A DNA stretch of 64,000 nt from Centipeda felix (GTDB taxonomy: Bacteria > Bacillota > Negativicutes > Selenomonadales > Selenomonadaceae), in assembly GCF_900186465.1 (NCBI RefSeq), contig NZ_LT891959.1:434001-498000 (forward strand), read 5' to 3'. Below, piece by piece: positions 1-64,000 of the stretch. Position 1 is the first letter of the stretch. Each line of letters begins with the position of its first letter. The position numbers and the translations under genes are program-made. Below the pieces are notes generated by a model. The model worked only from the letters and a program-made list of their open reading frames with translations, was not told the origin of the DNA and did no database searches.

Positions 1-1726
<1,726 letters not shown>

Positions 1727-1727
1727 C

Positions 1728-2993
1728 TCAGACCTTCACCTCAGAAATCATCTTTTCTACCAAACGGTCAAGCGCACAGGTCTCCTGCGCACTCTCCGCC
1801 ATATCGCGCACGAGCGCCGTATGCGCTGCCAGCTCATCCTCGCCGAGAATGATAGCATAGCGCGCACCGGATCGATTCGCCTGCTTCATCTGTGCCTTCA
1901 TGCTGCGTCCCGCATAGTCCATGAGGGCACGCACATTGCCGCACCGCAGCTCATGCAGCAAGGGGAACGCCGCTTTTGCCGCCGCATCGCCGAGCGCGAT
2001 GAGGAATACATCCGCTGCTGGCGGCTGTGCCGGCAGGAGATTCTGCTGCTCCAGTGCGAGCAGGACGCGCTCCAATCCCGCCGCAAAACCGACGGCGGGG
2101 GTGGGATTCCCTCCGAGCTCCTCGACCAGTCCGTCATAGCGTCCGCCCCCCGCCACGGCACTCTGTGCACCGAGCGGCGGATAGGCGATCTCGAACGCCG
2201 TCCGCGTGTAGTAGTCGAGCCCCCGCACAAGGCGCGGATCGAGCTCATAGGAAACCCCTGCCGCCGTCAAATGCTGCTGTACCTGCGCAAAGTGCTCGGT
2301 ACACGCAGGACACAGGCAGTCCGTAATCGCGGGAGCCCCCGCCATAAACGGCTGCTCCGCATCCCGCTTGCAGTCGAGGATCCGCAGCGGGCTGCGTGTA
2401 TAGCGATCCTTGCAGTCATCACAGAGCGTGGGCAGATACTCCTTAAAGTACGCCTGCAAACGCTCCCGATAGACAGGGCGACAGGCGGGGCAGCCGACGG
2501 AGTTCAGCTTCAGCGTCAGTCCCGTCAAGCCAAGTGCCGTCAGAAAATCATACGCGAGGAGAATGACCTCGGCATCCAGCGCAGAGCTCTCCTCGCCGAG
2601 TGCCTCCACGCCGAACTGATGAAACTCACGCATCCGCCCCGCCTGCGGGCGGTCATAGCGAAACATCGAGCCGATGTAGAAGAGCTTTTGCAGGCCGCCG
2701 TCCGCATAGAGTTTGTTTTGCAGATAGGCGCGCACGGCAGACGCCGTGTTCTCGGGACGCAGCGTCAGACTGCGGTCGCCGCGGTCGGAGAAGGTATACA
2801 TCTCCTTGTCCACGACATCCGTACCATCGCCGATCCCACGCTGAAAGAGCTCCGTGTGCTCGAACATCGGCGTGCGGATTTCACCGTAGCCATAGCGGGC
2901 ACAGAGATCGCGGATCACATGCTCGACATGTGTCCACGCACCGACCGCGTCAGGCAGTATATCCTTCGTGCCGCGCGGCGCATTCGTCAGCAT
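1728..2993 (-). CDS. hisS: Histidyl-tRNA synthetase
   Basis: Class II synthetase, 421 residues, the normal length, charging tRNA-His. Motif 1 region RGTKDILPD is at the N-terminus. Motif 2 (FRYDRPQAGRMREFHQFG) lies at about residues 111-128. The histidine-specific signature LVRGLDYYTRTAFE is near residue 260, and motif 3 is GFAAGLERVLL. The start ATG overlaps the hemZ stop (TGATG), and a GAGGAGG Shine-Dalgarno sits inside the last hemZ codons, so translation is probably coupled to hemZ. No T-box leader fits here because there is no space upstream. Confidence 0.97.
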   Translation of the reverse strand: MLTNAPRGTKDILPDAVGAWTHVEHVIRDLCARYGYGEIRTPMFEHTELFQRGIGDGTDVVDKEMYTFSDRGDRSLTLRPENTASAVRAYLQNKLYADGGLQKLFYIGSMFRYDRPQAGRMREFHQFGVEALGEESSALDAEVILLAYDFLTALGLTGLTLKLNSVGCPACRPVYRERLQAYFKEYLPTLCDDCKDRYTRSPLRILDCKRDAEQPFMAGAPAITDCLCPACTEHFAQVQQHLTAAGVSYELDPRLVRGLDYYTRTAFEIAYPPLGAQSAVAGGGRYDGLVEELGGNPTPAVGFAAGLERVLLALEQQNLLPAQPPAADVFLIALGDAAAKAAFPLLHELRCGNVRALMDYAGRSMKAQMKQANRSGARYAIILGEDELAAHTALVRDMAESAQETCALDRLVEKMISEVKV

Positions 2994-4498
2994 CAGTGCT
3001 GTTCCTCCTCGTATTCCGCGCGCAGAAGCGCACGGCGTTTTTCAATATAGACGTCAATATCGCGCAGATAGGTCACGAGATCCTTTGCATGAAAGGCAGA
3101 GTGCAGGCGTCCGCTGCGCACGCCGATCACCTTTGTCGCGGCAGCGCCGCCAATGCCGATGATCGTCTGCCGCTCCTCCATGATGCGGATGTTGTAGATG
3201 CTCTCCGCACCGGGGCGGGCATAGCCGACGTTCTCCAAATCGCCGCTCATATAGCCCTGCCGATAGAGATAGTAGGGATGGTAGTCCGCCGCGCGGACGG
3301 CAGCCGTCGCCGCCGCACTCATGCGCATCGTCTCTGCATCAGACGGCAGCGCGACATGCTCCGTCTCCATCATAAGGCGCAGCCGCGAGCCGCGCTTCAG
3401 CGCAAGTGCGTGGAGCGTAATGTCGTCCGGGCGGAGGGCCGTCACCGCCGTCATCGTCGCACGGACATCCTCTGCCGTTTCGCCCGGCAGACCGAGGATC
3501 ACATCCATATTGATATGCACGTCCATCGACGCACGGATGTCCTGCACCATGCGCACAATATCGGACGGCGTATGATGCCGTCCGATGCGCTCAAGCGTCC
3601 GTTCCTGCATCGACTGCGGATTGACACTGACGCGCGTCACCCGATATGCCTTCATCGCTGTGATCTTCGCCGCGCTCATGCTGTCGGGACGTCCTGCCTC
3701 CACCGTGAACTCACGGACAGAAGATCCATAGAAAGCATTATATACCATTTTGAGCATTTCGGCAAAAAAAACATCGGGCAGGCTCGTCGGCGTCCCTCCC
3801 CCGATGTAGATGCACCCGACGGTCAGCCCCAATGTGCGCACATCCTCTGCGGCAGCGGCAAGATCGCACGCGAGCACATCCATAAATGCACGCAGCGTAT
3901 TCTCCCCCGGCAGGAGATGCGAAGGAAAGGAACAGTAGAGGCAGCGCGAAAGGCAGAACGGAATGCCGACGTAGACCCCCACTGTCTGCGCGTCCTCATG
4001 CGCAAGAAACGGCAGCTGACGCACGGCGACCTCCGTCATGAGACCTGCCTTCTCCGCGCTGCAGAAATAATCCTCCTGCAATCGCTGCATGGCAGCGTCG
4101 GGCGTCATACCGCCCCGCAGCCAGCGGTGCACAATCTTCGTCGGACGCACCCCGTGCAGGATGCCCCACGGGGCAGGCGGCAGGCCAAAACGAACACGGA
4201 AAAACTCGTAGAGATTCCGCTTGATCGTGCGGTGCACCGCTGCACGCGGCAGTTCATCCGTCCGCCCCGCAGAGGAGAACGAAAGGCGCTCACAGCGCCC
4301 GTCCAGCGCATAGAGCCATACCTCCGTCATAACAGAAGGCGGCTCACTGCCCGACGGCCGGTTCACCACCGACAGCTGGGCGTAATCCGCCTCTCCTGCT
4401 TTTCCGACGATCTCCACCTTGAAGAGGTTCAGCACCTCATGCACAACCTTGACGATGACCTCGCTGGGATGATTGATGGTGAGCGATCGTATTTTCAC
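2993..4498 (-). CDS. hemZ: HemZ-like radical SAM coproporphyrinogen III dehydrogenase
   Basis: Predicted oxygen-independent coproporphyrinogen III oxidase-like enzyme of the HemZ branch, acting in heme/tetrapyrrole synthesis in the cytoplasm. The radical-SAM cluster motif CLSRCLYC (Cx3Cx2C) is at about residues 182-189, followed by GGGTPTSLP. The long N-terminal extension of about 170 residues is typical of Bacillus HemZ (about 500 aa); this protein is 501 aa. An ATG-started frame runs further upstream, but it would cover most of the end of fur. The GTG at 4498 overlaps the fur stop (GTGA) and gives the family N-terminus. HemZ paralogues are not all proven oxidases, so the exact reaction is inferred. 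Confidence 0.88.
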   Translation of the reverse strand: MKIRSLTINHPSEVIVKVVHEVLNLFKVEIVGKAGEADYAQLSVVNRPSGSEPPSVMTEVWLYALDGRCERLSFSSAGRTDELPRAAVHRTIKRNLYEFFRVRFGLPPAPWGILHGVRPTKIVHRWLRGGMTPDAAMQRLQEDYFCSAEKAGLMTEVAVRQLPFLAHEDAQTVGVYVGIPFCLSRCLYCSFPSHLLPGENTLRAFMDVLACDLAAAAEDVRTLGLTVGCIYIGGGTPTSLPDVFFAEMLKMVYNAFYGSSVREFTVEAGRPDSMSAAKITAMKAYRVTRVSVNPQSMQERTLERIGRHHTPSDIVRMVQDIRASMDVHINMDVILGLPGETAEDVRATMTAVTALRPDDITLHALALKRGSRLRLMMETEHVALPSDAETMRMSAAATAAVRAADYHPYYLYRQGYMSGDLENVGYARPGAESIYNIRIMEERQTIIGIGGAAATKVIGVRSGRLHSAFHAKDLVTYLRDIDVYIEKRRALLRAEYEEEQH

Positions 4499-4977
4499 GC
4501 TTTTTTCTGCTTCTCCCGGCACTTCTTGCAGATGCCGAAGAACTTCGCCTGATGATTCTCCACCAAGAAGCCCGTCTTTTCGAGAATATCCTGTTCCAGA
4601 TGATCGAGCATATCCTCCTCGAACTCTGAGATCTCCTTGCACTCCGTGCAGATGAGATGATGATGGAAGTGCTGGTTCGGGTCGATCGGATTCAGCTCGT
4701 AGGAATACGAGCCCTTGTTGCGCTTGTCGAACTCCTTGCCGAACTCGATCTTCTGCAGAATGCCGAGCGAGACCAGAATCTCCAGACTGCGGTAGACCGT
4801 CGCAAGCCCGATCTCCGACTCCGTCCCGCGCAAAATATCATAGATCTTCTCCGCGCTCAGATGCTCGCTCGGATGATCCAAAATGACCTGCAGCACAATC
4901 TGCCGCTGCGGCGTCATCTTGCGCTGTGTCGCCTGCAGCCGCTTCTTCAGGTCTTCCATGGTATATGTCTCTGCCAT
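4495..4977 (-). CDS. fur: Fur-family metalloregulator
   Basis: Metal-responsive repressor of 160 aa. The winged helix is at about residues 10-85, with recognition helix LATVYRSLEIL. The metal-binding cluster HFHHH is at 103-107. Two CxxC pairs (C110/C113 and C150/C153) form the structural zinc site common to Fur and PerR. I chose the ATG at 4977 because a GAGGGGGAAG Shine-Dalgarno precedes it; a start at 5010 adds 11 unsupported residues. It heads fur-hemZ-hisS-aspS. A palindrome upstream suggests autoregulation. Fur rather than PerR or Zur is favoured by the nearby iron operon with box-like promoters, but sequence alone does not settle the metal. Confidence 0.9.
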   Translation of the reverse strand: MAETYTMEDLKKRLQATQRKMTPQRQIVLQVILDHPSEHLSAEKIYDILRGTESEIGLATVYRSLEILVSLGILQKIEFGKEFDKRNKGSYSYELNPIDPNQHFHHHLICTECKEISEFEEDMLDHLEQDILEKTGFLVENHQAKFFGICKKCREKQKKA

Positions 4978-5015
4978 ATCTCTTCCCCCTCGATCCACCA
5001 AGTGGGTCACAATGT

Positions 5016-5036
5016 ATTATCACAATCAATGAGAAT
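5016..5036. promoter_or_regulatory. Possible Fur/PerR-type operator upstream of fur
   Basis: An interrupted inverted repeat, ATTATCA-N7-TGAGAAT (6 of 7 positions symmetric), lies just downstream of the extended -10 of fur. It has the AT-rich ATTATCA/TGATAAT half-site look of Fur-type boxes. Autorepression is inferred. Confidence 0.4.
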
Positions 5037-5045
5037 AGTATAGCA
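5037..5045 (-). promoter_or_regulatory. Extended -10 promoter of fur-hemZ-hisS-aspS
   Basis: On the minus strand the sequence is TGCTATACT, an extended -10 element (TGnTATACT). No good -35 is seen 16-18 bases further upstream. The start site would be about 50-60 bases before the fur ATG. Confidence 0.5.
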
Positions 5046-5125
5046 CAGTGTACAAGTTTTTACCATAGTTTATGAAGATATGGTTTTATGATAAATGTCG
5101 CAGACAAGACGATGAAGATATGCCC

Positions 5126-6571
5126 TCACTCCGCGATGCGGCGCAGCGTCTCCATGAGGAGTTTTGCCTCGGGAACGATCGCCGCGATTTCGATGCGCTC
5201 CTCGGGCGTATGGATGCCATGTGCCGTCACGCCGACGGACACCATGTCGAGCGCAGGGTTCTTCGATGCGTGCCAGCTCGTCTCAAGCCCCGCATGGATG
5301 CTCTCGATCTTCATCGGTGTACCGCCGTTCTGCGCTGCATAGACCTCCGCCATGATCGTCCGCAATTTGCTCTTGGGGTTCTCACGCCATGCAGGAGATG
5401 CCGTTCCAACGACGAGGGAAAAGCCCGTCAGTGCCGCCAGCGTCTCCGCCTCGCAGACGATCTCGTCCAGCCGCTCGTTGACCGAGGAGCGCGGGAAGAA
5501 CGCGACGTGTACCTCGTTCTCATCCATGCGGACAACGCCGAGGTTTGCCGAGGTCTCCACTCCGCCCGTCTGCGTGTGTGTCATGGCATGAACCCCCGTG
5601 CGCAGGAGGACAAGGAGGTCGATGAGGGTGTGCTGTTCCTCTGCGCTGATGACGCGCCCCGCCGCATGTGCAGGATGCAGCGTAAATTTCATCGCGGGAT
5701 CGGCCTCGCCATAGATGGCATGAAAGCGTTTCTCCTCCGCCGCCAGCAGACGTGCAATGCTGCGCTCATCCATCGCCGTGCGGACGATTGCCTCTGCCGT
5801 CGGGGGGATCGCGTTGCGCGCCGTCCCGCCCGTGAGGGAAACGAGTTCCACGTCGCCCTCCTGTGCCAGCGCATGAAGTGCCAGTGCCAGCGTGCGGATC
5901 GCATTGCCGCGCCCGTCGCCGATGCGCTCGCCCGAGTGACCGCCGCGCAGCCCCTCAGCCGTAATGCGATAGGCGGGCAGATCGGATTCCTTTCGCGTCA
6001 GCGCACGCGTATAGTCGAGATTGACACTGCCCGCACTGCCGACCGTCATGATGTGATAGTCCTCCGAGTCGCAGTTGATCAGATACTGTGCATTCTTCAG
6101 ATGATCTGCCGAAAGATGCCGCGCCCCCGTCATCCCCTGTTCCTCATCCACCGTGATGATGGCGCGCAGCGGACCATGAGCCTCTGTGCACTGCATCGCC
6201 GTCAGGATCTCCGCCACACCGATGCCGTCGTCTCCGCCAAGGCTCGTCCCATCCGCCGTGAGATACTCCGTCGTCCGCTGCATCTTGATCGGATCGGTCA
6301 GCGGGTCATAGGAAACACCCGGCTCAGCCACGCAGACCATGTCCATGTGTCCCTGCAGGATCGTGCGCGGCGCATTCTCCTTTCCCTTCGTCGCAGGAAG
6401 CTCCGCGATAATATTGAAGTGCTCATCCTGCGTCACCGTGCAGCCAATCTCCTCAAAGTGTTTTTTCAGATAGTCACTGACCGCCTTCTCGTGCCCCGAA
6501 GGACGCGGGATATGCGTCAGTGCCTCGAACTCCGAAATGACCTTTTCCAGCAGCTTTGCATCATCCATCAT
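5126..6571 (-). CDS. pepD: Cytosolic beta-alanyl/aminoacyl-histidine dipeptidase (M20)
   Basis: Zinc dipeptidase of peptidase family M20C (PepD), 481 aa as in E. coli PepD (485 aa), hydrolysing dipeptides such as Xaa-His in the cytoplasm. Visible metal/catalytic motifs are LQGHMDMVC (about residue 75), GTSLGGDDGIG, TVDEEQGMTGA (catalytic Glu) and IHAGLETSW near the C-terminus. GGGAGG precedes two tandem ATGs (6571 and 6568); either may be used. It is monocistronic between its own extended -10 promoter and the fur promoter. Confidence 0.93.
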   Translation of the reverse strand: MMDDAKLLEKVISEFEALTHIPRPSGHEKAVSDYLKKHFEEIGCTVTQDEHFNIIAELPATKGKENAPRTILQGHMDMVCVAEPGVSYDPLTDPIKMQRTTEYLTADGTSLGGDDGIGVAEILTAMQCTEAHGPLRAIITVDEEQGMTGARHLSADHLKNAQYLINCDSEDYHIMTVGSAGSVNLDYTRALTRKESDLPAYRITAEGLRGGHSGERIGDGRGNAIRTLALALHALAQEGDVELVSLTGGTARNAIPPTAEAIVRTAMDERSIARLLAAEEKRFHAIYGEADPAMKFTLHPAHAAGRVISAEEQHTLIDLLVLLRTGVHAMTHTQTGGVETSANLGVVRMDENEVHVAFFPRSSVNERLDEIVCEAETLAALTGFSLVVGTASPAWRENPKSKLRTIMAEVYAAQNGGTPMKIESIHAGLETSWHASKNPALDMVSVGVTAHGIHTPEERIEIAAIVPEAKLLMETLRRIAE

Positions 6572-6598
6572 AAATTCCTCCCATCAAAATTCCTTCCT

Positions 6599-6607
6599 AT
6601 TATAACA
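6599..6607 (-). promoter_or_regulatory. Extended -10 promoter of pepD
   Basis: Minus-strand TGTTATAAT (TGn plus a perfect TATAAT), about 25 bases before the pepD ATG. The 163-bp repeat begins about 9 bases upstream, so the repeat supplies whatever acts as the -35 region. Confidence 0.55.
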
Positions 6608-6615
6608 CAGAATGT

Positions 6616-6778
6616 AAGGAAGCACTGATAAATTCGGTACAACCATCTTGACGCATCTTTTTTGCCCGCACTTCGGCGGAAAATCCTCCACAGAGCACCA
6701 CTCTGCGTCCGGTTTTCCACCTCGTTCGGACGAAAAAATCTACGCCAATCTGGCAGACCTCATTTTATCAGTGATTCC
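6616..6778 (+). repeat. 163-bp MITE-like repeat, full copy A
   Basis: Starts AAGGAAGCACTGATAAA and ends TTTATCAGTGATTCC. The terminal 15 bases are inverted repeats of each other (14/15). The interior has short nested dyads (CAGAG/CTCTG, CGTCCG/CGGACG, GGAAAA/TTTTCC) and no ORF. It matches the reverse complement of 44627-44789 at 162 of 163 positions (the difference is t/c in GGtACAACC). It sits between the pepD promoter and the terminator of the iron operon. Confidence 0.9.
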
Positions 6779-6828
6779 GTAAAAAATGGGGCTGCTGCAT
6801 GAAGTGACAAACTTCGTGCAATAGCCCC
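6779..6828 (-). terminator. Terminator of the iron operon
   Basis: On the minus strand a long stem begins GGGGCTATTGCACGAAGT and closes with ACTTCATGCAGCAGCCCC, followed by ATTTTTT. It lies about 20 bases after the stop of the FMN-binding lipoprotein gene. Confidence 0.9.
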
Positions 6829-6847
6829 TATGCCATATTCGTCTCTT

Positions 6848-7309
6848 TTACTTCTTCGCCTGCTCTACCGCCTTCGTGACCGCTTCCTTGAACTGGTCAT
6901 AGCTGACGGTCGCGCCTGAGACAGCATCCACCTTTGCGAGATCCTTGGACGCGGTGAGCTGCTCGCCGTAGGACACAATCGCCTTGTAGGCGTTCTGTGC
7001 CTTCTTCTGCGCGCCCGGCTCCTTCCCCTCGCCGTAGTGCTCGTCCTTCTGCTTGCCCTCTTTGTCAATGCTCGTGTGAACGACCTTCTCGATCGCACCG
7101 TTCTTGATCGTGAGCTCCACGTGCGAATGTCCGAGCTTTTCGTTCTCACTGCTGTCCGCCGCATAGGTGCCGTCCTTGACGCCCGTCATATCGAGCGCGG
7201 CGGTTTTCTGCGGCTGCTCCTTCGGTGCCTGTTTCTCCTCACCGCAGCCCGCAGCGAGGACAGAGACACCCAGTAGGAGTGCTATACCGAGGCTGAGCTT
7301 TTTCTTCAT
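6848..7309 (-). CDS. FMN-binding-domain lipoprotein of the iron operon
   Basis: Exported lipoprotein of 153 aa. The N-terminus has a lysine-rich start and lipobox LAAGC (C22). An FMN-binding domain (RnfG/NqrC-like) follows, with DAVSGATVSYDQF at about residues 128-140; in this family the Thr of S-G-A-T (T134 here) can be covalently flavinylated by ApbE. The middle holds a charged Gly/Lys/Glu stretch. It is the last gene of the operon, 2 bases after the ABC ATPase. Campylobacter p19 loci have thioredoxin-like proteins in this position, so an extracytoplasmic redox role (for example Fe(III) reduction) is plausible but inferred. No ApbE gene is in the window. Confidence 0.85.
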   Translation of the reverse strand: MKKKLSLGIALLLGVSVLAAGCGEEKQAPKEQPQKTAALDMTGVKDGTYAADSSENEKLGHSHVELTIKNGAIEKVVHTSIDKEGKQKDEHYGEGKEPGAQKKAQNAYKAIVSYGEQLTASKDLAKVDAVSGATVSYDQFKEAVTKAVEQAKK

Positions 7310-7311
7310 CG

Positions 7312-7971
7312 TTATGCCGTCCTTTCCCGCATGTGTCCATGCTCAATGATAACACAGCGCTCCGCCTCGTCGCCGACTTCGGCGGAGTGCGTGACCGTCA
7401 GAATCGTATGTCCCTCGTCGTGGAGTTCATGGAAGATCTTCATAACGAGGTTCTGGTTCTTCTCATCGAGGTTGCCCGTCGGCTCATCCGCAAGGATGAG
7501 GACGGGATAGTTGATCAGCGCACGCGCAATGCAGACGCGCTGCTGCTCACCACCCGAGAGCTGACTCGGCAGATGGCTCGCACGGTCGGCGAGGCCGACG
7601 CGTTCGAGTGCCGCCATTGCCTCGTTGCGGTCGGGCATGCTGTGGTAGTACTGTGCGACCATGATGTTCTCGACCGCCGTCAGATAGGGGATCATGTGGA
7701 ACTGCTGGAACACGATGCCGATCTTGTCGCGACGGAAGCGCGTCAGCTCCTCGCGCGTAGCATTCGTCAGCACATCGCCGTCGAGGATGACCTCACCGCT
7801 CGTCGGGCTGTCCATGCAGCCGATGATGTTCATCAGCGTCGACTTGCCCGAGCCGGAGGGACCCATGACCGCGAGCCACTCGCCTTTTTCAACATTCAGG
7901 TTGACATCGTCCAGGGCGAGCACCTTTTCGTTGTACGCCTTGGAGACGTGCTTCAGTTCAAGCAAACTCAT
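7312..7971 (-). CDS. ABC transporter ATP-binding protein (MacB/LolD type)
   Basis: Cytoplasmic ATPase of 219 aa that should drive the two FtsX-type permeases encoded just before it. Walker A GPSGSGKST is at residues 37-45, the signature LSGGEQQR near 140, Walker B VLILADEPTGNLDE, then the H-loop (TVTHS). Type VII (mechanotransmission) ABC ATPases have this size and layout. It corresponds to the ATPase of the Campylobacter p19 locus (Cj1663-like) by position and family. Confidence 0.93.
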   Translation of the reverse strand: MSLLELKHVSKAYNEKVLALDDVNLNVEKGEWLAVMGPSGSGKSTLMNIIGCMDSPTSGEVILDGDVLTNATREELTRFRRDKIGIVFQQFHMIPYLTAVENIMVAQYYHSMPDRNEAMAALERVGLADRASHLPSQLSGGEQQRVCIARALINYPVLILADEPTGNLDEKNQNLVMKIFHELHDEGHTILTVTHSAEVGDEAERCVIIEHGHMRERTA

Positions 7972-7986
7972 TGCTTCGTTCTCCTC

Positions 7987-9120
7987 TCATTCGCCGCGCA
8001 GGATGATCGCGGGATCTACATTGGTCGCAATACGTACGGGCAGCAGCGAGGCCAGTCCGGTCACCAAGATGGACATGACGAGAGCCACGACGACAATCGT
8101 CGGCGAGAACTCGATGCCGCGTCCAAAGACGTTCATACTGACGCTCTGGGCAAAGAGATAGCCGAAGCCCGACCCGAGAATACCGCCGAGTGCGCCGAGG
8201 AGACAGCCCTCGCCGAAGAACTCTGCGACAATGTGACGGTTGTCCGCGCCGAGAGCCTTCTTGAGGCCGATCTCACGGCGGCGCTCCGTCACGATCGCCA
8301 TCATCGTCGTCGAGACGCAGATCAGCGTCAGCACGAGTACAACAATGGTCACGATGAGGACAAGTGCCTGCAGTTTGCCGAGCACGGTGCCCTCCGATTT
8401 CGCGATCTGCTTGACGAGCTGCGGCTCCACCGTCGGTACCTGCGCGTGGATTTTCGTCTCTGCACGCACCAGCTCATCCTGTCCCGCCACAACAGAGACC
8501 TGCGCGAGACTCAATTCGCCGGCGCGCCCCTTGATGCGCTGCAGATCGGGCAGGCTGACAAAGACGAAATTCTCCTCGTTGCCGCCCGTGCGGACGATGC
8601 CGGAGACGCGGTAGTCGCTCACAATCGAGCCCTCACCGCCCGAGACACTGATCGTATCCCCTGGATTCACGCGCAGTTTCGACGCGAACTCCGCGCCGAG
8701 CAGGATCTCCTTCTCCCCCGGCGTCGGCCACGCGCCGCGCACCTGCCAGTAGGGGCTGACCTCCTGCAGGACGGCAAAGTCCGTGCCGCCCGCCATGACG
8801 GTCTGATGATTGATGAGCAGGGTGTCGTAGAGGAACGGCGTAATGCCAATCACCTCATAGTCCGAGAGAGCCTTGCTGACCGCACTGACATCTTCCTCGT
8901 GAATCACGCCTGCATCCTTCCCCGGCAGGATGAGGAGGTTTGCGCCATAGGCACGGAACGCACGTCCCATCTGCTCCGGGACTTCTTTATATACGGTAAT
9001 CATCCCCGAGATAATCGTCGCACCGACGGCGACGGCGAGGAGAGCGATCGCCATGCGTGCGCGGCGGCGCAGCAGAGAGTTGGCGACCATGATAAAAAAC
9101 ATTTTATAGCGACTCATCAT
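7987..9120 (-). CDS. FtsX/MacB-type ABC permease (second)
   Basis: Membrane protein of 377 aa. One N-terminal transmembrane helix (AIALLAVAVGATIISGM) is followed by a large extracytoplasmic domain of about 200 residues and three C-terminal helices including VLIVTIVVLVLTLICV, the MacB/FtsX layout. It contains REIGLKKALGA, the typical coupling motif. It follows the first permease by 3 bases, and the pair plus the ATPase would form one complex. Such complexes usually do mechanical work on periplasmic partners rather than classical import. Tandem ATGs at the start leave a one-codon uncertainty. Confidence 0.92.
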   Translation of the reverse strand: MMSRYKMFFIMVANSLLRRRARMAIALLAVAVGATIISGMITVYKEVPEQMGRAFRAYGANLLILPGKDAGVIHEEDVSAVSKALSDYEVIGITPFLYDTLLINHQTVMAGGTDFAVLQEVSPYWQVRGAWPTPGEKEILLGAEFASKLRVNPGDTISVSGGEGSIVSDYRVSGIVRTGGNEENFVFVSLPDLQRIKGRAGELSLAQVSVVAGQDELVRAETKIHAQVPTVEPQLVKQIAKSEGTVLGKLQALVLIVTIVVLVLTLICVSTTMMAIVTERRREIGLKKALGADNRHIVAEFFGEGCLLGALGGILGSGFGYLFAQSVSMNVFGRGIEFSPTIVVVALVMSILVTGLASLLPVRIATNVDPAIILRGE

Positions 9121-9123
9121 TTA

Positions 9124-10407
9124 TCACCTGCCATACAGAACCTCTGCCGGCTGCAGCGACAGCAGCATGCGAATCGCAGGCACGCTCCCGATGATCAGCA
9201 CGAGCGACATCAAAACGGCAATAATCGGAATGACATACGGATTGACCGCAATGCCGGAACCGAAAACGTTCTCCCCAATGAGCTGGGCGAACCCAATTCC
9301 CACGACATAGCCAAGGATGCCGCCGAGAATACCCGCGATAAAGATCTCCGCGAGGACAGAGAGAACGACGGCGAGATTGGTCGCGCCGAGCGCCTTCAAA
9401 AGGCCGATCTCACGGCTGCGCTCCATGATGTTCGCGCTGATAAGGTTGCTGACACCGAGGCTCGATGAGAGCAGGGACAGCACCGTGATCAGCAGCATGA
9501 GGAGCTGCGTCTTGTCGAGGATTTTGCCCTCGGACTCCGCGATCTGACGCACGGGGTGCGCCGCCGCGTTGTGCATGACCTCCTCGATCTGATAGGCAAT
9601 CGATCCGACGTAGCTCGTGCAGTACCAGATATCATACTCCGCCTGCGAGAGCGACTTCGGATTCTCCGCCGCCCTGCGGGCAAGATCGTTCTCCGGTGTC
9701 GTCATTGCACTGACCTCCACCTGATCGATCTTGCCCTGTACGCCTGCGAGTTCCTGTGCGAGCGCGAGCGAACCGACCAGCTGGTTCTCCTCGTCGCCGC
9801 CGCCCGAGACCGTGCCCGTGACGTGCAGCTCGCCCTGCGTGCCGTCCGGCTTCTGATAGGTGAGTGTACTTCCGGCAGAGACGCCAAGTTTCTGTGCGAG
9901 CTTCATGCCGACGAGCACCTCATCCGTGTGCGTGTCGTCCGCCCAGTCGCCGTCCACCTGCCACCACGACTTCATGAATTTCACGCCTGTCGTGTAGACC
10001 TCATCCGTCGGCAGCTTGAGCGTGTGCTCGAACCACGTACCAAAGAACGGCACACTCTCACCATCTCCGAGCGTCACCTGCGTCGTCAGTGACGGCGCAA
10101 ACGCAACGATGTTGTTCGTCCAGAAAATCGTCTTGATATTGCCGAGATCTGCCTCTTCCAGATACTCGCGATGTCCGCTCTTCGACGTCTCCACACCGTA
10201 AAGGTCCTTCAGAACCATCGAGTTGCGCGGCGTCACTGTAATATTTGCTCCAAATGCCTTGAGCTCCTGATTCACCTTTTCGCCGATGTCAAACATGACG
10301 TTCAGCATGGCAGTCGCAAGCGAGACGCCAAGGGCGACCGTCAGCGCGATGAGGATGAACCTCCCGCGCTGGCGGATAAGCGCCCCTTTTACCATTTGCC
10401 AAAACAT
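9124..10407 (-). CDS. FtsX/MacB-type ABC permease (first)
   Basis: Membrane protein of 427 aa with the same layout as its downstream neighbour: an N-terminal helix (FILIALTVALGVSLATAML), a periplasmic domain of about 240 residues and three C-terminal helices. The motif SREIGLLKALGATN is present. The two permeases are diverged paralogues and probably form a heterodimer with the 219-aa ATPase. They match by family and order the Cj1661/Cj1662 pair of the Campylobacter p19 operon. Confidence 0.92.
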   Translation of the reverse strand: MFWQMVKGALIRQRGRFILIALTVALGVSLATAMLNVMFDIGEKVNQELKAFGANITVTPRNSMVLKDLYGVETSKSGHREYLEEADLGNIKTIFWTNNIVAFAPSLTTQVTLGDGESVPFFGTWFEHTLKLPTDEVYTTGVKFMKSWWQVDGDWADDTHTDEVLVGMKLAQKLGVSAGSTLTYQKPDGTQGELHVTGTVSGGGDEENQLVGSLALAQELAGVQGKIDQVEVSAMTTPENDLARRAAENPKSLSQAEYDIWYCTSYVGSIAYQIEEVMHNAAAHPVRQIAESEGKILDKTQLLMLLITVLSLLSSSLGVSNLISANIMERSREIGLLKALGATNLAVVLSVLAEIFIAGILGGILGYVVGIGFAQLIGENVFGSGIAVNPYVIPIIAVLMSLVLIIGSVPAIRMLLSLQPAEVLYGR

Positions 10408-10437
10408 GGCTTACCTCCTCTCATGCCATCCTGTCCG

Positions 10438-11703
10438 TCAGCGGAAATGAATCCGCGCTGCCTCAAGCGTGTCAGCAGAAATCTGCACCGCACCATTCTG
10501 CACGTGGTACTCCACGGGGATCGGATTGCAGCCGCCCGGCAGACCAATTGTCGCCTTGTTCATGACGACATCGCAGAGACGGCAGACGATCTGCCCATCG
10601 CGTTCGTAGTAGCCCGTCGCACCGCAGATATCGCAGGCATCGAGACCGACACCAAATGCGGAACCGCCCTTCTGCACAATGATAACGCGCACCGTTGTTC
10701 CGTCTGAGGCGTGGAATGCATAACGATGGAGGTGGCCGTCGGAGACCTGCTCCAGCGGGATCTGCACGAGCCCGTTTTCCGCCTTGACATCAACCGCCGG
10801 TACCAGCTGCTCTTTTTTATTCGCATACCAGCCGCCGACACTCGATACGAGGATCGTCACAATGAGCATTGCGAGCAGCCCCGAGCCCCAACGCTTGCGG
10901 CGGATCGCACTCGAGACGATCTGGCGGTACTGCGCAGGATTTGCCCACACAGGGCGCTCGGGCCGCGGCTGAAGAAACAGTGTAAAAGGGACGAGCACAG
11001 AGACAAAGTAGATCGCATAGATGACCTTGCCCTGATTGTCAATAAACCATGCCATATACGGAATGAGGTTCTCCGCGCCGAACATCTGCCGCGCCATCAG
11101 CACCGTCAGGACGAAGATCACCTGCTGAATGGCGGTCGCCACGACCTGCACGGTGAACACAAAGACGAGGCGCCCGTGATTGAGCGCCGCCGCCGCTTTA
11201 TACGCCAGATAGCCCGAGAGGAAGCCGAAGAATATACCGCCGAAAAAGCCTAGCATCTTGACGAGAAATGTCAACGTTAAATAGTTCCCCATCGCGACCT
11301 GTACGGTACCGACGGGAATCAGCCAGAGTTCCAGCCCGTGATAAAGGCACAGCCCCAGCGTCAATGCCCCCGTGCCGAAACGAAAGACACGCTCCTCCTG
11401 CGGCGACCATTCCCGATGGAGACTGCGCAAAAGAATTGCACAGAGAAGAATCGCACCGATGATATCGACGGTGATTGCCATACTCTCGAAGATCTCGCGG
11501 TTGACTGCCGACTTCGTGCCGACACGCACCGCTGTCATAAAGAGCGAGAGGAAAAAGCCCCATTTGAGGACACGCGTAAAGGTACGCCGTATGCTCTGGT
11601 CGGGCAATGGCAAGATGATTGCAAGCAAAATGCCGAGCGGCACGGCGAGCTTGATGCTCTCCTCCAATGCCGGTACCAGCTGTTGAAGAAATGCCTGTAA
11701 CAT
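10438..11703 (-). CDS. DUF2318 membrane protein with Cys-rich C-terminus
   Basis: Integral membrane protein of 421 aa. The first about 290 residues hold around eight hydrophobic segments (for example VPLGILLAIILPL and MLGFFGGIFFGFLSGYLAY). The C-terminal domain of about 120 residues (DUF2318, 'Fe-S-containing' family) carries CDIC followed by CRLC and a GGCNPIPV motif, suggesting a metal or Fe-S centre facing the periplasm. It is the Cj1660/FetA-like member of FTR1-P19 loci. Function is not settled; electron transfer or iron handling between P19 and the permeases is inferred. Confidence 0.88.
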   Translation of the reverse strand: MLQAFLQQLVPALEESIKLAVPLGILLAIILPLPDQSIRRTFTRVLKWGFFLSLFMTAVRVGTKSAVNREIFESMAITVDIIGAILLCAILLRSLHREWSPQEERVFRFGTGALTLGLCLYHGLELWLIPVGTVQVAMGNYLTLTFLVKMLGFFGGIFFGFLSGYLAYKAAAALNHGRLVFVFTVQVVATAIQQVIFVLTVLMARQMFGAENLIPYMAWFIDNQGKVIYAIYFVSVLVPFTLFLQPRPERPVWANPAQYRQIVSSAIRRKRWGSGLLAMLIVTILVSSVGGWYANKKEQLVPAVDVKAENGLVQIPLEQVSDGHLHRYAFHASDGTTVRVIIVQKGGSAFGVGLDACDICGATGYYERDGQIVCRLCDVVMNKATIGLPGGCNPIPVEYHVQNGAVQISADTLEAARIHFR

Positions 11704-11725
11704 GAGATATACCCTTTCCTATGAG

Positions 11726-11752
11726 AAAAGCCGCCGTCCCCCCCGGGGCGGC
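11726..11752 (-). terminator. Intra-operon terminator-like hairpin between p19 and the DUF2318 gene
   Basis: Minus strand: GCCGCC, a C/G-rich loop, GGCGGC, then TTTTC. It lies in the longest gap of the operon (115 bases). It could let the upstream genes (exbB to p19) be expressed above the downstream half. Confidence 0.55.
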
Positions 11753-11818
11753 AGCCATTCTGTGATTAGGAGGGCAGAAGGACATGCTGAGATCCCCACT
11801 GCCCATACGCAGCTGTAA

Positions 11819-12388
11819 TTACCACTTACGCGGAACGTAGTTGAACACCCAGTGCAGCTTGACCGGTTCCGTCCAGAAATGACCCCGGACACCCGTCTCC
11901 TTGTCCGTGTGGAGGAGGTAGTTCTGACGTGCAGGGCTGTCGATCGAGAAGTCGCAGTCGTACGTGCCTGCGCCGAGCATCTTGACATTTGCGCCGTAGT
12001 GGGGGCCATCATCTGCGCTCATCGGCATGAACACACCCTCGATGCTCTCGCCCGTCTCACGCTTCGTGAACTTGTAGTGCACCGTCAGGTTCGGAATCCA
12101 CTCGCCGACGCCGAAGCCGCACTCATTGCCCTCGGTTGCATGGATATCCGTCTCGATGTGGATATCTGCCTGGTCTGCCGGAAGGCTCATACCGGCAGGC
12201 TCCATCGTCACCGGCTGGAAGTAGACGAGCGCCGCCTTGAAGTGGTTCGTCGTATCCTCGATCTCATCGCCGATCGGGAACTCCTCGAACGCAGCTTCGC
12301 TGACGTGCGCGTTGATCGCGAAGGTAGAGAACGCGACTGCACCGACGGCGAGAGCCTTTTTGAGCATACTGAGACTAGATTTCTTCAT
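11819..12388 (-). CDS. P19-family periplasmic iron-transport protein
   Basis: Secreted protein of 189 aa with a Sec signal (MKKSSLSMLKKALAVGAVAF, cleavage near residue 32 after VSEA). The mature part matches the P19/Tpd family, which in Campylobacter binds copper and iron and works with FTR1. Candidate ligands are the DIHIETDIHATEG segment (two His and a Glu), GVFMPMS (Met) and DDGPHYGANV (His). It lies between ftr1 and the DUF2318 gene, as in other loci of this type. Family assignment is firm; the metal load here is inferred. Confidence 0.93.
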   Translation of the reverse strand: MKKSSLSMLKKALAVGAVAFSTFAINAHVSEAAFEEFPIGDEIEDTTNHFKAALVYFQPVTMEPAGMSLPADQADIHIETDIHATEGNECGFGVGEWIPNLTVHYKFTKRETGESIEGVFMPMSADDGPHYGANVKMLGAGTYDCDFSIDSPARQNYLLHTDKETGVRGHFWTEPVKLHWVFNYVPRKW

Positions 12389-12420
12389 GGGAAAATCCTC
12401 CTTTGAAAGATGAACCTGAC

Positions 12421-13617
12421 TTACGCCTCTGCCGCAGCAGAGCGTTTTTTATATGATACCATTGCAACTGCCGCGAGAACCAAGAGGATCTGCGGGACAA
12501 TGGTTTCATAGGTGGGATAAAGGCCGAGCAGATCGATGCTCGGAATGGGGATGGCCTCAATGATCGTGGTGGAGATGGTATCTGACTCCTGCAGCTCCTT
12601 CAGACCGCCGCCAAGGAAGGTAACCGCGAGCACAAACATGAATGCACTCGTAACCTTGAAGAACGGTCCGATGGGGATGCGCAGCGCACCACGCTGGATG
12701 AGGAAGAAGATAACCGCGAGTGCCGCACACGCGGCAACGAAGCCCGCCCAGATCATGTCGGTATCGCCGACGGCGTTGTTAAAGAGCGCCTGATAGAAGA
12801 GGATGACCTCCGCGCCCTCGCGATAAACCGCAAGGAATGCGGCAAAGCCGAGCGCACGCGACTTGCCCGTCGAGAGTGTGATCTTGACTTGGCTGTCGAT
12901 GTAGTTCTTCCATGCCTTTGCATTGGATTTGCCGCCCATCCACGCCGACGTTCCGAGAAGGACAAGGACGGCGAAAAGCGCCGTGAAGCCCTCGATCATC
13001 TCGCGGCTCGCGCCCGTCGTCGTCGTACTGTCGAGCACCTCGGCAAAGAGATAGGCACTGATAAAGCTGCAGATAATGCCTGCAATCGCCCAATTGTAGA
13101 CGGTCGAGAGCTCCTTCTCGTGGCCGGCGCGTCCGAGATAGGCAATGATGCCGACAAGGACGAGGATCGCCTCAACACCCTCACGCAGGAGGATGAGGAA
13201 CGCCTGGAGGAACATCCCCCAGCCGCCCGACTGAGCACCTGCCGTCTCGAGCTGCGTCACCTCGGTCTGAACCATATCGAGGAGCTTTGCGCCCTCGGCC
13301 TCGACCTCTGACTGCGGAGCGCCCGAACGGATGACTTTTTTCAGCGTGTAGAACTGATACTCCGTGAGGTTCGCGCTCTTGGAGGAGATGCTGCTGCGCA
13401 CAGCGCTCTCCAGACCGTCTTTCTCGTAGATGCCGTAGTAGATATTGTTGACGGCATCCTTTGCACCTTCTGCATCCCCCGACTGATAGATGGCATAGAC
13501 ACCGTCCATCTCCGTCGCGATATGGTCGTGAATCTGCTGCCATGTCTGTGCGGCGTTCGTCGACGCCGACGGCAGGAGCAGAAAGAGTGCCGTAATGAAT
13601 GCAAACAGCTTTCTCAT
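12421..13617 (-). CDS. FTR1-family iron permease with periplasmic N-terminal domain
   Basis: Inner-membrane iron permease of 398 aa. A signal peptide (MRKLFAFITALFLLLPSAST) is followed by a helical extracytoplasmic domain to about residue 130, then about seven transmembrane helices. Both defining REGxE motifs are present: REGVE at 145-149 and REGAE at 266-270. The architecture matches FetM/Cj1658 rather than plain EfeU. It sits between tonB and p19. Fe(II) or Fe(III) as the transported form cannot be told from sequence. Confidence 0.94.
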   Translation of the reverse strand: MRKLFAFITALFLLLPSASTNAAQTWQQIHDHIATEMDGVYAIYQSGDAEGAKDAVNNIYYGIYEKDGLESAVRSSISSKSANLTEYQFYTLKKVIRSGAPQSEVEAEGAKLLDMVQTEVTQLETAGAQSGGWGMFLQAFLILLREGVEAILVLVGIIAYLGRAGHEKELSTVYNWAIAGIICSFISAYLFAEVLDSTTTTGASREMIEGFTALFAVLVLLGTSAWMGGKSNAKAWKNYIDSQVKITLSTGKSRALGFAAFLAVYREGAEVILFYQALFNNAVGDTDMIWAGFVAACAALAVIFFLIQRGALRIPIGPFFKVTSAFMFVLAVTFLGGGLKELQESDTISTTIIEAIPIPSIDLLGLYPTYETIVPQILLVLAAVAMVSYKKRSAAAEA

Positions 13618-13645
13618 TGGATTGTCTGCGTTCCCCTTTCCTCGA

Positions 13646-14293
13646 TCATTTAATATTACGTGCCGGTTTCATATTGAAGTACACAGGGCACTGCATATTC
13701 GATTCCATCGGCTGCCCATTCATGTCCTTGGCCGGTTCGAACTTCCACTGCTTCTCAACAATACGCCGCGCCAGACGGTCATAGACGAGATTCCCCGAGC
13801 TGATCTGAATCTTCGTCCACACGACACGTCCGTCCGTGCCGATATGGGCTGACACGGCAATACGCCCCGTGAACGGAATCACACCGTAGGCAGGCTGCTC
13901 GGCATGGATGATCTTGCCGGGCTGCCCGATCTGCTTTCCGTCGCCGGATTTCAGGACATGTTCTTCCTCGGGCTTATTCGCCGAATCCTCGGCTTCCTTC
14001 AGCAGTGTCGTCGTCGCCTCCTCAGGAATCTCCGCCTCAACGACGGCGGGCTCTTCCTCTGCCTCCGCAGGCTCAGGCGGTGGTGGTGGCGGCGGAGGCG
14101 GTGGTTCCTCCGGCTGCTGCTCCTCGGGCGGCCCATCGTCGTCAGCGAGCTCCACCCACTCCATCGGTTCGTCCGGCGGCTGCTCGATGTGCTTAAAGAC
14201 GTGCGGGATCAGCACCATCAGAAAGAGCCAAGCGACGATGTGGAAGAAGAACGCGACGAGGAAGGCAAGCCGCCAATGTGTCTGATAGCGCAT
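13646..14293 (-). CDS. tonB: TonB-family energy transducer
   Basis: 215-aa protein with one N-terminal membrane anchor (LAFLVAFFFHIVAWLFLMVL), an acidic proline-rich spacer (about ten consecutive prolines near residues 62-75) and a C-terminal TonB domain (GRIAVSAHIGTDGRVVWTK, KQWKFEPAKDMNGQP). It carries the proton-motive force from ExbB/ExbD to outer-membrane receptors. The start overlaps the exbD stop (TGATG). No TonB-dependent receptor is encoded in the window, so its partner is elsewhere. Confidence 0.92.
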   Translation of the reverse strand: MRYQTHWRLAFLVAFFFHIVAWLFLMVLIPHVFKHIEQPPDEPMEWVELADDDGPPEEQQPEEPPPPPPPPPPEPAEAEEEPAVVEAEIPEEATTTLLKEAEDSANKPEEEHVLKSGDGKQIGQPGKIIHAEQPAYGVIPFTGRIAVSAHIGTDGRVVWTKIQISSGNLVYDRLARRIVEKQWKFEPAKDMNGQPMESNMQCPVYFNMKPARNIK

Positions 14294-14703
14294 CAGACGC
14301 CCCCCGTCTCCGTCGCGATGGACACGTGACGCGTCCCCGCTTCCTTCAGTGCATCAAAGACACTGACGACAAACTGATAGTCCGCCTTCTTGTCGCCGCG
14401 CACGACGAACACCGTATCCGGATCGCTGTTGAGCTGTTCCTTGACGCGTGAGGTCAGCTCACGCGTTGGCTCATCATCGCGGTCGAAGAGCACCTTGCCG
14501 TCCTCCGTCACCGTAATGGAGACGATGTGCGGACGTGTGTCCTGCTGTGCGCTCGCCGCCTGCGGCAGGCTGACCTGCACCGTGCTCGCGTTCACCATAT
14601 ACATCGTGCTCAGCATGAAGAACACCAAGAGGAAGAGCATGATGTCGATCATCGGGACGATCATGACGAGCGGCTCGCGCACATCATGAAAATTACGACG
14701 CAT
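14293..14703 (-). CDS. exbD: ExbD/TolR-family proton-channel subunit
   Basis: 136-aa inner-membrane protein. The single helix IVPMIDIMLFLLVFFMLST includes the Asp that carries protons in ExbD/TolR (D in PMIDIM). The periplasmic domain follows (RGDKKADYQFVVSVFDALKEAG). It overlaps exbB by 11 bases and tonB by 1, so the three are translationally coupled. ExbD rather than TolR is chosen because a TonB-type, not TolA-type, gene follows. Confidence 0.93.
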   Translation of the reverse strand: MRRNFHDVREPLVMIVPMIDIMLFLLVFFMLSTMYMVNASTVQVSLPQAASAQQDTRPHIVSITVTEDGKVLFDRDDEPTRELTSRVKEQLNSDPDTVFVVRGDKKADYQFVVSVFDALKEAGTRHVSIATETGGV

Positions 14704-15319
14704 GAGCCTTCCCTCCGTCCGCCGCCGCGAGCCCTGCCGAGACGGTATTCATCGTCTTTTCGAGGAGCGTCAGCATCACATCCAGACGCTGTGCAAAGTA
14801 GGTATGCACGACGAGCGAGAAGATCGCGACGAAAAGTCCTGTCGCCGTCGCAACCAGCGCCTCACCGATGCCGCCCGTGATTGCCATGGGCTGACCTGCC
14901 TGCAGGTTGAAGATGCTGAACGACTGGATCATGCCCGAGATCGTTCCCAGAAGTCCAAGGAGCGGTGCGAGCGTAACGATCATCGAGAGATAGTTGAGAC
15001 GTGCACGCAGGAGCATCGCCGCCTCGCCATAGACACCCTCGAGCGTCATCGGGACATCCTCCCCTGCCTTGCGGGCATCCAGTGCACTCTTCACGAGATG
15101 GGCGACCATGTTGTCCTTGCCCTCAACGGCGGGGGCAACCTCGTCCATCTTATGCTTGCGGAGCGACTCAGCAACCGTCGCCTCAAGTTCCCTTGCACCC
15201 TGCGATGCACGCCGATAGAGCAGGAAGCGGTCCACCGCAATCGCCGCCACCGTCAGCGAGCACAGGAGCAGCAGGTACATAACCGGACCGCCCTTTTCAA
15301 ATAGTTCTGCACTGGTCAC
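14693..15319 (-). CDS. exbB: ExbB/TolQ/MotA-family proton-channel subunit
   Basis: 208-aa inner-membrane protein with three hydrophobic segments (VMYLLLLCSLTVAAIAVDRF; LSMIVTLAPLLGLLGTISGM; GIGEALVATATGLFVAIFSL). The conserved APLLGLLGTVxGM and EAL-x-TTAxGL type motifs place it in the ExbB/TolQ family. GTG start at 15319 after AAGGATGG. First gene of the iron operon, about 90 bases after a consensus promoter. Confidence 0.94.
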   Translation of the reverse strand: MTSAELFEKGGPVMYLLLLCSLTVAAIAVDRFLLYRRASQGARELEATVAESLRKHKMDEVAPAVEGKDNMVAHLVKSALDARKAGEDVPMTLEGVYGEAAMLLRARLNYLSMIVTLAPLLGLLGTISGMIQSFSIFNLQAGQPMAITGGIGEALVATATGLFVAIFSLVVHTYFAQRLDVMLTLLEKTMNTVSAGLAAADGGKAHAS

Positions 15320-15397
15320 AAAAACACCATCCTTATCTTCTCAAGCCGTGGGAAAATCCCATTTTTACCACATGGAGAATGAAACCCATCCCATATT

Positions 15398-15416
15398 CAA
15401 ATCGATTATCAGTATA
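15398..15416. promoter_or_regulatory. Fur-box-like sequence over the -10 of the iron operon
   Basis: Minus-strand TATACTGATAATCGATTTG matches the 19-bp Fur consensus GATAATGATAATCATTATC at 13 positions, including an unbroken TGATAATC core. It overlaps the -10 hexamer, so Fur binding would block RNA polymerase. The match was counted by eye. Confidence 0.5.
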
Positions 15417-15439
15417 TCTCTAAGGAAACTGATTGTCAA
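15411..15439 (-). promoter_or_regulatory. Sigma-70 type promoter of the ten-gene iron operon
   Basis: Minus strand: TTGACA, 17-base spacer, TATACT. The start site falls about 85 bases before the exbB GTG. Confidence 0.85.
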
Positions 15440-15472
15440 TATTCTTTCCAATAAATGTGATCTAAATGAATT

Positions 15473-16669
15473 TTATTCACTTATTGATTTATATGATTTT
15501 GCAAGTTCTTCGAAGTGCGCCAGTGACTTCTCGATCATTTCCGTACGAACACAGTATGCCGCACGGAAGTAGCCGGGACAACCGAAGTCCCGCCCCGGTA
15601 CAAGCAGGAGATCATATTCCTGTGCGCGCCGACAGAATGCCGCATCGTCCGGCTCAAGCGCCTGCGGGAAGAGATAGAATGCCCCCTGTGGGCGCACGCA
15701 GGAAAAGCCGAGTGCCGTCAGGCCGTCATAGAGGAGGGCTGCATTCCTCGCGTAGGTGCTGAGATCGGCGGCTCGTCCGGCACAGCGTGCGACGACGAGC
15801 TGCCAGAGTGAGGGCGCATTGACGTGGGTGAGGACACGCGCTGCCCCCGCGATTGCGCCGTAGATGCGAGCGAAGTCCGCCGCTGTATCCGGCACGACGA
15901 TATAGCCGATGCGCTCCCCGGGCAGGGAGAAGGACTTGCTGTAGGAATAGCAGACAATCGTATTGTCGTAAAAGAGAGGAATGCAGGGGACGGAGGCACC
16001 GTCATAGACGATCTCACGATATGGCTCATCTGCGACGATGAAGATCGGATGCCCGTACTCCTGCTCCTTCGCGCGGAGAAGATCGGCAAGGTGTCGAATG
16101 GTCGTCTCACGGTAGACCGCACCGCTCGGATTGTTCGGCGAGTTGACAATGACCGCCTTGGTCTGTGGGGTCAGTGCCCGCTCAAGTGCCGTGAGGTCAA
16201 TCTGAAAATCGTCCGTCTTGGCCGGGACGACGACGAGCTTACCGCCGCACGCCTCGACAAAGACGCGGTACTCCGGGAAGAATGGCGCAAAGGTGACGAA
16301 CTCGTCCCCCGGCTCGGTGAGTGCCTTGAACGTGATCGTCACCGACGCCGCCGCGCCCGCCGTCATAAAGAGATTCTTCCCCGTGACCTCCATGCCGAAG
16401 CGATGCTTCAGATCGGCGGCAAGCACCTCGCGCACGGCAGGCTTTCCCGGTGCAATCGTGTAGCCGTGCACCTCGGTCGGGTCGCCGTGCATGAGGATGT
16501 CGACCGCCGCATCCCGAATAAAGTCCGGCACAGGTACATTCGGATTGCCGAGGCTGAAATCAAAGACATTTTCCGCACCGACCTCTGCCGCGCGCTTCTG
16601 TCCAAACTCAAAAATCGTGCGAATCGTGGACTTTTTCGTCCCGAGCACATACATTTCCTCTGAGACCAT
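15473..16669 (-). CDS. PLP-dependent class I aminotransferase
   Basis: 398-aa fold-type I aminotransferase. The cofactor-binding residues are visible: NSPNNPSG (Asn near 178), ADEPYRE (Asp near 214) and the Schiff-base Lys in SYSKSFSLPGERIGY (K245). It probably acts on aspartate or another amino acid; the subgroup (often annotated simply as pyridoxal phosphate-dependent aminotransferase) does not reveal the substrate. Its ATG follows a GGGGGAGGAG Shine-Dalgarno by 4 bases. It stands alone, with its stop about 30 bases before the promoter of the iron operon. Confidence 0.9.
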   Translation of the reverse strand: MVSEEMYVLGTKKSTIRTIFEFGQKRAAEVGAENVFDFSLGNPNVPVPDFIRDAAVDILMHGDPTEVHGYTIAPGKPAVREVLAADLKHRFGMEVTGKNLFMTAGAAASVTITFKALTEPGDEFVTFAPFFPEYRVFVEACGGKLVVVPAKTDDFQIDLTALERALTPQTKAVIVNSPNNPSGAVYRETTIRHLADLLRAKEQEYGHPIFIVADEPYREIVYDGASVPCIPLFYDNTIVCYSYSKSFSLPGERIGYIVVPDTAADFARIYGAIAGAARVLTHVNAPSLWQLVVARCAGRAADLSTYARNAALLYDGLTALGFSCVRPQGAFYLFPQALEPDDAAFCRRAQEYDLLLVPGRDFGCPGYFRAAYCVRTEMIEKSLAHFEELAKSYKSISE

Positions 16670-16771
16670 CGTACTCCTCCCCCTATGTGAGTGAAAACAG
16701 ATGCTATTCTATCATATTGTGAAAAAAAATACTACACATTGAGTTGCACTCTCACAAAGCTTTCATGGAAA

Positions 16772-16813
16772 CAAAAAAGCTGCCGCAGTATGGTCTCCCC
16801 ACGCTGCGGCAGC
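16772..16813 (-). terminator. Terminator after the M18 aminopeptidase gene
   Basis: Minus strand GCTGCCGCAG, 15-base loop, CTGCGGCAGC, then TTTTTTG. It closes the birA-coaX-dusB-M18 transcript. Confidence 0.93.
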
Positions 16814-16828
16814 CTCGATATGCGATAG

Positions 16829-18217
16829 TTACGCATTCCGCAGGAATACGTCATACCCTTTTTTCATCTCATAGATGTCCGCCTTGCTCGTAACCTCCCA
16901 CGGTGCATGCATGCTCATCACTGCAACCCCGTTGTCGATCACGTTCATCCCGTAGCGCGCCATAATGTAGGCGATGGTTCCGCCGCCGCCGAGATCGACG
17001 CGCCCGAGCTCCGCGAGCTGATAGCGGACGCCGCCCGCATCCATCATGCGGCGCAGTTCGCCCAGATACTCTGCACTCGCATCACTGGAGCCGGACTTGC
17101 CGCGCGAGCCTGTGAACTTGTTGAACACCATGCCGCGCCCGAGATAGGCGACGTTCTTCTTCTCGAACGCGTCTGCATAGAGTGCGTCATAGGCGCTCGA
17201 AACATCCGAGGAGAGCATCCGCGAGTGCGCGAGCGTGCGGCGCAGCGCGAGCTCCGTATACTGGCCGCAGGCAGAGAGCACCTCGGCGACCATGTTTTCA
17301 AAGAAGCGCGACTGCATTCCCGTCGCTCCAACGCTGCCGATCTCCTCCTTGTCAACGAGGAGACAGCACGCCGTACGCCGCACATCCGCCGTCTCAACCA
17401 TGGAGCGGAGTGCCGTATAGGAGCAGACGCGGTCATCCTGTCCGTAGCCGAGCACCATGCTGCGGTCAAAGCCAAGCTCGCGCGCACGGCCTGCCGGAAC
17501 GAGGGTCAGCTCTGCCGACTGGAAATCCTCCTCTGCAATGCCGTACGTCTCACGAATGAGCGCCAGCACGCCATCCTTGACGGACTCCTTTTCCTCCTTT
17601 GCGAGAGGGATTCCGCCGATCAGCACATCGAGTTTCTCGCCCTCGATCACCTTTGCCGCCTTTTTCTCCAGCTGCTCCTGCGAGAGATGGACGAGCAGAT
17701 CCGTCACGCAGAACACGGGGTCGTCCGCCTTCTCCCCGAGCGTGATTGTGACCGTTGTGCCGTCCTTCTTGACGACAACACCGTGCAGGGCAAGCGGAAT
17801 CGTCACCCACTGATACTTCTTGATGCCGCCGTAGTAATGCGTATCAAAGTACGCCAGTCCGCCGTCCTCATAGAGCGGATTCTGCTTCACATCGAGGCGG
17901 CACGTATCGATGTGCGCACCGAGGATATTCATGCCGTGTTCCATCGGCTCTGTGCCGATATGAAAGAGCACAATCGCCTTTTTCATATTGACGGCGTAGA
18001 CCTTGTCCCCCGCGCGGAGCTGCGTCCCCTCAGCGATAATGTCCGCCAGATCGCGGTAGCCCGCCGCCTCAGCAGCACGTACCGCCTCCTGCACACTCTC
18101 ACGCTCCGTCTTGCAGTCCGAGAGGAAATCAATATAGCCGCGTGCGAGCGCATCCACCTCTGCGCGTTCCTCTGCCGAATAGCCCGTCCAAACAGACTTT
18201 TTCTTATCGTCACTCAT
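16829..18217 (-). CDS. M18-family aminopeptidase
   Basis: 462-aa zinc aminopeptidase of family M18, a cytosolic enzyme that trims N-terminal residues from peptides. Metal/catalytic motifs: GAHIDTCRLDV (His and Asp near residue 110), LLVDKEEIGSVGATGMQ (catalytic Glu-Glu pair near 290) and VMSMHAPWEV near the end. The length and these motifs fit the bacterial ApeA/LAP4-like group. It follows dusB by 16 bases and ends at a strong terminator. Confidence 0.92.
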   Translation of the reverse strand: MSDDKKKSVWTGYSAEERAEVDALARGYIDFLSDCKTERESVQEAVRAAEAAGYRDLADIIAEGTQLRAGDKVYAVNMKKAIVLFHIGTEPMEHGMNILGAHIDTCRLDVKQNPLYEDGGLAYFDTHYYGGIKKYQWVTIPLALHGVVVKKDGTTVTITLGEKADDPVFCVTDLLVHLSQEQLEKKAAKVIEGEKLDVLIGGIPLAKEEKESVKDGVLALIRETYGIAEEDFQSAELTLVPAGRARELGFDRSMVLGYGQDDRVCSYTALRSMVETADVRRTACCLLVDKEEIGSVGATGMQSRFFENMVAEVLSACGQYTELALRRTLAHSRMLSSDVSSAYDALYADAFEKKNVAYLGRGMVFNKFTGSRGKSGSSDASAEYLGELRRMMDAGGVRYQLAELGRVDLGGGGTIAYIMARYGMNVIDNGVAVMSMHAPWEVTSKADIYEMKKGYDVFLRNA

Positions 18218-18233
18218 AATGGTTCCTTTCTAC

Positions 18234-19205
18234 CTATACTCCCCATGCCCCATGGAGAATTTCTGCAAACTCTGTCCGCGACGCCGCGCGGTTGAATCGC
18301 TCACGCAGCTCCGCGCTGCCCTTCAGACCGCGCGTGTACCACGCCGCATGCTTGCGCATCTCGCGGATCCCAATGTACTCGCCCTTGTACCCGACTAAGA
18401 GATCGAGATGGCGCAGAATCACCGCCGCACGCTCCGCCAGCGTCGGCGGCGGCATCTCCTCCCCCGTATGCAGCCAGTGAATCAGCTGCGGGAAAATCCA
18501 TGGATTTCCCTGCGCACCGCGCCCAATCATCACTGCATCTGCCCCCGTGATCTCAAGTGCACGTTTGAGATCGGCAGGACGGCGGACATCCCCGCTCACG
18601 ATGACGGGAATCCCGACCGCACGCTTCACCTCAGCAATCGCTGCATAGTCCGCGCTGCCGCTGTAGAACTGCTCGCGCGTCCGCCCATGCACGGCGACCG
18701 CGTCCACGCCGACTGCCTCCGCCATGCGTGCGATTTCCACTGCGTTGCGCGAGGCATCGTCCCAGCCGAGCCGCATCTTCACCGTAAACGGCAGACGCGT
18801 CGCACGGCGGATCGCCGTCAAAATCTCCTCCGCCCGCTTTGGGTCACGCATCAGTGCTGATCCTTCGCCGTTCCTGACGACCTTCGGTGCGGGACATCCC
18901 ATATTGAAATCGAGGATATCCGCCGTTCCAAGCTCCTCGATATACGCCGCCGCCTCGGCTGCCATCGCCGCCGACTTGGCAAAGATCTGCATCGCAATCG
19001 GACGCTCATCCGGCTCCGTACGCAGCATGTTCATCGTGTGCTCATTGCGATAGTGGATCCCCTGACTGCTGACCATCTCCGCGAAGGCGAGCGGGCAGCC
19101 CATTCCATGCGCAATCACGCGGTAGGCAGTATCCGTGACCCCCGCCATCGGCGCGAGAAAAATCGGATCGTCAAAGGCAAACGCGCCGAGTTTCATCGGG
19201 TTCAC
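18234..19205 (-). CDS. dusB: tRNA-dihydrouridine synthase (DusB type)
   Basis: 323-aa flavoenzyme that reduces uridines in the tRNA D-loop. FMN-barrel start [14 protein letters not shown], catalytic-Cys region [15 protein letters not shown]-contact [20 protein letters not shown] and phosphate-binding [11 protein letters not shown] are all present. The GTG at 19205 overlaps the coaX stop (GTGA); an ATG three codons in (19196) is an alternative. It lies inside birA-coaX-dusB-M18. Confidence 0.94.
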
Positions 19206-19969
19206 GGCAGATTCCTCTCATAGAGGACGCGCAGACCCGTCAGCGTCAGAAAGTGATCGACCTTGTCGATGGTCTGGGACTCCTTTGCTACCATACGAGC
19301 AAACCCGCCCGTGGCAACGACCTTCATCTCCATCGCGAGCTCCGCCTTGATGCGGCGCACGATTGCATCAATCTGACCCACGTAGCCATAGATGATGCCC
19401 GCCTGCATGCCCTGAATCGTACTGTGGCAGACCACCGTCTTGGGCGGTACGAGCTCGATGCGCGGGAGCTGCGCTGCCCGCTGAAAGAGCGCCTCGGCAC
19501 TTGAGCCAAGTCCCGGTGCAATCACGCCGCCGAGAAAATCTCCGTTCTCTGCCACAATGTCAAATGTCGTCGCCGTTCCAATGTCGATCACGATCAGCGG
19601 GCCGCCGTACTGCTCATGTGCACCGATGACATTCACAATACGGTCTGCACCGATGGACCGCGGATTCTCGTAGTTCAGCCGAATCCCCGTCCGTATCCCG
19701 GGACCGACGATGAGCGGGCGGATGTGGAAATATCGCTCGCACATCTTGCGCAGTGGGACGACCAGCGGCGGTACAACCGACGAGATAATGACGGCCTGAA
19801 TATCCGACAGAGAGAGCCCCTGATAGTGAAAGAGCTCATTGATCAGGATGCCATATTCATCTCCTGTCTTCTGACGATCTGTCGAAATGCGCCAATGCCG
19901 CAGGAGCTTCGCCCCCTCATAGGCACCCATCACAATATTGCTGTTTCCGATGTCCAGTACAAGCAGCAA
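19202..19969 (-). CDS. coaX: Type III pantothenate kinase, TTG start
   Basis: 255-aa ASKHA-fold kinase for the first step of coenzyme A synthesis. N-terminal phosphate loop [13 protein letters not shown], then [16 protein letters not shown]-type region ([15 protein letters not shown]) and [11 protein letters not shown]. The frame opens with TTG at 19969 behind GGAGG with 7-base spacing, and there is no in-frame ATG that would keep the first strand. Neighbour birA makes a CoA-related cofactor pair (biotin and pantothenate), a common Firmicutes arrangement. Confidence 0.95.
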
Positions 19970-20027
19970 ATTCTTTCCTCCATACAGTCATTTCATTATC
20001 GGCTGCTCCATGCAGCCATATCGAAAC

Positions 20028-20999
20028 TCATTTCTTCGGACGAATCGAAACATCCCCAGCGAGCACGCGCCGCCGTCCCGTCGCCGTATCGACAAAGAGC
20101 GCACCATCGGCGTCAATATCCGCCGCAACGCCCTCAAACTCCTCACCTGCCGGGCCGATGACGCGTACCGTCTGCCCAAGGGTCACGGCGTACGTCCGCC
20201 ACGCCGCGAGCACAGGAGCAAATCCGTCGCTCTGTACCACCCGGTAGAGTGCATCGAGCGCGCGCAGGAGCTCCTGCAAAAATGCCACACGCGGCAGCGG
20301 CGTCCCCTTCATCTGCATCAGCGATGTCGCCGTGTCCCGCAGTTCCTCGGGAAAATCCTCACGTGCAATATTCACGTTGATGCCGATTCCGATCACGACA
20401 TAGTCCACGCGATCCATCTCCGCGCTCATCTCCGTCAGGATGCCGACCAGCTTGCGTCCTTCATGGAGAATATCGTTCGGCCACTTGATGGCGGCACGCA
20501 GGCCGAAATGCTCCATCGCACGTGCGACGGCAACCGCCGCCATCAGTGTACACTTTGGTGCATCCTGCGGCAGAAACGTCGGGCGCAGGAGAATACTTAC
20601 CCAAATTCCTTTGCCCGGCGGTGAGAAAAAATGCCGCTCCATACGCCCGCGTCCCGTCCCCTGGCTGTCGGCAACAACGACCGTGCCGTCCTCTGCGCCC
20701 TCATGTGCCAGCTGTTTCAGGACAAGATTCGTCGAATCCACAGCATCATAGCAGATGATCTTTTTCCCAACGAGTGCCGTTCCCAGATCCTTTGCGATCT
20801 CCGCCTCAATCAGCCGATCCGGAGCAGCCCGCAGGATGTATCCGCTGCGCGGTGCACTTGCAATGTCATAGCCCGCCTCACGCAGTGCCGCAATCTTCTT
20901 CCACACTGCTGCGCGCGTCACACCGAGCCGTGCCGCAATCTTCTCCCCCGAAACACAGCCCCCTGCCTCACGCAGCAGTTCCAATACATCGCTCCGCAT
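20028..20999 (-). CDS. birA: Bifunctional biotin ligase / biotin operon repressor
   Basis: 323-aa protein. Winged-helix DNA-binding domain at residues 1-60 (GEKIAARLGVTRAAVWKKI), then the ligase domain with GRGRMER (116-122) that binds biotinyl-AMP, KWPNDI and GIGINVN, and the SH3-like C-terminal domain. It biotinylates carboxylases and can repress biotin genes. The ATG at 20999 has GGAGGT six bases upstream; an ATG at 21017 lies upstream of that Shine-Dalgarno and was rejected. No BirA operator was seen in the window. Confidence 0.95.
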   Translation of the reverse strand: MRSDVLELLREAGGCVSGEKIAARLGVTRAAVWKKIAALREAGYDIASAPRSGYILRAAPDRLIEAEIAKDLGTALVGKKIICYDAVDSTNLVLKQLAHEGAEDGTVVVADSQGTGRGRMERHFFSPPGKGIWVSILLRPTFLPQDAPKCTLMAAVAVARAMEHFGLRAAIKWPNDILHEGRKLVGILTEMSAEMDRVDYVVIGIGINVNIAREDFPEELRDTATSLMQMKGTPLPRVAFLQELLRALDALYRVVQSDGFAPVLAAWRTYAVTLGQTVRVIGPAGEEFEGVAADIDADGALFVDTATGRRRVLAGDVSIRPKK

Positions 21000-21013
21000 C
21001 GCCGCACCTCCAA

Positions 21014-21053
21014 ACAAAAAGTGATCTGCCCCATTATACAGCAGATCACTTTT
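21014..21053 (-). terminator. Terminator after the glycosyltransferase-methyltransferase gene
   Basis: Minus strand AAAAGTGATCTGC, 11-base loop, GCAGATCACTTTT, then T-rich. The loop contains TATAAT, which could serve as the -10 of birA 30 bases downstream, though no -35 is clear. Confidence 0.88.
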
Positions 21054-21089
21054 CCACGCTACAAAAACATTGAACGATACATCCGATCT

Positions 21090-22445
21090 CTAAACACGCT
21101 TCGCCCGAACAAGCCACTGATAGGCATCGAGGTCCTCCGCATCCACAGAGATCGTTTGGAGTGACAGAAGTTCCTCGCGCAGCCGCTCTCCTATGTCAGG
21201 ATATGGAACTGTTACGTATCTCATGTCCTGGATATCAAATTGGGCTTCCTGAAAGAGTTTAATAATCTCTTTTTTCGTAAAAAAACGAAGATGTGTACGA
21301 TCTAATAAGCCCATACTCTTGTACGTCCAGTTGCCTGAAAGAACTTCATATAGGTTGCTGATATGTCCAACATTTGGAATACTCGCGATAACTTCTCCGC
21401 CGGGAGCGAGCAGCTCCCGCATATTCTCAATTGCTTTCCATGGATTCTGTAAGTGTTCAATGACATCGCCCATGACGATATAGTCGAAACGTTCGGCAAC
21501 TTGTGATGGATCAAGACGCTCTACATCCATCGACAGAATCGTTGCGTACGGCGCCGCAATTTCTGCCGCCTTTTCGTTCAGTTCCACACCATAAAGTCGT
21601 GCTGATGGATTTTGTGCACCGATTTCCCGCAAGGTCACCCCACAGGCACAGCCGATCTCTAGGACACGCAAACCAGCTTTTGAGAAGTCCATCAAAGACA
21701 TAATATCCCTGCGCGGGAAAAATGAATAGTCCAGTGAAACGCCCCATTTTTCATGGAAGAAATCGCATTCCCGTCGATAGCTGTCCGACGTCGTATCGGG
21801 ATTTTCTCCATCACGATGCACATAGGTGCTCGGCAAGGTCGCTCCCCCATAGCCTGCCCGTGTCATACGCACCGTAAAGTCATAGGACGCGAGTGCGGGA
21901 AAAGAGTATCGCTCATCGAGCTTTCCTGCCGCCGATACGGCATCTCTCCTCGCCATCAGTGCAAACATCTCCGCAAGAATTTCCGGACAAGGAAGCGCTG
22001 CCTGCGCACGAATCTCCTCCGCCACATGCACATAGTCATCCCATGAGAGATAGTCGTTCGGCGGAATCAGCTGCGCCCTCCGATATGTCACAGGGGCAAC
22101 GGCAGTCACTGCCCCAACGTTTGGGTCTGCAATAAGCACATCCAACATATCCTCCACCGTATGCGGCGCGAGCATCACATCTGCATGAAGGAAGAGAAGA
22201 ACCTCCCCCTCTGAGGCTCGAATCCCCTCATTCACCGCATGTGCATAGCCATGATGCTCCTCACTGCGAAGTATACGAACATGGTCCATCGCATCAGACG
22301 TAAAAATCTGCTCATCTGCCGACGAACCATCATCGACAATGATCACTTCATACGGAATACGCACCGTATTTCGTACAGAAAAGAGGCAGCGTTCCAGCTT
22401 TTCCCGCATGTTGTAAACCGGAATGATAATGCTTAATTTTGCCAC
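21090..22445 (-). CDS. GT2 glycosyltransferase fused to a SAM methyltransferase
   Basis: 451-aa two-domain protein. Residues 1 to about 220 are a family-2 glycosyltransferase (LSIIIPVYNMREKLERCL, VDDGSSADE, LLFLHADVML). Residues about 250-410 are a class I methyltransferase (VLEIGCACGVTLREIG, YIVMGDVIEHLQNPW, IPNVGHISNLYEVLSG). GTG start at 22445 after GAGG. It follows the CDP-glucose synthase gene by 21 bases. This fusion type is common in surface-polymer and flagellin-glycan loci; acceptor and sugar are unknown. Confidence 0.88.
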   Translation of the reverse strand: MAKLSIIIPVYNMREKLERCLFSVRNTVRIPYEVIIVDDGSSADEQIFTSDAMDHVRILRSEEHHGYAHAVNEGIRASEGEVLLFLHADVMLAPHTVEDMLDVLIADPNVGAVTAVAPVTYRRAQLIPPNDYLSWDDYVHVAEEIRAQAALPCPEILAEMFALMARRDAVSAAGKLDERYSFPALASYDFTVRMTRAGYGGATLPSTYVHRDGENPDTTSDSYRRECDFFHEKWGVSLDYSFFPRRDIMSLMDFSKAGLRVLEIGCACGVTLREIGAQNPSARLYGVELNEKAAEIAAPYATILSMDVERLDPSQVAERFDYIVMGDVIEHLQNPWKAIENMRELLAPGGEVIASIPNVGHISNLYEVLSGNWTYKSMGLLDRTHLRFFTKKEIIKLFQEAQFDIQDMRYVTVPYPDIGERLREELLSLQTISVDAEDLDAYQWLVRAKRV

Positions 22446-22466
22446 CTGATTACCTCACAATCTCCG

Positions 22467-23252
22467 CTATGCCCACAGCTTCCACGGTGCATCGCCCTGA
22501 CTCCAAAGATCGTTCAATCGGACTTTATCTCGCTGCGTATCCATGCACTGCCAAAAGCCGTCATGCTTATAGGCAAATAAGCCGCCATCCCGTGCAATAC
22601 TCTCAAGCGGCGTCGTCTCAAAGATGCACTGATTGTCATCACGTAGATAGTCAAACACCGATGGCTCAACAACCATAAATCCGCCGTTAATCCAGCCTCC
22701 ATCCTCCTTCGCCTTTTCAACAAAACGATTGATCTCATTTGATCCATGATCGATATCGAGGACACCGAATCTTCCCCCTGGCTGAATCGCTGTCATGGTC
22801 ACAATGGCATTTTTGTGATTCTGATGGGCATCAAGCAATGATTGAAGATTTACATTGCTCACCCCGTCGCCATAGGTCAGCATAAAGGCCTCATTGTCAA
22901 TATACTTCTGAATCCGCTTGATACGCGCACCTGTCTGTGCATCCAGCCCCGTATTGACAAGCGTTACCTTCCACGGCTCTGATACATTGTTGTGCACGGT
23001 CATGCGATTTCCCTGTGTAAAATCAAAGGTGACGTCCGACGTATGCAAATAGTAGTCAGCAAAGTATTCCTTAATCATATAGCCCTTATAGCCGAGACAA
23101 ATAACGAACTCATGAAAGCCATAGTGGGAGTAAATCTTCATAATATGCCAGAGGATCGGCTGCCCGCCGATCTCGATCATGGGCTTTGGGCGAAATACAG
23201 ACTCCTCAGTAATACGGGTGCCATAGCCGCCGGCTAAGATTACAACCTTCAT
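22467..23252 (-). CDS. rfbF: Glucose-1-phosphate cytidylyltransferase
   Basis: 261-aa nucleotidyltransferase making CDP-glucose from CTP and glucose-1-phosphate, first step to CDP-3,6-dideoxyhexoses. N-terminal signature KVVILAGGYGTRITEE with FRPKPMIEIGG, then LTYGDGVSNV (metal Asp) and GGWINGGFMV. The length equals Salmonella RfbF (257). The expected partners rfbG/rfbH are not in the window. The ATG follows GGAGGAAGATTTTAT. Confidence 0.94.
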   Translation of the reverse strand: MKVVILAGGYGTRITEESVFRPKPMIEIGGQPILWHIMKIYSHYGFHEFVICLGYKGYMIKEYFADYYLHTSDVTFDFTQGNRMTVHNNVSEPWKVTLVNTGLDAQTGARIKRIQKYIDNEAFMLTYGDGVSNVNLQSLLDAHQNHKNAIVTMTAIQPGGRFGVLDIDHGSNEINRFVEKAKEDGGWINGGFMVVEPSVFDYLRDDNQCIFETTPLESIARDGGLFAYKHDGFWQCMDTQRDKVRLNDLWSQGDAPWKLWA

Positions 23253-23293
23253 ATAAAATCTTCCTCCTATTCACAAAAGCTCTTAGAGCTCCA

Positions 23294-23321
23294 TTTATAC
23301 CGACCAAAGAATATTTTCCAA
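23294..23321 (-). promoter_or_regulatory. Promoter of rfbF
   Basis: Minus strand TTGGAA, 16 bases, TATAAA. The start site would be about 36 bases before the rfbF ATG, just ahead of a small dyad AGCTCT/AGAGCT. Confidence 0.5.
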
Positions 23322-23332
23322 ACTAGATTTTA

Positions 23333-23396
23333 CACCGAAGTGCGCGTGAAAAAGATGCGTTAAGATGGCAGTGCTGAATTTATCAATGCTTCCCTA
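23333..23396 (-). repeat. Partial copy of the MITE-like repeat
   Basis: Minus strand reads GGGAAGCATTGATAAATTC, then CCATCTTAACGCATCTTTTT and GCGCACTTCGG, matching about the first 64 bases of the 163-bp element with several substitutions. It begins 3 bases beyond the stop codon of the 616-aa glycosyltransferase gene. Confidence 0.8.
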
Positions 23397-23399
23397 AGA

Positions 23400-25250
23400 T
23401 TACCGAATACATAAGGCGACCATATCACCTGACAGAAGATAATGCAGATCATCGGATGCACCAAGAATCTCGTTCGTGGTCTGCTCGAAGAGAGAAATAT
23501 CTCCGAAATAATGTGACTGGACACCGTACCCGACCCACACGCTCTTATTAGAAAATTCTTTTTTCAGCGCATAAACAAGACGAGGAACAGGAAAAACACG
23601 CTCTCCATTCAACGGCAAAATGCTATCATATATTAAATGAGGAACATCATTCGGAAGATTCTCCATCACATGCTCGAAACTATTGTAATTCAGTAAGGAT
23701 ACATAGAGAACCCCCTTGGCGTTCAATAAGCCATACGTTTCCTTAAAAAAAGAGATAATATCCGAAATCGGCACGACATTAAGAAACGCACCTAAAATGA
23801 CCATATCATACGTCCCGTTTACTCGATCCGGCAAGTGATCGAGTGACGTCAACCGTATGACAGAATCCGCCATGTACGCTGCTTCCATCATATATTGCTC
23901 ACGCGTAACAATGGCGTCAATAATAACAGGTGTTTGGAGACGTCGAAAATGATTGCGAACCGTCAGAAGCCCCTCCCCAAACATCGGTTCAATAAACAAA
24001 ACGCGTGACGGAGTTTCTCCGGTGGAAAAATCTTTAAGTATCTGATCTAAAAACACGAGATGTCCACGTGATGTCCATGGATCAATGCCCCACTTATGCT
24101 GGAATACAGGGCGCATTTCTATAATGGTCTTATAATTCCCATGAGTCGTGCGGACTTCATTCAGTGTTACGCCCCCGAAATGATGGACAAAGGTATCCTT
24201 GGCGAGAATTTGGCGGAAACCTGACCGGCGTAGTGTTGCAGAAAAATCATCGTCCTCAAAATCACAGAGGACATAGCGATAGTCCGCACGTATCTCAGGC
24301 ACATCAAAAAGATTCGGCACAACGCTCACAAAGGGCATAAGAACAGCCCGTTCCTCCCAGAGGAGCGGGTTCGACACATTATGCACGGCGGCAAACGCCT
24401 CCATTTCCGGCATTGCCTCAAACCGATTTTCATAGTCTACCGGAATTCCTTGGCGATTGGAAATGCAGTTCTCATTGCATGTGGGAACGACCCAAAAGAC
24501 ATCCTTCTCCGCCTGGTGTACGGCGAGGAGATTTTCCAGCCAATGCGGTGTGGCGACGGCATCGTTGGAGAAATAGACGACGTACTCGCCCTCTGCGATA
24601 TGACGGGCAATTCCCCACCCGAGGTGATTGTATACGTTGTACTTCAGATTGATTTTCTTCTCGTGAGGCAGGCTGTTAAAATATGCCTCTGTCCCATCCG
24701 ATGATCCATCGTTGATCGTAATGAGTTCAATATCTCCATGTGAAAAGTCCGTATGGCGAAGGAGGCTGTCGATGGCACAGCGCGAATACTCCACTTTGTT
24801 GTAGGCAGGGACGATGATCGACACGCGGTACTTTAAGTCCGTCCGGCGCGGCCTCTTCCGCGCTGCCTCAAATGCCGCAATCGTCTGCGCCAGATAGGCA
24901 TCCTGTACTTCCGGATGCTGCAGGACAAGGTATTCCAGATCCAACTGATAGCTCAGATCCAAAAAGAGTGGCCGCAGTTCGTAGAAAAAATACTTCCACG
25001 CATCCCGCGCGTCCTCCGCAGTCAACGCTTTCTGTCCACTCCACGCAGCATTCAGCGCATAGCGACGGCACTTTTCCATGAGCGTTCCCTTCTCCTGGGA
25101 TAGACGCTCCGCAACACCGTTCATCGCCACAGCAAAATCCGTCAACACCTGACGCGTCGGTTCTTCCATGCTGCCGTCTGTGGAAAGCATACTGCCGATG
25201 TAGTCCACAGCTTCCCGCGCTGTGTCCATGATCTCCTCATACCACTGCAT
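23400..25250 (-). CDS. Large GT2 glycosyltransferase with C-terminal methyltransferase-like region
   Basis: 616-aa protein. A helical N-terminal region (1-140) without recognised domain is followed by a family-2 glycosyltransferase at about 142-370 (YRVSIIVPAYNKVEYSRCAI, TINDGSSDGTE, VYFSNDAVATPHWL). A C-terminal region at about 400-610 looks like a degraded or divergent methyltransferase (VLFIEPMFGEGLLTVRNHF, DMVILGAFLNVVPI, GVLYVSLLNYNSF). It heads the sugar island upstream of rfbF. Base composition is visibly more AT-rich than flanking housekeeping genes, suggesting transfer. Confidence 0.82.
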   Translation of the reverse strand: MQWYEEIMDTAREAVDYIGSMLSTDGSMEEPTRQVLTDFAVAMNGVAERLSQEKGTLMEKCRRYALNAAWSGQKALTAEDARDAWKYFFYELRPLFLDLSYQLDLEYLVLQHPEVQDAYLAQTIAAFEAARKRPRRTDLKYRVSIIVPAYNKVEYSRCAIDSLLRHTDFSHGDIELITINDGSSDGTEAYFNSLPHEKKINLKYNVYNHLGWGIARHIAEGEYVVYFSNDAVATPHWLENLLAVHQAEKDVFWVVPTCNENCISNRQGIPVDYENRFEAMPEMEAFAAVHNVSNPLLWEERAVLMPFVSVVPNLFDVPEIRADYRYVLCDFEDDDFSATLRRSGFRQILAKDTFVHHFGGVTLNEVRTTHGNYKTIIEMRPVFQHKWGIDPWTSRGHLVFLDQILKDFSTGETPSRVLFIEPMFGEGLLTVRNHFRRLQTPVIIDAIVTREQYMMEAAYMADSVIRLTSLDHLPDRVNGTYDMVILGAFLNVVPISDIISFFKETYGLLNAKGVLYVSLLNYNSFEHVMENLPNDVPHLIYDSILPLNGERVFPVPRLVYALKKEFSNKSVWVGYGVQSHYFGDISLFEQTTNEILGASDDLHYLLSGDMVALCIR

Positions 25251-25291
25251 ACAAACCTCTCTCTGACTCCCTGCTGAACCCTTTTTCCTAT

Positions 25292-25297
25292 ATTATA
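25292..25297 (-). promoter_or_regulatory. -10 element before the 616-aa glycosyltransferase gene
   Basis: Minus-strand TATAAT about 40 bases before the ATG, which has GAGAGG as Shine-Dalgarno. The -35 at 17 bases (TTATGT) is poor. Confidence 0.4.
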
Positions 25298-25326
25298 ACT
25301 ATCGGAAAAATCATACATAAGCTAAA

Positions 25327-25369
25327 GAAAAAGGCACTGCCGCTCATCTTTCCTCGCGGCAATGCCTTT
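25327..25369 (-). terminator. Terminator after ftsH
   Basis: Minus strand AAGGCATTGCCGC, 12-base loop, GCGGCAGTGCCTT, then TTTC. It starts 4 bases past the ftsH stop. Confidence 0.93.
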
Positions 25370-25372
25370 CCA

Positions 25373-27367
<1,995 letters not shown>

Positions 27368-27378
27368 AAGGCGCCTCC

Positions 27379-27924
27379 TCACTCATAAACGGAACGCCGC
27401 AGCACCCCGATGTAGGGCAGATTCCGATATTTCTCCGCATAGTCCAGCCCATAGCCCACGAGGAACTCATCGGGAACCTCATGTCCGAGATAGTCGATCT
27501 CGACCGGCGTCACACGGCGCGAAGGCTTGGAGAGGAACGCACAGAGGCGGATGCTCTTCGGATGTCGCCCCTGCAGCAACGTTTTCAGATAGTGCATGGT
27601 CGTCCCCGAGTCGATGATGTCCTCCACGATGATGACATGTTGGTTCTCGATGGAAAAATCAAGATCTTTCAAAATCTTAACCTGTCCGCTGGAGACGGCC
27701 GCGTCGCCATAGCTGGAGACAATCATAAAATCGAAGTTGACCGGGCGATCAATGGCGCGCACAAGGTCCGTAAAGAAGACGGCAGCTCCCTTCAAAATAC
27801 CAACGCAGTATACCTTCTCCTGTGCATCGCGGTAGTCCTGTGTAATCTGTGCGCCGAGCTCCTGCACGCGCGCGCGTATCTCCTCTGCCGAGAACGATAT
27901 GCGCTCAATATCATCGCTCATCAT
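27379..27924 (-). CDS. hpt: Hypoxanthine phosphoribosyltransferase
   Basis: 181-aa purine-salvage enzyme converting hypoxanthine/guanine and PRPP to IMP/GMP. The PRPP-binding loop [13 protein letters not shown] and the flexible-loop region [11 protein letters not shown] are clear. The ATG at 27924 overlaps the tilS stop (ATGATGA) with GGAGAG upstream. The longer frame to 28017 would lie wholly inside tilS and was not used. Order tilS-hprT-ftsH is the classic Firmicutes one. Confidence 0.95.
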
Positions 27925-29315
27925 GATGCTGTACTCTCCTTTTCCCATGCAATGGCAAAAACAACACAATGTTCCGTCACCGGTGCCAAGATGCTGCGCC
28001 TTCCCCCGACCATCCAAAAAATCTCACTGCTGCCGGCAACGGCAAGCAGCGGAATGCTGTCCCGCGCTTCACGCGGGATCTTATCGTCGATCATAATATC
28101 CTTGATTTTTTTGCGTCCGATGGAGAGCCGCATATAGTCTCCGGGACGCCGTGTACGCAGGACAAGCGGCGGCAGCCCTGCCGCATCAGCATAGACAGCC
28201 TTCCCGTCCACTGCCTTCTGCCAATCCTCATCCGTCACGTCATCCATCCGACGCATGGAAAATAATCTTCCTTGGAAATTTATTATATCATATTCGTGGG
28301 TCAAAGGAAGGAAAATTTCTTCTTCCTTTCCCTGCTGTGTTGTCCGTGTTTCTTCGCGCTGAAGTCTGAGTACGCCATAGCGCATATGCGCACGCCATCC
28401 GTGCGGCAGCTCGCACTGTGCCGTTCCCGCCCGTGTGAGGAGACAGCGCATCCGTTCCTCATGCTCGTAGGAAAGATCCTGCTGGCCATCCGTCACGCGT
28501 TCCCAGAAGAGACGCAGGACGCGCCGTACCATGGCCGTATGCAGCGTATTCAGCACGCCGACGGAGAGGCCACCGCCGGAGGATGCGCGCTTCAGTTCTG
28601 CCGCAGCATACTGCGTGAGGAAATCATCCTCCTCACCCGCGAGATCACTGAGGCGCACGAGTGCATCACGGATATTTCGATTACCGTAGGTGCAGAGGGT
28701 CGGCAAAAGCGTGTGGCGAATCCGATTGCGCTGCGCATCCTGCTGATCATTCGTCAGGTCATGGCACGGGTGAAGCTCATGCGCCCGAATATATCCCTCA
28801 ATCTCCGCGCGTACCGTATGGAGCAGCGGACGCAGGTGGACGCCGTCCCACTCACGCATGGCGGCAAGCCCCGCGGGTCCCGTACCGCGCAGAATACGCA
28901 TGAGCACTGTCTCCGCCAAATCATCCGCATGATGGGCAAGCGCTATCGCATCGCAGTGCTCCTGCTCCTGCAGCCGATGGAGAAAATCATAGCGACAGAT
29001 ACGCGCCGCCGTCTCAAGCGAAAGTTTATGCATCTGCGCATAACGCGGTACGTCACCTACCTCTATGACGCAGGGAATATCGCGCGCCGCACAGTATGCC
29101 GCCACGGCATCTGCGTCCGCGCGTGACGCTGCTCCGCGAATGCCGTGCTCGTAGTGTGCGCAGATGATCTGCGGGCCGCCCTCCGCATGTAAATCTCTGA
29201 GAATATCCAGCAGAACCAGAGAATCCGTCCCACCCGAGCAGGCGGCGAGCACGCGGCGATCGGGCGCAAAAAATCCATGCGTCCGAAGAATGTCTGCCAC
29301 CTGTCGTTTCAACAT
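27921..29315 (-). CDS. tilS: tRNA(Ile)-lysidine synthetase
   Basis: 464-aa PP-loop ATPase that converts C34 of the CAU-anticodon tRNA-Ile to lysidine. ATP loop SGGTDSLVLL near residue 28, HYEHGIRG, and LAHHADDLAETVLMRILRGTG (TilS signature). The C-terminal substrate domain follows to the end. I chose ATG at 29315 after GGGAG; the frame to 29345 would take in part of a repeat end (CAGTGCTTCC). Confidence 0.95.
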   Translation of the reverse strand: MLKRQVADILRTHGFFAPDRRVLAACSGGTDSLVLLDILRDLHAEGGPQIICAHYEHGIRGAASRADADAVAAYCAARDIPCVIEVGDVPRYAQMHKLSLETAARICRYDFLHRLQEQEHCDAIALAHHADDLAETVLMRILRGTGPAGLAAMREWDGVHLRPLLHTVRAEIEGYIRAHELHPCHDLTNDQQDAQRNRIRHTLLPTLCTYGNRNIRDALVRLSDLAGEEDDFLTQYAAAELKRASSGGGLSVGVLNTLHTAMVRRVLRLFWERVTDGQQDLSYEHEERMRCLLTRAGTAQCELPHGWRAHMRYGVLRLQREETRTTQQGKEEEIFLPLTHEYDIINFQGRLFSMRRMDDVTDEDWQKAVDGKAVYADAAGLPPLVLRTRRPGDYMRLSIGRKKIKDIMIDDKIPREARDSIPLLAVAGSSEIFWMVGGRRSILAPVTEHCVVFAIAWEKESTAS

Positions 29316-29327
29316 GATCTCCCGATA

Positions 29328-29447
29328 AAGGAAGCACTGACCCATGCGTCCATCGCGTGGTGCACGCGTCGTACTGCCCGCTCAGAATTATCTCCGCGCA
29401 GACCATCATACACCGGTTCGATGAAAATCACGTGATCAGTGCTTTCC
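29328..29447. repeat. Repeat-like element with MITE-type ends, different interior
   Basis: Begins AAGGAAGCACTGA and ends ATCAGTGCTTTCC, so the ends are inverted repeats of the same kind as the 163-bp element. The about 95-base interior does not resemble it by eye. It lies directly upstream of tilS and any tilS promoter must be within it. Confidence 0.55.
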
Positions 29448-29448
29448 A

Positions 29449-29476
29449 CAAAAAAGGCACTCCACATGGAGTGTCC
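29449..29476 (-). terminator. Terminator after the S1-domain gene
   Basis: Minus strand GGACACTCC, ATGT, GGAGTGCC, then TTTTTTG. It separates yabR from tilS. Confidence 0.9.
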
Positions 29477-29510
29477 TCTTTCTCCTCATATCCTATCGCA
29501 GCATACGTGC

Positions 29511-29954
29511 TCAGCCACGGCGTGAGCCGCGTCCGCCACGCTTGGAATCCGTCTTGCGGCGCAGATCGGTCAATCGTTCATCGCTGTCCTTGAGGAAGCG
29601 CGACAACTTGTCCTCAAAGGACGGCGAGCCGATCTGACGTGATGCCGCCGTACGGCGCACATCGCGCGGTGGACGCGGCGGACGTGCCGGCGCAGCAGCG
29701 GACTGCGCAGCGGACGATTTATCCTGCAGAGCCTTGATCGACAGCCCGATCTTCCCACGATCATCCACGGTCAGTACCTTGACCTTGACCTTGTCATGCT
29801 CTTTTAGAAAATCATGCACATCGCTCACGTAGACGTCGGCAACCTCCGAGATGTGGATCAGCCCCGTCTTCCCTTCCGGGAGTTCGACAAAAGCACCAAA
29901 ATTCGTGATACCCGTGACAACACCCTCTACTACGCTGCCGACTTCAATGGCCAA
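29511..29954 (-). CDS. yabR: S1 RNA-binding domain protein (YabR-like), TTG start
   Basis: 147-aa protein. An S1 domain occupies residues 2-75 (VGSVVEGVVTGITNFGAFVE, KTGLIHISEVAD, DKVKVKVLTVD). A basic, Pro/Arg-rich low-complexity tail ends in RGGRGSRRG, suited to RNA contact. It is the YabR/general stress protein 13 type. Start: TTG at 29954 with AAGGGAAG upstream; the frame reaches 30008, but residues before MAIEVGS are untypical. It sits after divIC as in Bacillus. Role is probably ribosome- or RNA-linked (inferred). Confidence 0.88.
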   Translation of the reverse strand: MAIEVGSVVEGVVTGITNFGAFVELPEGKTGLIHISEVADVYVSDVHDFLKEHDKVKVKVLTVDDRGKIGLSIKALQDKSSAAQSAAAPARPPRPPRDVRRTAASRQIGSPSFEDKLSRFLKDSDERLTDLRRKTDSKRGGRGSRRG

Positions 29955-30012
29955 AACAAATCTTCCCTTCAACGATAAACCATCGGGGTCTCCCCCACTG
30001 TCAGACATAATT

Positions 30013-30042
30013 ATTATACAGGGCGGACGCCCGTTCTGTCAA
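30013..30042 (-). promoter_or_regulatory. Strong promoter of yabR
   Basis: Minus strand TTGACA, 18 bases, TATAAT. The spacer contains the tight palindrome GGGCGTCCGCCC, which might bind a regulator. Leader of about 50 bases to the TTG start. Confidence 0.8.
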
Positions 30043-30059
30043 GAAAATACGCAGCCCAG

Positions 30060-30359
30060 TCAGTTGCCGTTTCCACGCTTTCCCGGTGCATAGGGAAGTT
30101 CCCCTTCCCCCGTCATGCCGAGCTCCTCACGCGCCAATTTCTCAATGTACGGCAATTCCCCAAGATGCGTTTTCTCCGCCTGCAAACGGTCATTCTCCTC
30201 CTGTGCAGCCGTCAGCCGCTCGGATGCCGCACGCTGCTCCGCACGCACGTGAAAGAGATAGATTCCCTGTGATACGATCATCGTACCAAAGTAACCAAGG
30301 ATCAGAAGAACCGTCACAACAAACCAGCGCGGCCGCCGTGCATTCTTTCTCCGTGCCAT
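30060..30359 (-). CDS. divIC: Septum formation initiator (DivIC/FtsB family)
   Basis: 99-aa bitopic cell-division protein: basic cytoplasmic start (MARRKNARRPR), one helix (WFVVTVLLILGYFGTMIV), then a heptad-rich coiled coil (AEQRAASERLTAAQEENDRL) and the short C-terminal LPYIEKLAREELGM motif typical of DivIC/FtsB. It follows the GT28-type gene by 9 bases and comes before yabR, as in Bacillus. Confidence 0.92.
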   Translation of the reverse strand: MARRKNARRPRWFVVTVLLILGYFGTMIVSQGIYLFHVRAEQRAASERLTAAQEENDRLQAEKTHLGELPYIEKLAREELGMTGEGELPYAPGKRGNGN

Positions 30360-30368
30360 CCGTCTCCC

Positions 30369-31493
30369 TCACTTTCGCTGAAGCATCTCTGTCAGAATCT
30401 CCGCCACGCGCTGTGCCGCCTCCTCGCGAGCACAGTCGCGTGCCGCCCTGCGCATGGCAGGCAGACGATGCGTAAGTATGTCCTCCACCGCCGGTGCCAT
30501 GCGCTCGCCCGGGTGCAGCCATACGGCCGCTCCACATCGCGTCGCATAGACGGCGTTCTCCGTCTCCGGCCCCGGAATCGGGTCATGCAGGAGGAGCGGC
30601 AGCCCTGCAGCGAATGCCTCGCTGATTGTGAGCGCACCGGGCTTCGTGATGAGCAGATCTGCCGCGCGCATCAATACCGGCACATCGTGGGTATAGCCGC
30701 GCACGGAGATCACATGATGTGAATGTGCCGCGCGCGCACGCGCACGCTCCTCCAGTGCAGCATTATGTCCCGCCACGACGAGAACGGAGAGGCGCAGCTG
30801 TACTTGCTCCAAAGCCGCAAGGGTCGCCTCCATATCGCCAAGCCCCAGACCGCCGCCCATGAGAAGAACGGTCGGCCGATCTCCAGAGAGTCCTGCCTGT
30901 ACCTGTGCCTCGCGGCGTGCCAAGCGGCTCGCCATGAGCGTAATCGGTATGCCCGTCGCATGGATGCACTTCCGATCAAAGCCACACGCCGCCATCTCAT
31001 CCGCCATCGTCTCTGTCGCAACGAAATAGGCATCCACGTTACGCACAAACCAGATCGCGTGGAGAGCGTAGTCCGTGAGAAGTGCCGCCAGCGCAAAGGA
31101 GCCGCCATGCTGCTCGCGCCAGAGTGCTGCCGCCCCCTCGGGAAAGGGGTGGGTGGCGACCACAAGGTCGGGCTGATACGTTCGAATGATCCGTCCCATC
31201 GTACGCACCATCACCCAAGCAAAGGCAGCACGCACCGCACCCCCGCCCGCCTTCTTTCCCGCAATGTGGAAGAAGACATCGTAGAGATTCGGCACAAAGC
31301 GCAGCATCGTCAGATAAATACGTTTCATGAGATAGTGGATGATGGACACCTCTCGCGACATGAAGTCCACAACATCGATCCGCTGCTCCGCTGCTCCCGG
31401 CTGCGCCTTCAGTGCCGCACGAATGGCCTCTGCCGCCCGCGTATGCCCTGCACCGATGGAGGCGGTCAAAATGAGAATGCGGGCATGTCCCAT
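30369..31493 (-). CDS. GT28-family glycosyltransferase (MGDG synthase-like)
   Basis: 374-aa GT-B glycosyltransferase. The N-terminal MGDG-synthase domain (ILILTASIGAGHTRAAEAI) recognises lipid acceptors, and the C-terminal nucleotide-sugar domain has VLLMGGGLGLGDMEA, LITKPGALTISEAFAAGLP and DPIPGPETENA, as in UgtP/MurG relatives. It likely glycosylates diacylglycerol or a similar lipid at the inner membrane; the product is not provable from sequence. It is first in its own transcript before divIC. Confidence 0.88.
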   Translation of the reverse strand: MGHARILILTASIGAGHTRAAEAIRAALKAQPGAAEQRIDVVDFMSREVSIIHYLMKRIYLTMLRFVPNLYDVFFHIAGKKAGGGAVRAAFAWVMVRTMGRIIRTYQPDLVVATHPFPEGAAALWREQHGGSFALAALLTDYALHAIWFVRNVDAYFVATETMADEMAACGFDRKCIHATGIPITLMASRLARREAQVQAGLSGDRPTVLLMGGGLGLGDMEATLAALEQVQLRLSVLVVAGHNAALEERARARAAHSHHVISVRGYTHDVPVLMRAADLLITKPGALTISEAFAAGLPLLLHDPIPGPETENAVYATRCGAAVWLHPGERMAPAVEDILTHRLPAMRRAARDCAREEAAQRVAEILTEMLQRK

Positions 31494-31516
31494 CAGCTAC
31501 CTCCTCATACAATCTT

Positions 31517-31544
31517 ATTTTAACATAATTTTTGACAATGGCAA
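31517..31544 (-). promoter_or_regulatory. Promoter of the GT28-divIC transcript
   Basis: Minus strand TTGCCA, 16 bases, TAAAAT preceded by TGT (extended -10). The start site is about 17 bases before the ATG. Confidence 0.6.
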
Positions 31545-31571
31545 AAATTTTTTGACGGACGATGTGGATTT

Positions 31572-32348
31572 CTATGCCGTCAGCCCGCCATCCACCATAT
31601 AGATGCTGCCCGTTACCCATGCTGCCGCAGGAGAGGCGAGAAAGACGACAGCGGCAGCGGCCTCATCGGCCGTGCCGATGCGCCCGAGCGGATAGAGCGA
31701 CGCCATCTCCCGCAGCTGATCCTCTCGTGGCAGATGCTCTGCGAGCTGGCGCTCCGTCATCGGCGTGAGAATATCGGCAGGTGCAACGGCATTCACGCGC
31801 ACGCCGTCGCAGGCTGTCTCGCGGGCAAGCGAGCGCGTCAGCGCGACAACCGCGCCCTTCGTCGCCGCATACGCTGCACAAAAATAATTCCCATGCAGCC
31901 CTGCATCAGAGGCGATATTCACGATATTTCCATGCGTCTGCCGCAAATAGGGCAGAGCCGCCTGTGACAGATGGATCGTCCCCTTGATGTTCGTATCAAG
32001 CAGAGCGTCGAGCTCCTCCGCCGAAAGCGCATCCAGCGCGCCCTCGTGGTAGATGCCTGCGGCATTGATGAGAACGTCTAGCGCACCACAGCAGCGGATT
32101 GCCTCCGCAACAACGCGGCCACAGTCGGACAGAGACCGTACATCGCCGGCACAAAACAGCGCACGCCCTGTGGCAGAGAGCTGCTCCTCTGCGCCCTTGC
32201 CCCGCATCTGGTCACGCCCCATGAGCACAACGCGCGCACCGGCCGCCAGAAACATTGCCGCCGCCGCGTATCCGATGCCCGAGGTGCCGCCTGAGATCAG
32301 CACGGATTTTCCCGCGAATGCATCCGGTGCAAAGATCGTTTTGCTCAT
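31572..32348 (-). CDS. Short-chain dehydrogenase/reductase
   Basis: 258-aa classical SDR. Cofactor loop SGGTSGIG, NAAG motif (LINAAGIYHEG), catalytic Ser in NIASDAGLHG, and YxxxK as YAATKGAVV. The C-terminal MVDGGLTA is typical. Substrate unknown; NAD(P) preference unresolved. The frame extends to 32405, but that stretch carries the hup terminator, so ATG 32348 (MSKTIFAPDAF) is chosen. It is an addition relative to the Bacillus gene order here. Confidence 0.88.
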   Translation of the reverse strand: MSKTIFAPDAFAGKSVLISGGTSGIGYAAAAMFLAAGARVVLMGRDQMRGKGAEEQLSATGRALFCAGDVRSLSDCGRVVAEAIRCCGALDVLINAAGIYHEGALDALSAEELDALLDTNIKGTIHLSQAALPYLRQTHGNIVNIASDAGLHGNYFCAAYAATKGAVVALTRSLARETACDGVRVNAVAPADILTPMTERQLAEHLPREDQLREMASLYPLGRIGTADEAAAAVVFLASPAAAWVTGSIYMVDGGLTA

Positions 32349-32365
32349 ATCCGCCCCACAACGCA

Positions 32366-32395
32366 GAAAAACCGGACTCCCGTCGGAAGTCCGGT
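32366..32395 (-). terminator. Terminator after hup
   Basis: Minus strand ACCGGACT, 9-base loop, AGTCCGGT, then TTTTC, 12 bases past the HU stop. Confidence 0.93.
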
Positions 32396-32407
32396 CACAC
32401 TGCAAAA

Positions 32408-32680
32408 TCAGTTCACAGCATCCTTCAGAGCCTTGCCGGCCTTGAACACAGGATTACGCGAAGCCGCGATCTCGATTTCCTTGCCCGTCTGGGGGTTACG
32501 CCCCTTGCGTGCCGCACGATCCTTCACCTCGAACGTGCCGAATCCGATCAGCTGAATCTTGTCACCCTCGGAAAGTGCGCCCTTGATCGTCTCAAAAACT
32601 GCATTGACTGCCTTCTCTGCGTCCTTCTTCGTGAGACTTGCCTGCTCTGCTACGTTTGCGACCAATTCCTGCTTGTTCAA
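32408..32680 (-). CDS. hup: HU family nucleoid protein, TTG start
   Basis: 90-aa histone-like DNA-binding protein, exactly the HU length. Family markers: [13 protein letters not shown] start, [20 protein letters not shown] (beta arm) and [15 protein letters not shown] end. TTG at 32680 lies 7 bases after AAAGGAGG. A start at 32710 would place that Shine-Dalgarno inside the gene and add ten foreign residues. Own promoter and terminator imply a short, abundant monocistronic mRNA. Confidence 0.96.
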
Positions 32681-32748
32681 AGTAGCATCCTCCTTTAAGA
32701 TATTTTCCATTTTCCTCGCGACCGCTTAGTGTCGCACTGACATGAGAG

Positions 32749-32777
32749 AATTTAACAGAATTACCCCGAAAAATCAA
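32749..32777 (-). promoter_or_regulatory. Promoter of hup
   Basis: Minus strand TTGATT, 17 bases, TAAATT preceded by TGT (extended -10). Leader of about 60 bases. Confidence 0.65.
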
Positions 32778-32825
32778 GGGGAAATATTAAAAAAAGATGA
32801 TTTTTCCCAAAAACTCCCGTTTTTT

Positions 32826-33513
32826 TTACGGATTTTCCCAAAAAGTCGGCATATAAGGGACAAAAATGGAGGTCAGATGATCCACATCCTCCTGCCGATC
32901 GAGTGCATAAAGCGGAATGCGCCGCACGTCCTGTTCGGGCAGACTGAGGTGGTGCAGATAGAGCACCTCCTGTGCATCGTCGCAGTGCTCCATCAGGAGC
33001 AGTTTGACATCGGAAGCAATCGCATGCGAATAAATTTGTGTAATGATGCGGTCCTGCGTCGGCACGGCACGGATCTGCGCCTCATTCAGCGCGTCGAGAA
33101 TGGAGAGCCCGTTCACGGGATCGATGCCCACCGCCGCAAAAAGCGGATCCAAAAAACTCATCCCGGACAGGATGTCGAGCGGTATCCCCTCGCGCTCTGC
33201 CGCAGGGCGCAGGAGCTGTACCGTGCGCTCTGCGACGTGCGGGCTTCCGGGAACGAGATAGAGCACAGAGCCCGTGCGGACACGCGTACAGAGATCCGTG
33301 ACAATCGCGGCATAGAGCGCATCAAAGTCCCCCATCTCCTCGTAGAGGGGATCGTATGTCTCATAGGAAATCTGCACATCATCCAGTGCCGATACACTCG
33401 GGTGGATGCGCGTGCGCAGCACGATCTGCTCCGCCCTCTCGATCTGCGTCCATGTCTCGCGCGTAATCAGCCCCGCGTCACCGGGGCCGAGCCCCGCAAC
33501 GGTCAATCGATAG

Positions 33514-33521
<8 letters not shown>
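32826..33521 (-). CDS. Tetrapyrrole-methylase-fold protein (YabN N-domain, no MazG)
   Basis: 231-aa protein equal to the N-terminal half of YabN/MazG-fusion proteins: LTVAGLGPGDAGLITRETW (SAM-binding glycine loop), LYLVPGSPHVAERTV and ILSGMSFLDPLFAAVGIDP. In Bacillus and many clostridia this is fused to a MazG NTP pyrophosphohydrolase. Here the frame stops (WENP*) and the hup promoter begins about 50 bases later, so the MazG half is absent. The start overlaps the mfd stop by 8 bases. The methylase substrate is unknown in the whole family. Confidence 0.85.
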
Positions 33522-38763
<5,242 letters not shown>

Positions 38764-38811
38764 GGATAGACTCCTTTCAATAGGACGTTGCATGATGGTT
38801 CACGGATCCAT

Positions 38812-38875
38812 TCAACACCATCATCTTGGTGTATTTTCCCGCACTCCGGCGGAACATCTGCACCAATCGGATGAC
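38812..38875 (+). repeat. Degenerate internal fragment of the MITE-like repeat
   Basis: Reads CAACACCATCATCTTGGTGT, then ATTTTCCCGCACTCCGGCGG, parallel to CAACCATCTTGACGCATC...CCCGCACTTCGGCGG of the 163-bp element. It lies in the argS-rpoE gap. The ACACCA/TGGTGT dyad here has no T-run after it on the minus strand, so I do not call it a terminator. Confidence 0.55.
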
Positions 38876-38891
38876 TGTCTCCCGTGAGGCC

Positions 38892-40550
38892 TTACATCTT
38901 CTCCGGCGCGGAAACGCCCAGAATACCGAGGCTGTGGCGAATCACGCGCCCGGTCGCCATGACGAGGGCGAGGCGGGCAGAGGCAAGTGCCGGTTCCTGT
39001 CCAACAATGCGGCATTTATTGTAAAACGCATGAAATGCAGCCGCGAGCTCATGGCTGTAGCGTGCGATGCGCTGAGGAGCGTATTCCGCTGCAGCGCGCT
39101 CGATCTCCTCAGGATAGGCAGCGAGCTTCTTGATGAGTGCCGTCTCCGTCTCATCCGTCAGGCGTTCCAGCTCCGCCCCATCTGAGGGGCCAATTTTCGA
39201 TTCCTCCGCCTGGCGGAAGATGCTGGAAATGCGTGCATGCGCATACTGGATGTAGTAGACGGGGTTTTCGTTCGTTCTCTTCTTCGCGAGATCGAGATCG
39301 AAATCCAGCTGGCTGTCGAGGGAGCGCATCAGGAAGAAATACCGCGCCGCATCGACGCCGACCTCCTCCATCAATTCCCGCAGCGTCACCGTCTCGCCCG
39401 TGCGCTTGCTCAGCTTTACGACCTCACCGTCGCGATAGAGGCTCACCATCTGCAGGAGAAGTACCGTAAGCTGCTGGGGATCGTGTCCGAGCGCCGCCAT
39501 CGCCGCCTTGACGCGGGCGACATAGCCGTGATGATCCGCCCCCCAGATGTTGACGAGCCTGCCGAAGCCGCGCGCGTACTTATTGTCATGATAGGCGATA
39601 TCCGCGGCAAGATACGTCGGTACGCCATTGTCGCGGAAGATCACGCGATCTTTGTCATCCCCGTAGTCCGTCGAGCGCAGCCATACCGCACCGTCCTTCT
39701 CGTAGGCGGCGCCGCGTTCGAGCAGCACATCGACGACGCGGCGCACGGCCGCCGGATGGAGCGTGCGCTCACTGAACCACGCATCGAACGTCACACCGAA
39801 GTCTGCGAGATCCTCGCGAAGCGCGGCGAGTTTCTCGCGATAGGCAATGTCCTTGAACTGTTCCAGACGCTTCTCCTCGGACAGAGCGAGATAGCGATCC
39901 CCGTCACGGTCGATGATGCGCTGTGCCGTCTCCACGATATCCGCACCGTGGTAGCCGTTCTCAGGGAACAGTACCTCCCGTCCGAGGAGCTCCAGATAGC
40001 GCGCATTCACCGACACGGCGAGCAAATGCATCTGGTTGCCCGCATCGTTGACATAGTACTCGCTCTCCACCGTATAGCCTGCCGTCCGCAGCAGCGTCAC
40101 CAGCGCCGAGCCGACCGCCGCACCGCGCCCGTGTCCGACGTGCAGCGGTCCCGTCGGATTCGCGCTGACGTACTCCACCTGAATCGGCGCCGCATCCTTC
40201 GGCGCCAGTGTACCGTAGGTCTCCCCCGCACGCAGAATCCCACGCAGGGTATCTGCCATCACATCTTTTTTGAGATAGAAATTGAGGAAGCCCGGTCCTG
40301 CCATCTCCGCATGATCGAGCCATGCGCCCGTAAGATGGGCACGAAGCGTCTCCGCGATCTTCTTCGGCGGCTGACGAAAGACGCGCGCCGACTGCATCGC
40401 AAAGTTCGTGGCAAAATCGCCCAGCGCCTTATCCGGCGGCTCCTCCAGAAGAATGGGGGGAAGTGCGCCGCCCTCCGGCAGCTCTCCCGCCGCCGTGGCG
40501 GCCTCCACGGCACGAAGCAGTGCCTGCTCAATCTGCTGTTTGATCTCCAC
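38892..40550 (-). CDS. argS: Arginyl-tRNA synthetase
   Basis: 552-aa class I synthetase. N-terminal Add-1 domain, HIGH-type motif as HVGHGRGAAVGSAL (near residue 125), KMSKS-type loop as VVKLSKRTGETV, and the C-terminal DALR anticodon domain (AYSHELAAAFHAFYNKC-type, here RYSHELAAAFHAF). GTG at 40550 gives the normal N-terminus (MEIKQQIEQALL) with AAAGGAG upstream. It overlaps the ywiB-like gene by 23 bases, a Bacillus-like pairing. Confidence 0.95.
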   Translation of the reverse strand: MEIKQQIEQALLRAVEAATAAGELPEGGALPPILLEEPPDKALGDFATNFAMQSARVFRQPPKKIAETLRAHLTGAWLDHAEMAGPGFLNFYLKKDVMADTLRGILRAGETYGTLAPKDAAPIQVEYVSANPTGPLHVGHGRGAAVGSALVTLLRTAGYTVESEYYVNDAGNQMHLLAVSVNARYLELLGREVLFPENGYHGADIVETAQRIIDRDGDRYLALSEEKRLEQFKDIAYREKLAALREDLADFGVTFDAWFSERTLHPAAVRRVVDVLLERGAAYEKDGAVWLRSTDYGDDKDRVIFRDNGVPTYLAADIAYHDNKYARGFGRLVNIWGADHHGYVARVKAAMAALGHDPQQLTVLLLQMVSLYRDGEVVKLSKRTGETVTLRELMEEVGVDAARYFFLMRSLDSQLDFDLDLAKKRTNENPVYYIQYAHARISSIFRQAEESKIGPSDGAELERLTDETETALIKKLAAYPEEIERAAAEYAPQRIARYSHELAAAFHAFYNKCRIVGQEPALASARLALVMATGRVIRHSLGILGVSAPEKM

Positions 40551-40998
40551 CTTGATTTGATCTCCTTTGCATTGGCTCAATTCGTATTTCCATCGTGTTG
40601 TCGCTCTGACGCATCCCGTCCACATAGAGCGTATAGAAAATATACGCTTCCTCCACCCCGTCCGGAAAGCTGCGCACGCGCAGGCGCCGCGTCAACGTGG
40701 ACAGCGAGAACCGCCCGTACGGGGTGCGGTAGTCGCCGCGCCGTTCCTGCCCCGGGACGAAGTTCTGCGTACAGCGCACGACGCCACGCCGCTGCAGACG
40801 CACATCGTCCGCACCGATGCGCAGAATCGTCGGGACAATCGCGCCCTCAATCAGCTCTGCATCGTCATAGCTCACATAGCGGCTCTCTCCACGCAAAAAA
40901 CGCCGTCCTATCACGGACAGCGTAATGCGGCTCTCCTCGCCTGCAGCATCCACCTGTCTTCCCTTGAGAAAGACACGCACCTGCTCCGCACCCTTCAT
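40528..40998 (-). CDS. ywiB: DUF1934 beta-barrel protein (YwiB-like)
   Basis: 156-aa member of DUF1934, a calycin-like small beta-barrel family of unknown function. Features: QVRVFLKGRQVDAAGEES start, SYDDAELIEGAIVPTILRIG, and RGDYRTPYGRFSLSTLTRRL, the best-conserved part. ATG at 40998 follows GGAGGAGG; the frame to 41046 adds 16 unsupported residues. It precedes and overlaps argS, as in Bacillus, hinting at a translation-linked role (inferred). Confidence 0.85.
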   Translation of the reverse strand: MKGAEQVRVFLKGRQVDAAGEESRITLSVIGRRFLRGESRYVSYDDAELIEGAIVPTILRIGADDVRLQRRGVVRCTQNFVPGQERRGDYRTPYGRFSLSTLTRRLRVRSFPDGVEEAYIFYTLYVDGMRQSDNTMEIRIEPMQRRSNQGGDQTAD

Positions 40999-41032
40999 CG
41001 AAACCTCCTCCGATAAAAAGTGTTCCGTGCAG

Positions 41033-41060
41033 CGAGAGCACGACATCGATCATGCTCTCG
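41033..41060. other. Perfect 8-bp inverted repeat upstream of ywiB-argS
   Basis: CGAGAGCA, 12-base loop containing ATCGAT, TGCTCTCG. No T-run follows on either strand. It could be an operator or leader hairpin of the ywiB-argS transcript. Confidence 0.4.
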
Positions 41061-41073
41061 ACGCGTTATTCTT

Positions 41074-41178
41074 GAAATCACCGATAAAGCAGCCCCTCGG
41101 ATGAGCGCAGATTGCCCGTCATCGCATCGACAAAAAGATGCGCTGAGATGGCCGTACTGTATTGATCGGAGATTCCTT
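41074..41178. repeat. Diverged copy of the MITE-like repeat
   Basis: Both ends are recognisable (GAAATCACCGATAAA; ATTGATCGGAGATTCCTT), as are the GCGCAGATT and AAAAAGATGCGCTGAGATGG parts. About 60 bases of the interior are missing. Its right edge touches the TAA stop of cheX. Confidence 0.75.
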
Positions 41179-41642
41179 TATACCTGGTCAACGGCAATAT
41201 CCAATTCCACAAGTTTGCCGCTCAGATCCATTGCGACGACGAGGTACTGGCCATCGCAGACCTTCACCTCGAAGTCCGCCCCCACCGTCAGCGACGGCGT
41301 GGAGATATCGACATCCAGCTCCAAGGCCGTGATGTTCGTCGCCGTGTGAGCCGTCAGCATATTGCTCAGCTCTGAGATCGCGCTCTGCGCCATCTCGTCG
41401 AACGTCTCGACCGGCATCCCCATCATCATCTGCGACGCGATAAACTTGGCCGTCTCCTCACTCATATTGTAGACGACATTCCCGCGAATCTGCTTGGTAA
41501 AGCCCACCAGCATCGAAACACCGAGACTCTTGACACGCGACTTCGCTGCATAGAGCTTCGTCCGTGTCGGCTCGAGGAATCCCAGCATCGGCATCACCGT
41601 CGTAAAGGCGTCCACAAAAGGATTGATCAGTTTTGCATCCAT
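41178..41642 (-). CDS. cheX: CheX-type chemotaxis phosphatase-like protein
   Basis: 154-aa CheX/CheC-fold protein, expected to dephosphorylate CheY-P or a related response regulator. The family's helix motif ExxN appears in SAISELSNMLTAH. N-terminus INPFVDAFTTVMPMLGF is typical of CheX. It follows the REC-CheX gene by 3 bases. No other chemotaxis or flagellar genes are present here, so the pair may act with an array encoded elsewhere or in another pathway. Confidence 0.85.
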   Translation of the reverse strand: MDAKLINPFVDAFTTVMPMLGFLEPTRTKLYAAKSRVKSLGVSMLVGFTKQIRGNVVYNMSEETAKFIASQMMMGMPVETFDEMAQSAISELSNMLTAHTATNITALELDVDISTPSLTVGADFEVKVCDGQYLVVAMDLSGKLVELDIAVDQV

Positions 41643-41645
41643 CGA

Positions 41646-42509
41646 TTACTCTCCTTCTGCAAAGCCCACATTGATCCGGACGGTTCCAATCGGCAACTTC
41701 ATGCTGATACAGAACGTCGTCATGCGGGGACTTACAATATGCACCTGTGCGCCCGAGATCGTCCCCGGGGGCGTCAGGCGCAGTTCCTTCCCATCCAGGA
41801 CATTGTTGATCTTTGAAACAGCTCGCCCTGCGATAATGTTCGCGGCTTCCTCTACGGCATCTGCTGCCTCGTTCTCCGTGAGCTCCTCTACGGTCGAATA
41901 TCCAAGCATGTGCATGGCGAAGAGCTGTACCACAGACTCCTCTGCGTAGAGGATCACGCGTCCTGTCGTATAGCCCGTGATGCCGATGATCACTGCCGCA
42001 CCGCTCACATCGAGTGTGCGCGACTCATAGGGTGCAATCTCCGGCTCTCCCTCCATATTGAGGAGCCCCGACACCCCCTGCTGGAGGGCACGTGCAAACG
42101 GCTTTGCATAGAGTTCCCGAAACTCTGTCTCCTGCGTGGCGGATACCTGCCCGATCAGGTACAGCGTATCCAGCAGATCTGCCTGCGAAACCGGCTTTTG
42201 AAGGAACGCACGCACGCCGACAGCCTTCCCTTGTGTGATGAGCTTCAGATCCTTCATCGCACTGATCATCAGAATCCGTGCATCCGCATCCAGCGCGAGG
42301 ATACGTCTGCTGCACTCAAGGCCGTTTGTGTCCGGCAGGTTCATATCCATCGTCACGAAGTCCGGCCGCAGCTCTTCGTAGAGTTTCAGCGCCTCCACGG
42401 CATCTGCCGCCATCCCGCAGACCTCGAAATCCGTTTCCCTTAGATGTTCAGCAATCATCACGCGGCTGATCTTGGAGTCGTCCACGATCAGTACCCGCAG
42501 CTTTCCCAT
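41646..42509 (-). CDS. Response regulator with CheX-like output domain
   Basis: 287-aa two-domain protein. Receiver at residues 1-120: VLIVDDSKISR, phospho-Asp in FVTMDMNLPDTNG, and the Lys of LQKPVS. Residues about 140-287 form a CheC/CheX-like domain with EAANIIAGRAVSKINN, again containing the E-x2-N helix. It could dephosphorylate itself or its partners. Operon with cheX downstream; Shine-Dalgarno GGGGGAGTAGGA precedes the ATG. Confidence 0.87.
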   Translation of the reverse strand: MGKLRVLIVDDSKISRVMIAEHLRETDFEVCGMAADAVEALKLYEELRPDFVTMDMNLPDTNGLECSRRILALDADARILMISAMKDLKLITQGKAVGVRAFLQKPVSQADLLDTLYLIGQVSATQETEFRELYAKPFARALQQGVSGLLNMEGEPEIAPYESRTLDVSGAAVIIGITGYTTGRVILYAEESVVQLFAMHMLGYSTVEELTENEAADAVEEAANIIAGRAVSKINNVLDGKELRLTPPGTISGAQVHIVSPRMTTFCISMKLPIGTVRINVGFAEGE

Positions 42510-42549
42510 TCCTACTCCCCCTCTGCCACGAACACTCTATTCTAATTCT

Positions 42550-42555
42550 ATTATA
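42550..42555 (-). promoter_or_regulatory. -10 element of the REC-CheX/cheX transcript
   Basis: Minus-strand TATAAT about 41 bases before the ATG; the -35 at 17 bases is TGACGA at best. Confidence 0.45.
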
Positions 42556-42574
42556 CACAAAAAAGGGCTGTTCG

Positions 42575-42940
42575 TCACATATTTTTTGGGAGAACTTCGA
42601 TCCAATAGCCGTCGGGATCCTCTACGAAGTAAATGCCCATTTCGGCATTCTCATAGCAGATGACCCCCATCTCCGTATGCAGCGCATGCGCTGCTGCATA
42701 GTCGTCCGTATGGAGCGCGAGATGGAACTCCTTTTCCCCGAGATTGTACGGTTCAGTTCGCGCGTCCAGATAGGTCAGCTCCAGCTCAAAGTCCGTCGTG
42801 CCGTCCGTCAGATAGACGAGGGTAAAGCCCTCCGCCTCTAGGCGCCGCTTCTCACGGAAGCCAAATGCCTTTTCATAGAACGCCATGCTGCGTGCCAGAT
42901 CGAGCACATTGAAATTCACATGCGTAAAATTAAATGCCAT
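42575..42940 (-). CDS. VOC/glyoxalase I-family protein
   Basis: 121-aa metalloenzyme-fold protein, the size of lactoylglutathione lyase (GloA). Two paired beta-alpha modules are seen: FTHVNFNVLDLARSMAFYEK and FHLALHTDDYAAAHA, with YFVEDPDGYWIEVLPKN at the end. Candidate metal ligands are His near 7, Glu near 53, His near 74 and Glu near 116, the GloA pattern. A GloA role is likely but other VOC reactions are possible. Upstream of its ATG lies a repeat end. Confidence 0.82.
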   Translation of the reverse strand: MAFNFTHVNFNVLDLARSMAFYEKAFGFREKRRLEAEGFTLVYLTDGTTDFELELTYLDARTEPYNLGEKEFHLALHTDDYAAAHALHTEMGVICYENAEMGIYFVEDPDGYWIEVLPKNM

Positions 42941-42955
42941 AATGTCCTCCCCATT

Positions 42956-42976
42956 AAGGAATCGCTGATAAATTTC
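42956..42976 (+). repeat. End fragment of the MITE-like repeat
   Basis: AAGGAATCGCTGATAAATTTC, matching the element's terminus. Nothing clearly related follows. It lies 15 bases upstream of the glyoxalase-family ATG. Confidence 0.6.
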
Positions 42977-43015
42977 GTATTTTGTGTATATCGGAAAATG
43001 CCGTCCTCCTCATAA

Positions 43016-43051
43016 GCGCATCACCGACAGCTCCCTACTGTCGTGATGCGC
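43016..43051 (-). other. Strong hairpin containing the putP stop codon
   Basis: Minus strand GCGCATCACGACAG, loop with the TAG stop, CTGTCG, one-base bulge, TGATGCGC. No T-run follows, so it is more likely an mRNA 3' stabiliser or processing site than an intrinsic terminator. Confidence 0.65.
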
Positions 43052-44507
43052 GGTCAAAGAGCTCCGTCACGGCCGCAGGCGGCTCTGCATCGAGCCGGCT
43101 CACCACATAGATGGCAGCGAGTGCCAGCAGAAATCCCGGCACGATCTCATAGAGTCCAAAGAACGCAAACTGCTTCCAGACGAGCACCGTTACGCCGCCC
43201 GTCACAATCCCTGCGAGCACGCCGCGCTCCGTCGTCCGCCGCCAAAAGAGGCACATGAGGAGTGCGGGGCCGAAGGCGGCACCGAAGCCTGCCCACGCAT
43301 ACGCCACCATATCGAGGATAAAGTTGTCGGGGCTGAGCCCGAGATAGATCGCCGCCGCTGCAATCACGAGAACGGACAGACGGCTCACCCAGACCAGCTC
43401 GCCCTGCTGCGCTTTGGGGCGGAAGCTGCGCCGATAGATATCCTGCGCAAACGCCGAGGCGGCTACGAGGAGCTGCGCCGACGCCGTGCTCATGATCGCT
43501 GCCAGCACCGCCGCGAGGATCAGCCCCGCGACGACCGGCGGGAAAAGCTCACCCGCCATCGTGAGGAACACCGTCTCCGTTGCTGTTCCCGCCAGCGGTG
43601 TCTTAAGATACACCGCCCCCACCATGCCGACGAGAATCGCCGCCGAGAGGGAGATCACCACCCACGACATGGCGATGCGCGTCGCCTGGGGCAGCTCCTC
43701 TGCATGGCGGATCGCCATAAAGCGCACGAGAATATGCGGCTGTCCGAAATAACCGAGCCCCCAGCCCATGAGGGAAATGAACTCGATGAACCCGAGTGTA
43801 CTGCCGTCGGGCTTGGTCAGCGGCGCGAAAAATTCTGCATGCTGTGCATGGATCAGATCCGCCGTCGCCGAAAAGCCGCCCAGCATCAATGCCGCCCCCA
43901 CAGGAACCACGAGAATGGCAAAGAACATCATCACGCCTTGGATAAAATCCGTTCGAGACACGGCGAGAAAACCACCGACGAGCGTGTAGAACACCACGAC
44001 CACGGCACCAAAGAGCAGCGCCGTCAGATACGGCAGCTGGAAAATTGTCTCAAAGAGGCGCCCCGCCGCCACGAATCCCGATGACGTATAGAGGATAAAA
44101 AAGATGAGAATGAAGATTGCAGGTACGATCCGCAGTGCGCCCGACGTGGCAAAAAAACGATTTTCAAAGAAATCCGGCAGCGTCAGTGAGTTGTGTGCCA
44201 GCTCTGTATAGACGCGCAGGCGCGCCGCGATGAACTGCCAGTTCGCCCATGTGCCGAGCGCCAGACCGAGTGCAATCCAGCCGGCATTGAGCCCCGCCGT
44301 ATAGGCAAAGCCGGGCAGCCCCATCAGCATCCACCCCGACATATCCGACGCCTCGGCACTCATCGAGGTCACCCATGCGCCGAGCTTTCGATTCCCGAGG
44401 AAGTAATCGCTCATATTGCGCGTCCGTCGATAGTAGTAGACGCCAATGCCCATCATTAGGAGCATATAAACAAGAAAAATAACACTGATCTCAATCCGCT
44501 CTGCCAA
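43035..44507 (-). CDS. putP: Sodium/proline symporter, probable TTG start
   Basis: About 490-aa SSS-family transporter with 12-13 membrane helices importing proline with sodium. Family signatures: SDYFLGNRKLGAWVTSMSAE, SDMSGWMLMGLPG, FFENRF and GWGLGYFGQPHILVRFMAI. The open frame reaches ATG 44528, but that ATG is only a few bases after the predicted transcription start. TTG codons at 44510 and 44507 have TTAGGAG upstream at 5 and 8 bases, so I place the start at 44507. Confidence 0.9.
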   Translation of the reverse strand: MAERIEISVIFLVYMLLMMGIGVYYYRRTRNMSDYFLGNRKLGAWVTSMSAEASDMSGWMLMGLPGFAYTAGLNAGWIALGLALGTWANWQFIAARLRVYTELAHNSLTLPDFFENRFFATSGALRIVPAIFILIFFILYTSSGFVAAGRLFETIFQLPYLTALLFGAVVVVFYTLVGGFLAVSRTDFIQGVMMFFAILVVPVGAALMLGGFSATADLIHAQHAEFFAPLTKPDGSTLGFIEFISLMGWGLGYFGQPHILVRFMAIRHAEELPQATRIAMSWVVISLSAAILVGMVGAVYLKTPLAGTATETVFLTMAGELFPPVVAGLILAAVLAAIMSTASAQLLVAASAFAQDIYRRSFRPKAQQGELVWVSRLSVLVIAAAAIYLGLSPDNFILDMVAYAWAGFGAAFGPALLMCLFWRRTTERGVLAGIVTGGVTVLVWKQFAFFGLYEIVPGFLLALAAIYVVSRLDAEPPAAVTELFDRASRQ

Positions 44508-44540
44508 CAAAAAATCTCCTAACACCATAATATGTCGTTT

Positions 44541-44569
44541 ATTATACGGGATTCTCGGCGGAAAAGCAA
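44541..44569 (-). promoter_or_regulatory. Promoter of putP
   Basis: Minus strand TTGCTT, 17 bases, TATAAT. The predicted start site is about 25-30 bases before the TTG start. Confidence 0.75.
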
Positions 44570-44579
44570 AAATATTTGC

Positions 44580-44626
44580 AAGGAATCGCCGATAAAATGT
44601 GGCCTGCCGAATTGGCGCAGATTTTA
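44580..44626 (+). repeat. Partial MITE copy abutting full copy B
   Basis: AAGGAATCGCCGATAAAATG, then GGCCTGCCGAATTGGCGCAG and ATTTT, which repeats the first about 46 bases of the neighbouring copy with a few changes. The two are in direct tandem orientation without a gap. Together with copy B it fills most of the 44.5-44.85 kb intergenic stretch. Confidence 0.8.
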
Positions 44627-44789
44627 GGAATCACTGATAAAATGAGGTCTGCCAGATTGGCGTAGATTTTTTCGTCCGAACGAGGTGGAAAACCGGACGC
44701 AGAGTGGTGCTCTGTGGAGGATTTTCCGCCGAAGTGCGGGCAAAAAAGATGCGTCAAGATGGTTGTGCCGAATTTATCAGTGCTTCCTT
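44627..44789 (-). repeat. 163-bp MITE-like repeat, full copy B (inverted relative to copy A)
   Basis: The reverse complement is identical to 6616-6778 except for one base. Ends are GGAATCACTGATAAA and TTTATCAGTGCTTCC. No ORF. It lies between the rubredoxin terminator and the putP promoter. Confidence 0.9.
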
Positions 44790-44800
44790 TATCCACAAAG

Positions 44801-44824
44801 ATAAAAACCCCGCTTACGCGGGGC
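44801..44824 (-). terminator. Terminator of the rubredoxin gene
   Basis: Minus strand CCCCGC, GTAA, GCGGGG, then TTTTTAT. A further 15-base repeat end (TCAGTGCTTCCTTTA, 44832-44846) sits between it and the stop codon. Confidence 0.92.
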
Positions 44825-44848
44825 TATGTCGTCAGTGCTTCCTTTACG

Positions 44849-45010
44849 TTACTCCTGCAGCTCAAACATACTCTTATCCACGCCGCAGAGCGGGCAGACA
44901 AAATCGTCGGGCAAATCGTCAAATGCCACGCCCGGAGCGAGATCGTAGTCAGGATCTCCCTTTGCCTCGTCATACACCCAGCCGCAAACCGAGCAAACCC
45001 ATGTCTTCAT
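44849..45010 (-). CDS. Rubredoxin
   Basis: 53-aa one-iron electron carrier. The four iron-binding cysteines appear as two knuckles, VCSVCG (C6, C9) and VCPLCG (C39, C42), with the aromatic core [20 protein letters not shown] between them. ATG at 45010 follows AGGAGG by 7 bases. It is monocistronic with its own promoter and terminator. In anaerobes, rubredoxin usually serves oxygen or peroxide reductases such as rubrerythrin or Rbo; no partner is in the window. Confidence 0.96.
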
Positions 45011-45088
45011 AACAAATTCCTCCTATAATCATACACAGTTTCAGTAGATGATACTGGTTCTTTATTTTATTAACCAATAACTATTATT

Positions 45089-45117
45089 ATAATATAGCAT
45101 TTTTCTCTTTTTGTCCA
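45089..45117 (-). promoter_or_regulatory. Probable promoter of the rubredoxin gene
   Basis: Minus strand TGGACA, 17 bases, TATTAT within a very AT-rich tract. The tract offers other -10 choices (TATATT with TGC before it; TATAAT). Leader of about 75 bases. Confidence 0.5.
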
Positions 45118-45134
45118 TACCCCTGAGCAAAATT

Positions 45135-45899
45135 TTATCCATTTTTTCCGTAGCGATATTCCGTCGGCTTCATGCCCATGTGCTTCTGAAAGACCTTGCT
45201 GAAATAGCGCGTATCCTGATAGCCGCAGGCGGCGGCGACCGCATAGATCTTGGCATCGCTCTCGCGCAGCATGTGTCCTGCATGACGCAGGCGGCATTCC
45301 GTCAGGTAGGAGCTGAAGGAGGTTCCGCACCGCGCAAAAAGTTTGTGGAGATAGCTGACGCTCAGCCCCAGCTCTCCTGCAACCTCGCGGACGGTGATCG
45401 GTTCTGCCATGTGTGCCTCTATGTGCCGTACAGCATGCAGGAGATAGCCGCGCACGGGCTCTTCCGCGGGAAGCGCTAGGCTCCCGCACACCGGATCGTC
45501 ATCATCACAGTGTACGCCATGACGACGGCTCATGATATGCCCAGCGGCGAGTTTGATCGCGGCCGCAAGCTCCTCATCATCCAGCGGCTTGAGGAGGTAG
45601 GCACATACACCGAGGGCAATCGCCTGCTGTGCATACTCAAACTCCCCGAATCCCGACAGGATAATGTACTCGGCATCGATCTCCTCGCGCAGACTGGCGA
45701 TGACATCGAGCCCCGTCATCCCCGGCATCTTGATGTCCACGATCAGCACATCGGGATGGTGTTCCCGCGCCATGAGGATGCCCTCCATCCCGCCGGAGGC
45801 CGCACCGATTACCTCTGCACCAAAATCCTGCCACGGGGTCAGCTGTACGATGCCCTGCCGCTGCAGCGGCTCATCATCAATCACAAGCACTTTAATCAT
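45135..45899 (-). CDS. Response regulator with AraC-type DNA-binding domain (YesN-like)
   Basis: 254-aa transcription regulator. Receiver domain residues 1-120 (VLVIDDEPLQRQGI; phospho-Asp in DVLIVDIKMPGMTG; Lys in LLKPLDDEE). AraC/XylS helix-turn-helix pair at about 155-250 (VREVAGELGLSVSYLHKLF; VAAACGYQDTRYFSKVFQKH, GMKPTEYR). It overlaps the kinase gene by 8 bases. YesMN pairs usually control a neighbouring binding-protein-dependent transporter; the Fe(III)-type binding protein upstream is the natural candidate. Confidence 0.92.
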   Translation of the reverse strand: MIKVLVIDDEPLQRQGIVQLTPWQDFGAEVIGAASGGMEGILMAREHHPDVLIVDIKMPGMTGLDVIASLREEIDAEYIILSGFGEFEYAQQAIALGVCAYLLKPLDDEELAAAIKLAAGHIMSRRHGVHCDDDDPVCGSLALPAEEPVRGYLLHAVRHIEAHMAEPITVREVAGELGLSVSYLHKLFARCGTSFSSYLTECRLRHAGHMLRESDAKIYAVAAACGYQDTRYFSKVFQKHMGMKPTEYRYGKNG

Positions 45900-47586
45900 C
45901 GCGCGGAGCCTCCTCCATGTACTTCAACATCAACCGCACCTCTGTGCCCTTCCCCTCCGCACTGGAGAGGTCAATCCCGCAGTCCGCATCACCGTTCAGC
46001 ATAGCGCGCATGTGGACGTTATAGAGGCCAAAGTGATTATCATCCTGCCGCGCGAGCACTTCCTGCTGGCGCGCTTCGGACATCCCCTGCCCGTCGTCCT
46101 TCACGCGGAGAAGAATATGATCGCCGTCGCGCCTGCCGACGATGAGGATGCGCCCGCCGCTCTCCACACTCTCAAGTCCATGTTGAATCGCATTCTCGAC
46201 CAGCGGCTGGAGGATGAGCTTCGGCACATAGCATCCCATGATGCGGCTGTCTACATCCAGCGTCACCTTCAGACGTCCCTCGAAGCGCCGTTGTTGGATT
46301 TTCAGATAGGTGCGCAGGAAGGATAGTTCCTCTGCCACCGTCACGAATTCCTTCATGCTCACCGAAGCACGCAGGATCTTGCCGAGCTGGACGGCGATAT
46401 CTGCCGCGCCCTCCGCGTCGCCGAGCTTTGCACTCCACTTGATGAGATTCAGCGTATTGTAGATGAAATGCGGGCGCGTCATTTCGGTCAATGACTTGAC
46501 CTCCGCGATGCGCAGGCGCCGCTCTCGCGCACGGTTCTCCGCTAGGAGCGTCCGTATGTGCGCAATCAGGCCATTGAACGTCCGTGCGAGCTCTCCGATC
46601 TCGTCGCGGCGATGCGCCTCCAGCTGCGTCGAAAAATCATCCGAGCTCCGTGCACGGCGCATTGCCTGTGTCAGAATGTGGAGCGGATGCCAGAGACGGC
46701 GGCTGAGCCGCCACGCGAGGTATGCCGTCACCGCAAGCGCGGCAGCGTCTACGGCAAGGATGAGACGTATCAGCTCCTCCACCGGTGTCCCGTCCGTCCG
46801 CTGCCGGAGATGCACGGCAATCCCCGTCACGGCAGAGCTGTTCACGAAGTCACGAAAAACGGACGCTGACGTTTCATCCTCCGCCGCCGAAGCAAAGAGG
46901 GCGGAGAACCCTTCGCCGCGATGATCGAGCAAATCCATCATCACGTAGCGGTAGCGATCCGTCAGGATGATCTGCCCCTCGTTGCCGTCCTGCACCCGCT
47001 GAATGAGCGGAACGAGAGCCTCGCGGCGAATATCGACAACCACGGCACCGAGCAGCTTGCCATTTTGACGAATGGCATGCGCCATCGAAAAAACAGTATT
47101 CTGCTGGTCAGGAGCCGTGCGGTCAGCCGCAATCAACGCCCAGCCATCTTGCTGTACCGCCTGACCGATCACGCCCCAGTGGAGATTCGTCGGGAGACGA
47201 TGGTCACGCGGCACATCGTCCGTGGCAATCGCACGCCGCCCATCCGCCGGAAGCAGATAGACGGCCGCCTCCCCCGTACGCCCGGAGAGGACACCATAGA
47301 GATCGGCATAGAGATGCGTCGTATCCGTCGGCTCCCCGTGCATATACGCCATGACATCATCCCGCATGAAAAACGGCATCATCAGCCGCTGATAAGCAAG
47401 TGCGAGATTGTCGATCTCACGGGAGATGCGCTGCACCTCAGCGTACCCGGCCTTCTCCTGTGTACTCTCATAGGCACGATCCGCAGCGTAGAGGATAATC
47501 GTCGAGACGATCAGGAGAGGAAGGACGCCGCCTAAGAGAAGGTATGCGAACAGTCGCTTCTGATAACTGATCGTATACCACTCCAT
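45892..47586 (-). CDS. Sensor histidine kinase (YesM-like)
   Basis: 564-aa membrane kinase. First helix LLLGGVLPLLIVSTIILY, an extracytoplasmic sensor domain of about 240 residues, second helix near 260-285, HAMP (RRLWHPLHILTQAM), then the His_kinase domain with phospho-His in TRPHFIYNTLNLIKW and HATPase (ENAIQHGLESVESGG; VKDDGQGMSE). ATG at 47586 has GGAGG 8 bases upstream; the ATG at 47610 lacks one. Signal unknown. Confidence 0.92.
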   Translation of the reverse strand: MEWYTISYQKRLFAYLLLGGVLPLLIVSTIILYAADRAYESTQEKAGYAEVQRISREIDNLALAYQRLMMPFFMRDDVMAYMHGEPTDTTHLYADLYGVLSGRTGEAAVYLLPADGRRAIATDDVPRDHRLPTNLHWGVIGQAVQQDGWALIAADRTAPDQQNTVFSMAHAIRQNGKLLGAVVVDIRREALVPLIQRVQDGNEGQIILTDRYRYVMMDLLDHRGEGFSALFASAAEDETSASVFRDFVNSSAVTGIAVHLRQRTDGTPVEELIRLILAVDAAALAVTAYLAWRLSRRLWHPLHILTQAMRRARSSDDFSTQLEAHRRDEIGELARTFNGLIAHIRTLLAENRARERRLRIAEVKSLTEMTRPHFIYNTLNLIKWSAKLGDAEGAADIAVQLGKILRASVSMKEFVTVAEELSFLRTYLKIQQRRFEGRLKVTLDVDSRIMGCYVPKLILQPLVENAIQHGLESVESGGRILIVGRRDGDHILLRVKDDGQGMSEARQQEVLARQDDNHFGLYNVHMRAMLNGDADCGIDLSSAEGKGTEVRLMLKYMEEAPRDD

Positions 47587-47651
47587 TTCTGTATCCTCCG
47601 CCTTTCCCATACATCAAAAACAAGATCTCGCCGCGTCAGAACAACCATAAG

Positions 47652-47669
47652 AATGTATAAAAATACATT
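47652..47669. promoter_or_regulatory. 18-bp perfect palindrome in the leader of the YesM/YesN operon
   Basis: AATGTAT-AAAA-ATACATT. It lies about 25 bases after the predicted start site. It may be an operator or a weak leader hairpin. Confidence 0.4.
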
Positions 47670-47698
47670 ATGTTCCTCAATCTTCAGACTATATAGAA

Positions 47699-47727
47699 AG
47701 AATAAGGATAAATCGTTTTTCTGTCAA
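47699..47727 (-). promoter_or_regulatory. Promoter of the YesM/YesN operon
   Basis: Minus strand TTGACA, 17 bases, TATTCT. Leader of about 105 bases to the kinase ATG. An upstream ATGATAATTTCA resembles a Fur half-site. Confidence 0.78.
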
Positions 47728-47782
47728 GTGAAATTATCATTTTGTAGGGATTTTCATTCTATGTTGTGAAAACAGAAAAAGG

Positions 47783-47806
47783 AAAACCGCCACACGAAGT
47801 GACGGT
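47783..47806 (-). terminator. Terminator after the Fe(III)-binding lipoprotein gene
   Basis: Minus strand ACCGTCAC, TTCGT, GTGGCGGT (one G-T pair), then TTTTCCTTTTTC. Confidence 0.85.
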
Positions 47807-47854
47807 CTTGGAAGGGGAAAATATGGGAATGGGGGGATGGGGGGAAATGGGGAT

Positions 47855-48868
47855 TTATTTGATAACCGCAGCACGCCATTCGCTCAAAAACTCATCTCTG
47901 AACGCGGCGGCATGCCGGGCATCAAACCGTGTGGAATGAATCTCCGCGAGCGTTGGGAGATTCGGCGGTGCCGTGACATCGGCACGCGTGGAGCGTCGTT
48001 CATATACGCCGAGACGTTCATGAACACGACGGCTCATAACAAAATCAAGGAATTTTTTTGCATTCTCTATGTGCGGAGCATTTTTGATGATCGCAACCCC
48101 GGTGGCGGACACACGTGTCCCTTCCCGTGGATAGACGACCTCGATGTGTGCCCCCGCCGACCGAGACCGCAGAACTGGCTGCTCCGCTGTCGCCGTGACC
48201 GCATACGCACCACTCACAACGGCCTTGACCTGCTCTGCCGAGGCAGAGACCATGTGCCCATCCAGCTGATCTTCCATGCGAGAGATCAGGGCGTTATCAC
48301 CGCCGAGTACATCCATCATCGTCATAAGGACATCGTATGAGACCAAGGATTTGGTCGGGTCAGCAAGCGCAATGCGCCCGCGAAAACGTGATTTGAAAAG
48401 ATCGCTCCATCCGGTCGGAGCATCCTCGGCATCGATGAGATCCGTGTTGTAAGCCAGCACATAGGGATCCTCTGTGATAAGGTAATATGCCTTGTCACCG
48501 CCAACATAGTCACTGCGCAGGGCACCTTCCTCCGGGCAGTCGTAGGATGCCAGATAGGACGTGAGGGATAGGTAGACATCTTCCACACCGCCCCACAGGA
48601 CATCGCCGCGCGGATTCTCCTGTTCCGTACGAATGCGTGTCATGAGGGCATCGGATGTACCGTCCACCAACTGGACGCGGATTCCGGTCTCCTCCTGAAA
48701 CTCCTTGGCAATGGGGTCTGTCCAATCCTCCGCACCGCAGTTATAGACCACGACCAGATTCTCATCGTCCGTAGGAGCCTGACGAGCAGACCCACATCCG
48801 ACGAGAACAGAGCTAACGCCGAGGAGAAGTGCCGCACACAATATCTGCATACGTTGAAAGATGAGCAT
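47855..48868 (-). CDS. Fe(III)-type ABC substrate-binding lipoprotein, without permease genes
   Basis: 337-aa extracytoplasmic binding protein of the AfuA/FbpA class (family-1-like iron-binding). Signal with lipobox LVGC near residue 25, then NLVVVYNCGAEDWTDPIAKEF, GDVLWGGVEDVYLSL and YVLAYNTDLIDAED. ATG at 48868 follows AGGAGGTG. No permease or ATPase is adjacent. It precedes the YesM/YesN system with a terminator between them. The Fur-box-like element over its promoter supports iron as ligand, but phosphonate or sugar-phosphate ligands occur in relatives. Confidence 0.85.
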   Translation of the reverse strand: MLIFQRMQILCAALLLGVSSVLVGCGSARQAPTDDENLVVVYNCGAEDWTDPIAKEFQEETGIRVQLVDGTSDALMTRIRTEQENPRGDVLWGGVEDVYLSLTSYLASYDCPEEGALRSDYVGGDKAYYLITEDPYVLAYNTDLIDAEDAPTGWSDLFKSRFRGRIALADPTKSLVSYDVLMTMMDVLGGDNALISRMEDQLDGHMVSASAEQVKAVVSGAYAVTATAEQPVLRSRSAGAHIEVVYPREGTRVSATGVAIIKNAPHIENAKKFLDFVMSRRVHERLGVYERRSTRADVTAPPNLPTLAEIHSTRFDARHAAAFRDEFLSEWRAAVIK

Positions 48869-48913
48869 CGTGCGACACCTCCTAAATGAGATGTCATCAA
48901 TTTCAAATCCTTT

Positions 48914-48933
48914 TGATAATTCTACAATAATCA
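48914..48933. promoter_or_regulatory. Fur-box-like palindrome over the -10 of the binding-protein gene
   Basis: TGATAATTCTACAATAATCA; 16 of 20 positions are symmetric, with GATAAT/ATAATC half-sites. It covers the -10 hexamer. Confidence 0.55.
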
Positions 48934-48947
48934 GAACTGCAATTCAA
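48919..48947 (-). promoter_or_regulatory. Promoter of the Fe(III)-binding lipoprotein gene
   Basis: Minus strand TTGAAT, 17 bases, TAGAAT. Start site about 43 bases before the ATG. Confidence 0.7.
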
Positions 48948-48986
48948 TCGTACAGTTCATCATTTTGGTGTGATAATCCTATTCTG

Positions 48987-50816
48987 TTATTGTTTCCCAC
49001 GTAGTTCCTGCTGTGCATCGAAGAAATGACGCACTGCCTCGGCAGAAGTGCGATTCATGCCGGGAGCAGCAGCGAGTTCCTCCACAGACGCCTCCTTGAT
49101 TTTTTCCAGCGATCCGAAGTGGATGCGCAGGCTCTGCCGTCGTTTGGGACCGATGCCGACGATATGGTCGAGTACGGAGACGAGGTTGCGCTTGCCGCGC
49201 AGTTTTCGATGAAACGTGATGGCAAAACGGTGTGCCTCGTCGCGAATGCGCTGGATGAGATAGAGGGCCTGACTGCGGCGCGGCAGTTCAACCGGCTCTG
49301 AATTTCCCTCCGTAAAGACGAGCTCAAACTGTTTCGCGAGGCCGACGACGGGGACATCCTTATGCCCTGCCGCGTGGCGGATGATCTCAAGGGCGGAGGA
49401 GAGCTGTCCCTTGCCGCCGTCGATGATGATGAGATCGGGCAGCTCTTCCTCGGGCAAACCTACATAGCGGCGCGTCGTCACCTCGCGCATAGAGAGGAAA
49501 TCGTCGGGCTTGCCCTCCGTGCTGCGGATCTTAAAGCGGCGATAGTCCGATTTCTTCGGTGCGCCGTCCTCAAAGACGACCATCGAGGCAACGGTCTCCT
49601 GCCCCTGATTGTGCGAGATATCAAAGCACTCCATGCGACGCGGCGGATGCTTCAGCCCGAGGTATCGCCCGAGTTCCTCCACGGCGCCAAGCGTCTGCTC
49701 ATCCAAGAGACTGCGCCGCGTCTCCTCGTCTGCGAGGAACTTCGCGGCGTTGCCCGTCGCCATCTGCACAATATCGTGCTTCGTGCCGCGCTGCGGCGTG
49801 AGGAGTGCGACCTTGCCGCCCCCCTTGCGTGCGGCAAGCCACGCCTCGATGGTCGCCTGCGCCGCTGCGTCAATCGCACACGGCAGCAGCACCTCACGCG
49901 GGACAAAGGTCGCCTGATTGTAGTACTGCTCCAAGAAGGCGCGCAGGATATCCGCGTCACTCTCCTCCTCGCTGCCGCGCAGGAGAAAGTGCTCGCGCCC
50001 GATCATCTTGCCGCCGCGGATGAAGAAGATCTGCACGCAGACGCCCGCCGCCGAGCGCGCCATGCCGACGGCATCCTGATCGCCCGCCCCCGTCACGATG
50101 TTCTGCCGCTCCGCCGCCGTGCGCACAGCACTCAGCTGATCGCGAAGCCGTGCCGCCGTCTCAAAGTGATACGCCTCTGCCGCTGCATTCATGCGCTGCT
50201 CCAGTTCGCGCTCGACGTCATCCGTTCTGCCCTCAAGGAAGAGGAGCACGGCGCGGATCATGGCACGGTAGTCCTCCGCCTCCACCTTGCCAATGCACGG
50301 GGCAAGGCAGCGTTTGATATGATACTCGAGACAGGGACGCTCTGGCATCGTGCGGCAGGTGCGCAGAGGAAAAAGACGCCGCAGGAGCTTTAAGCTGTCC
50401 CGCAGCGCCGTCACATTCGTATAGGGGCCGAAGTAGCGCGCGCCGTCACGCAGCACACGCCGCGTGATAAAGACGCGCGGAAATTCCTCCTGCACCGTCA
50501 CCTTGACATAGGGGTAACTCTTATCGTCCTTCAGCCGTATATTATAACGCGGCTGATGCTTCTTAATCAGGTTCGCCTCAAGGATCAGCGACTCCACCTC
50601 GTTCGCCGTCATGATCGTCTCAAAGTCGGCGATATGCGAGACCATCGCGCGCACCTTCGGCGTGTGATTGCGGCTGCTCTGGAAATACTGCCGGACGCGG
50701 TTCTTGAGGACAATTGCCTTGCCCACGTAGATGATCTTCCCGTGGTCGTCCTTCATGATATAGACGCCCGGGCTGTCCGGCAGCAGCTTCAGTTTTTCTG
50801 CAACAATATCGGTCAC
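48987..50816 (-). CDS. uvrC: Excinuclease ABC subunit C
   Basis: 609-aa nuclease making both incisions in nucleotide excision repair. GIY-YIG domain (SPGVYIMKDDHGKIIYVGKA), Cys cluster, UVR motif (ELEQRMNAAAEAYHFETAAR) near 210, RNase H-like nuclease (MECFDISHNQGQETVASMV; DLIIIDGGKGQLSSA) and terminal HhH (VGIGPKRRQSL). GTG start at 50816, one base after the leuA stop, suggesting translational coupling. Confidence 0.96.
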   Translation of the reverse strand: MTDIVAEKLKLLPDSPGVYIMKDDHGKIIYVGKAIVLKNRVRQYFQSSRNHTPKVRAMVSHIADFETIMTANEVESLILEANLIKKHQPRYNIRLKDDKSYPYVKVTVQEEFPRVFITRRVLRDGARYFGPYTNVTALRDSLKLLRRLFPLRTCRTMPERPCLEYHIKRCLAPCIGKVEAEDYRAMIRAVLLFLEGRTDDVERELEQRMNAAAEAYHFETAARLRDQLSAVRTAAERQNIVTGAGDQDAVGMARSAAGVCVQIFFIRGGKMIGREHFLLRGSEEESDADILRAFLEQYYNQATFVPREVLLPCAIDAAAQATIEAWLAARKGGGKVALLTPQRGTKHDIVQMATGNAAKFLADEETRRSLLDEQTLGAVEELGRYLGLKHPPRRMECFDISHNQGQETVASMVVFEDGAPKKSDYRRFKIRSTEGKPDDFLSMREVTTRRYVGLPEEELPDLIIIDGGKGQLSSALEIIRHAAGHKDVPVVGLAKQFELVFTEGNSEPVELPRRSQALYLIQRIRDEAHRFAITFHRKLRGKRNLVSVLDHIVGIGPKRRQSLRIHFGSLEKIKEASVEELAAAPGMNRTSAEAVRHFFDAQQELRGKQ

Positions 50817-50817
50817 A

Positions 50818-52488
50818 TCAGAGCCCTGCCTTCATGCGGTTGATCGCAGAGAAGAGTGCCAGAATGGACGAGGTGATGATATCCGTATCCATCCCTGCGC
50901 CCCAGTACACCTTTCCGTCCTCGCCGGTGATGCTGATATAGGAAATCGCGCGCGAGCTCTGCCCCAGCTCTAGGGCGTGCTCGCTGTAGGTCAGATTCGA
51001 GTAGGAGAGAGCGAGGTTTTCCTGCAGCGCATTCGACACGGCATCCAGACGTCCGTTGCCGTGCGCCTCGTAGGTGCGATCCTCGCCGTCCACGCGCAGA
51101 TGCAGGTCGCCGCGCCGCGTGCCGTCCGGCTGCTTGTTCAGGCAGAAGTCCGCCAGTTCGTAAGGGGAAACGACATTGACATAGGTGTCCATAAACACCT
51201 TGTAGATCTCATCCGGCTGCAGTTCCCTGTGTCCAACATCGGAGACTGCCTTGACGCGGTAGCTGAGATCCTCACGCATCTTCTTCGGCATATCGATGCC
51301 GTACTGCTGCTCCATGACGAAGCCGACGCCGCCGCGCCCCGACTGGCTATTGATGCGGATCACATCGCTGTCGTAGGTACGCCCGATGTCCTTCGGATCG
51401 ATGTAGAGATACGGCAGGCACCAGTGCTCCGGATGCTTCTCTGCCCAGTAGTGCATCCCCTTCGCGATTGCATCCTGATGTGAGCCGGAGAACGCTGCAA
51501 AGACAAGTGCGCCCGAATATGGCTGGCGCGGGTTGACCTGCATCCGCGTCACCTTCTCATAGACCTCGACGAGATGCGGCAGATTGGAGAAATCGAGCTG
51601 CGGATCCACGCCGAGGGCGAACATATTCATCGCCACCGTGATGATGTCCACGTTGCCCGTGCGCTCCCCGTTGCCGAAGAGCGTCCCCTCGACGCGATCC
51701 GCCCCCGCCAAGAGGCCCATCTCCGTATCCGAGACGCCGCAGCCGCGGTCGTTGTGCGGATGGAGTGAGAGCACAACCGCATCGCGGTACTTCAGATGAT
51801 CGTTCATATAGGCAATCTGCATCCCGTAGACATGCGGCATCGACATCTGCACCGTCGAGGGCAGATTGATGATCGCCTTGCGGTCAGGCGTCGGCTGCCA
51901 CACGTCGAGCACGGCGTTGCAGACCTCGAGGGCATACTCCGGCTCTGTGCCCGTAAAGCTCTCGGGCGAGTACTCAAAGCGGTACTTCGCACCCGCCTCC
52001 TCCGTCAGTTCCTTAAGGAGCTTTGCACCGTCCACGGCGATCTTCAGGACCTCCTCCTTGGAGCGCGCAAAAACCTGCTCGCGCTGAGCCGCCGAGGTGG
52101 GATTGTAGACGTGCACGATGGCGTTCTTCACCCCGCGCAGTGCATCGAACGTCTTGCGGATGATGTGTTCACGCGCCTGCGTCAGAACCTGTACCGTCAC
52201 ATCATCGGGGATGAGGTTGTCCTCCACCAAACGGCGCAGGAACTCATACTCCGTATCCGAGGCCGCAGGGAAGCCGACCTCGATCTCCTTGAACCCGACG
52301 CGCACGAGGAGATCAAAAAAAGCGAGCTTCTCATCGAGGCTCATCGGAACGATGAGTGCCTGATTGCCGTCGCGCAGATCGACCGAGCACCAGATCGGTG
52401 CATGATCGGGTGCATCCTTTTTCAGCCAGTCCATGCGGATCTCCGGCGGCATAAAGTAGCCCTTCGTATATTTCTGATAATTCATCAT
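50818..52488 (-). CDS. leuA: 2-isopropylmalate synthase (LeuA2 type)
   Basis: 556-aa enzyme condensing acetyl-CoA with 2-oxoisovalerate, first step of leucine synthesis. HMGL-like TIM barrel (WCSVDLRDGNQALIVPM; HPHNDRGCG metal site) and C-terminal regulatory dimer domain (LTYSEHALELGQSSRAISYI). The long form with MNYQKYTKGYFMPP start is the LeuA2 type found in actinobacteria and some Firmicutes. It lies in DUF2156-leuA-uvrC with no T-box, and no other leu genes are here. Confidence 0.94.
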   Translation of the reverse strand: MMNYQKYTKGYFMPPEIRMDWLKKDAPDHAPIWCSVDLRDGNQALIVPMSLDEKLAFFDLLVRVGFKEIEVGFPAASDTEYEFLRRLVEDNLIPDDVTVQVLTQAREHIIRKTFDALRGVKNAIVHVYNPTSAAQREQVFARSKEEVLKIAVDGAKLLKELTEEAGAKYRFEYSPESFTGTEPEYALEVCNAVLDVWQPTPDRKAIINLPSTVQMSMPHVYGMQIAYMNDHLKYRDAVVLSLHPHNDRGCGVSDTEMGLLAGADRVEGTLFGNGERTGNVDIITVAMNMFALGVDPQLDFSNLPHLVEVYEKVTRMQVNPRQPYSGALVFAAFSGSHQDAIAKGMHYWAEKHPEHWCLPYLYIDPKDIGRTYDSDVIRINSQSGRGGVGFVMEQQYGIDMPKKMREDLSYRVKAVSDVGHRELQPDEIYKVFMDTYVNVVSPYELADFCLNKQPDGTRRGDLHLRVDGEDRTYEAHGNGRLDAVSNALQENLALSYSNLTYSEHALELGQSSRAISYISITGEDGKVYWGAGMDTDIITSSILALFSAINRMKAGL

Positions 52489-52516
52489 GATGATTCCCCC
52501 GCATCCATGTATTTTC

Positions 52517-53419
52517 TCAGCGCAGCCGCGCGTTGAATTTCTCGATCAGCTTCTCGGGTTTATAGGACTCCTTCGCCTTGCGCAGCCCCTCGATGCCCAT
52601 ATCCTCCTCACGGTTGATGTAGGTGAGATGGCTCCATGCGTGCTCCACGAATCCCTGATTGATCGCGGGATATGCGCCGCGCACCTCGGGATCCGCCTTC
52701 TCCACATGGATGACGGCCGTATCCGTGTTGAGCTGCTCGCCGAAGGTAAAGGCGACGATACGCCCTCCCAAGCGGACGGCACCGCCCTGCAGACCAAAGT
52801 AGTCAAAATCGTTCAGCACCTCGAGGATTGCCGTGCGCTCGTACTCAATGAACGGGTCGATCGTCCCGTCCCCGCGGATGTGCTGCTTGTACCAGCTATT
52901 GAGCTCCAGCTTGCACTGCGTGACGACATCCTCTGTGATGGGCAGATACTCTGCCTCGGGGTGCTCCTTGCGGAACGCATTCAGATGGTTCTTCTTCGAG
53001 TGCAGCTTGCGCCCCGCAAGGCTGATGAGCTTCTCCGAGAGATACACATAGTCGTAGTTGTCGCGGTCGGCGACCACGTCAAAGTCTGCAAAATCGCAGC
53101 TGCGCAGATAGTCTGCATAACCGCGCTCCATATCGTAAAGGTGCAGCGGCTGCTCCACTTCCTCAAAGTAGGCGATCAGCTTCTTCGTCGCTTCGGGATA
53201 GCGCGATGGATCGCAGAAGGGCTGCAGCAGCGAAAGGATCCCCTTCCACTCGCTCGCCACATAGAGCACATCATCCTCTTCGGCAATATGCACGAAGAAC
53301 GGCGCGCGCCACATATAGAGATTCGTAAAATTAAAATGCGAGTTCTCGTAATAGTTTGCATGAAAATATCGATCCAGCAATGGCTTGTCTTCTTTTTTCA
53401 ATGGTCGAAAATCGATCAT
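52517..53419 (-). CDS. DUF2156 (phosphatidylglycerol lysyltransferase C-domain-like) protein
   Basis: 300-aa soluble protein of the DUF2156/LPG-synthetase-C family, a double GNAT-like fold that in MprF transfers aminoacyl groups. Motifs: SHFNFTNLYMWRAPFF, HSKKNHLNAF (GRKLHSKKNH, typical) and SHLTYINREEDMGIEGLRKA near the end. There is no membrane domain, so it is not MprF itself. ATG at 53419 follows GGGGAGG; the longer frame to 53467 is in a repeat-derived sequence. The substrate is unknown. Confidence 0.85.
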   Translation of the reverse strand: MIDFRPLKKEDKPLLDRYFHANYYENSHFNFTNLYMWRAPFFVHIAEEDDVLYVASEWKGILSLLQPFCDPSRYPEATKKLIAYFEEVEQPLHLYDMERGYADYLRSCDFADFDVVADRDNYDYVYLSEKLISLAGRKLHSKKNHLNAFRKEHPEAEYLPITEDVVTQCKLELNSWYKQHIRGDGTIDPFIEYERTAILEVLNDFDYFGLQGGAVRLGGRIVAFTFGEQLNTDTAVIHVEKADPEVRGAYPAINQGFVEHAWSHLTYINREEDMGIEGLRKAKESYKPEKLIEKFNARLR

Positions 53420-53435
53420 CCTAAACCTCCCCATG

Positions 53436-53464
53436 AAGAAAGCACTGATAAACTCAGCGATTCC
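53436..53464. repeat. Short remnant with both MITE-type ends
   Basis: GAAAGCACTGATAAAC followed at once by TCAGCGATTCCC, as if an element had collapsed to its termini. It lies in the leader of the DUF2156-leuA-uvrC transcript. Confidence 0.5.
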
Positions 53465-53481
53465 CAAAGTATCGTGTTTTC

Positions 53482-53490
53482 ATTATAACA
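53482..53490 (-). promoter_or_regulatory. Extended -10 promoter of DUF2156-leuA-uvrC
   Basis: Minus strand TGTTATAAT, perfect -10 with TGn. No convincing -35 at 17 bases (TTCATG). Leader of about 55 bases. Confidence 0.6.
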
Positions 53491-53525
53491 AAGGCGTCAA
53501 GTCCCATGAAAGCCGTCTGCGGCAG

Positions 53526-54491
53526 TCACACCCTGCTGAGGATCAGCTCCCCCATCCCGTGCAGCATATATTGTCCAAGATGCGCGGGGATAAAGACACT
53601 CTCCCCCTTGACGGCGGAGAGCTCCCCGCCCGCCCACGTCAGCGTCAACGTCCCTGCGAGAATCGTCAGACAGTGAAAGGAGTCTGCCCCCGCCGTGCTC
53701 TCGCACATGCCGTCAATACGCAGATGATAGGCGGTAAAATACGGGCATGCGGCGAGCAGGCGCACCTCCGCGCCACGAAATTCATCCGCCGTAGGAAGCT
53801 GCTCTGCACGCAGCGAAACGGGCACGAGCGACGTCACATCGAGAGCCTTTTCGACATGCAGGTCGCGCGGCTTCCCATCGGCGCCGATGCGCCCATAGTC
53901 GTAGACACGATACGTCGCGTTGGAGCTCTGCTGAATCTCACAGATGAGCAGCCCCTTGCCGATGGCATGGAGTGTCCCCGCAGGAATGAAGAACGCATCC
54001 CCCTTCTGTACCGGTACATGACGCACGACCTCAAGGAGTGTGTTGTCCGCAATACGCCTGCGAAATTCATCTTTTGCGATCGCATGCACAAAACCGTAGA
54101 GAATCTCTGCGCCCGGGGCGGCATCGACGACGTACCAGAGCTCCGTCTTGCCGTACTCCCCCTCCACGCGCAGGGCATAGTCATCGCTCGGATGCACCTG
54201 CACAGAGAGATTGTCGTGTGCATCGATCAGCTTGATGAGGAGAGGGAAATACGGAAACTGCGCGGCTCGTGTGCCGAGTGCCTCTGCCCCCGCGCGTGTC
54301 AGCCACGCCTCGAGCGTCTCCCCTGCCGCCGTGCCGCTGGCAATAACGCTCTTTCCGTCACGGTGACAGGCGAGCTCCCAGCTCTCTGCCACCTTCGACA
54401 GCTCCGTGCGCTTGCCGTATTCGTCCCGCAGACGTGTCCCGCCCCAGAGATAGTCCTTCAGCGGCGCGGTCAGCTTCATCGGCTCATTCAT
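53526..54491 (-). CDS. manA: Class I mannose-6-phosphate isomerase
   Basis: 321-aa zinc cupin isomerase interconverting fructose-6-P and mannose-6-P. Start PMKLTAPLKDYLWGGTRLRD, zinc ligands in SVQVHPSDDYAL and KTELWYVVDA, FIPAGTLHAIGKGLLICEIQQ. The length fits the short bacterial type (YvyI/ManA of Bacillus, about 315). ATG at 54491 lies 8 bases after AAAGGAGG. It may feed GDP-mannose for surface glycans (inferred). Confidence 0.94.
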   Translation of the reverse strand: MNEPMKLTAPLKDYLWGGTRLRDEYGKRTELSKVAESWELACHRDGKSVIASGTAAGETLEAWLTRAGAEALGTRAAQFPYFPLLIKLIDAHDNLSVQVHPSDDYALRVEGEYGKTELWYVVDAAPGAEILYGFVHAIAKDEFRRRIADNTLLEVVRHVPVQKGDAFFIPAGTLHAIGKGLLICEIQQSSNATYRVYDYGRIGADGKPRDLHVEKALDVTSLVPVSLRAEQLPTADEFRGAEVRLLAACPYFTAYHLRIDGMCESTAGADSFHCLTILAGTLTLTWAGGELSAVKGESVFIPAHLGQYMLHGMGELILSRV

Positions 54492-54539
54492 CGGCAATTC
54501 CTCCTTTATAATATCTTACCGAATCCCTCTGAAATCTTT

Positions 54540-54577
54540 AAGGAAGCAAAGAAAAGATTTCGCTGTCCATCGATTCC
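54540..54577. repeat. Short element with MITE-type ends
   Basis: AAGGAAGC at the left and GATTCC at the right, 38 bases in all. Its interior CGCTGTCCATCGATT recurs as CGCTGTCCGTCGATT at about 61799-61813, so there may be a second subfamily. Confidence 0.4.
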
Positions 54578-54618
54578 CTGATTTTCCCCGTGACTCCCTA
54601 CTCCTTCAAAAGTCCCGA

Positions 54619-54647
54619 TTGTCCCCCATTCGCCTCTATGGTATCAT
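54619..54647 (+). promoter_or_regulatory. Promoter of uraA
   Basis: TTGTCC, 17 bases, TATCAT preceded by TGG (extended -10). The leader is only about 18 bases, too short for a PyrR attenuator. Confidence 0.7.
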
Positions 54648-54671
54648 AGGAAAGCTAAAGGAGTGATTTCC

Positions 54672-55931
54672 ATGTCTCAAACCAAGATCGACACCAATGA
54701 ACGTCCGCCGCTTCGGCGAACCATCCCGCTTTCCCTGCAGCACCTCTTCGCCATGTTCGGCTCAACGGTGCTTGTTCCGATTCTCTTTCATGTCAATCCT
54801 GCGACCGTGCTGCTCTTCAACGGCATCGGCACACTCTTCTACCTCATATTGTGCAAGGGGAAAATCCCTGCCTATCTCGGCTCGAGCTTTGCCTTCCTCT
54901 CTCCCGTCTTCATCGTCCTGTCCGAGTACAGCTATGAGGCGGCACTCGGCGGCTTCATCATCGTCGGCATCGTCTTCTGTCTGGTCAGCCTCATTGTTCA
55001 TACCATTGGAACGAGCTGGATCGACGTGATCTTTCCACCCGCATCAATGGGCGCAATCGTCGCCGTCATTGGACTGGAGCTGATGCCGACGGCGGCGGGG
55101 ATGGCAGGTCTGACAGCGGAGAAGGTCGACCCGACCGTCGTTTTTGTCTCCATCGCAACGCTCGCCATCACGATCTTTGCCTCCATGGCATTTCGTGGCT
55201 TCCTCTCCATCATCCCCATCCTCATCGGCGTCATCGCAGGCTATCTCATTGCCTGTGCCGTCGGCATCGTCGATCTCTCGAACGTCGCCGCCGCGCCGTG
55301 GCTTGCCCTCCCGACCATCTACACGCCGACCTTCGAGCTGAATGCCGTCCTCATCATCCTACCTGCTGCCATCGTCGTCATCGTCGAGCACATCGGGCAC
55401 CTCATCGTGACGGGCAACATCGTCGGACGCAACCTCGCCAAAGATCCGGGGCTTGACCGCTCCCTCCTCGGCAACGGCATCTCGACCATCTTCTCGGGCC
55501 TCTTCGGTTCCACGCCGAACACCACCTACGGCGAGAACATCGGCGTCCTCGCCATCACAAAGGTCTACTCGACATGGGTCATCGGCGGCGCAGCGATCTT
55601 TGCCATCCTGCTCTCCTGCCTCGGCAAACTTGCCGCACTCATCCAGAGCATCCCGACCCCCGTCATGGGCGGCGTCTCCATGCTGCTCTTCGGTGTGATT
55701 GCCGCCTCGGGCATCCGCATCCTCGTCGAGGCAAAGGTGGACTACAACAATCCGATGAACCTCCTCCTGACCTCCATCGTCATGGGCGTCGGCGTATCGA
55801 CCGCCAGCATCACCATCGGCACAGTGACTCTGCGAGGAATGTCGCTTGCCACCGTGATCGCCATCATCCTCTCCATCTCCTTCCGCATCATCCTCGCCCT
55901 GCGGCGCAAGGATGCCACCGCGCAGAAATGA
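54672..55931 (+). CDS. uraA: Uracil permease
   Basis: 419-aa nucleobase/cation symporter-2 protein with about 14 helical spans, importing uracil with protons. Markers: SLQHLFAMFGSTVLVPIL, GSSFAFLSP, and the NAT motif in YGENIGVLAITKVYS (N-x-G-x4-T). ATG at 54672 is 8 bases after AAGGAG; a GTG at 54663 overlaps that Shine-Dalgarno and was rejected. First of the few plus-strand genes, divergent from manA. Confidence 0.95.
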   Translation: MSQTKIDTNERPPLRRTIPLSLQHLFAMFGSTVLVPILFHVNPATVLLFNGIGTLFYLILCKGKIPAYLGSSFAFLSPVFIVLSEYSYEAALGGFIIVGIVFCLVSLIVHTIGTSWIDVIFPPASMGAIVAVIGLELMPTAAGMAGLTAEKVDPTVVFVSIATLAITIFASMAFRGFLSIIPILIGVIAGYLIACAVGIVDLSNVAAAPWLALPTIYTPTFELNAVLIILPAAIVVIVEHIGHLIVTGNIVGRNLAKDPGLDRSLLGNGISTIFSGLFGSTPNTTYGENIGVLAITKVYSTWVIGGAAIFAILLSCLGKLAALIQSIPTPVMGGVSMLLFGVIAASGIRILVEAKVDYNNPMNLLLTSIVMGVGVSTASITIGTVTLRGMSLATVIAIILSISFRIILALRRKDATAQK

Positions 55932-56806
55932 CAGAGCTCCGCGTCGATCTCCCCAGAGGAGAAACATGTCCCGCCAAGGCCTACCTCATGCACGTGCACG
56001 GCATCTCGGGCAGCCTGTGGAAACGCATCAAACACCATGGTGCGTTCACATGGAACGGCAGCCCTGCGATCGCTGCACGCACGATGGTGAAGGACGGCGA
56101 CCACATCACATACGATCTGCCTGTCGTCAGCACCGTCGTTCCCGAAGCGCTGCCGCTTTCGATTGTCTATGAGGACGACGATCTGCTCGTCCTCGACAAA
56201 CCCGCAGGACAGCTCGTCCATCCGACGACAAAGGAAACGCGCGGCACCATCGCGAACGCCGTGCGCGGATACTATGCCGCCTGCGGCGTCCATCTCGACG
56301 TTCACCCCTGCCACCGCCTCGACCGCAATACGAGCGGGCTGCTCCTCATCGCAAAGCACCCCGAGGTGCAGTACCAGATCATGCGCCAGAACGCGCTGCG
56401 GCGCGAGTACCTCGCCCTGATCGAAGGCACGATCATGCCCCCTGCGGGCTGTATTGATGCACCGATCGCGCGTGCCCTGCCGAGCATCATCCTCCGCTGC
56501 GTGGCAGAGGACGGAAAGCCCGCACGTACCCATTACGAAACGCAGCGAACGAACGGCAACTACAGTCTCCTGCGCCTGTGGCTTGACACGGGGCGCACGC
56601 ATCAGATCCGCGTTCACCTCGCCCATTGCGGACATCCGCTTCTCGGCGACGATCTCTATGGCGGAACGACGGAGCCAATCGCACGGCACGCGCTCCACTC
56701 GGCGCATCTCACCCTCGTACATCCGCGCACCAAGGAAGTGCTCATCTTGACTGCCCCGCTCCCTAGGGACATGGCGCAGATCGCTGCGTGCCTCGTCCAT
56801 CCATGA
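55928..56806 (+). CDS. RluA-family pseudouridine synthase
   Basis: 292-aa RNA modification enzyme. An N-terminal S4-like segment is followed by the catalytic motif HRLDRNTSGLLL (Asp is the nucleophile), REYLALIEG and GRTHQIRVHLAHCGHPLLGDDLYGG. RluD/RluC/YjbO-like; the target uridine is not predictable. ATG at 55928 overlaps the uraA stop (ATGA) and has no good Shine-Dalgarno, so translation should depend on uraA. The frame is open much further upstream inside uraA, but that part is an antisense-like artefact. Confidence 0.93.
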   Translation: MTELRVDLPRGETCPAKAYLMHVHGISGSLWKRIKHHGAFTWNGSPAIAARTMVKDGDHITYDLPVVSTVVPEALPLSIVYEDDDLLVLDKPAGQLVHPTTKETRGTIANAVRGYYAACGVHLDVHPCHRLDRNTSGLLLIAKHPEVQYQIMRQNALRREYLALIEGTIMPPAGCIDAPIARALPSIILRCVAEDGKPARTHYETQRTNGNYSLLRLWLDTGRTHQIRVHLAHCGHPLLGDDLYGGTTEPIARHALHSAHLTLVHPRTKEVLILTAPLPRDMAQIAACLVHP

Positions 56807-56810
56807 GACA

Positions 56811-56850
56811 AAAACCCCGCAGATGAAAATTTGCATCTGCGGGGTTTTCT
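56811..56850. terminator. Bidirectional terminator
   Basis: AAAACCCCGCAGATG, 8-base loop, CATCTGCGGGGTTTT. It serves the plus-strand uraA-rluA transcript and the minus-strand amino-acid-binding gene, whose stop is 18 bases away. Confidence 0.95.
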
Positions 56851-56868
56851 CTATGCTCGATCCGAATC

Positions 56869-57639
56869 TTACTTATTCGCGCCGAACCACTTCTGATAGA
56901 TCTTATCGTACTCGCCGTTATCATGCAGCTTCTTAAGTGCTGCATTGATCTTCTGCTGAAGCTCGGTGTTGTCCTTCGCCATAGCGATGCCATAGTCCTC
57001 AGCAGAGAGGCGGTCTGCGAGTGTCTTCACACCGGTTGCCTGTGACTGATTGATGTAGTAGTCATTGACCGGTCGGTCGTTGATCACGGCATCTACGCCG
57101 CCTGCTTTCAGCTCCATGAAGCAGTCCGCCGGCGTATTCAGTTCGCTGACGGTGACGCCTTCCATCTCCTTTGCCATCTTGGCACCCGTCGTGCCGATCT
57201 GAGCGGCGACCTTATGCCCCTTCAGATCGCTGAACGACTTGATGTTCTCCTCATCGCTGCGCACAACCATCGTCAGGCCGGACTGATAGTAGGGATCAGA
57301 GAACGCGACCTTCTCCTTGCGCTCGTCGTTGATCGTCATACCGCTGATGATCACGTCGATGTTCTTCGCCTGCAGGGCAGGAATCAGGCCGTCGAAGCCG
57401 ATGTTCTGGATCTCTGCCTCGCTGCCCATCTCCTTGGCAACGGCACGGATGAGATCCATATCAAAGCCCTGATAGTCCTTCTGTCCCTCATCCTGGAACT
57501 CAAACGGGGCAAAGTCAATCGATGCGCCGACGCGGAGCTTGCTTGCCTGCTTCGCCTGATCGCCGCCTGCGCCGCATCCGAGCAGGGAAAGGCTCACGAG
57601 TGCACCCGTCAGCACGAGTGCCAATTTCTTCAGCTTCAT
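56869..57639 (-). CDS. Polar amino-acid ABC substrate-binding lipoprotein, without permease genes
   Basis: 256-aa binding protein of SBP family 3. Signal with lipobox LSLLGC, then LRVGASIDFAPFEFQD, GFDMDLIRAVAKEMG, DVIISGMTINDERKEKVAFSDPYY and GTTGAKMAKE. The Arg of the NDERKE segment and the acidic D of the C-lobe (DAVINDRPV) are the usual ligand contacts. ATG at 57639 follows GAGGAGG. No membrane or ATPase genes flank it, so it works with a transporter encoded elsewhere. Likely Gln/His/Arg-type ligand; specificity unresolved. Confidence 0.92.
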   Translation of the reverse strand: MKLKKLALVLTGALVSLSLLGCGAGGDQAKQASKLRVGASIDFAPFEFQDEGQKDYQGFDMDLIRAVAKEMGSEAEIQNIGFDGLIPALQAKNIDVIISGMTINDERKEKVAFSDPYYQSGLTMVVRSDEENIKSFSDLKGHKVAAQIGTTGAKMAKEMEGVTVSELNTPADCFMELKAGGVDAVINDRPVNDYYINQSQATGVKTLADRLSAEDYGIAMAKDNTELQQKINAALKKLHDNGEYDKIYQKWFGANK

Positions 57640-57660
57640 GGGAAACCTCCTCAAAAGATA

Positions 57661-57725
57661 AAGGACACACAGATAAACGCAGCCGCATGATTTCCAATCC
57701 GATGGGCTGTTTTATCCGTGATTCC
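57661..57725. repeat. Shortened copy of the MITE-like repeat
   Basis: AAGGACACACAGATAAAC at the left (14/18 to the element end) and TTTTATCCGTGATTCC at the right (15/16). It sits in the upstream region of the amino-acid-binding gene, directly against the next terminator. Confidence 0.65.
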
Positions 57726-57769
57726 AAAAAACAAAGGGGGACGCCGCACCGTCTGTGCTGCTATCCCCC
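57726..57769 (-). terminator. Terminator of the zinc-ribbon gene
   Basis: Minus strand GGGGGATAGCAGCAC, short loop, GTGCGGCGTCCCCC (imperfect), then TTTGTTTTTT. Confidence 0.88.
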
Positions 57770-57787
57770 CATGAAATCTAAATCGTT

Positions 57788-58084
57788 TTAGAAACGTGCT
57801 GCGCGCTTTGCATTGAAGCAGTCGCGGCAGTAAACCGGACGATCCGTCTTCGGCTCGAACGGGACTTCCGTGTCCTTGCCGCACTCGGCGCAGACCACAT
57901 GGAACATCTGACGCTCGCCATGATTCTGATCGTCACGACTGCGGCGGCGTTTGTCGCGGCAGTCACGGCAGCGCGCCGGCTCGTTCTCAAAGCCTTTCTC
58001 TGCGTAGAACTCCTGCTCACCTGCGGTAAACACGAAGTCCTTGCCGCACTCTTTGCATACGAGGGTTTTGTCTTCAAAAGCCAT
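57788..58084 (-). CDS. Double zinc-ribbon protein
   Basis: 98-aa protein with two zinc-binding ribbons. First: LVCKECGKDFVFTAGEQEFY with RCRDCRDKRR. Second: VVCAECGKDTEVPFEP with VYCRDCFNAKRA. The first half is the 'zinc-ribbon domain, trcl-like' family and the second the CxxC_CXXC_SSSS-like family; both are common in Firmicutes and Chloroflexi without known function. The basic linker and tail (RDKRRRSRDD; NAKRAARF) suggest nucleic-acid contact (inferred). It is monocistronic with a leader of about 155 bases. Confidence 0.87.
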   Translation of the reverse strand: MAFEDKTLVCKECGKDFVFTAGEQEFYAEKGFENEPARCRDCRDKRRRSRDDQNHGERQMFHVVCAECGKDTEVPFEPKTDRPVYCRDCFNAKRAARF

Positions 58085-58247
58085 TCTTCCACAATCTCCC
58101 TTGAAAAATAATTTTGACTCTCCATTCGCCGCACTCGGAAAGCGTTCACTGAGATTATGGTTCGGGCAAACACTGCATATATAAACAGTGCTTCACTCGT
58201 TCATTGAACGACGATCAGGACTTGAGGAACGGATTTCAACGCTCTGT

Positions 58248-58276
58248 ATTATACAGGCATTTTTCATGAAGTGCAA
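58248..58276 (-). promoter_or_regulatory. Promoter of the zinc-ribbon gene
   Basis: Minus strand TTGCAC, 17 bases, TATAAT. It lies only 12 bases from the IS30 direct repeat, so the insertion just spared it. The long leader holds small dyads (GTTCA/TGAAC; GCACTG/CAGTGT). Confidence 0.78.
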
Positions 58277-58287
58277 GCATTTTTTAT

Positions 58288-58302
58288 TGTCGTTCAGATG
58301 GT
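58288..58302. repeat. Left direct repeat flanking the IS30 element
   Basis: TGTCGTTCAGATGGT, identical to 59526-59540. Interpreted as target-site duplication. Confidence 0.8.
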
Positions 58303-59525
58303 GGCAAATTGCAAGTTTAATTGTCGCAAGGTCTCGTTAAACTTTTAGCGAGTTATATCATCGCAGCATACATATCATTTGCTGACTTATATCCGAAAAT
58401 CTTGCGCGGATAGTTGTTAACCCAATCTTCGATCCGCTGCAGTTCCTTCGGCTTCAATTTGCTGAAGTCCGTTCCCTTGGGAAGAAACCTGCGCAGCATC
58501 CGATTTCCGTTTTCGTTGCTTCCACGCTCCCAGCTGCTGTACGGATGCGCGTAATATACCTCGCCGCATTTGGCGGCACGCTTCATTCCTTCGCCATCCA
58601 AAAACTCTGACCCGTTGTCTGCCGTGATACTCTTGAATACGTGCGTAAAGTCTCCTTTGACGCGCCGCTGCAACCGACGAAGTGCTTGCAGTACTTCTTT
58701 TTGGCTCTTGTTCTTTATCAGAACATAGAGTGATTTCCTCGTCTGCCGTTCGACCAATGTTAAAATTACCGGCTTTGTCCCTTTGCGACCGACGACCAAG
58801 TCAATCTCCCAATGTCCGAACTCCTCTCTCCGATTCACCGGCTCAGGGCGCTCGTCGATGCTTTTCCCGTCCCGGTTATTCCACGCAACACCGCGCCTGC
58901 TGTTTTCTGTCTGTTTACCCTGATTCTTTTTGTATAGGAGGTCGTCGTTTGTGAGTTCGAAAAACAGCTGCTGATCGATATAGTTATACAGGGTCTTGAC
59001 ACAAATGCGGACATCATAGCTCCAGCCGCGTTGACAGAGCTCACCGATAACTGCCGCAGGAGACCATTTTTCTGTTTTGATCTTATGTTCAATGTGTCGA
59101 GCAAGCGCGTGGTCTTTATCGATTTTCAGCCCCCGCCCTTTACGAGCAGCGTTTTCCTCGTGTCGTCTTTGTGCTACATCGGCAAGATACACCCACTGCA
59201 CCTGCAGGTCTCCGCAGGTCTTGATATTCTTCGTCGCAGGTTTGAGCTGTACTGTCATTCCAAGACGCCGCTCCCGCTCAATCGTACGCTTGGAGCAGCC
59301 AATGTATGCGGCGATTTCCTGCGGCTTCAACCCGGCCTGGAAATAGGCTTCGATTTTGTACCGATCCCGCTCCGTCAGCTGTTTCCATTTCCCTGTTTTT
59401 GTAGTACAATGATTCTGTTCCATTTTGCAGTCTCACTTTCAGTTTCTTTTTGTGTTGTGACTAAAAGTTTAACTGAACCGTTTGCAAAATGGAACTTTTT
59501 GCGTCAATTTATTTTACAACTTACG
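58303..59525 (-). mobile_element. Complete IS30-family insertion sequence, 1223 bp
   Basis: Bounded on both sides by the 15-bp direct repeat. Terminal inverted repeats of 27 bp match at 19 positions (left GGCAAATTGCAAG..., right CGTAAGTTGTAAA..., both running into AATTGnCGCAA). A subterminal 13-bp inverted repeat GTTAAACTTTTAG lies at 58336-58348 and 59461-59473. One intact transposase gene fills it. It landed between the promoter of the zinc-ribbon gene and the 3' end of the OmpR-type regulator, disrupting no gene. Confidence 0.9.
58353..59423 (-). CDS. IS30-family transposase
   Basis: 356-aa DDE transposase. N-terminal helix-turn-helix typical of IS30 (LTERDRYKIEAYFQAGLKPQEIA; IGCSKRTIERE). 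Catalytic core: first Asp in FGHWEIDLVVG, second Asp in SITADNGSEF, and Glu in SNENGNRMLRRFLPKG, with the family's PYSSWERGSNEN signature. Full length and uninterrupted, so possibly active. Base composition is lower in GC than its neighbours. Confidence 0.95.
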   Translation of the reverse strand: MEQNHCTTKTGKWKQLTERDRYKIEAYFQAGLKPQEIAAYIGCSKRTIERERRLGMTVQLKPATKNIKTCGDLQVQWVYLADVAQRRHEENAARKGRGLKIDKDHALARHIEHKIKTEKWSPAAVIGELCQRGWSYDVRICVKTLYNYIDQQLFFELTNDDLLYKKNQGKQTENSRRGVAWNNRDGKSIDERPEPVNRREEFGHWEIDLVVGRKGTKPVILTLVERQTRKSLYVLIKNKSQKEVLQALRRLQRRVKGDFTHVFKSITADNGSEFLDGEGMKRAAKCGEVYYAHPYSSWERGSNENGNRMLRRFLPKGTDFSKLKPKELQRIEDWVNNYPRKIFGYKSANDMYAAMI

Positions 59526-59540
59526 TGTCGTTCAGATGGT
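59526..59540. repeat. Right direct repeat flanking the IS30 element
   Basis: TGTCGTTCAGATGGT, same as the left copy. Flanking bases on both outer sides differ, fixing the repeat at 15 bp. Confidence 0.8.
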
Positions 59541-59566
59541 AGGGCTGTCATGTCTTCATCGCCCTT

Positions 59567-60259
59567 CTACATTCCATCATTAAAGCGGTACCCTGCCCCC
59601 CAGACCGTCTGCAGCCACTGTGGATGGGCAGGATCGCGTTCCATCTTTTCGCGCAGCCGATTGATATGGACGGAGACGGTCGCCGTACTGCCCATGGCAT
59701 CCAACTCCCAGACGCGGTCATACAGCGTCTCCTTGCTGAAGACGACCTGCGGATGCTGCGCGAGAAAGAGCAGGAGATCAAACTCGCGTGCTGCAAGAAT
59801 CACCTCGTTTCCCCCAAGAAATACGCGCCGCGTCTGCGGCTGAATCTCAAGCGCGCCAAAACGCAGGACAGCCGCATCTCCTGCACTGCCTTTGAGGCGC
59901 TCATAACGCGCAAGATGTGCCTTGACGCGTGCCGCCAGCTCACTCGGACTGAACGGTTTGATGATATAATCATCCGCCCCCAGTCCGAGTGCGCGTATTT
60001 TATCGACATCCTCAAGACGCGCCGAGACCATGAGGATGGGGATATCGTATGCTTTCCGAACATCGCGGCAGATGGCAAATCCATCCGCCCCCGGCAGCAT
60101 CACATCCAGCAAAAGCAGATCATAGTCCCCCGTCATGGCGAGGCGCTTCCCCGCATCGCCGTCCGCGGAAATATCGACGGCGAAGCCATCTGCTTCCAGA
60201 TAGTCACGCTCCAGCTCGGCAATAGCAGCGTCATCCTCGACCAGCAGTATCTTCTTCAT
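59567..60259 (-). CDS. OmpR/PhoB-family response regulator
   Basis: 230-aa transcription regulator. Receiver (KKILLVEDDAAIAELE; phospho-Asp in LLLLDVMLPGADG; Lys in YIIKPFSPSEL) and winged helix (REFDLLLFLAQHPQVVFSKE; TVSVHINRLREKME; TVWGAGYRF). ATG at 60259 after AAAGGAGG; it overlaps the kinase gene by 29 bases. Likely target: the divergent PepSY gene, whose promoter carries 11-bp direct repeats of the kind OmpR-type proteins bind. Confidence 0.94.
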   Translation of the reverse strand: MKKILLVEDDAAIAELERDYLEADGFAVDISADGDAGKRLAMTGDYDLLLLDVMLPGADGFAICRDVRKAYDIPILMVSARLEDVDKIRALGLGADDYIIKPFSPSELAARVKAHLARYERLKGSAGDAAVLRFGALEIQPQTRRVFLGGNEVILAAREFDLLLFLAQHPQVVFSKETLYDRVWELDAMGSTATVSVHINRLREKMERDPAHPQWLQTVWGAGYRFNDGM

Positions 60260-61745
60260 GCGTGTCCTCCTTTTTCCGAATTGGCAGCAGCAGGACGATG
60301 CGCAGCCCTCCCATGGGGGATTCCTCTGCCCGCACACTGCCGCCGAACGTCGTCATCATCCGGCGCACGATCGCCAGTCCCAGCCCGCTGCCGTCAGCGA
60401 CATGGGTACGCGCCGCATCCGTGCGGTAAAAGAGGTCAAACAGCCGCTCCCGTTCCTCCTCGCGCACGCCAACGCCGTCGTCGTCACAGCGGATGGCGAG
60501 AAAATCTCCCTCATGAGAAAGCGACATACAGACGTGCGCTCGTTCCCCGCGGCGGTACTTCCCGCTGTTTTCCCACAGGTTTTCGAGCACGCGGGCGAAT
60601 GCACTGCGGTCAATGCGGATATACGTCTGCCCCCCGCCTTCCGCCATCGACAGCTCAATGCCCCGCTCGCGAAAGTCCGCCGCATGCGTATCAATGAACG
60701 CATTGATCCATGTCTGTGCCTCAACGACCTCCCATGTAAGCGATACCTCGCCTGTCTCTGTGCGCAAAAAAGAACGCAGCTGTGTGGTCAGCCCCTCCAT
60801 CGTCGCCGCCGCACGGGCGATGCGCTCAGCATAGGCCCGCTGCTTCTCCGGCGTCGCAGCGATCCCGTCGATCAGGCCGCTCGCATATCCCTTGACGGCG
60901 GTCAGCGGCGTTGCGATGTCATGGAGTACACCGATGAGGAATTCCCGCCGCCGTGCCTCCTCCTGTTCCTCCCGCAGGCGTGCGCGCCGCAGATCGCTGC
61001 GCATGGCATCAAAAGCGCGGCAGGTCGCCCCCACCTCATCACTGCCCATCGGAGGCAGGGCATGGTCGAAATCACCATGCTGCATCGCGCCGGCGGCATC
61101 ACGTATCGCAGCAAGCGGTGCAAGAATCTGCGCCGAAAGGAGGCGGGCAAGATAACGCCCGAGCAGGAAAATCCCTGCCGAGGTGATGACGATGAAAAAA
61201 ATAAACACCGCGTTGATCACCGTCTCCCGCATCGGCGGCGAAATACGCATCTCATCGTGATGCCGCATCATCGGAACAGCGCCTGCCCCCATGAAAACAA
61301 TGCCGCTGCGGTCCCCCTCATAGCGAAAAAAAAGTCCCGCATCGTTCCATGTCAGTGCGGAGCCGCGCGCCCCGCATTCACGCATCACCGCATACCGAAT
61401 GTCATCGGCATCTGCCCCATCGGTCAGATAGAGGAGACCATCCTGCACGATAGAGACGCGGACGCCTGCCGACTCCAGCAGATGAACGTCACGCTCAGCA
61501 TGATTCCATTTGAACTGCTTCCTCTCTGCGGCAGCACGCAGCGAACTCAGTGCAAAGGGTACAGAGAGATTTGTCCCCTTCTCCGGCCAGAGCAGTTCAA
61601 GTGCCTGCTGCTGCAGCGTTCCTGCATGGCGCAGTCCGCCAAGAAGCGCTGCACCGATGGCGACAAGGACGCAGATCGGTATGACGACCATCAGCGCATT
61701 GGTCAGCAGGAGCTTTGTTTTCAGCGACAAATCACGCAGGTGCAT
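60231..61745 (-). CDS. Sensor histidine kinase of the PepSY-linked system
   Basis: 504-aa membrane kinase. Helices near residues 14-38 and 165-190 (VINAVFIFFIVITSAGIFLL) flank a sensor domain of about 130 residues. HAMP follows (ILAPLAAIRDAAGAM), then HisKA with phospho-His in GVLHDIATPLTAVKGYASG and HATPase (NLWENSGKYRRG, DDGVGV, GSGLGLAIV). Signal unknown; cell-envelope stress is a guess from the PepSY neighbour. Confidence 0.93.
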   Translation of the reverse strand: MHLRDLSLKTKLLLTNALMVVIPICVLVAIGAALLGGLRHAGTLQQQALELLWPEKGTNLSVPFALSSLRAAAERKQFKWNHAERDVHLLESAGVRVSIVQDGLLYLTDGADADDIRYAVMRECGARGSALTWNDAGLFFRYEGDRSGIVFMGAGAVPMMRHHDEMRISPPMRETVINAVFIFFIVITSAGIFLLGRYLARLLSAQILAPLAAIRDAAGAMQHGDFDHALPPMGSDEVGATCRAFDAMRSDLRRARLREEQEEARRREFLIGVLHDIATPLTAVKGYASGLIDGIAATPEKQRAYAERIARAAATMEGLTTQLRSFLRTETGEVSLTWEVVEAQTWINAFIDTHAADFRERGIELSMAEGGGQTYIRIDRSAFARVLENLWENSGKYRRGERAHVCMSLSHEGDFLAIRCDDDGVGVREEERERLFDLFYRTDAARTHVADGSGLGLAIVRRMMTTFGGSVRAEESPMGGLRIVLLLPIRKKEDTHEEDTAGRG

Positions 61746-61770
61746 ATCGACACCTCACTTTCATGATGCC

Positions 61771-61776
61771 ATTATA
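61771..61776 (-). promoter_or_regulatory. -10 element of the kinase-regulator operon
   Basis: Minus-strand TATAAT inside the palindrome CCATTATAATGG, about 26 bases before the kinase ATG. No good -35, which fits an activator-dependent promoter. Confidence 0.45.
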
Positions 61777-61823
61777 ATGGATTCAGAGGAAAAAATCCGC
61801 GCTGTCCGTCGATTTTTGAAAAA

Positions 61824-61852
61824 GTTTTACGCGTGTTTACACTTTGTTTAAC
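61824..61852 (+). promoter_or_regulatory. Three 11-bp-spaced direct repeats in the kinase/PepSY intergenic region
   Basis: GTTTTAC at 61824, GTTTAC at 61835 and GTTTAAC at 61846, each starting exactly 11 bases after the last. One DNA turn spacing is typical for tandem OmpR/PhoB-type dimers. They abut and overlap the -35 of the PepSY gene. Confidence 0.6.
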
Positions 61853-61872
61853 TTTCTCCGATAGGATATACC
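61844..61872 (+). promoter_or_regulatory. Promoter of the PepSY gene
   Basis: TTGTTT, 17 bases, TATACC. Leader of about 33 bases. Confidence 0.6.
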
Positions 61873-61911
61873 TGTCAGCAAAAATGTGACAAACAAAAGG
61901 AGGATTTCATC

Positions 61912-62493
61912 ATGGAAGCACAGAAAATCAAAGAACAGGTCAAGAGCGTATTCAGTCCCGCACATCTGAAGAAGGCAGCAGCTCTCGCTGTTCTCGTCGG
62001 CGTCGCCACCGCCGGCACAGCCTACTTCCACTATCAGCAGGCCGAGGCACAATCCCTCATGAAGCGGCAGGCTCGCTCGGAAATGATCGCTGCTCAGGCA
62101 GCACAGCGAAACATTGTTCTGCTCGATGAGGACAAGGTGCGGTCGATTGCCGCCGAATCCATCGGAAAATCCGAGGCAGAGCTGACCTTCCGTCCGCTCG
62201 AACTGAAAATGAGAGATCACGACGGTGATCGTGACCACGACCGCAAAGGGCACAAGAAGGGGAAGCACGGAAATCGAGACCACAGAGGACAACAGGCACA
62301 GTCCGCACCTGCTGCAGCGGCGCAGGACGCAGCGGCACCTGCCGTGCCTGCTGATCCTGCCGCACAGACAGACTTCCGCCCATTCTACAAGGTGAAATGC
62401 ACGGCAAACAACATCACCTACAAGCTCCGCATCGACGCCGTGACCGGCGCACTCCTCGCGAGTGACGCTGATACAGACGACCATATTTTCTAA
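61912..62493 (+). CDS. PepSY-domain exported/anchored protein with His-Asp-Lys-rich linker
   Basis: 193-aa protein. One N-terminal helix (AAALAVLVGVATAGTAYFHY), a first PepSY-like segment with DKVRSIAAESIGKSEAELTF, a highly charged linker rich in Asp, His, Lys and Arg (about residues 99-127), an Ala/Pro stretch, then the PepSY core YKVKCTANNITYKLRIDAVTGALL. ATG lies 8 bases after AAAGGAGG. The DHDGDRDHDRKGHKKGKH part could bind divalent metal (inferred). Probably controlled by the divergent two-component system. Confidence 0.85.
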   Translation: MEAQKIKEQVKSVFSPAHLKKAAALAVLVGVATAGTAYFHYQQAEAQSLMKRQARSEMIAAQAAQRNIVLLDEDKVRSIAAESIGKSEAELTFRPLELKMRDHDGDRDHDRKGHKKGKHGNRDHRGQQAQSAPAAAAQDAAAPAVPADPAAQTDFRPFYKVKCTANNITYKLRIDAVTGALLASDADTDDHIF

Positions 62494-62513
62494 ACAATAG
62501 AGGAATCGCATCA

Positions 62514-62563
62514 ACGGGAGAGTCATGCACAGACCCATCGTCTCGCATGGCTCTCCCGTTTTT
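62514..62563 (+). terminator. Terminator after the PepSY gene
   Basis: ACGGGAGAGTCATGC, 16-base loop, GCATGGCTCTCCCGT, then TTTTAT. On the minus strand it lies 3' of the DUF1848 gene stop and could also serve it, though without a T-run. Confidence 0.9.
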
Positions 62564-62570
62564 ATATCCG

Positions 62571-63497
62571 CTAAAATAAATTCTCCTGCCATTCGAGCCA
62601 GCTTTCCTGCCGCGCCTCATGGATACGGTCACCCTCCTCCGCATGGCCGATGAGAAAGGGGGATGCGGGATCGTGAGCGAGACGGCTGCGGCGCACACGC
62701 GCAGGATGCGTATTGGCGTAACAGTAGCGGCAGAGATGCGGGCAGCTGTCGTATGCACCGATGTCCGCACCGAGATAGCAGCGGCACTCCCTGCGCTGCG
62801 GCTGATAGTGCGGGAAGTGAATGCGCCGCCCAAGTGCCCGCTCATAGATGTGCGGGGTCATGCAGCCGCCCGTATTCGCCCCGTATAGAGCGAGTGCATC
62901 ACCTCCGCCGCACGGATAGACGGTCATACCGCACCGCCGTGCCGTCTCAATGATAAATGCACCGAGCTCCATGCGCTCTGCGTGCGTGACATCACGTCCC
63001 TCGGGAAAGTTGCGGCGCGTCTTGGCATAGCGCGTGAGAAAGCTGATGACGACCACTTCCGTCTGCCCCGCCAGCTGCTCTGCCATCGCGGCAAACATTG
63101 TTCTGTGCCACGCCAGCGTATGATGTGCGTCAAGGATGATCGGATCGTAGCGCCACCCGACGGAGTGCGTTCCGAGAGCAGCCGAGAGCTGATGAAATGA
63201 ACGCACAACTTCCTCCCATGGCGGAACATGGGGCTCAACATCCCTGCCATAGGGCGTGATGGTGACGTACCAGAACTGCCCGAACGGTGCGAGGAGATCC
63301 ATATAGGGGAGCATCGGTGCGGGATTCTTCGTACAGAAGCCGATGAGGTCAACCACGCGCGGATCAAGGCGATAGCGCGTCACCTGCTGTGTGTCATAGG
63401 GATTACGGACACAGACCTCGCCCGCACGCAGCCGATTCACCAGCCACGGCGCATAGAACGCCGGAATATCCGTACGCATGCCCGTGTTGAGTATCAT
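62571..63497 (-). CDS. DUF1848 protein with radical-SAM-like cysteine motif
   Basis: 308-aa protein of DUF1848. N-terminus MILNTGMRTDIPAFYAPWLV, VDLIGFCTKNPAPML, FWYVTITPYGRDVEP are family features. Near the C-terminus come CRCYLGADIGAYDSC and CPHLCRYCYAN (residues 252-262), a Cx3Cx2C pattern like that of radical SAM enzymes but placed at the end, not the start. It probably binds an Fe-S cluster; spore-photolyase-like relationships have been suggested for such layouts, but no function is established. ATG at 63497 follows GGGGAGGAGG. Confidence 0.83.
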   Translation of the reverse strand: MILNTGMRTDIPAFYAPWLVNRLRAGEVCVRNPYDTQQVTRYRLDPRVVDLIGFCTKNPAPMLPYMDLLAPFGQFWYVTITPYGRDVEPHVPPWEEVVRSFHQLSAALGTHSVGWRYDPIILDAHHTLAWHRTMFAAMAEQLAGQTEVVVISFLTRYAKTRRNFPEGRDVTHAERMELGAFIIETARRCGMTVYPCGGGDALALYGANTGGCMTPHIYERALGRRIHFPHYQPQRRECRCYLGADIGAYDSCPHLCRYCYANTHPARVRRSRLAHDPASPFLIGHAEEGDRIHEARQESWLEWQENLF

Positions 63498-63540
63498 CGC
63501 ATACCTCCTCCCCTTTTCACAGGATAACACGAATCGGAGA

Positions 63541-63567
63541 AAAAGAAAAATGGGGCTGTTGTGCCCC
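63541..63567 (-). terminator. Terminator hairpin after the antiporter gene
   Basis: Minus strand GGGGC, ACAACA, GCCCC, then ATTTTTCTTTTTC. Its loop is complementary to an upstream segment of the branched repeat. Confidence 0.75.
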
Positions 63568-63633
63568 TTCCACCGCTTACGCGGTCCCCCTTCCCCGTGA
63601 TAACGGGGAAGGCTTTAGGGGGGGCTACAACAG
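63556..63633. repeat. Branched palindromic element in the antiporter 3' region
   Basis: An outer pairing CTGTTGTGCCCC with GGGGCTACAACAG encloses two perfect hairpins: ACCGC-TTAC-GCGGT (63572-63585) and CCTTCCCCGT-GATA-ACGGGGAAGG (63589-63612). The outer arm competes with the terminator hairpin 63552-63567. It resembles REP/BIME-type intergenic palindromes. Confidence 0.65.
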
Positions 63634-63655
63634 ATCCACTGTAGTTTACATTCTC

Positions 63656-64000
63656 TTAGAGATACCGGATATAGACGTAGATGTTCGAGATGATGATCGT
63701 AAAGATCATGACAGGCATAGCGACCTTCATGAAGCCAAGGAAGGAGATCGGACGGCCGCGCTGTGCCGACATCGACGCGACGACGACATTCGCACTTGCA
63801 CCGATCAGCGTTCCGTTGCCGCCGAGACACGCGCCGAGAGCAAGCGACCACCACATCGGATCGAGGTTGCTGAGTCCCATCTGTCCCATATCCTGAATCA
63901 GCGGAATCAGCGTGGCGACAAACGGGATGTTGTCGATAAAGGCAGAGGCAAAGGCACTCATCCACAGAATGAGAATGGCGGTTGCCTCGACATTGCCGCC
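63656..64000 (-). CDS. ArsB/NhaD-superfamily ion transporter, C-terminal part
   Basis: The last 114 codons of a membrane transporter whose beginning lies beyond the window. Readable segments include NVEATAILILWMSAFASAFI, FIDNIPFVATLIPLIQ (the D-N-x-P motif of the ArsB/NhaD/P-protein family), ALGACLGGNGTLIGASANV (second re-entrant loop) and the last helix VMIFTIIISNIYVYIRYL. Substrate may be sodium/proton, arsenite or a dicarboxylate; the C-terminal part alone does not decide. Confidence 0.87.
   Translation of the reverse strand, partial: GGNVEATAILILWMSAFASAFIDNIPFVATLIPLIQDMGQMGLSNLDPMWWSLALGACLGGNGTLIGASANVVVASMSAQRGRPISFLGFMKVAMPVMIFTIIISNIYVYIRYL

Follow-up and report, generated by a model that had tools for sequence, protein, structure and literature searches.

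A solute-binding protein, YesM-type kinase and AraC-type regulator without a pump in Centipeda felix: a candidate three-component sensor

Introduction

The membrane kinase and regulator of the Staphylococcus aureus HptASR (HptRSA) system are of the YesM/AraC type, like those of the locus described here. In the available part of a study of that system, the G6P-bound solute-binding protein contacts the periplasmic domain of the kinase (PMC8774646). In Ruminiclostridium cellulolyticum, the accessible text on CuaDSR (PMC10384115) describes a second solute-binding protein that binds the kinase and is encoded next to the two-component pair.

We analyzed a 64,000-nt stretch of the genome of Centipeda felix (GCF_900186465.1, NZ_LT891959.1, 434,001-498,000), an oral bacterium of the Selenomonas group; this stretch is called the window, and all coordinates are positions within it. 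Comparison of its sequence with those of relatives makes it likely that one locus encodes an extracytoplasmic sensor with three components, akin to HptASR and CuaDSR and derived from an uptake operon without its pump.

Gene content of the locus

Three genes lie side by side on the reverse strand. The first (47855..48868) encodes a lipoprotein solute-binding protein (SBP) of AfuA/HptA/PhnS-like type with lipobox Cys25, recognized from its open reading frame, sequence and fold matches, and Pfam matches to SBP_bac_6, SBP_bac_11, SBP_bac_8 and SBP_bac_1; its predicted model has a mean pLDDT of 89.1. The second (45892..47610, with a start more likely at 47586, judging from homologues) encodes a YesM/GanS-type sensor kinase (HK). 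Its reading frame, Pfam matches to HAMP, His_kinase and HATPase_c, and predicted model (mean pLDDT 82.7, pTM 0.49) support these domains and a dCache-like extracytoplasmic domain, for which dCache_1 matched only below the cut-off. Scores of 72.1 bits for PF06580 (cut-off 25.2) and 43.6 for HATPase_c (26.4) place the kinase in the YesM/YesN family. The third gene (45135..45899) encodes a response regulator (RR) with a receiver (Response_reg, 81.9 bits, cut-off 30.2) and an AraC-type helix-turn-helix (HTH_18, 79.5 bits, cut-off 33.6). Reading frames and Pfam thus agree with the first-pass annotation, in which a membrane kinase and an AraC-type regulator follow a binding lipoprotein.

The same annotation had noted that no permease or ATPase lies nearby, and indeed the interval between uvrC and putP contains neither gene. 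PutP was considered as a partner and rejected, as TIGR02121 identifies it as a proline symporter (624.8 bits, cut-off 515.5) and a rubredoxin gene lies between. Elsewhere in this genome, paralogous two-domain permeases occur in two other clusters, and all three YesM kinases (3/3) sit in an SBP cluster. UhpT/GlpT-like carriers were considered as targets as well; one scores above the cut-off in this genome, on another contig.

Relatives and ligand class of the binding protein

The SBP had been described as Fe(III)-type, a description that the comparisons do not support. Its closest solved relatives by sequence are 6lki and 6lkg (the two best, which we take to be HptA), P5PA and AfuA, all nearer than the ferric binders. 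A fold search placed AfuA, STM0429, VcA0625 and P5PA on top, with the first ferric binder at rank 9. Phosphate-ester and phosphonate binders therefore rank first, not the Fe(III) binders expected as nearest relatives of a member of the FbpA family, in which the iron ligands are Tyr-Tyr. On these matches, together with a promoter geometry that departs from the standard one (below), we rejected an iron/Fur reading.

In the available text on AfuA, Ser37 and Thr150 contact the phosphate, while His205, Asp206 and Glu229 contact the sugar (PMC4546632). We mapped these residues by eye, assuming a numbering offset of 2. By this mapping, the Ser37 site is Ser in 15/15 SBPs (Ser72 here) and the Thr150 site is Ser or Thr in 13/15 and Ala in 2. 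At the sugar contacts, again mapped by eye, His205 and Asp206 align with Glu and Gln in the Centipeda felix SBP, and Glu229 with Thr; across the 15 SBPs, the His205 site is always Glu, the Asp206 site is Glu in 10, Ala in 3 and Gln in 2, and the Glu229 site is Gly, Ser or Thr throughout. The AfuA sugar contacts are not kept, and therefore the ligand may differ. The Centipeda felix protein carries 12 unique changes, the most among 12 SBPs compared, and 19 of 175 SBP columns are class-specific. In a Pfam survey of 10 chosen neighbour proteins, with one each from loci L129 and L131, phosphate genes were found near the trio in 3/5 transporter-less loci outside Selenomonas. From these comparisons we infer that the ligand is a phosphate-containing small molecule, such as a sugar phosphate, another phosphate ester or phosphonate, or phosphate itself.

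Distribution and origin of the transporter-less form

Across 14 congener genomes, the locus after uvrC has the form SBP-ATPase-permease-HK-RR in 2, SBP-HK-RR in 11 and HK-RR in 1. The co-occurrence on which the earlier proposal depended is thereby borne out, with SBP, HK and RR kept together in 13/14 congeners; a permease-ATPase pair elsewhere combined with an unconserved neighbourhood, which would have spoken against that proposal, is not the pattern seen, since the neighbourhood is conserved. All 24 relatives in the wider genome collection also lie near HK and RR, 13 with ABC genes and 11 without.

Five-gene operons of identical gene order are present as a second copy in G004 and in two other genera. 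Because these outgroups hold the five-gene form, the pump genes were probably lost from an SBP-ATPase-permease-HK-RR ancestor, a direction of change read from gene order and trees. In an SBP tree rooted on those operons, all 11 lone SBPs group in a single clade (100/99) that excludes the full-operon G007; neither G006, with its frameshifted SBP, nor G012, which lacks one, enters the SBP tree or distances. The branching of G006 and G007 does not emerge from the HK tree alone and is weakly supported (81/94) in a combined HK+RR tree. The alternative, in which the three-gene form is ancestral and the ATPase-permease pair was inserted in G006 and G007, draws on a midpoint-rooted tree of the flanking genes uvrC and leuA, which separates the two full-operon genomes and makes G006 the sister of the transporter-less G001 (100/100). 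The unchanged five-gene order of all outgroup and second-copy operons and the single clade of lone SBPs excluding G007 argue against such an insertion, which we regard as quite improbable.

Selection and divergence of the kinase sensor domain

The dN/dS of SBP is 0.08-0.22 in 9/9 pairs and 0.10-0.21 in the 7 pairs between transporter-less genomes. For uvrC it is 0.03-0.08 in the same 9 pairs, which indicates that SBP is under weaker constraint than its neighbours. The SBP frame is intact in 12/14 congeners, being split in G006 and deleted in G012, whereas HK is open in 14/14 and RR in 14/14, one of them ending at a contig end. The relaxed ratio and the two broken SBP genes are what a decaying relic of an operon, with SBP, HK and RR as drifting remnants, would produce. 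Such a relic, however, has very little chance of being the right explanation, given ratios well below 1 in every pair, the maintained frames of all three genes, and the conservation of the promoter region, the terminator and the C-rich stretch described below. SBP, HK and RR have instead remained under purifying selection through the probable loss of the pump.

The one genome that lacks SBP is informative about its partner. In G012, only about 31 last codons of SBP remain, and 31 of 83 HK sensor columns that are invariant in the other 13 genomes have changed, compared with 2 of 150 cytoplasmic columns. Sensor dN is 0.295-0.329 in 4 pairs involving G012 versus 0.052-0.168 in 5 comparison pairs, with cytoplasmic dN alike. 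G012, without SBP, has diverged in the sensor domain alone; this single genome provides good, though indirect, evolutionary evidence of a partnership between SBP and that domain. SBP distances also correlate with sensor distances once cytoplasmic and uvrC distances are accounted for (partial r 0.68, p 0.0002), versus a partial r of 0.28 (p 0.09) for the cytoplasmic counterpart; this correlation may partly reflect linkage, because the operon and flank trees disagree. Against the sensor model, the best 50 matches of a fold search with HK held structures of kinase domains together with integrative models of WalK and chemoreceptors, and no HptS. The earlier idea that SBP presents its ligand to the kinase, as in other three-component sensors, is favoured by the conserved neighbourhood in congeners and wider relatives, purifying selection and the sensor-only divergence of G012.

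The first-pass annotation had offered a second option, in which SBP serves a distant transporter. On this view SBP would play no part in sensing and would hand its ligand to an ABC transporter encoded elsewhere, such as a paralogous two-domain permease, or to a carrier outside the ABC class. SBPs can share permeases, and 13/14 congeners have at least one full-length permease relative, in the locus or elsewhere, so that delivery of this kind is formally conceivable in those 13 genomes; the relatives elsewhere each sit beside their own SBP in the loci examined. G005 (S. massiliensis, listed as 100% complete) has a lone SBP, the sole SBP match at E≤1e-8, and a match of only ~160 residues at 25% in place of a two-domain permease. 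In G005, feeding a distant transporter is unlikely because a related two-domain permease is absent. The sensor-only divergence after SBP loss would also be unexpected had SBP never touched the kinase, and we consider this option unlikely overall.

Promoter region and palindrome

Just upstream of the SBP −35 element, the congener alignment reveals a conserved block, AGGATTNTCNNNCNAAAATGANGAA (48956..48980, reverse strand), a candidate RR binding site. It occurs with 0-1 mismatch in 14/14 congeners, upstream of SBP or its remnant; 9 further matches with 2-3 mismatches were found in 5 genomes, versus 5 for a reversed-pattern control. The adjoining promoter-like site, TTGAAT-17-TAGAAT (48919..48947, reverse strand; 9/12 matches), lies in a region aligned in 14 genomes. 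Together with a terminator-like hairpin found by scanning (47783-47809, reverse strand), it agrees with the earlier statement that SBP has its own promoter and terminator. The label "Fur-like" is not supported: the imperfect inverted repeat across the −10 element (48914-48933) has a 4-nt spacer, unlike the 7-1-7 geometry of a Fur site. HK has a promoter of its own, TTGACA-17-TATTCT (47699..47727, reverse strand), both hexamers of which align in the 12 genomes without ABC genes. Overall, the scan gave 7 promoter-like and 5 terminator-like sites, versus 2.9 and 3.3, respectively, in shuffles.

The 18-bp palindrome reported in the HK leader, AATGTAT-AAAA-ATACATT (47652..47669, without strand assignment), is present, in this genome only. 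By chance, 0.10 are expected in the window at ≤2 mismatches, and 10/100 shuffles held at least one match. In the 13 other congeners, the best match within 300 nt after the C-rich core departs from the palindrome at 3 to 6 of 14 positions, and therefore the palindrome does not appear to be a conserved operator. With no second copy in the 64-kb window either, we rejected a role as shared operator.

C-rich 3′ untranslated region

An ultraconserved C-rich stretch with an intrinsic terminator directly follows the SBP stop codon (47783..47854, reverse strand; 14-genome alignment). It contains a 37-nt run identical in 14/14 genomes, compared with a longest run of 17 in six neighbouring genes, and it persists in G012 despite the SBP deletion. 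The core was not found in a search of the 175 other family genomes. The predicted fold is a conserved C-rich single-stranded seed followed by the terminator, whose covariation is uninformative (0/11 pairs changed on both sides). Stretch and terminator may constitute a 3′-UTR-derived small RNA.

A plausible competing account, somewhat short of probable, is that the stretch acts only as DNA or terminator, as a G-quadruplex-forming template strand, a strong terminator or an mRNA 3′-end stabilizer, with no trans-acting RNA. A strong terminator hairpin closes it, and five runs of at least three G lie on the opposite strand. A search for RNA targets gave 45 non-self matches versus 23 for a reversed control, with no matched string in more than 3 genomes, and local ribosome-binding sites showed no consistent pairing with the stretch (the background mean for G011 was corrupted by invalid energies). 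On the other hand, the non-C letters (ATATTTT, TTCCAAG) vary as little as the C-runs do, which is more conservation than a quadruplex or terminator would need, and the six outgroup and paralogous operons examined have other sequence at this site, mostly ordinary hairpins. Rfam gave no gathering-level match in the whole window; two low matches, to eukaryotic families, were far below their cut-offs. Separately, the 5′ region of a second UhpT-like gene, which is interrupted, matches the complement of the C-rich stretch at 14/16 positions, one of the 45 such matches.

A bolder and rather doubtful extension of the small-RNA reading is that the output of the sensor is itself an RNA. Phosphorylated RR would act essentially on the SBP promoter alone, and the sRNA from the 3′ end of the SBP mRNA would silence many G-rich ribosome-binding sites; the G012 gene, reduced to promoter, remnant, C-rich seed and terminator, would now be an RNA gene of ~195 nt beside HK and RR.

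Discussion

In the three-component sensor that we propose, the anchored SBP would capture a phosphate-containing small molecule and, liganded or unliganded, dock on the YesM-type HK at its dCache-like sensor domain. HK would then alter the phosphorylation of the AraC-type RR. The ancestral SBP would have served both pump and sensor and, after pump loss, been kept as a sensor subunit. The SBP promoter itself is probably a target of RR, and the transcript, ending in the ultraconserved C-rich 3′ UTR, might release or act as a base-pairing RNA.

The genus offers a natural series of pump plus sensor, sensor only and kinase only, illustrating how an uptake operon can become a pure sensor. A single SBP loss maps the constraint that SBP imposes on the kinase sensor domain, a question usually approached via structures. 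We found no matching paper on orphan SBPs and permease loss. Should the C-rich 3′ UTR prove to be an RNA regulator, Negativicutes would have a candidate sRNA under two-component control that has outlived its host gene; among the matches listed in a literature search on sRNAs of this class, none was on topic by title or abstract.

The nearest analogue of the C-rich 3′ UTR is RsaG, which, in the part of the report available, derives from the uhpT 3′ end and is HptRS-dependent (PMC9438474). The consulted portions of the HptASR literature contain no mention of a C-rich 3′ UTR of the SBP gene. C-rich segments of the UCCC-motif sRNAs RNAIII, RsaE and LhrC pair with Shine-Dalgarno sequences, and LhrC is two-component-dependent, according to the accessible text of PMC4132741 and PMC9217828; the stretch described here differs in being an mRNA 3′ UTR and a candidate RNA, with no relevant Rfam match.

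In the fold search with the SBP, AfuABC, P5PA-type importers and VcA0625 ranked near the top, and in the mapping by eye the phosphate-contacting Ser37 of AfuA corresponds to Ser72. As far as the available descriptions go, AfuABC and P5PA are parts of ABC importers, unlike the Centipeda felix SBP, in which the sugar contacts of AfuA have changed. CuaDSR has a cellobiose SBP and, in the text available, governs a neighbouring ABC operon that is still present, in contrast to the Centipeda felix trio. The SBP of HptASR is of the same fold class as the one described here. HptASR adjoins and controls uhpT, whereas the Centipeda felix trio has no adjacent transporter of that kind; the trio further differs from HptASR in its ligand residues and has five-gene relatives that carry ABC genes.

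A probable three-component sensor without a transporter

The locus probably encodes a transporter-less three-component sensor, on the minus strand between leuA/uvrC on one side and rubredoxin/putP on the other. It consists of a solute-binding lipoprotein (SBP, 47855-48868), a YesM-type kinase (HK, 45892-47610, with its start probably at 47586) and an AraC-type regulator with a receiver domain (RR, 45135-45899). As the first-pass annotation had proposed, no transporter adjoins the SBP, both ATPase and permease (ABC genes) being absent from the locus, and the SBP has a promoter-like site of its own and a terminator-like hairpin. The HK promoter, TTGACA-17-TATTCT, is aligned in the 12 congeners (of a 14-genome genus set) without ABC genes. 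The 18-bp palindrome reported in the HK leader is real (47652-47669), but its best match downstream of the C-rich core described below had 3-6 mismatches of 14 in the 13 other congeners.

Immediately 5' of the SBP -35, we found a conserved block in 14/14 genomes. At up to 3 mismatches, its pattern gave nine other matches in five genomes, versus five in a reversed control, with a single occurrence in the source genome. If this block is the RR site, the regulator would have no other recognisable target in the source genome at that threshold.

Gene content and history

The leuA-uvrC flank is present in all 14 congeners, and rubredoxin in 13 (the contig ends in one). SBP-HK-RR is found in 11, SBP-ATPase-permease-HK-RR in two (S. 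noxia and Centipeda periodontii), and HK-RR without SBP in one (G012). Permease and ATPase show resemblance to PhnU2/PhnT2, but under NCBIfam cut-offs. In S. noxia ATCC 43541, the full-operon SBP (L084:10624-11705) is split in two frames, by a frameshift or a sequence error. The five-gene order is complete in a second copy in S. infelix and in genomes G067 and G031; the S. infelix copy (locus L086) lies elsewhere in the genome, besides a transporter-less one.

In an SBP tree rooted on these three complete operons, the lone SBPs group in a single clade (100/99) that leaves C. periodontii outside. The HK tree alone did not resolve the position of S. noxia and C. periodontii, while HK and RR combined placed both outside, weakly (81/94). 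The flank tree groups S. noxia with transporter-less S. artemidis (100/100) and puts C. periodontii among transporter-less genomes; parallel losses, or operon exchange between species, must therefore have occurred. Operon and flank (uvrC+leuA) trees conflict with high support across loci L072-L085, which suggests exchange of the SBP operon between oral Selenomonas species.

A genome-collection scan yielded 24 loci with SBP relatives, chosen through two peptide patterns and hence biased towards close relatives. HK and RR matches lay inside the fetched flanks of all 24, two of the RR matches (L127, L130) spanning ~130 residues of longer proteins. ABC genes were present in 13 loci and absent from 11, namely six Selenomonas and five others (four Clostridia/Firmicutes records and one spirochaete MAG), a spread suggesting that the three-gene form originated more than once. 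A full-length permease relative occurs somewhere in 13/14 congeners; S. massiliensis yielded none (best match 25% over ~160 residues), nor a second SBP match. All three YesM kinases of the source genome lie within SBP clusters, the other two with ATPase and permease. The sensor probably originated from an uptake operon.

Selection and coupling of SBP and sensor

SBP dN/dS was 0.08-0.22 in 9/9 pairs, seven of them between transporter-less genomes and two, with C. periodontii, near saturation at synonymous sites. The kinase of G012, where only the ~31 last SBP codons are left, is a natural control for SBP loss. Its sensor has changed at 31 of the 83 columns that are invariant among the 13 remaining genomes and its cytoplasmic part at 2 of 150; unique changes in every other genome number 0-5 and 0-4, respectively. 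Sensor dN in four G012 pairs was 0.295-0.329 (dN/dS 0.22-0.34), whereas five comparison pairs gave 0.052-0.168; cytoplasmic dN was similar in both sets. A domain swap in the G012 sensor is unlikely, because the changes are scattered along the domain. SBP distances gave a partial correlation of 0.68 with those of the sensor (p 0.0002, 12 genomes), which linkage along the DNA may inflate, and of 0.28 with those of the cytoplasmic part (p 0.09).

SBP relatives and possible ligand

By sequence, 6lki/6lkg ranked best among solved SBP relatives, with P5PA and AfuA next. We take 6lkg-6lkl to be HptA; the 6lkg title among the fold matches reads 'two-component system protein mediate signal transduction'. 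In the fold search with the SBP model (mean pLDDT 89.1), AfuA took ranks 1-4 and 7, and the rest of the top eight were STM0429, VcA0625 (G6P) and P5PA; ranks 9 and 11 went to ferric HitA and 6lkg, respectively.

The AfuA contacts Ser37, Thr150, His205 and Asp206, as excerpted from PMC4546632, were placed on 15 SBPs by eye through alignments, assuming a numbering offset of 2. At the Ser37 site all 15 have Ser; at the Thr150 site 13 have Ser/Thr and two have Ala; at the His205 site all 15 have Glu; and at the Asp206 site the SBPs of the source genome and S. flueggei have Gln, ten others Glu and three Ala. These residues make SBP contact with a phosphate group of its ligand plausible.

Phosphate genes lie close by in three of the five transporter-less relatives outside Selenomonas, as judged from 10 chosen neighbour proteins: an alkaline phosphatase adjoins the SBP (L132), a DUF47-PHO4 phosphate transporter adjoins the RR (L133), and a Na/Pi cotransporter lies a few genes upstream, past a TRAP transporter (L134). 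Counterparts of four neighbours from this gene set were not found by tblastn in the other 21 of the 24 loci.

An ultraconserved C-rich 3' UTR

Immediately past the SBP stop codon (47783-47854, minus strand) lies a C-rich element with the layout ATCCCCATTT(T)-C(5-7)-AT-C(5-6)-ATTCCCATATTTTCCCCTTCCAAGACCGTCAC, followed by a closing hairpin with a variable loop. The first-pass annotation had mentioned an SBP terminator, but had passed over the C-rich stretch. The 35-nt core occurs once, with zero mismatch, in 14/14 congeners; a search of the 175 remaining genomes of the family (189 in all), allowing up to 3 mismatches, did not find it. The unbroken invariant stretch reaches 37 nt (14/14 congeners), against 11 in leuA, 17 in uvrC, 8 each in HK, RR and rubredoxin, and 10 in putP, with 12-14 genomes compared for each gene. 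Among 35-nt windows of these six neighbouring coding genes, the best has 32 invariant positions (uvrC). Coding is ruled out as the reason for this conservation, because C-run lengths vary by single bases between genomes.

The predicted RNA fold comprises an unpaired C-rich segment, then the hairpin (z -4.84). The element sits between the SBP and ATPase genes in S. noxia and C. periodontii, and is absent from the six outgroup and paralogous operons examined. In G012 (L085, uvrC-HK interval), the promoter region, the SBP remnant, the C-rich element and the terminator are kept, and the other SBP coding sequence is deleted. Judged from sequence, this arrangement would give an RNA of ~195 nt, assuming a start 7 nt past the -10.

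The complement of the element resembles a ribosome-binding site and start codon (GGAAGGGGAAAATATG). A target search and a local ribosome-binding-site test found no conserved pairing target. An interrupted UhpT/GlpT-like gene of the source genome, outside the window (L089, G000:C17, ~607.7-609.1 kb), resumes in another frame, and a site in its 5' region matches this complement at 14 of 16 positions. The ultraconserved 3' UTR is worth an RNA experiment.

Comparison with known systems

Excerpts of work on Gram-positive sRNAs describe UCCC motifs that pair with Shine-Dalgarno sequences (PMC4132741, PMC9217828), and a further excerpt describes S. aureus RsaG as derived from the uhpT 3' end and dependent on HptRS (PMC9438474). 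The present system is of a known kind, here in transporter-less form with an unexpected ultraconserved 3' UTR.
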